Positions 1 to 11,127 of a stretch of 11,127 nt of DNA are shown one piece after another (positions within the stretch are counted from its first letter, which is position 1; each line of letters opens with the position of its first letter). The stretch is from Patescibacteria group bacterium (GTDB lineage Bacteria > Patescibacteriota > JAHJAL01). The DNA lies in contig JAHJAL010000120.1 in NCBI GenBank assembly GCA_018814055.1, forward strand, positions 1 through 11,127, written 5' to 3'. Under the pieces are notes generated by a model. It ran no database searches. It saw only the letters and a list, made by a program, of their open reading frames with translations, and had not been told where the DNA came from. A program made the translations under genes and the position numbers.

Positions 1-69
1 CGCCCAATCGAAGGCAATGATTTAAGTAAAAAATGTACAAGGCTGATCAAAAAATTTTGGACCAATTAG
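1..69 (+). CDS. possible C-terminal end of an upstream gene (partial)
   Basis: Frame 1 is open from the left edge and ends at the TAG at 67-69, giving a 22-residue lysine-rich tail that begins RPIEGNDLSKK. If real, it is the end of a gene starting left of the window, overlapping the next gene by 37 bases in another frame. The tail matches no family I recognise, and a stretch this short can be open by chance. Another frame ends at TAA 23-25, so the upstream gene could stop there instead. Low confidence. Confidence 0.25.
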   Translation, partial: RPIEGNDLSKKCTRLIKKFWTN

Positions 70-1763
70 ATAAAGAGACACCGCATGAGCGGGAGTGTTT
101 GGTTTGTAAGAATAAGTTTGGGATAGGGCAGGAAGATTTGAATTTGTTGAAGAAAATTATGGTGCCGGTGCCAATGGAGTGTCCCGAGTGTAATCATCGG
201 CATCGACTTTGTTTTCGGAATGAAGGGAAAATGTATAAAAGGAAATGTGATGCGACGGGCAAAGAGATAGTGTCGGTTTATTCGCCGGACAAGGCTTATA
301 AGGTGTATGAAAAAGATTATTGGCATTCGGATACGTGGGATGCTTTGGAGTGTGGGCAAGATTATAATTCAGAGAAAAGTATTTTTGAACAGGTGGGGGA
401 GTTGATGAAAAAAGTTCCCTATCCTAATCTGATGGTGACCAGTAGTGAGAACTGTGATTATGTAAATCATGGGACCAATGACAAGAATTGTTATTATGTG
501 TCGTCGGGAGTAGGTTGTGAGGATTGTATGTATGGCAGGAGTATCTGGTATTCGCAGAATTGCGTCGATTGTTTGCGGATTGATAAGAGCGTTGATTGTT
601 ATGAAAATGTGAAAGGAGTGAACAACAACAGTTGTATTTATTTGCTGGAGTCAGAGGATTGTTATGATTGTCATTTTTCTCAAAATTTGCATAATTGTCA
701 GAATTGTATTTTGTCATTCAATTTGAAAAATAAGCAATATTACATTCGGAACAAGGAAGTGTCAAAGCAAGAATTTGATAAATTCAAAAATGAATGGGAT
801 TATTATGCATGCAAAGAAGAGTTGTTGAGGGTGCGAGAGGAGTTGATAGTCAGATTTGCCGATATTAGAAATTCGGAAGATTGTACTGGTGATGAAGTGT
901 ATAATTCGAGAAATTGCCATGATTGTTTTGGTATAGAAGGTTTTGATAATTGTCGGTATTGTCTTGAGGGTATCAAATCATTGCAGGATTCGTATTATAT
1001 GTATGCTTGTGGAATAGATGCGCAGTTGCAGTATAACTCGATTGCCAGTGGGGTGAATGCGGGGCGGGCGATTGGCTGTAATGTGGTTTATCCAAATGGT
1101 CAGGACAATTATTATAGTTATTTGTGCATCTCGGTGCAGAATGTTTTTGGTTGTGTCGGTTTGAAAAAGAAACAGTACTGTGTTTTAAACAAACAATATT
1201 CACGGGAAGAATATTTTGAGCTGATAGAAAAAATCAAGCTGGATATGTTGGAGAGAGAGGAATATGGTGAGTTTTTTCCGATTGGGTTGAGTCATTTTGG
1301 GTACAATGAGACGATTGCGAATGAATTATTTCCGTTGGAAAAAGAAAAAGCACAAAAAATGGGTTTTGGGTGGAGTGATTATAATCCGGAAAGTGGTTAT
1401 GATGGTCCATGGTATGAGCCAAATGGAGATCTAAATTATTATCGGGATGAAAGCCATACGGGTGAGTTGTTGCAAGGAATTTTGAGGTGTGGGGTTACTG
1501 GTAGGCCTTTTCGAGTAGTGGGACCGGAATTGGCTTTTTATCTGAAGCTAAATATTCCCATACCAAAAAAATCGCCAGATCAGAGGTTTGCGGATAGGAT
1601 AGCATTGAGAAATCCGCGGGAATTATGGCATAGGCAGTGTATGTGTGAGGAGAGTGGGCATGGGCATGAGGGGAGATGCGAGGAGGAGTTTGAGACGACG
1701 TACGCACCTGATCGAGAAGAGAAAGTTTATTGCGAAGGGTGTTATCAGAAATCGGTAATATAA
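33..1763 (+). CDS. cysteine-rich zinc-ribbon/solenoid protein, CPR-type, copy 1 (576 aa)
   Basis: The function is unknown. I recall relatives being widespread in CPR genomes, sometimes with misleading names such as CaiB/BaiF family. It has 36 Cys in 576 residues. An N-terminal zinc ribbon (C22-x2-C25, C50-x2-C53) is followed by a decayed ribbon (C72-DATGKEI, Cys lost at 75, 93 and 96). A Cys ladder follows, with Cys at 141, 153, 165, 177, 189, 201, 213 and 225, exactly 12 residues apart. Then come a charged helical linker (about 241-275), a second less regular Cys-rich block (284-383) ending in FGCVGL...NKQYSREEY, a conserved GEFFPIGLSHFGYNET segment (412-426), and a C-terminal pair of ribbon-like motifs (C486; C536/C538/C549/C567/C570). 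There is no signal peptide or membrane segment, so it is probably cytosolic. ATG 33 is the first possible start after the in-frame TAA at 27-29; no good Shine-Dalgarno is visible. It is co-directional with its paralog 82 bases downstream. Confidence 0.9.
   Translation: MYKADQKILDQLDKETPHERECLVCKNKFGIGQEDLNLLKKIMVPVPMECPECNHRHRLCFRNEGKMYKRKCDATGKEIVSVYSPDKAYKVYEKDYWHSDTWDALECGQDYNSEKSIFEQVGELMKKVPYPNLMVTSSENCDYVNHGTNDKNCYYVSSGVGCEDCMYGRSIWYSQNCVDCLRIDKSVDCYENVKGVNNNSCIYLLESEDCYDCHFSQNLHNCQNCILSFNLKNKQYYIRNKEVSKQEFDKFKNEWDYYACKEELLRVREELIVRFADIRNSEDCTGDEVYNSRNCHDCFGIEGFDNCRYCLEGIKSLQDSYYMYACGIDAQLQYNSIASGVNAGRAIGCNVVYPNGQDNYYSYLCISVQNVFGCVGLKKKQYCVLNKQYSREEYFELIEKIKLDMLEREEYGEFFPIGLSHFGYNETIANELFPLEKEKAQKMGFGWSDYNPESGYDGPWYEPNGDLNYYRDESHTGELLQGILRCGVTGRPFRVVGPELAFYLKLNIPIPKKSPDQRFADRIALRNPRELWHRQCMCEESGHGHEGRCEEEFETTYAPDREEKVYCEGCYQKSVI
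453..707 (+). repeat. 36-base periodic Cys-codon ladder inside the first Cys-rich gene
   Basis: Cysteine codons (TGT or TGC) begin at 453, 489, 525, 561, 597, 633, 669 and 705, each exactly 36 bases apart, and most are preceded by an Asn or Asp codon. The intervening bases have diverged, so this is a protein-level repeat of eight 12-residue rungs and not a recent DNA duplication. Extra Cys codons three residues before the ladder position occur at residues 162, 210 and 222, again in 12-residue register. Confidence 0.9.
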
Positions 1764-1772
1764 ATATATTTC

Positions 1773-1826
1773 TGGATCCCCAATCCCTAGCGCTCCTAAC
1801 GTCGCTTAGGGTTGAGGATGACAAAT
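1773..1826. repeat. REP-like palindromic intergenic element
   Basis: The 82-base gap between the two Cys-rich genes holds an imperfect hairpin. CCCTAGCG (1785-1792) pairs with CGC-T-TAGGG (1803-1811) with one bulged T. The outer ATCC/CAA positions (1776-1783) pair with TTG/GGAT (1812-1819) with one mismatch and one bulge. A competing stem is possible between CCTAA (1795-1799) and TTAGG (1806-1810). On the other strand the element starts TTTGTCATCCTCAACCC, which resembles the TGTCAT-ended palindromic repeats scattered in many bacterial genomes. It has no T-run, so it is a poor terminator. Confidence 0.65.
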
Positions 1827-1833
1827 AGTAAAA

Positions 1834-1837
1834 GGGA
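1834..1837 (+). promoter_or_regulatory. ribosome binding site for the GTG start at 1846
   Basis: GGGA within AAAAGGGA lies 8 bases before the GTG at 1846. No ATG lies between it and the first zinc-ribbon Cys (residue 6), so this site supports the GTG start. Confidence 0.5.
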
Positions 1838-1845
1838 TTATATTT

Positions 1846-3558
1846 GTGGAAAATAAAGTTTGTAAACAATGTAGTGCTGATTATGTGGTGGAGGATGAGG
1901 ATTTGGTATTTTATGATAAGATTTCGCCCGAATTTAGTGGGAAGAAATATAAAATTCCCGTACCAACGTTGTGTCCGGATTGTCGGTTGCGGCGGCGGCT
2001 TTGTTGGCGTAATTTGCGCAGTTTGTATAGAAGGAAGTCGGATAAGTCGGGACAGGATTTGTTGGCGATTTATGCGCCGAATAAGCCATATAAGGTTTGG
2101 CATGTGGCTGAGATCCAGTCGGATGATTTTGATGCATTTAAATATGGACGGGATTACGATCTGTCGCGGGGATTTTTTGATCAGTTTAATGAATTGTTTA
2201 TTGAAGTTCCAAAGGCGCATGCGTATATAAATTTTGGGGCGATGGAAAATGCGGAATTTGTGAATGGAGCGAGTGATTTGAAGAATGCATACTATAGCTT
2301 TAGTTTGAATTTTTCAGATGGAGTTTATTATAGTGATCAGGTTTACTATTCACAGGATATTTATGACTGCATGTATGTTCGGCAGAGCGAGAATTGCTTT
2401 CAGTCTGTTGAGTGCACCAAAGTTTATAATGCGTTTTATTGTAGGTCATGTAACAACTGTCGAGATATTATGTTTTCAACAGAATTGACGGGTTGTCAGG
2501 ATTGTTTTGGTTGTGTGGGTCTGCAGAACAAGCAGTATTGCATTTTCAACGAACAGAAGACCAAGGAGGAGTATGAGCGGTTCGTGGCTGGTTTTGAGTT
2601 TAAGAGGGAGAAAGTGGAGGAGGTGCAGCAGCGGGTGAAGCAAATATATCTTGGCTTGCCTCATAAGTATGCTGATAATTTGAATACTGAGAATTCGGTT
2701 GGTGATTGGTTGAAGAATACGAGAAACTGTCAAAATTGTTTTGAGATGACTGGAGCTGATAATGTAAAAAATGGATTCATCTGTTCGGCCGATTTGTCAG
2801 ATTCGCAAGATATTAGTTTTGGTTTTAACGGAGTGGAGTTGGCTTACGAGACGATGATTTTCGGTTTTGGGTCTTATGTTAATGCTTTTTGTTGGTATTG
2901 TATTGGAGGGAGGGATATATATTATTGCGCGGAATGTAGTGGAGGGACGAAAGATTGTTTTGGTTGTGTGGGCTTGCGTAATGGGGAGTATTGTATCTTG
3001 AACAAGCAGTACACGAAAGAGGAATATGAGCAGTTGGTGCCGAAGATTATCGAGAAGATGGAGGCGGATGGCGAGTGGGGGGAGTTTTTTCCGATGAGTA
3101 TTTCGCCGTTTGGCTATAACGAGACGATGGGTCAGGATTATATGCCGATGACCAAAGAGGAAGCGATTGGTGTAGGGGCTACTTGGCAGATGCAAGATTT
3201 TGGTTTGCAGTATGATGGTGAATTTTATGAGTCAAAGGATATTAGTACGTATGATCCGGAAGCGAATCCCAGGGCGCAGGGTGAGTTGGGCGAATTGTTG
3301 GCGGGAGTGTTGAAGTGTGAGGTGACTGGCAAGCCATTTCGGTTGATTTCGCAGGAGGTGGCTTTTTATATCGAGCACGGTTTACCGATTCCGACCAAGC
3401 ATCCTGATCAGAGATATAGGGAGCGATTTGAGATGGGGCGACCGCGGAAATTGTTTGATCGGCAGTGTGATAAATGTGGGAAGGAAATTAAATCGACATT
3501 TGATGAAAAAAGGGAGGAAATAGTGTATTGTGAAAGATGTTATCATGAGTTGCGGTAG
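1846..3558 (+). CDS. cysteine-rich zinc-ribbon/solenoid protein, CPR-type, copy 2 (570 aa)
   Basis: This is a co-linear paralog of the preceding gene, also of unknown function. The N-terminal ribbon is C6-x2-C9 with C43-x2-C46 in PTLCPDCRLRRR. The following TGK-type motif has lost its first Cys (RRKSDKSGQD, residues 62-71). The 12-residue ladder is kept in register at residues 136, 148, 160, 172, 184, 196, 208, 220 and 232, here filled by Ala, Ala, Val, Ile, Cys, Ala, Ile, Cys and Cys, usually after Asn or Asp. An EEY-rich helix follows (about 238-270), then a second block ending in the repeated DCFGCVGL...NKQYTKEEYE motif. The end carries CEVTGKPF (491-498), PIPTKHPDQR (514-523) and a full ribbon C541-x2-C544/C562-x2-C565. 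No signal peptide or membrane segment is seen. The start is GTG. The TAG stop lies inside a palindromic repeat. Confidence 0.9.
   Translation: MENKVCKQCSADYVVEDEDLVFYDKISPEFSGKKYKIPVPTLCPDCRLRRRLCWRNLRSLYRRKSDKSGQDLLAIYAPNKPYKVWHVAEIQSDDFDAFKYGRDYDLSRGFFDQFNELFIEVPKAHAYINFGAMENAEFVNGASDLKNAYYSFSLNFSDGVYYSDQVYYSQDIYDCMYVRQSENCFQSVECTKVYNAFYCRSCNNCRDIMFSTELTGCQDCFGCVGLQNKQYCIFNEQKTKEEYERFVAGFEFKREKVEEVQQRVKQIYLGLPHKYADNLNTENSVGDWLKNTRNCQNCFEMTGADNVKNGFICSADLSDSQDISFGFNGVELAYETMIFGFGSYVNAFCWYCIGGRDIYYCAECSGGTKDCFGCVGLRNGEYCILNKQYTKEEYEQLVPKIIEKMEADGEWGEFFPMSISPFGYNETMGQDYMPMTKEEAIGVGATWQMQDFGLQYDGEFYESKDISTYDPEANPRAQGELGELLAGVLKCEVTGKPFRLISQEVAFYIEHGLPIPTKHPDQRYRERFEMGRPRKLFDRQCDKCGKEIKSTFDEKREEIVYCERCYHELR
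2500..2577 (+). repeat. internal duplicated motif, copy A, in the second Cys-rich gene
   Basis: Residues 219-244 (DCFGCVGL..., ending KEEYE) recur at residues 370-395 with 20 of 26 positions identical and no gap. The motif closes each of the two Cys-rich blocks, so the gene looks like two solenoid-plus-helix units in tandem. Confidence 0.9.
2953..3030 (+). repeat. internal duplicated motif, copy B, in the second Cys-rich gene
   Basis: This is the second copy of the DCFGCVGL...NKQYTKEEYE motif (residues 370-395). The first paralog has an equally good copy at its residues 371-394 and a more decayed one at 223-248, which places the duplication before the two genes split. Confidence 0.9.
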
Positions 3559-3581
3559 GGGCGGGGTGACCCCGTCCGTAC
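3555..3581. repeat. GC-rich palindromic element overlapping a stop codon
   Basis: GTAGGGGCGGGG (3555-3566) and CCCCGTCCGTAC (3570-3581) form a 12-base inverted repeat matching at 10 positions around the 3-base loop TGA. Eight of the pairs (3559-3566 with 3570-3577, one G-T) would make a strong hairpin. The TAG stop of the second Cys-rich gene (3556-3558) is part of the left arm. No T-run follows directly (the next is near 3601), so it is better read as a short dispersed repeat than as a terminator. GTAGGGGC...TAC palindromes of this style recur in several bacterial groups. Confidence 0.65.
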
Positions 3582-3607
3582 ATATGAAAATATATATTTA
3601 TTTTTTT

Positions 3608-3614
3608 GAAGGGA
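3608..3614 (+). promoter_or_regulatory. ribosome binding site of the lipoprotein gene
   Basis: GAAGGGA ends 6 bases before the ATG at 3621. It therefore selects that ATG over the in-frame TTG at 3606, which overlaps the site. Confidence 0.7.
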
Positions 3615-3620
3615 ATTTAT

Positions 3621-4115
3621 ATGTTGAAGAAAATTTCGATGGGGGTGTTGGTTTTGTTGGTAGTGACTTTGGTGGGGTGTGAAGCCAATTTTAGCAAGGG
3701 AGTGAACAAGGATTTGTTGAGTGGTTTGAAGGTGGACAATGATGGTTTGGCTTATGATGAGGTGTATTTGACGGTGGATGATGAGAGGACAAGTGAAAAC
3801 ATGTTTGATATTGGGACCGAGGTTTATATGAATTTTACCGGCGTGGATTATTTCGAGGAAGTTGATGGCAAAGTTTTTCCGGGAGCGATGATGGTAGTGG
3901 CTGATAAAAACGGCAAAGAGATTTTGGAAGAGGATGATATGTTTGCGATGTATGATGAAGATGGTGTATTGCCGGAGCAAGCCTCTGAAATGTTTGTCAG
4001 TTTGCTGATTGGTGATCCGATGGTAGAGGGAGAGCAGTATACCTGGTACTCAAAAATTTGGGATAAGGTTGGTGATGGGACTATAGAAGCAACGATGGAT
4101 ATTGGGGTGAATTAA
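3621..4115 (+). CDS. small secreted lipoprotein of unknown function (164 aa)
   Basis: The N-terminus is a textbook lipoprotein signal: MLKK, a hydrophobic run (residues 5-18) and the lipobox L17-V18-G19-C20, so Cys20 should be lipidated and the protein anchored outside the cytoplasmic membrane. The mature part is acidic, has no other Cys, and is rich in short Val/Thr/Tyr stretches such as EVYLTVDD, FTGVDYFEEVDGK, FPGAMMVVADKNGK and EGEQYTWYSKIWDK. These suggest one or two beta-sandwich (Ig-like) domains. I dimly recall similar small lipoproteins in Bacteroidota but cannot name a family. The start was chosen from the GAAGGGA site at 3608-3614. It lies 62 bases after the second Cys-rich gene and is followed by a terminator, so it may be the last gene of that transcript. 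Confidence 0.85.
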   Translation: MLKKISMGVLVLLVVTLVGCEANFSKGVNKDLLSGLKVDNDGLAYDEVYLTVDDERTSENMFDIGTEVYMNFTGVDYFEEVDGKVFPGAMMVVADKNGKEILEEDDMFAMYDEDGVLPEQASEMFVSLLIGDPMVEGEQYTWYSKIWDKVGDGTIEATMDIGVN

Positions 4116-4134
4116 TTACTAATTACTAATTACT
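4114..4134. repeat. three tandem AATTACT heptamers
   Basis: Three perfect head-to-tail copies of the 7-base unit AATTACT begin inside the TAA stop of the lipoprotein gene and run into the terminator stem. Because 7 is not a multiple of 3, the tract puts TAA or TAG into all three + frames. The same heptamer recurs at 8347-8374. Confidence 0.9.
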
Positions 4135-4164
4135 AGAAGGCATCAGTTTGGTGTCTTCTTTGTT
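4135..4164 (+). terminator. intrinsic terminator after the lipoprotein gene
   Basis: AGAAGGCA (4135-4142) pairs with TGTCTTCT (4152-4159) over 8 pairs, one of them G-T, with a 9-base loop, followed by the T-rich run TTTGTT. It lies 20 bases after the lipoprotein stop. The tail is short and runs straight into the promoter of the next gene, so termination may be only partial. Confidence 0.6.
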
Positions 4165-4169
4165 ATAAT
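4161..4169 (+). promoter_or_regulatory. extended -10 promoter for the NUDIX gene
   Basis: TGTTATAAT matches the extended -10 consensus TG-n-TATAAT exactly. The expected start of transcription is near 4176, giving a leader of about 23 bases before the ATG at 4199. No good -35 is seen at the right distance, as expected for extended -10 promoters. Confidence 0.55.
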
Positions 4170-4198
4170 AAAAGTGTTTTAATGCTTGGTGAGGTTCA

Positions 4199-4732
4199 AT
4201 GAATACGAAAAAAAAGAAATTGCCGATTCAGGGGTTCTTAGAGTATGTGGATGTTATAGATAGGAAAAATAGGGTGATAGGAAAGGTATTGTTGCACGAT
4301 ATACATGAGAAAAAGCTGCCGCATCGGACGAGTCATATTTTGATATTTAATACTAGGCGCGATAAGTTGTTTTTACAGAAAAGGGGGCCGGATGTATTTG
4401 TATACCCCGGATATTGGACTAGTAGTGCGTCTGGACATGTGGGGTCGGGTCAGTCATATCGACAGACGGCGGTGAGAGAGTTAAGAGAGGAATTGGGAAT
4501 AGAATGTGATTTGAAATATATAGGTTATTATTGGCTTGATTTGGAAGGTAACAATGAGAGAAATGCGGTTTTTGTGGGATATAGTGATGGGCCTTTTGTA
4601 TTTGAGGAAGAAGATGTTCCGGGAGGAAAGTGGTTTGATATGGGTTATTTAATAGGAAAATATCGGAAAATCAAAACTTGTCCGTTTTTTCGGGTGACAT
4701 TTGAGTATTATTTAAAGAAAGTTGAGGGTTGA
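4199..4732 (+). CDS. NUDIX hydrolase, YfcD/IPP-isomerase-like (177 aa)
   Basis: This is a predicted cytosolic Mg-dependent hydrolase of nucleoside-diphosphate-type substrates. It opens with EYVDVIDRKNRVIGK (15-29) and LPHRTSHILIFN (40-51), then LFLQKRG and PGYWTSSASGH, the layout of the YfcD and type I isopentenyl-diphosphate isomerase branch. The Nudix box starts at G79 and ends REL-REELGI (93-101), with E94, E97 and E98 all present. Position 85, normally Glu, is Gln. The catalytic Cys of isopentenyl-diphosphate isomerases (in the VCGH motif) is Ser78 here, so isomerase activity is unlikely and a hydrolase is the better call; the substrate is unknown. ATG 4199 is preceded by GGTGAGG (4188-4194) and an extended -10 promoter. 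The stop is TGA, and the unrecognised gene at 4805 is probably co-transcribed. Confidence 0.88.
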   Translation: MNTKKKKLPIQGFLEYVDVIDRKNRVIGKVLLHDIHEKKLPHRTSHILIFNTRRDKLFLQKRGPDVFVYPGYWTSSASGHVGSGQSYRQTAVRELREELGIECDLKYIGYYWLDLEGNNERNAVFVGYSDGPFVFEEEDVPGGKWFDMGYLIGKYRKIKTCPFFRVTFEYYLKKVEG

Positions 4733-4804
4733 AAATGTTCTTGTGAAGTGGTATTTTGGTGATAGAGTTTTCGTTTTTAACTTTTTGGTTTAACCGAATT
4801 GAGT

Positions 4805-5320
4805 ATGGATAAGATTGAAGGCGCTGATAGGCGGGATGAAACGTTTGATGATATTGGTTCAAAAAAGAGGGTAGAATTGAAGATATTGCTTGGGCCGGGT
4901 CAAGTGGAGAAATTGAATTTTTCTTATAACGAAGACAGGACCAAGTATTGGCTTGATTTGCTGCGTTATGGCAAGGGTTGTTGTGATGTGGGGATTTGTA
5001 AAGATTTGGTAACTTTGGTTGGGAATTCGGAGGATGGTTATAATCTTGTAAAAAAAGAGTTTAAAGCTATTGCCGAACTTGAAATTGTTGATCGGTATCA
5101 GTGTCGTAGGGAAATTAATTATCCGTTTGAGTTAGTGTGCTGGGATAAGATTGCAAAATATAGCGAAATTAAAGAAAGAGATTTGGGGTTATGGAACAAA
5201 GAAGATGCTGATATTGTATTATCTAATTATTTTTTGAAAGATTATTTTCGTCTTGAGAGTGATAAGGATATACCTAATCAAGTATCTTTGATGTTGACAA
5301 ATAAACGTGAGTGGAATTAA
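4805..5320 (+). CDS. uncharacterised protein (171 aa)
   Basis: I do not recognise this protein. It is soluble-looking and charged, with no signal peptide or membrane segment. Visible features are a basic/acidic N-terminal 20 residues, a KYWLDLLRYGKG stretch followed by a Cys cluster (GCCDVGIC), an LVKKEFKAIAELEIVDRY helix, and a C-terminal half with several Tyr/Phe-Phe/Leu pairs. Its four-Cys content does not form a clear zinc motif. ATG 4805 is preferred; a TTG six bases upstream (4799) is in frame and would add two residues, and neither has a clear Shine-Dalgarno. It follows the NUDIX gene by 72 bases, with only a small GGTT-T-AACC palindrome (4787-4795) between, and ends at the bidirectional terminator. 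The open length and + strand composition like its neighbours support a real gene. Confidence 0.7.
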   Translation: MDKIEGADRRDETFDDIGSKKRVELKILLGPGQVEKLNFSYNEDRTKYWLDLLRYGKGCCDVGICKDLVTLVGNSEDGYNLVKKEFKAIAELEIVDRYQCRREINYPFELVCWDKIAKYSEIKERDLGLWNKEDADIVLSNYFLKDYFRLESDKDIPNQVSLMLTNKREWN

Positions 5321-5353
5321 AAAAGAAGCAAGTGTACGATGCTTCTTTTTTAA
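5317..5353. terminator. bidirectional intrinsic terminator between convergent genes
   Basis: TTAAAAAAGAAGCA (5317-5330) and TGCTTCTTTTTTAA (5340-5353) form a perfect 14-pair stem with a 9-base loop. The A-run on the left and T-run on the right give a U-tract to transcripts arriving from either side. It sits between the stop of the + strand gene (5320) and the stop of the - strand phosphorylase (5380). Confidence 0.88.
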
Positions 5354-5379
5354 AATTTTGTTTCTTGTTTGAAAAAAAT

Positions 5380-7065
5380 CTATTTTGACCAGGCTTGGTC
5401 CCAGTACTCGTGGCACATGCGGTGGGAGTTGAAGTACGTGCCGTTTTTGATGATACAGTTTTTCATGATTTCCAGCCAATGAGTTTGGTTGTTGTAAAAG
5501 CTGGGGACTATATGTTTTTCCAGTTTTTCGTATACAGTGTTGGCGTGTTTTTGTTTGAGTTCCTCGAGAGTGTATTGGTCCATTTTTTCTTCCGGTTCGT
5601 TGATAGCCCAGCCGGTGACGTCTTCCTCCCAGCCCTCTTCCCACCAGCCGTCAAGGGTTGATAGCGAGGGGACGCCGTTGATGGCCGCTTTCATGCCGGA
5701 AGTGCCGGAGGCTTCCTGGCCGGGAATGGGGTTGTTGAGCCACAGGTCGGCGCCTTGGGTCATGAGTTTGGCGACTTTGATATTGTAGTTTTCCAGGTAG
5801 GCAATTTTGATATCATTTTTGAAGTCGTTTTTGATTTGGTTGATGCGTTTGATAAAGGCCTGGCCTTCCATGTCGCTGGGATGGGCTTTGCCGGCAAAGA
5901 TAATTTGGACTGGGCGGATGTTGTTGATTTGAGCGATTTTATCGGGGGTGAGCAAGATAAGGTCGGGACGTTTGTAGGCAGTGATGCGGCGGCCAAAACA
6001 GATGGTAAAAAAGTCATTGTCCATGCCGACATTGGCGAGCTGATTGGTGAAATCGATCAATTTCTTTTTGTTGATGTAGTGGGCTTCGTTGATTTCCTGG
6101 TGAGAAGCGTCTTTGATGTTGGTCAGGGTGTCTGGTTTGACGCGCCAGTCGGGGGAGTATTTATCAAACAGATTGGCAAAGGGTGGGGAAACCCAGGTGG
6201 GGGGATGGATGCCATTGGTGATGCCTTTGATGTCAAATCCGGGGAACATTTTGCGGGCGACAAGAGTGTGTTTTTGGCTGACTGCGTTTATAAATCCGGA
6301 GGAATGGAGAGCGAGTTGAGTCATCTGTAGTGCATTGTTTTGGATAACTTTCTCGGGAATATTGTCGGTATAGTGTTTGAGAAAGCGCTGAGCCATGTCG
6401 ATGGGGAATTGGTCATGGCCGGCAGCGACAGGAGTGTGAGTAGTGAATATGCAATATGGTTTTGTATTTTCGCATGTCATGCTTTTGGAATTACACAAGT
6501 CGTGGTTTAGTTTGAGTGTCAAAAGAGCGGAATGGCCTTCGTTCATGTGATATTTTTTGATATTATTGTATCCGAGTTTTTTGAGAATTTCATAACCGCC
6601 GATTCCCAAGACCATTTCCTGGCTGAGTCGGTATTCTAAATCACCGCCTTTGTAAAGATGGCTGGTGAGGTGTCGGTCAAATTCGTTGTTGGAAGCGATG
6701 TTGGAATCAAGGAAATAAACAGGGATTTCGAAGCCGGTGGCACCTTTGATGATGTATTGCCATACCTGAATTTTAACGTCACGGTCTTGAATTTTGATAA
6801 TGGCTTGGGCGGGAGTAAGTTCGAGGTAGTCATTGATGGCCCAATTGGTTGGCTGAGCGACTTGATTGCCTTCCCGGTCGATTTGTTGGAAGAAATAACC
6901 ATGCTCATTGATCATAGTGATGGCAACCAGTGGGATTTCCAGGTCGGCACAGGATTTGATGGTGTCGCCGGCCAAAACGCCCAGGCCACCGGAATAGGTG
7001 GGGATGGAATTTCTGATGCCGATTTCCATGGAGAAATAGGCGATATTGTATTTTGAGTGGTCCAT
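5380..7065 (-). CDS. glgP: alpha-glucan (glycogen/maltodextrin) phosphorylase, short type (561 aa)
   Basis: The enzyme cleaves alpha-1,4-glucans with phosphate, releasing glucose-1-phosphate, in the cytosol. It belongs to glycosyltransferase family 35, in the short branch of about 550-600 residues found in archaea, Thermotoga and many uncultivated bacteria, so it looks full length. Conserved stretches run in order: FSMEIG (11-16), YSGGLGVLAGD (24-34), MNEGHSA (174-180), THTPVAAGHD (209-218), GITNGIHPPTW (281-291), FGRRITAYKRPDL (357-369), FAGKAHP (390-396) and NNPIPGQEASGTSGMKA (444-460). K459 in SGMK is the expected pyridoxal-phosphate lysine, followed by TLDGWWEEG. It starts at ATG 7065 with no Shine-Dalgarno but with heptamer repeats just upstream. 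It is last in a four-gene - strand cluster, 76 bases after the glycosyltransferase, and ends at the bidirectional terminator. No other glycogen gene is present in the window. Confidence 0.95.
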   Translation of the reverse strand: MDHSKYNIAYFSMEIGIRNSIPTYSGGLGVLAGDTIKSCADLEIPLVAITMINEHGYFFQQIDREGNQVAQPTNWAINDYLELTPAQAIIKIQDRDVKIQVWQYIIKGATGFEIPVYFLDSNIASNNEFDRHLTSHLYKGGDLEYRLSQEMVLGIGGYEILKKLGYNNIKKYHMNEGHSALLTLKLNHDLCNSKSMTCENTKPYCIFTTHTPVAAGHDQFPIDMAQRFLKHYTDNIPEKVIQNNALQMTQLALHSSGFINAVSQKHTLVARKMFPGFDIKGITNGIHPPTWVSPPFANLFDKYSPDWRVKPDTLTNIKDASHQEINEAHYINKKKLIDFTNQLANVGMDNDFFTICFGRRITAYKRPDLILLTPDKIAQINNIRPVQIIFAGKAHPSDMEGQAFIKRINQIKNDFKNDIKIAYLENYNIKVAKLMTQGADLWLNNPIPGQEASGTSGMKAAINGVPSLSTLDGWWEEGWEEDVTGWAINEPEEKMDQYTLEELKQKHANTVYEKLEKHIVPSFYNNQTHWLEIMKNCIIKNGTYFNSHRMCHEYWDQAWSK

Positions 7066-7072
7066 GATTAAA

Positions 7073-7142
7073 AATGAATAATGAATAATGAATAATGAAT
7101 AATGAATAATTAGTTATCTATTATTCATTTTTCATTATTTAT
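7073..7142. repeat. five tandem AATGAAT heptamers plus fold-back partner
   Basis: Five perfect copies of AATGAAT fill 7073-7107. The last copies can fold back on an AT-only partner: AATGAATAAT (7101-7110) pairs perfectly with ATTATTCATT (7120-7129) around a 9-base loop. Pairing continues outward to 7088/7142 with one mismatch and one G-T. The tract fills the 76-base gap between the glycosyltransferase stop and the phosphorylase ATG. In the mRNA it is a U/A-rich leader without a Shine-Dalgarno. Confidence 0.9.
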
Positions 7143-8338
7143 TATTTTCTGATGATGTTGGTAACCCGGCCGGTAGAGTCGAAGTGATAGGTGGTGTTGG
7201 CCCAGAGGAAGTTGCGGCAAAAGAGAGTTTTGAGGTAGGCGATAACTTGGGTAACGCGTAGCAGGGGGGTGAGAATAATTAGTTTGATGGGGTGGTTGAT
7301 TTTGCCAAGAGAGTTATAGAGTAAGGAATTGATAGCTTCAAATAAGAATAAGGTGATAGGGATAAATGTGAGCAATAAAAATTCGTGACGGTTGTCGAAA
7401 ATATATATAATGATGAGCAAGGGAACCAGACTGTAAATTAGAATGTATGTCCAGAACATGGTGTTGCTTATAATATACCACATTCGTTTGTGGTAAAGTT
7501 TGAGGTACATCAGTTGGCGGATGTACCAATTTATAAAACTGAAAGTGTTATTGATCGGCTTGGTGTTTAATCCCATGGCAGTGGGGACAAAGGTGGTGCG
7601 GTGGCGATTATCAGAGAGAAGTTTGGATAAACTGGTGTCGTCGACAACGTTGGTTGACCAGTATTTTTTGACTTTGAGCTCATTGAAAGTTTTTTGTTTG
7701 ATGGCGATTGATCCGCCCCACAGGAGAGGAAATTTAAAGAAGGAAGAACTGAAGCAGTAAAGGGAGAGAGTGTATATGTTGGCAAAGACAAAAGAAAGCT
7801 CACCAAAGTTATCTTGGTGAGATATAGGCCAAAAGAAGGTGGAGGTGGCGGTGATTTTGGGGTTTGAAAGGGGCAAAATCAATTCACTTAACCAGTTTTG
7901 ACCATTGATGACATCGTCATCGGCGAATACCAAAACTTCGCTGTTGGGAGAGTGCCGAACGGCGGAGATGAGATTTTGGTTTTTTTGGCAGCAAGTGGAG
8001 GAGAGTTGGGAGGTGACTAGTTTGATACGAGGGTATTTGCTTTGGTAGGGTTTGATGAGGTTGTATGCAGGGTCTTGTTGGTTCTCGACGGTAAAAATAA
8101 TATTGTAGTCAGGGTAGTTTTGATTGAGTAGGGCATGAATATTTTGGTTGAATTGGTGGGGAATTCCTTTGACGGGAATAATGATGGTGCAGGTTGGCTG
8201 GTAGTCTGGATCAAATTTAGGCCGGATTTTTTGAGGATATAAATATTTGAAATAAAAAATAGTATATATACTGGCGGAGAAGTTGAGAATTAGTAGAAAA
8301 AAAGCCAGGAAGCTTAGAATGTAGGTGAGGGTGATCAT
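7142..8338 (-). CDS. membrane-anchored family 2/21-type glycosyltransferase (398 aa)
   Basis: This is a predicted inverting sugar transferase that works at the cytoplasmic face of the membrane, with an architecture like ceramide glucosyltransferase/HpnI-type enzymes. One N-terminal membrane helix (about 3-30) precedes a GT-A catalytic domain: TIIIPVKG (51-58), then FADDDV (138-143) with the Asp triad that binds the metal and sugar nucleotide, WGGSIAIK (207-214), and VVDDTSLSKLL (231-241) supplying the second acidic motif. The Q/RxxRW motif typical of this group is not intact; the nearest stretch is WYIRQLMYLKLY (271-282). Three or four C-terminal membrane helices follow (about 287-312, 318-340, 350-370). 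Acceptor and donor are unknown; a glycolipid or envelope glycan is the likely product. ATG 8338 lacks a Shine-Dalgarno. It lies between the ABC permeases and the phosphorylase, all on the - strand. Confidence 0.85.
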   Translation of the reverse strand: MITLTYILSFLAFFLLILNFSASIYTIFYFKYLYPQKIRPKFDPDYQPTCTIIIPVKGIPHQFNQNIHALLNQNYPDYNIIFTVENQQDPAYNLIKPYQSKYPRIKLVTSQLSSTCCQKNQNLISAVRHSPNSEVLVFADDDVINGQNWLSELILPLSNPKITATSTFFWPISHQDNFGELSFVFANIYTLSLYCFSSSFFKFPLLWGGSIAIKQKTFNELKVKKYWSTNVVDDTSLSKLLSDNRHRTTFVPTAMGLNTKPINNTFSFINWYIRQLMYLKLYHKRMWYIISNTMFWTYILIYSLVPLLIIIYIFDNRHEFLLLTFIPITLFLFEAINSLLYNSLGKINHPIKLIILTPLLRVTQVIAYLKTLFCRNFLWANTTYHFDSTGRVTNIIRK

Positions 8339-8346
8339 TATATAAA

Positions 8347-8429
8347 AATTACTAATTACTGATTACGAATTACTAGAATTTGGAGATGGCTGGTGTATTC
8401 TGGTCTCTAGTAATTTGTAATCAGTAAAT
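8347..8429. repeat. AATTACT heptamers forming an inverted repeat
   Basis: Four heptamers (AATTACT, AATTACT, GATTACG, AATTACT) cover 8347-8374. The segment 8354-8376 is the reverse complement of 8407-8429 at 21 of 23 positions, one exception being a G-T pair, with a 30-base spacer. This occupies most of the 119-base gap between the permease stop (8458) and the glycosyltransferase ATG (8338). No other gene or promoter is supported there. Confidence 0.85.
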
Positions 8430-8457
8430 ATGGTTCAAGGCAAAAATTTAGGTTGCA

Positions 8458-9690
8458 TTATTCATACCGCAGGGCTTCAATCGGGTCGAGTTTGGAGGCT
8501 TGGTTGGCGGGGTAGAGACCGAAAACGAGGCCAAAAATTGATGATACTCCCAGAGAGAGTAAAATTGAACCAAGGGTTATTTCAGGGTCGAAGGTTGAAA
8601 ATACTTTTACCAGGATGGTAACGATCAGGCCGAGCAGTAAACCGATTAAACCCCCGAGAATAGTGAGCATGACGGCCTCGATGACAAATTGAGTCAGGAT
8701 ATCCATACGAGTAGCGCCAAGGGCTTTGCGTAAGCCGATTTCTCGGGTGCGTTCTTTGACGGAAACGAGCATGATGTTCATAATGCCGATGCCGCCGACA
8801 AGCAATGAGATAGCAGCAATGGCGCCGAGTAGTATGGAGAGAATATCAGTGATATCAGATAAAATTTCCAAGGCCTGTTCGGTATCGTATATGGTGAAAT
8901 CATCTTTGGAGGGATCATCGATATCGTGGCGGTCGCGGAGGACGGTGGCAATTTCTTCTTTGGCAATGGGAATGTTTTTTTTGTCAATGGTGGTGGCATA
9001 GATGGTAAATAGGTAATCAATTCCCAGAAGCTTCTTTTGAGCGGTAGTGACGGGGAGGTAGATGAATTTATCCTTGTCTTGTCCGTCTTCAATCCCTTTG
9101 GCTTCGGTGACGCCGATGATACGAAAATTTAGTTGATTGACTTTGATAATTTGTCCAATCGGATCTTGGTTGGGAAAGAGGAGGTTGGCAATTTTTGGCC
9201 CAACAATGGCATTGTTGGAAACACCATCGATATCGGTTTCTTCAAAGTTGGCTCCTTGGGTAATTTTGGTGTTGCGGATAGTGAAGTAGTTGGCATCGGT
9301 ACCGATAATGATGGCTTCGATTTCGTAATAAGGAGAGGTAGCGTTGAATTGGGCTCTGATTTCGGGGGAGGTGAGTTCGACATGGTTGGTGATTGGTGAA
9401 GTGGCGATGGCCTGGGAGTCGCGGTAGGTAAGTGAGGTAATGGTTTGGCCTTGTTGGGATGGTGGTGCTGAGAATTCACTATCGGTTTTGCCGGGCAGGA
9501 TGGCAATCAGGTTGGTACCGCCAAGGTTGGCAACTTGATCAACGATATAATTTTCGACTCCTTGGCCAAGAGCCATCAAGGTGACGACCGAGAAGATACC
9601 AATTATAATGCCGAGGGTGGTGAGTCCGGCTCGGAGTTTGTTTTTGCCAATGGCGGTGAGGGCAATTTTTATTAGTGATAAAAGATCCAA
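8458..9690 (-). CDS. MacB/FtsX-type ABC transporter permease, copy A (410 aa)
   Basis: This is a membrane subunit of a MacB-family ABC system, which couples ATP hydrolysis in the cytosol to mechanical movement of an outside domain for export or release of a substrate. The topology is standard: TM1 at about 22-44 (LGIIIGIFSVVTLMALG), a large external domain (about 45-280, with PNQDPIGQIIKVN and FIYLPVTTAQ typical of the MacB periplasmic core), then TM2 (283-309), TM3 (337-361) and TM4 (371-394). The cytosolic coupling segment ERTREIGLRKALGATR (313-328) and the C-terminal PANQASKLDPIEALRYE are family hallmarks, and the length is usual. The start is TTG at 9690; no ATG or GTG is available before TM1 and no Shine-Dalgarno is seen. 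It follows its paralog across a 161-base gap holding a large inverted repeat. No ATPase subunit lies in the window. Confidence 0.93.
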   Translation of the reverse strand: MDLLSLIKIALTAIGKNKLRAGLTTLGIIIGIFSVVTLMALGQGVENYIVDQVANLGGTNLIAILPGKTDSEFSAPPSQQGQTITSLTYRDSQAIATSPITNHVELTSPEIRAQFNATSPYYEIEAIIIGTDANYFTIRNTKITQGANFEETDIDGVSNNAIVGPKIANLLFPNQDPIGQIIKVNQLNFRIIGVTEAKGIEDGQDKDKFIYLPVTTAQKKLLGIDYLFTIYATTIDKKNIPIAKEEIATVLRDRHDIDDPSKDDFTIYDTEQALEILSDITDILSILLGAIAAISLLVGGIGIMNIMLVSVKERTREIGLRKALGATRMDILTQFVIEAVMLTILGGLIGLLLGLIVTILVKVFSTFDPEITLGSILLSLGVSSIFGLVFGLYPANQASKLDPIEALRYE

Positions 9691-9715
9691 GGTAAGTGAA
9701 TAATAAATAATTGGT

Positions 9716-9846
9716 AATGAATAATATTTTATTTTTTTGGATTATTTTTTGTCATACTTATTTTCAAACGGCCTACTATCGCTCACGGCAAAGTTTGAAA
9801 ATAAGTATGACAAAAAATAATCCAAAAAAATAAAATATTATTCATT
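9716..9846. repeat. perfect 54-base inverted repeat with 23-base loop (fold-back/MITE-like)
   Basis: The left arm 9716-9769 and right arm 9793-9846 are exact reverse complements over all 54 bases; I checked this base by base. The 23-base spacer (9770-9792) is the only GC-rich part and can add a small GCC/GGC stem. The inner ends read GTCATACTTATTTTCAAAC; the outer ends are AT-rich and begin AATGAATAATATTTT. The element ends 5 bases from the stop of the upstream permease (9852). There is no open reading frame inside and no convincing target duplication at the edges. It does not end in a U-tract in the direction of transcription, so it does not look like a plain terminator. A small non-autonomous mobile element or a strong RNA hairpin are the main readings. 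Confidence 0.93.
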
Positions 9847-9851
9847 GTTAA

Positions 9852-11087
9852 TTACTGAAAGCGGAGGGCTTCGATGGGGTTTAGTTTGGAGGCTTGGTTG
9901 GCGGGGTAGAAACCGAAAACGATGCCGGCCAGTGTGGAAACGCCGGTAGCCAATAAGATTGAATCGAGAGTAACAGCGGTGCGAAGGGTAGTGAATTGGG
10001 TGATAGCGGTAGAGATACCAAGTCCGATTAAGATGCCGATTATGCCGCCGATTAGGGTAATAATAACTGATTCAGTAATAAATTGGCTGAGGATATCAGT
10101 TCGTTTGGCACCAATGGCTTTTCTGAGGCCGATTTCTTTGGTTCTTTCGGTGACCGAGACGAGCATGATATTCATAATACCGATACCGCCGACCAGTAAC
10201 GAGATGGCGGCGATGGCGGCCAGAAAAGACGCCATGGCGTCGGTAATGGCGTTGATGGTTTCTAAAGCATCCTGGGAATTCATAACGGTGAAGTCGCTTT
10301 TTTCTCCTTCATCGATATGATGGAGATCGCGCAGGATTAACTTGGCTTGTTCGGCGGCGAGGGAAGTGTTGTTGTCAGAATCAGCGGCAATGATAATATT
10401 ACTGACGTAGTCAATGCCCAATAGTAGTTTTTGTCCGGTAGTGACGGGTATATAAATCAGATCGTCAAAATTTACACCTAATTGACCTATTCCTTTGGAT
10501 TCGGTGATGCCAATTATTTTGAAAGTAATGTTATCGATTTTGATGTTTTCGCCGATCGGGTCAGTATTTGGAAAAAGATCTTTGGCAACATCCGGGGCAA
10601 GAATGGCTACTCGGGCAAGTGAGTCTACTTCTCGGGCCTCAAACATGCGGCCACTGGTAATCTCGGTATTGCGAATAGAGAAATATGAAGGGGTAGTGCC
10701 GAAAAATTGGGTTAGTTTTTCGTTGTAGCTGGAAGTGGCCACTATTTGGCTGGAAATGGTGGCAGTAGTGTTGGCGATATTGGGGGCCTGGGGATTGTCT
10801 TTTAGTTTTTGAGCATCTTCGTATTTGAGCGTAGTAATAGTGATGCCGGCTAAAGTTGGAGAGAAGCCGTAGCTTTCATCATCGGGAGTACCCGGCATGA
10901 TTTGGACCAGATTACTGCCAAATGATTGGACGGTGTCGAGGATAAAGTTTTGAGCACCAACACCGGCGGCCATAAGAATAATGACGGAAGATATACCGAT
11001 GACAATTCCCAAAATACTTAAAAAAGATCGGGTTTTGTTGACCAAAAGGGCTTTGATAGCGAGTTTTAGGGTAATGGAAAAAGGCAC
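9852..11087 (-). CDS. MacB/FtsX-type ABC transporter permease, copy B (411 aa)
   Basis: This paralog of the downstream permease has the same layout: TM1 at about 22-44 (ILGIVIGISSVIILMAAG), an external domain to about 282 (with FPNTDPIGENIKID and LIYIPVTTGQK), TM2 (287-310), TM3 (339-363) and TM4 (373-396). The coupling segment is ERTKEIGLRKAIGAKR, and it ends PANQASKLNPIEALRFQ. The two genes share a 28-base identical DNA stretch near their 3' ends (8489-8516 and 9883-9910), so they are an old tandem duplication with a strongly conserved C-terminal part and a diverged external part. They may form a heterodimer or two separate pumps. GTG 11087 is the best start; no Shine-Dalgarno is seen and AT-rich heptamers begin 4 bases upstream. 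It is the first gene of the - strand cluster in the window. A partner ATPase and membrane-fusion protein could lie beyond 11127. Confidence 0.93.
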   Translation of the reverse strand: MPFSITLKLAIKALLVNKTRSFLSILGIVIGISSVIILMAAGVGAQNFILDTVQSFGSNLVQIMPGTPDDESYGFSPTLAGITITTLKYEDAQKLKDNPQAPNIANTTATISSQIVATSSYNEKLTQFFGTTPSYFSIRNTEITSGRMFEAREVDSLARVAILAPDVAKDLFPNTDPIGENIKIDNITFKIIGITESKGIGQLGVNFDDLIYIPVTTGQKLLLGIDYVSNIIIAADSDNNTSLAAEQAKLILRDLHHIDEGEKSDFTVMNSQDALETINAITDAMASFLAAIAAISLLVGGIGIMNIMLVSVTERTKEIGLRKAIGAKRTDILSQFITESVIITLIGGIIGILIGLGISTAITQFTTLRTAVTLDSILLATGVSTLAGIVFGFYPANQASKLNPIEALRFQ

Positions 11088-11090
11088 AAG

Positions 11091-11127
11091 AATAATTAAT
11101 AATGAATAATTAATAATGAATAATAAA
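11091..11127. repeat. 14-base tandem repeat built of two heptamers, at the right edge
   Basis: AATAATTAATAATG occurs twice in a row (11091-11104 and 11105-11118), followed by AATAATAAA at the window edge. Each 14-mer is two heptamers, AATAATT plus AATAATG; the second is a rotation of the AATGAAT unit seen at 7073-7107. It lies directly upstream of the GTG of permease copy B. The tract may continue past the window. Confidence 0.85.

Follow-up and report, generated by a model that had tools for sequence, protein, structure and literature searches.

The window analysed here, an 11,127-nucleotide stretch of a Patescibacteria group assembly (contig JAHJAL010000120.1 of GCA_018814055.1) from an ultrasmall bacterium, begins with two adjacent genes that very probably belong to a large, uncharacterised Patescibacteria family. 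With the same high confidence, the predicted layout of these proteins is a Zn module, then two successive units each made of a 12-residue beta-solenoid and a helical cap, and a second Zn module (Table 1). Its members appear to be specialised binding proteins, accompanied by a transport-type motor of their own. For the whole, the best explanation, to which we give about an even chance, is a repertoire of adaptors with constant Zn modules and a linked ATPase.

Table 1. Positions of the two solenoid-family genes and their parts in the window
Feature	Window position	Strand	Evidence
Solenoid-family gene 1, 576 aa	33..1763	+	ORF; homologue search; AF2 model
Gene 1 N-terminal Zn module, residues 20-93	90..311	+	Cys 22, 25, 50, 53 conserved 95-99%; hhalign
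Gene 1 first beta-solenoid, eight 12-residue turns plus ends, residues 129-240	417..752	+	AF2 model, alignment
Gene 1 8-Cys, 12-residue ladder, residues 141-225, one of four inward columns	453..707	+	
Gene 1 helical cap after solenoid 1, residues 241-285	753..887	+	AF2 model, hhalign
Gene 1 second solenoid, homologous to first, residues 286-386	888..1190	+	hhalign 99.9; AF2 model
Gene 1 C-terminal Zn module, residues 484-574	1482..1754	+	hhalign 99.5; Cys 536, 549, 567, 570 conserved 99-100%
Solenoid-family gene 2, 570 aa, GTG start	1846..3558	+	ORF; homologue search
Gene 2 N-terminal Zn module, residues 4-86	1855..2103	+	hhalign
Gene 2 first solenoid, residues 122-235, same 12-residue register	2209..2550	+	alignment, model
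Gene 2 second solenoid, residues 286-386	2701..3003	+	hhalign
Gene 2 C-terminal Zn module, residues 491-568	3316..3549	+	weak PF23477/TIGR04272 match, below curated cut-offs

Architecture of the proteins

The AF2 model of the gene 1 protein has a mean pLDDT of 90.7 and a pTM of 0.89; its confidence is moderate in the middles of both solenoids, where pLDDT is only 69-89. The gene 2 solenoid, modelled alone, reached a pLDDT of 81.4 and a pTM of 0.80 (pLDDT 57-81 over five models). A tight 12-residue beta-solenoid had been proposed from the letters of the DNA alone (hereafter the sequence-only reading), with structure prediction of both proteins as the check, and repeated 12-residue turns are indeed present in the models. 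That reading was mistaken in expecting one inward residue per turn: models and alignments indicate that each 12-residue turn has four predicted inward positions (phases 0, 3, 6 and 9). The spacing is not free among homologues, as the eight-turn stretch measures 98-103 residues in all 239 rows of two alignments. Alignment A1 comprised 119 of the 120 listed matches (P0109 was excluded), alignment A3 130 of 204 solenoid pieces, and the 388-member set used below is what remained of 417 sequences after filters for 80% identity and length.

Profile comparisons with hhalign showed that the N- and C-terminal Zn modules are homologous (probability 99.5), as are solenoid 1 plus cap and solenoid 2 plus cap (99.9), with module-versus-solenoid controls at 0.1 and 1.2. 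The two ends keep different halves of the Cys set, namely residues 22, 25, 50 and 53 in the N-terminal module and residues 536, 549, 567 and 570 in the C-terminal one. In the latter, two Cys pairs are fit to hold Zn, and the spacing of the first pair of this predicted site varies. The terminal modules are of the kind found in stand-alone Zn-module proteins (PF13451, zf_Tbcl; PF23477; TIGR04272, CxxC-x17-CxxC), to which they are weakly similar. They differ from these in that each end retains only one Cys half and in that family scores stay below the curated cut-offs: the gene 2 C-terminal module obtained 22.2 bits with PF23477 (cut-off 27) and 17.7 bits with TIGR04272 (cut-off 36), and P0085 26.1 bits (cut-off 36). 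PF23477 is a precomputed annotation on two listed matches of protein 2 and one of protein 1. Stand-alone proteins of 92-129 residues matching the family profile were found in genomes without solenoid genes (10 loci viewed).

A search with a solenoid-only profile yielded 23 short proteins, among them P0253, from a Nannocystaceae (Myxococcota) assembly, P0255 and P0256. All of their Cys belong to one mod-3 class (21 of 21 and 20 of 20), and they share the same terminal cap motif. Short proteins of this type, one of them from outside Patescibacteria, show that solenoid plus cap exists as a separate unit. P0253, P0255 and P0256 have the most regular Cys triplet ladders that we have seen.

Cysteine ladder and solenoid core

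The gene 1 protein carries Cys at residues 141, 153, 165, 177, 189, 201, 213 and 225, exactly 12 apart. Re-reading of the eight positions bore out this ladder, which had been reported from the letters, and it is far beyond chance. When the 36 Cys of the protein were placed at random 3000 times and all spacings from 5 to 30 were scanned, the longest equally spaced run, of six, came from a single placement; for the 13 Cys within residues 129-260 the maximum was five (19 of 3000 placements). Seven of the eight ladder Cys follow Asn or Asp, in line with the earlier 'mostly', and Cys 201 is preceded by Ser. All 12 Cys within residues 141-225 (141, 153, 162, 165, 177, 180, 189, 201, 210, 213, 222 and 225) fall on every third residue, in one mod-3 class; thus, the ladder is one of four inward columns. 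The full set of eight is rare in the family (5 of 388 members), and Cys occupies the eight ladder positions at a mean frequency of 59%. In the paralogue, the same register holds A, A, V, I, C, A, I, C and C at residues 136, 148 and so on to 232 (window 2251-2541), exactly as the sequence-only reading had it, and the exchange of Cys for small residues at a fixed period is supported. Sequence statistics and models alike indicate that Cys, which makes up 44% of the inward positions of solenoid 1, is a small core filler stacked along the columns of the solenoid.

This geometry had been likened to that of the Tenebrio antifreeze protein, TmAFP (PDB 1EZG; Pfam PF02420), and the likeness holds for the 12-residue turns, the inward residue at every third position and the four-corner core. 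TmAFP has an in-turn disulfide between inward Cys six residues apart and a TxT ice-binding face. In contrast, the family avoids Cys pairs at i,i+6, its TxT motifs flank phase 0 in only 2 of 3104 turns, and its proteins are bacterial, with two solenoids each between Zn modules. No significant match was obtained with the sequence of 1ezg (E 1.5), and PF02420 hit 2 of 130 members with a best E of 0.78. That the family would be antifreeze or ice-binding proteins like that of the beetle is thus extremely improbable in spite of the shared turn length and core: the TxT face and the in-turn disulfides are missing, and two Zn modules and an ATPase partner serve no role in ice binding. We dropped this function for want of a TxT face. 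The solenoid would represent beetle-antifreeze geometry in bacterial proteins, with a thiol rather than a disulfide core. Left-handed beta-helix (hexapeptide) enzymes and pentapeptide-repeat proteins are also among the closest known systems; the 12-residue register of the family differs from the 18-residue turns of the hexapeptide proteins.

We considered whether the thiols themselves could be the function, as a disulfide spine, a stack of metal clusters or a redox sink. In addition to their inward share, there are ~13 Cys per first solenoid, they stack in columns (2438 i,i+12 pairs observed versus 2178 expected), and at least one complete four-Cys turn is present in 259 of the 388 members, in 208 of these at positions 219/222/225/228. 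However, cross-turn pairs at i,i+6, the disulfide geometry of Tenebrio, are depleted (1628 observed versus 1890 expected; mean phi -0.158 over 22 pairs), and the number of Cys per solenoid shows no parity bias (187 even, 201 odd). As a sequence statistic rather than a chemical test, this combination speaks against in-turn disulfides; cross-core disulfides were dropped on the same grounds, and the disulfide spine put forward earlier loses its footing. The number of Cys per solenoid also varies, from 4 to 21, and the two proteins of the window have Leu at position 219. Neither of them shows an export signal on inspection by eye, and each starts with a Zn module, so that they are likely to reside in the reducing cytosol. 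Metal clusters or a redox sink in the solenoid are not supported, as most columns appear from the alignments to vary freely. A function of the thiols as such is therefore very unlikely.

Size and distribution of the family

The family has no Pfam or NCBIfam model of its own. Protein searches, for each of which the best 120 matches were listed, gave 2635 homologues of protein 1 at E<=1e-3 among 7885 candidates, and 7736 of the 7998 scored candidates for protein 2 at the same threshold. On genome contigs, a relative is encoded by at least 573 of the 580 pattern matches listed. Of 151 pattern matches on viral contigs, only one codes for a relative, and this is a fragment; for this reason, and as PADLOC gave no match for the window's two proteins, a phage or mobile origin was dropped. 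Of the 77 loci kept, 64 are titled as Patescibacteria groups (among them Peregrinibacteria, Peribacteria, Gracilibacteria, Berkelbacteria, Abawacabacteria and Staskawiczbacteria), 11 as 'bacterium', one as WS2 and one as Nitrospirota. The last (L061, JAUVQE010000003.1) has solenoid genes, the linked ATPase described below and two neighbour families common to a Peribacteria genome (G283); it probably derives from Patescibacteria and was binned or titled wrongly.

When the phylum was sampled evenly, a match was present in 48 of 286 genomes, with E below 1e-80 in 21 of them (including the window's genome), so the family is patchy within the phylum. Most of the other matching genomes showed the C-terminal Zn module only. 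Up to four candidates per genome were scored in this sample, so that the matches in it do not give copy numbers. In the window's genome (925 kb, 173 contigs, 82% complete), 25 family matches were counted, of which 15 are near full length in one open frame and a few are interrupted or cut by contig ends; 21 other genomes have 3 to 22 matches each, some of them pieces. Long head-to-tail arrays occur, for example in G134 (contig C1, 60.6-84.4 and 106.5-120.3 kb), G250 (C8, 112.8-144.3 kb) and G258 (C15, 57.0-70.4 kb). The family amounts to thousands of clustered proteins and, in certain bacterial genomes that are among the smallest, takes up several percent of the sequence. The sequence-only reading had included neither this array organisation nor the second solenoid, the two Zn modules, the linked ATPase and the constant/variable pattern.

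Constant and variable parts

Comparison of 214 genes from 55 genomes indicated that the Zn modules vary slowly and are common to the copies, and that the outer solenoid face around phases 4-8 marks each gene copy, differing between copies of one genome and being kept between like copies across genomes. We consider this reading, of constant modules with a copy-specific outer face, probable. Among pairs with a Zn-module identity of 0.65-0.80, solenoid 1 exceeded 60% identity in 42 of 58 cross-genome pairs and in none of the 10 same-genome pairs, a small number; over all module identities, it did so in 1 of 690 same-genome pairs. Identities at phases 4, 5, 7 and 8 were 23, 17, 9 and 20% between copies in a genome versus 68, 71, 58 and 53% across genomes (61 pairs, chosen by a module identity >=0.65). 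Reciprocal best pairs between the G134 and G250 arrays involved 10 of the 19 G134 genes, with up to 82% identity, whereas the nearest copies within G134 are mostly 39-51% identical. Fast-evolving antigens or host-range variation were dropped as candidates, as the solenoids of like copies are retained from genome to genome.

For the two window proteins, no true cross-genome counterpart was present among the relatives compared (17 rows), the closest of which show the between-copy pattern, with the solenoid less alike than the modules. The constant/variable result therefore holds for other members of the family.

Linked ATPase and TrmB genes

One particular soluble VirD4/TraG-like ATPase accompanies the family, often together with a divergently transcribed TrmB gene. 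When neighbours at 121 loci, which partly overlap and are thus not independent, were clustered, two families stood out: TrmB regulators (38 distinct sequences at 34 loci, 34 of the 38 without an intervening gene) and the VirD4-like ATPase (21 distinct sequences at 19 loci, 17 of the 21 without an intervening gene). Of 20 positive genomes, 18 contain the linked ATPase at full length; none of 34 negative genomes does. Positives scored at least 617 bits, and the highest-scoring negative reached 498 bits (37% identity). As every one of the 40 genomes checked has generic VirD4-like ATPases, only a specific subtype is linked to the solenoid genes. G045 has solenoid genes and a weaker best ATPase (567 bits) on another contig, and G162 a partial match only (489 bits), 0.95 kb away. 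In the window's genome, the linked ATPase adjoins another family copy (on C151), not the window's pair. TrmB lay within 700 bp of a family gene in 25 of 80 cases (1.5 expected; 157 of the family places entered this count, with 5 of 25 for G000), and none exceeded the cut-off in the window's genome.

Two linked ATPases were scanned: L107 passed the cut-offs of PF02534, PF10412 and PF01935, and L116 those of PF01935, PF10412 and PF12696. The linked ATPase thus shares the motor domain of VirD4/TraG/TrwB coupling proteins, with weak matches to TraD, TrwB and CedD. It differs from type IV coupling proteins in falling far below every NCBIfam coupling-protein cut-off, in having solenoid genes as neighbours and in the lack of a transmembrane segment or N-terminal membrane anchor in a hydropathy scan of nine members, in which the highest 19-residue mean (2.07) lies inside the motor domain. 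PADLOC gave weak HerA/mads matches for this ATPase and no match for the two window proteins. A generic VirD4-like ATPase carries a CxxC-x17-CxxC-like Zn ribbon at its end in four genomes that lack solenoid genes (L132, L133, L134 and L135), where the gene before it encodes what looks like its membrane-anchored front half.

Proposed function

A copy-specific solenoid between constant Zn modules, together with a co-inherited ATPase, reads best as an adaptor repertoire. Each copy would act as an adaptor, with solenoids dedicated to one ligand or partner. The Zn modules and caps, alike in all copies, would dock on a shared partner, for which the linked ATPase is the leading candidate; this assignment, made from gene neighbourhood, is tentative. 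The ATPase would then move or remodel the cargo, and TrmB-type regulators may switch single copies. The more specific proposal of a repertoire with no described counterpart, in which a reduced Patescibacteria genome maintains up to ~20 paralogous adaptors with constant Zn-module ends and copy-specific solenoids around a thiol core, each for one fixed conserved target, all served by one dedicated VirD4-like ATPase and switched individually by adjacent TrmB regulators, is possible but doubtful. If true, this would amount to a constant/variable recognition set in bacteria, used to select the cargo that is imported, exported or remodelled.

Patescibacteria lead an episymbiotic life. This, the expanded copy number and the link with a VirD4/TraG-like ATPase would also suit effectors that a type IV secretion-like apparatus delivers into a host or prey cell, with the linked ATPase as dedicated coupling protein. 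We consider this unlikely, as like copies keep their solenoid faces across genomes rather than changing fast as expected of host-targeted proteins, the nine ATPases scanned have no transmembrane segment, the ATPase is not next to other secretion genes recognised by eye in the arrays viewed, and no secretion signal is known. A less probable alternative still is that the proteins bind nucleic acids, as regulators or in DNA uptake, with basic Zn modules that grip DNA or RNA and solenoids that read it. The modules do carry a positive mean net charge (+4.6 and +5.3) and the ATPase resembles DNA-translocating coupling proteins (PF02534, PF10412; CedD weakly), but the solenoids are mildly acidic (-4.3 and -3.9), and their outer variable face is rich in Asn/Asp/Tyr/Phe, not Arg/Lys. 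The constant/variable pattern and the single co-inherited ATPase offer a testable lead to the long-standing question of the use of this Patescibacteria DNA.

Other features of the window

The 82-bp gap between the two solenoid genes (window 1764-1845) holds a palindromic repeat found at seven places in the genome, including this one; its predicted RNA fold is no better than those of shuffled sequences (z -1.2), and one copy adjoins other solenoid genes (C135:715-792). AT-rich tandem repeats with a period of 7 (or 14) bases are present in gaps at window 4113-4135, 7073-7110, 7114-7147, 8347-8375 and 11090-11124. Downstream of the pair, window 3606-4115 encodes a 169-aa protein with no Pfam family and, as judged by eye, a lipoprotein-like start. 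Ordinary genes occupy window 4199-11087, coding for a NUDIX protein, a carbohydrate phosphorylase, a family-2 glycosyltransferase and two tandem MacB/FtsX-type permeases.
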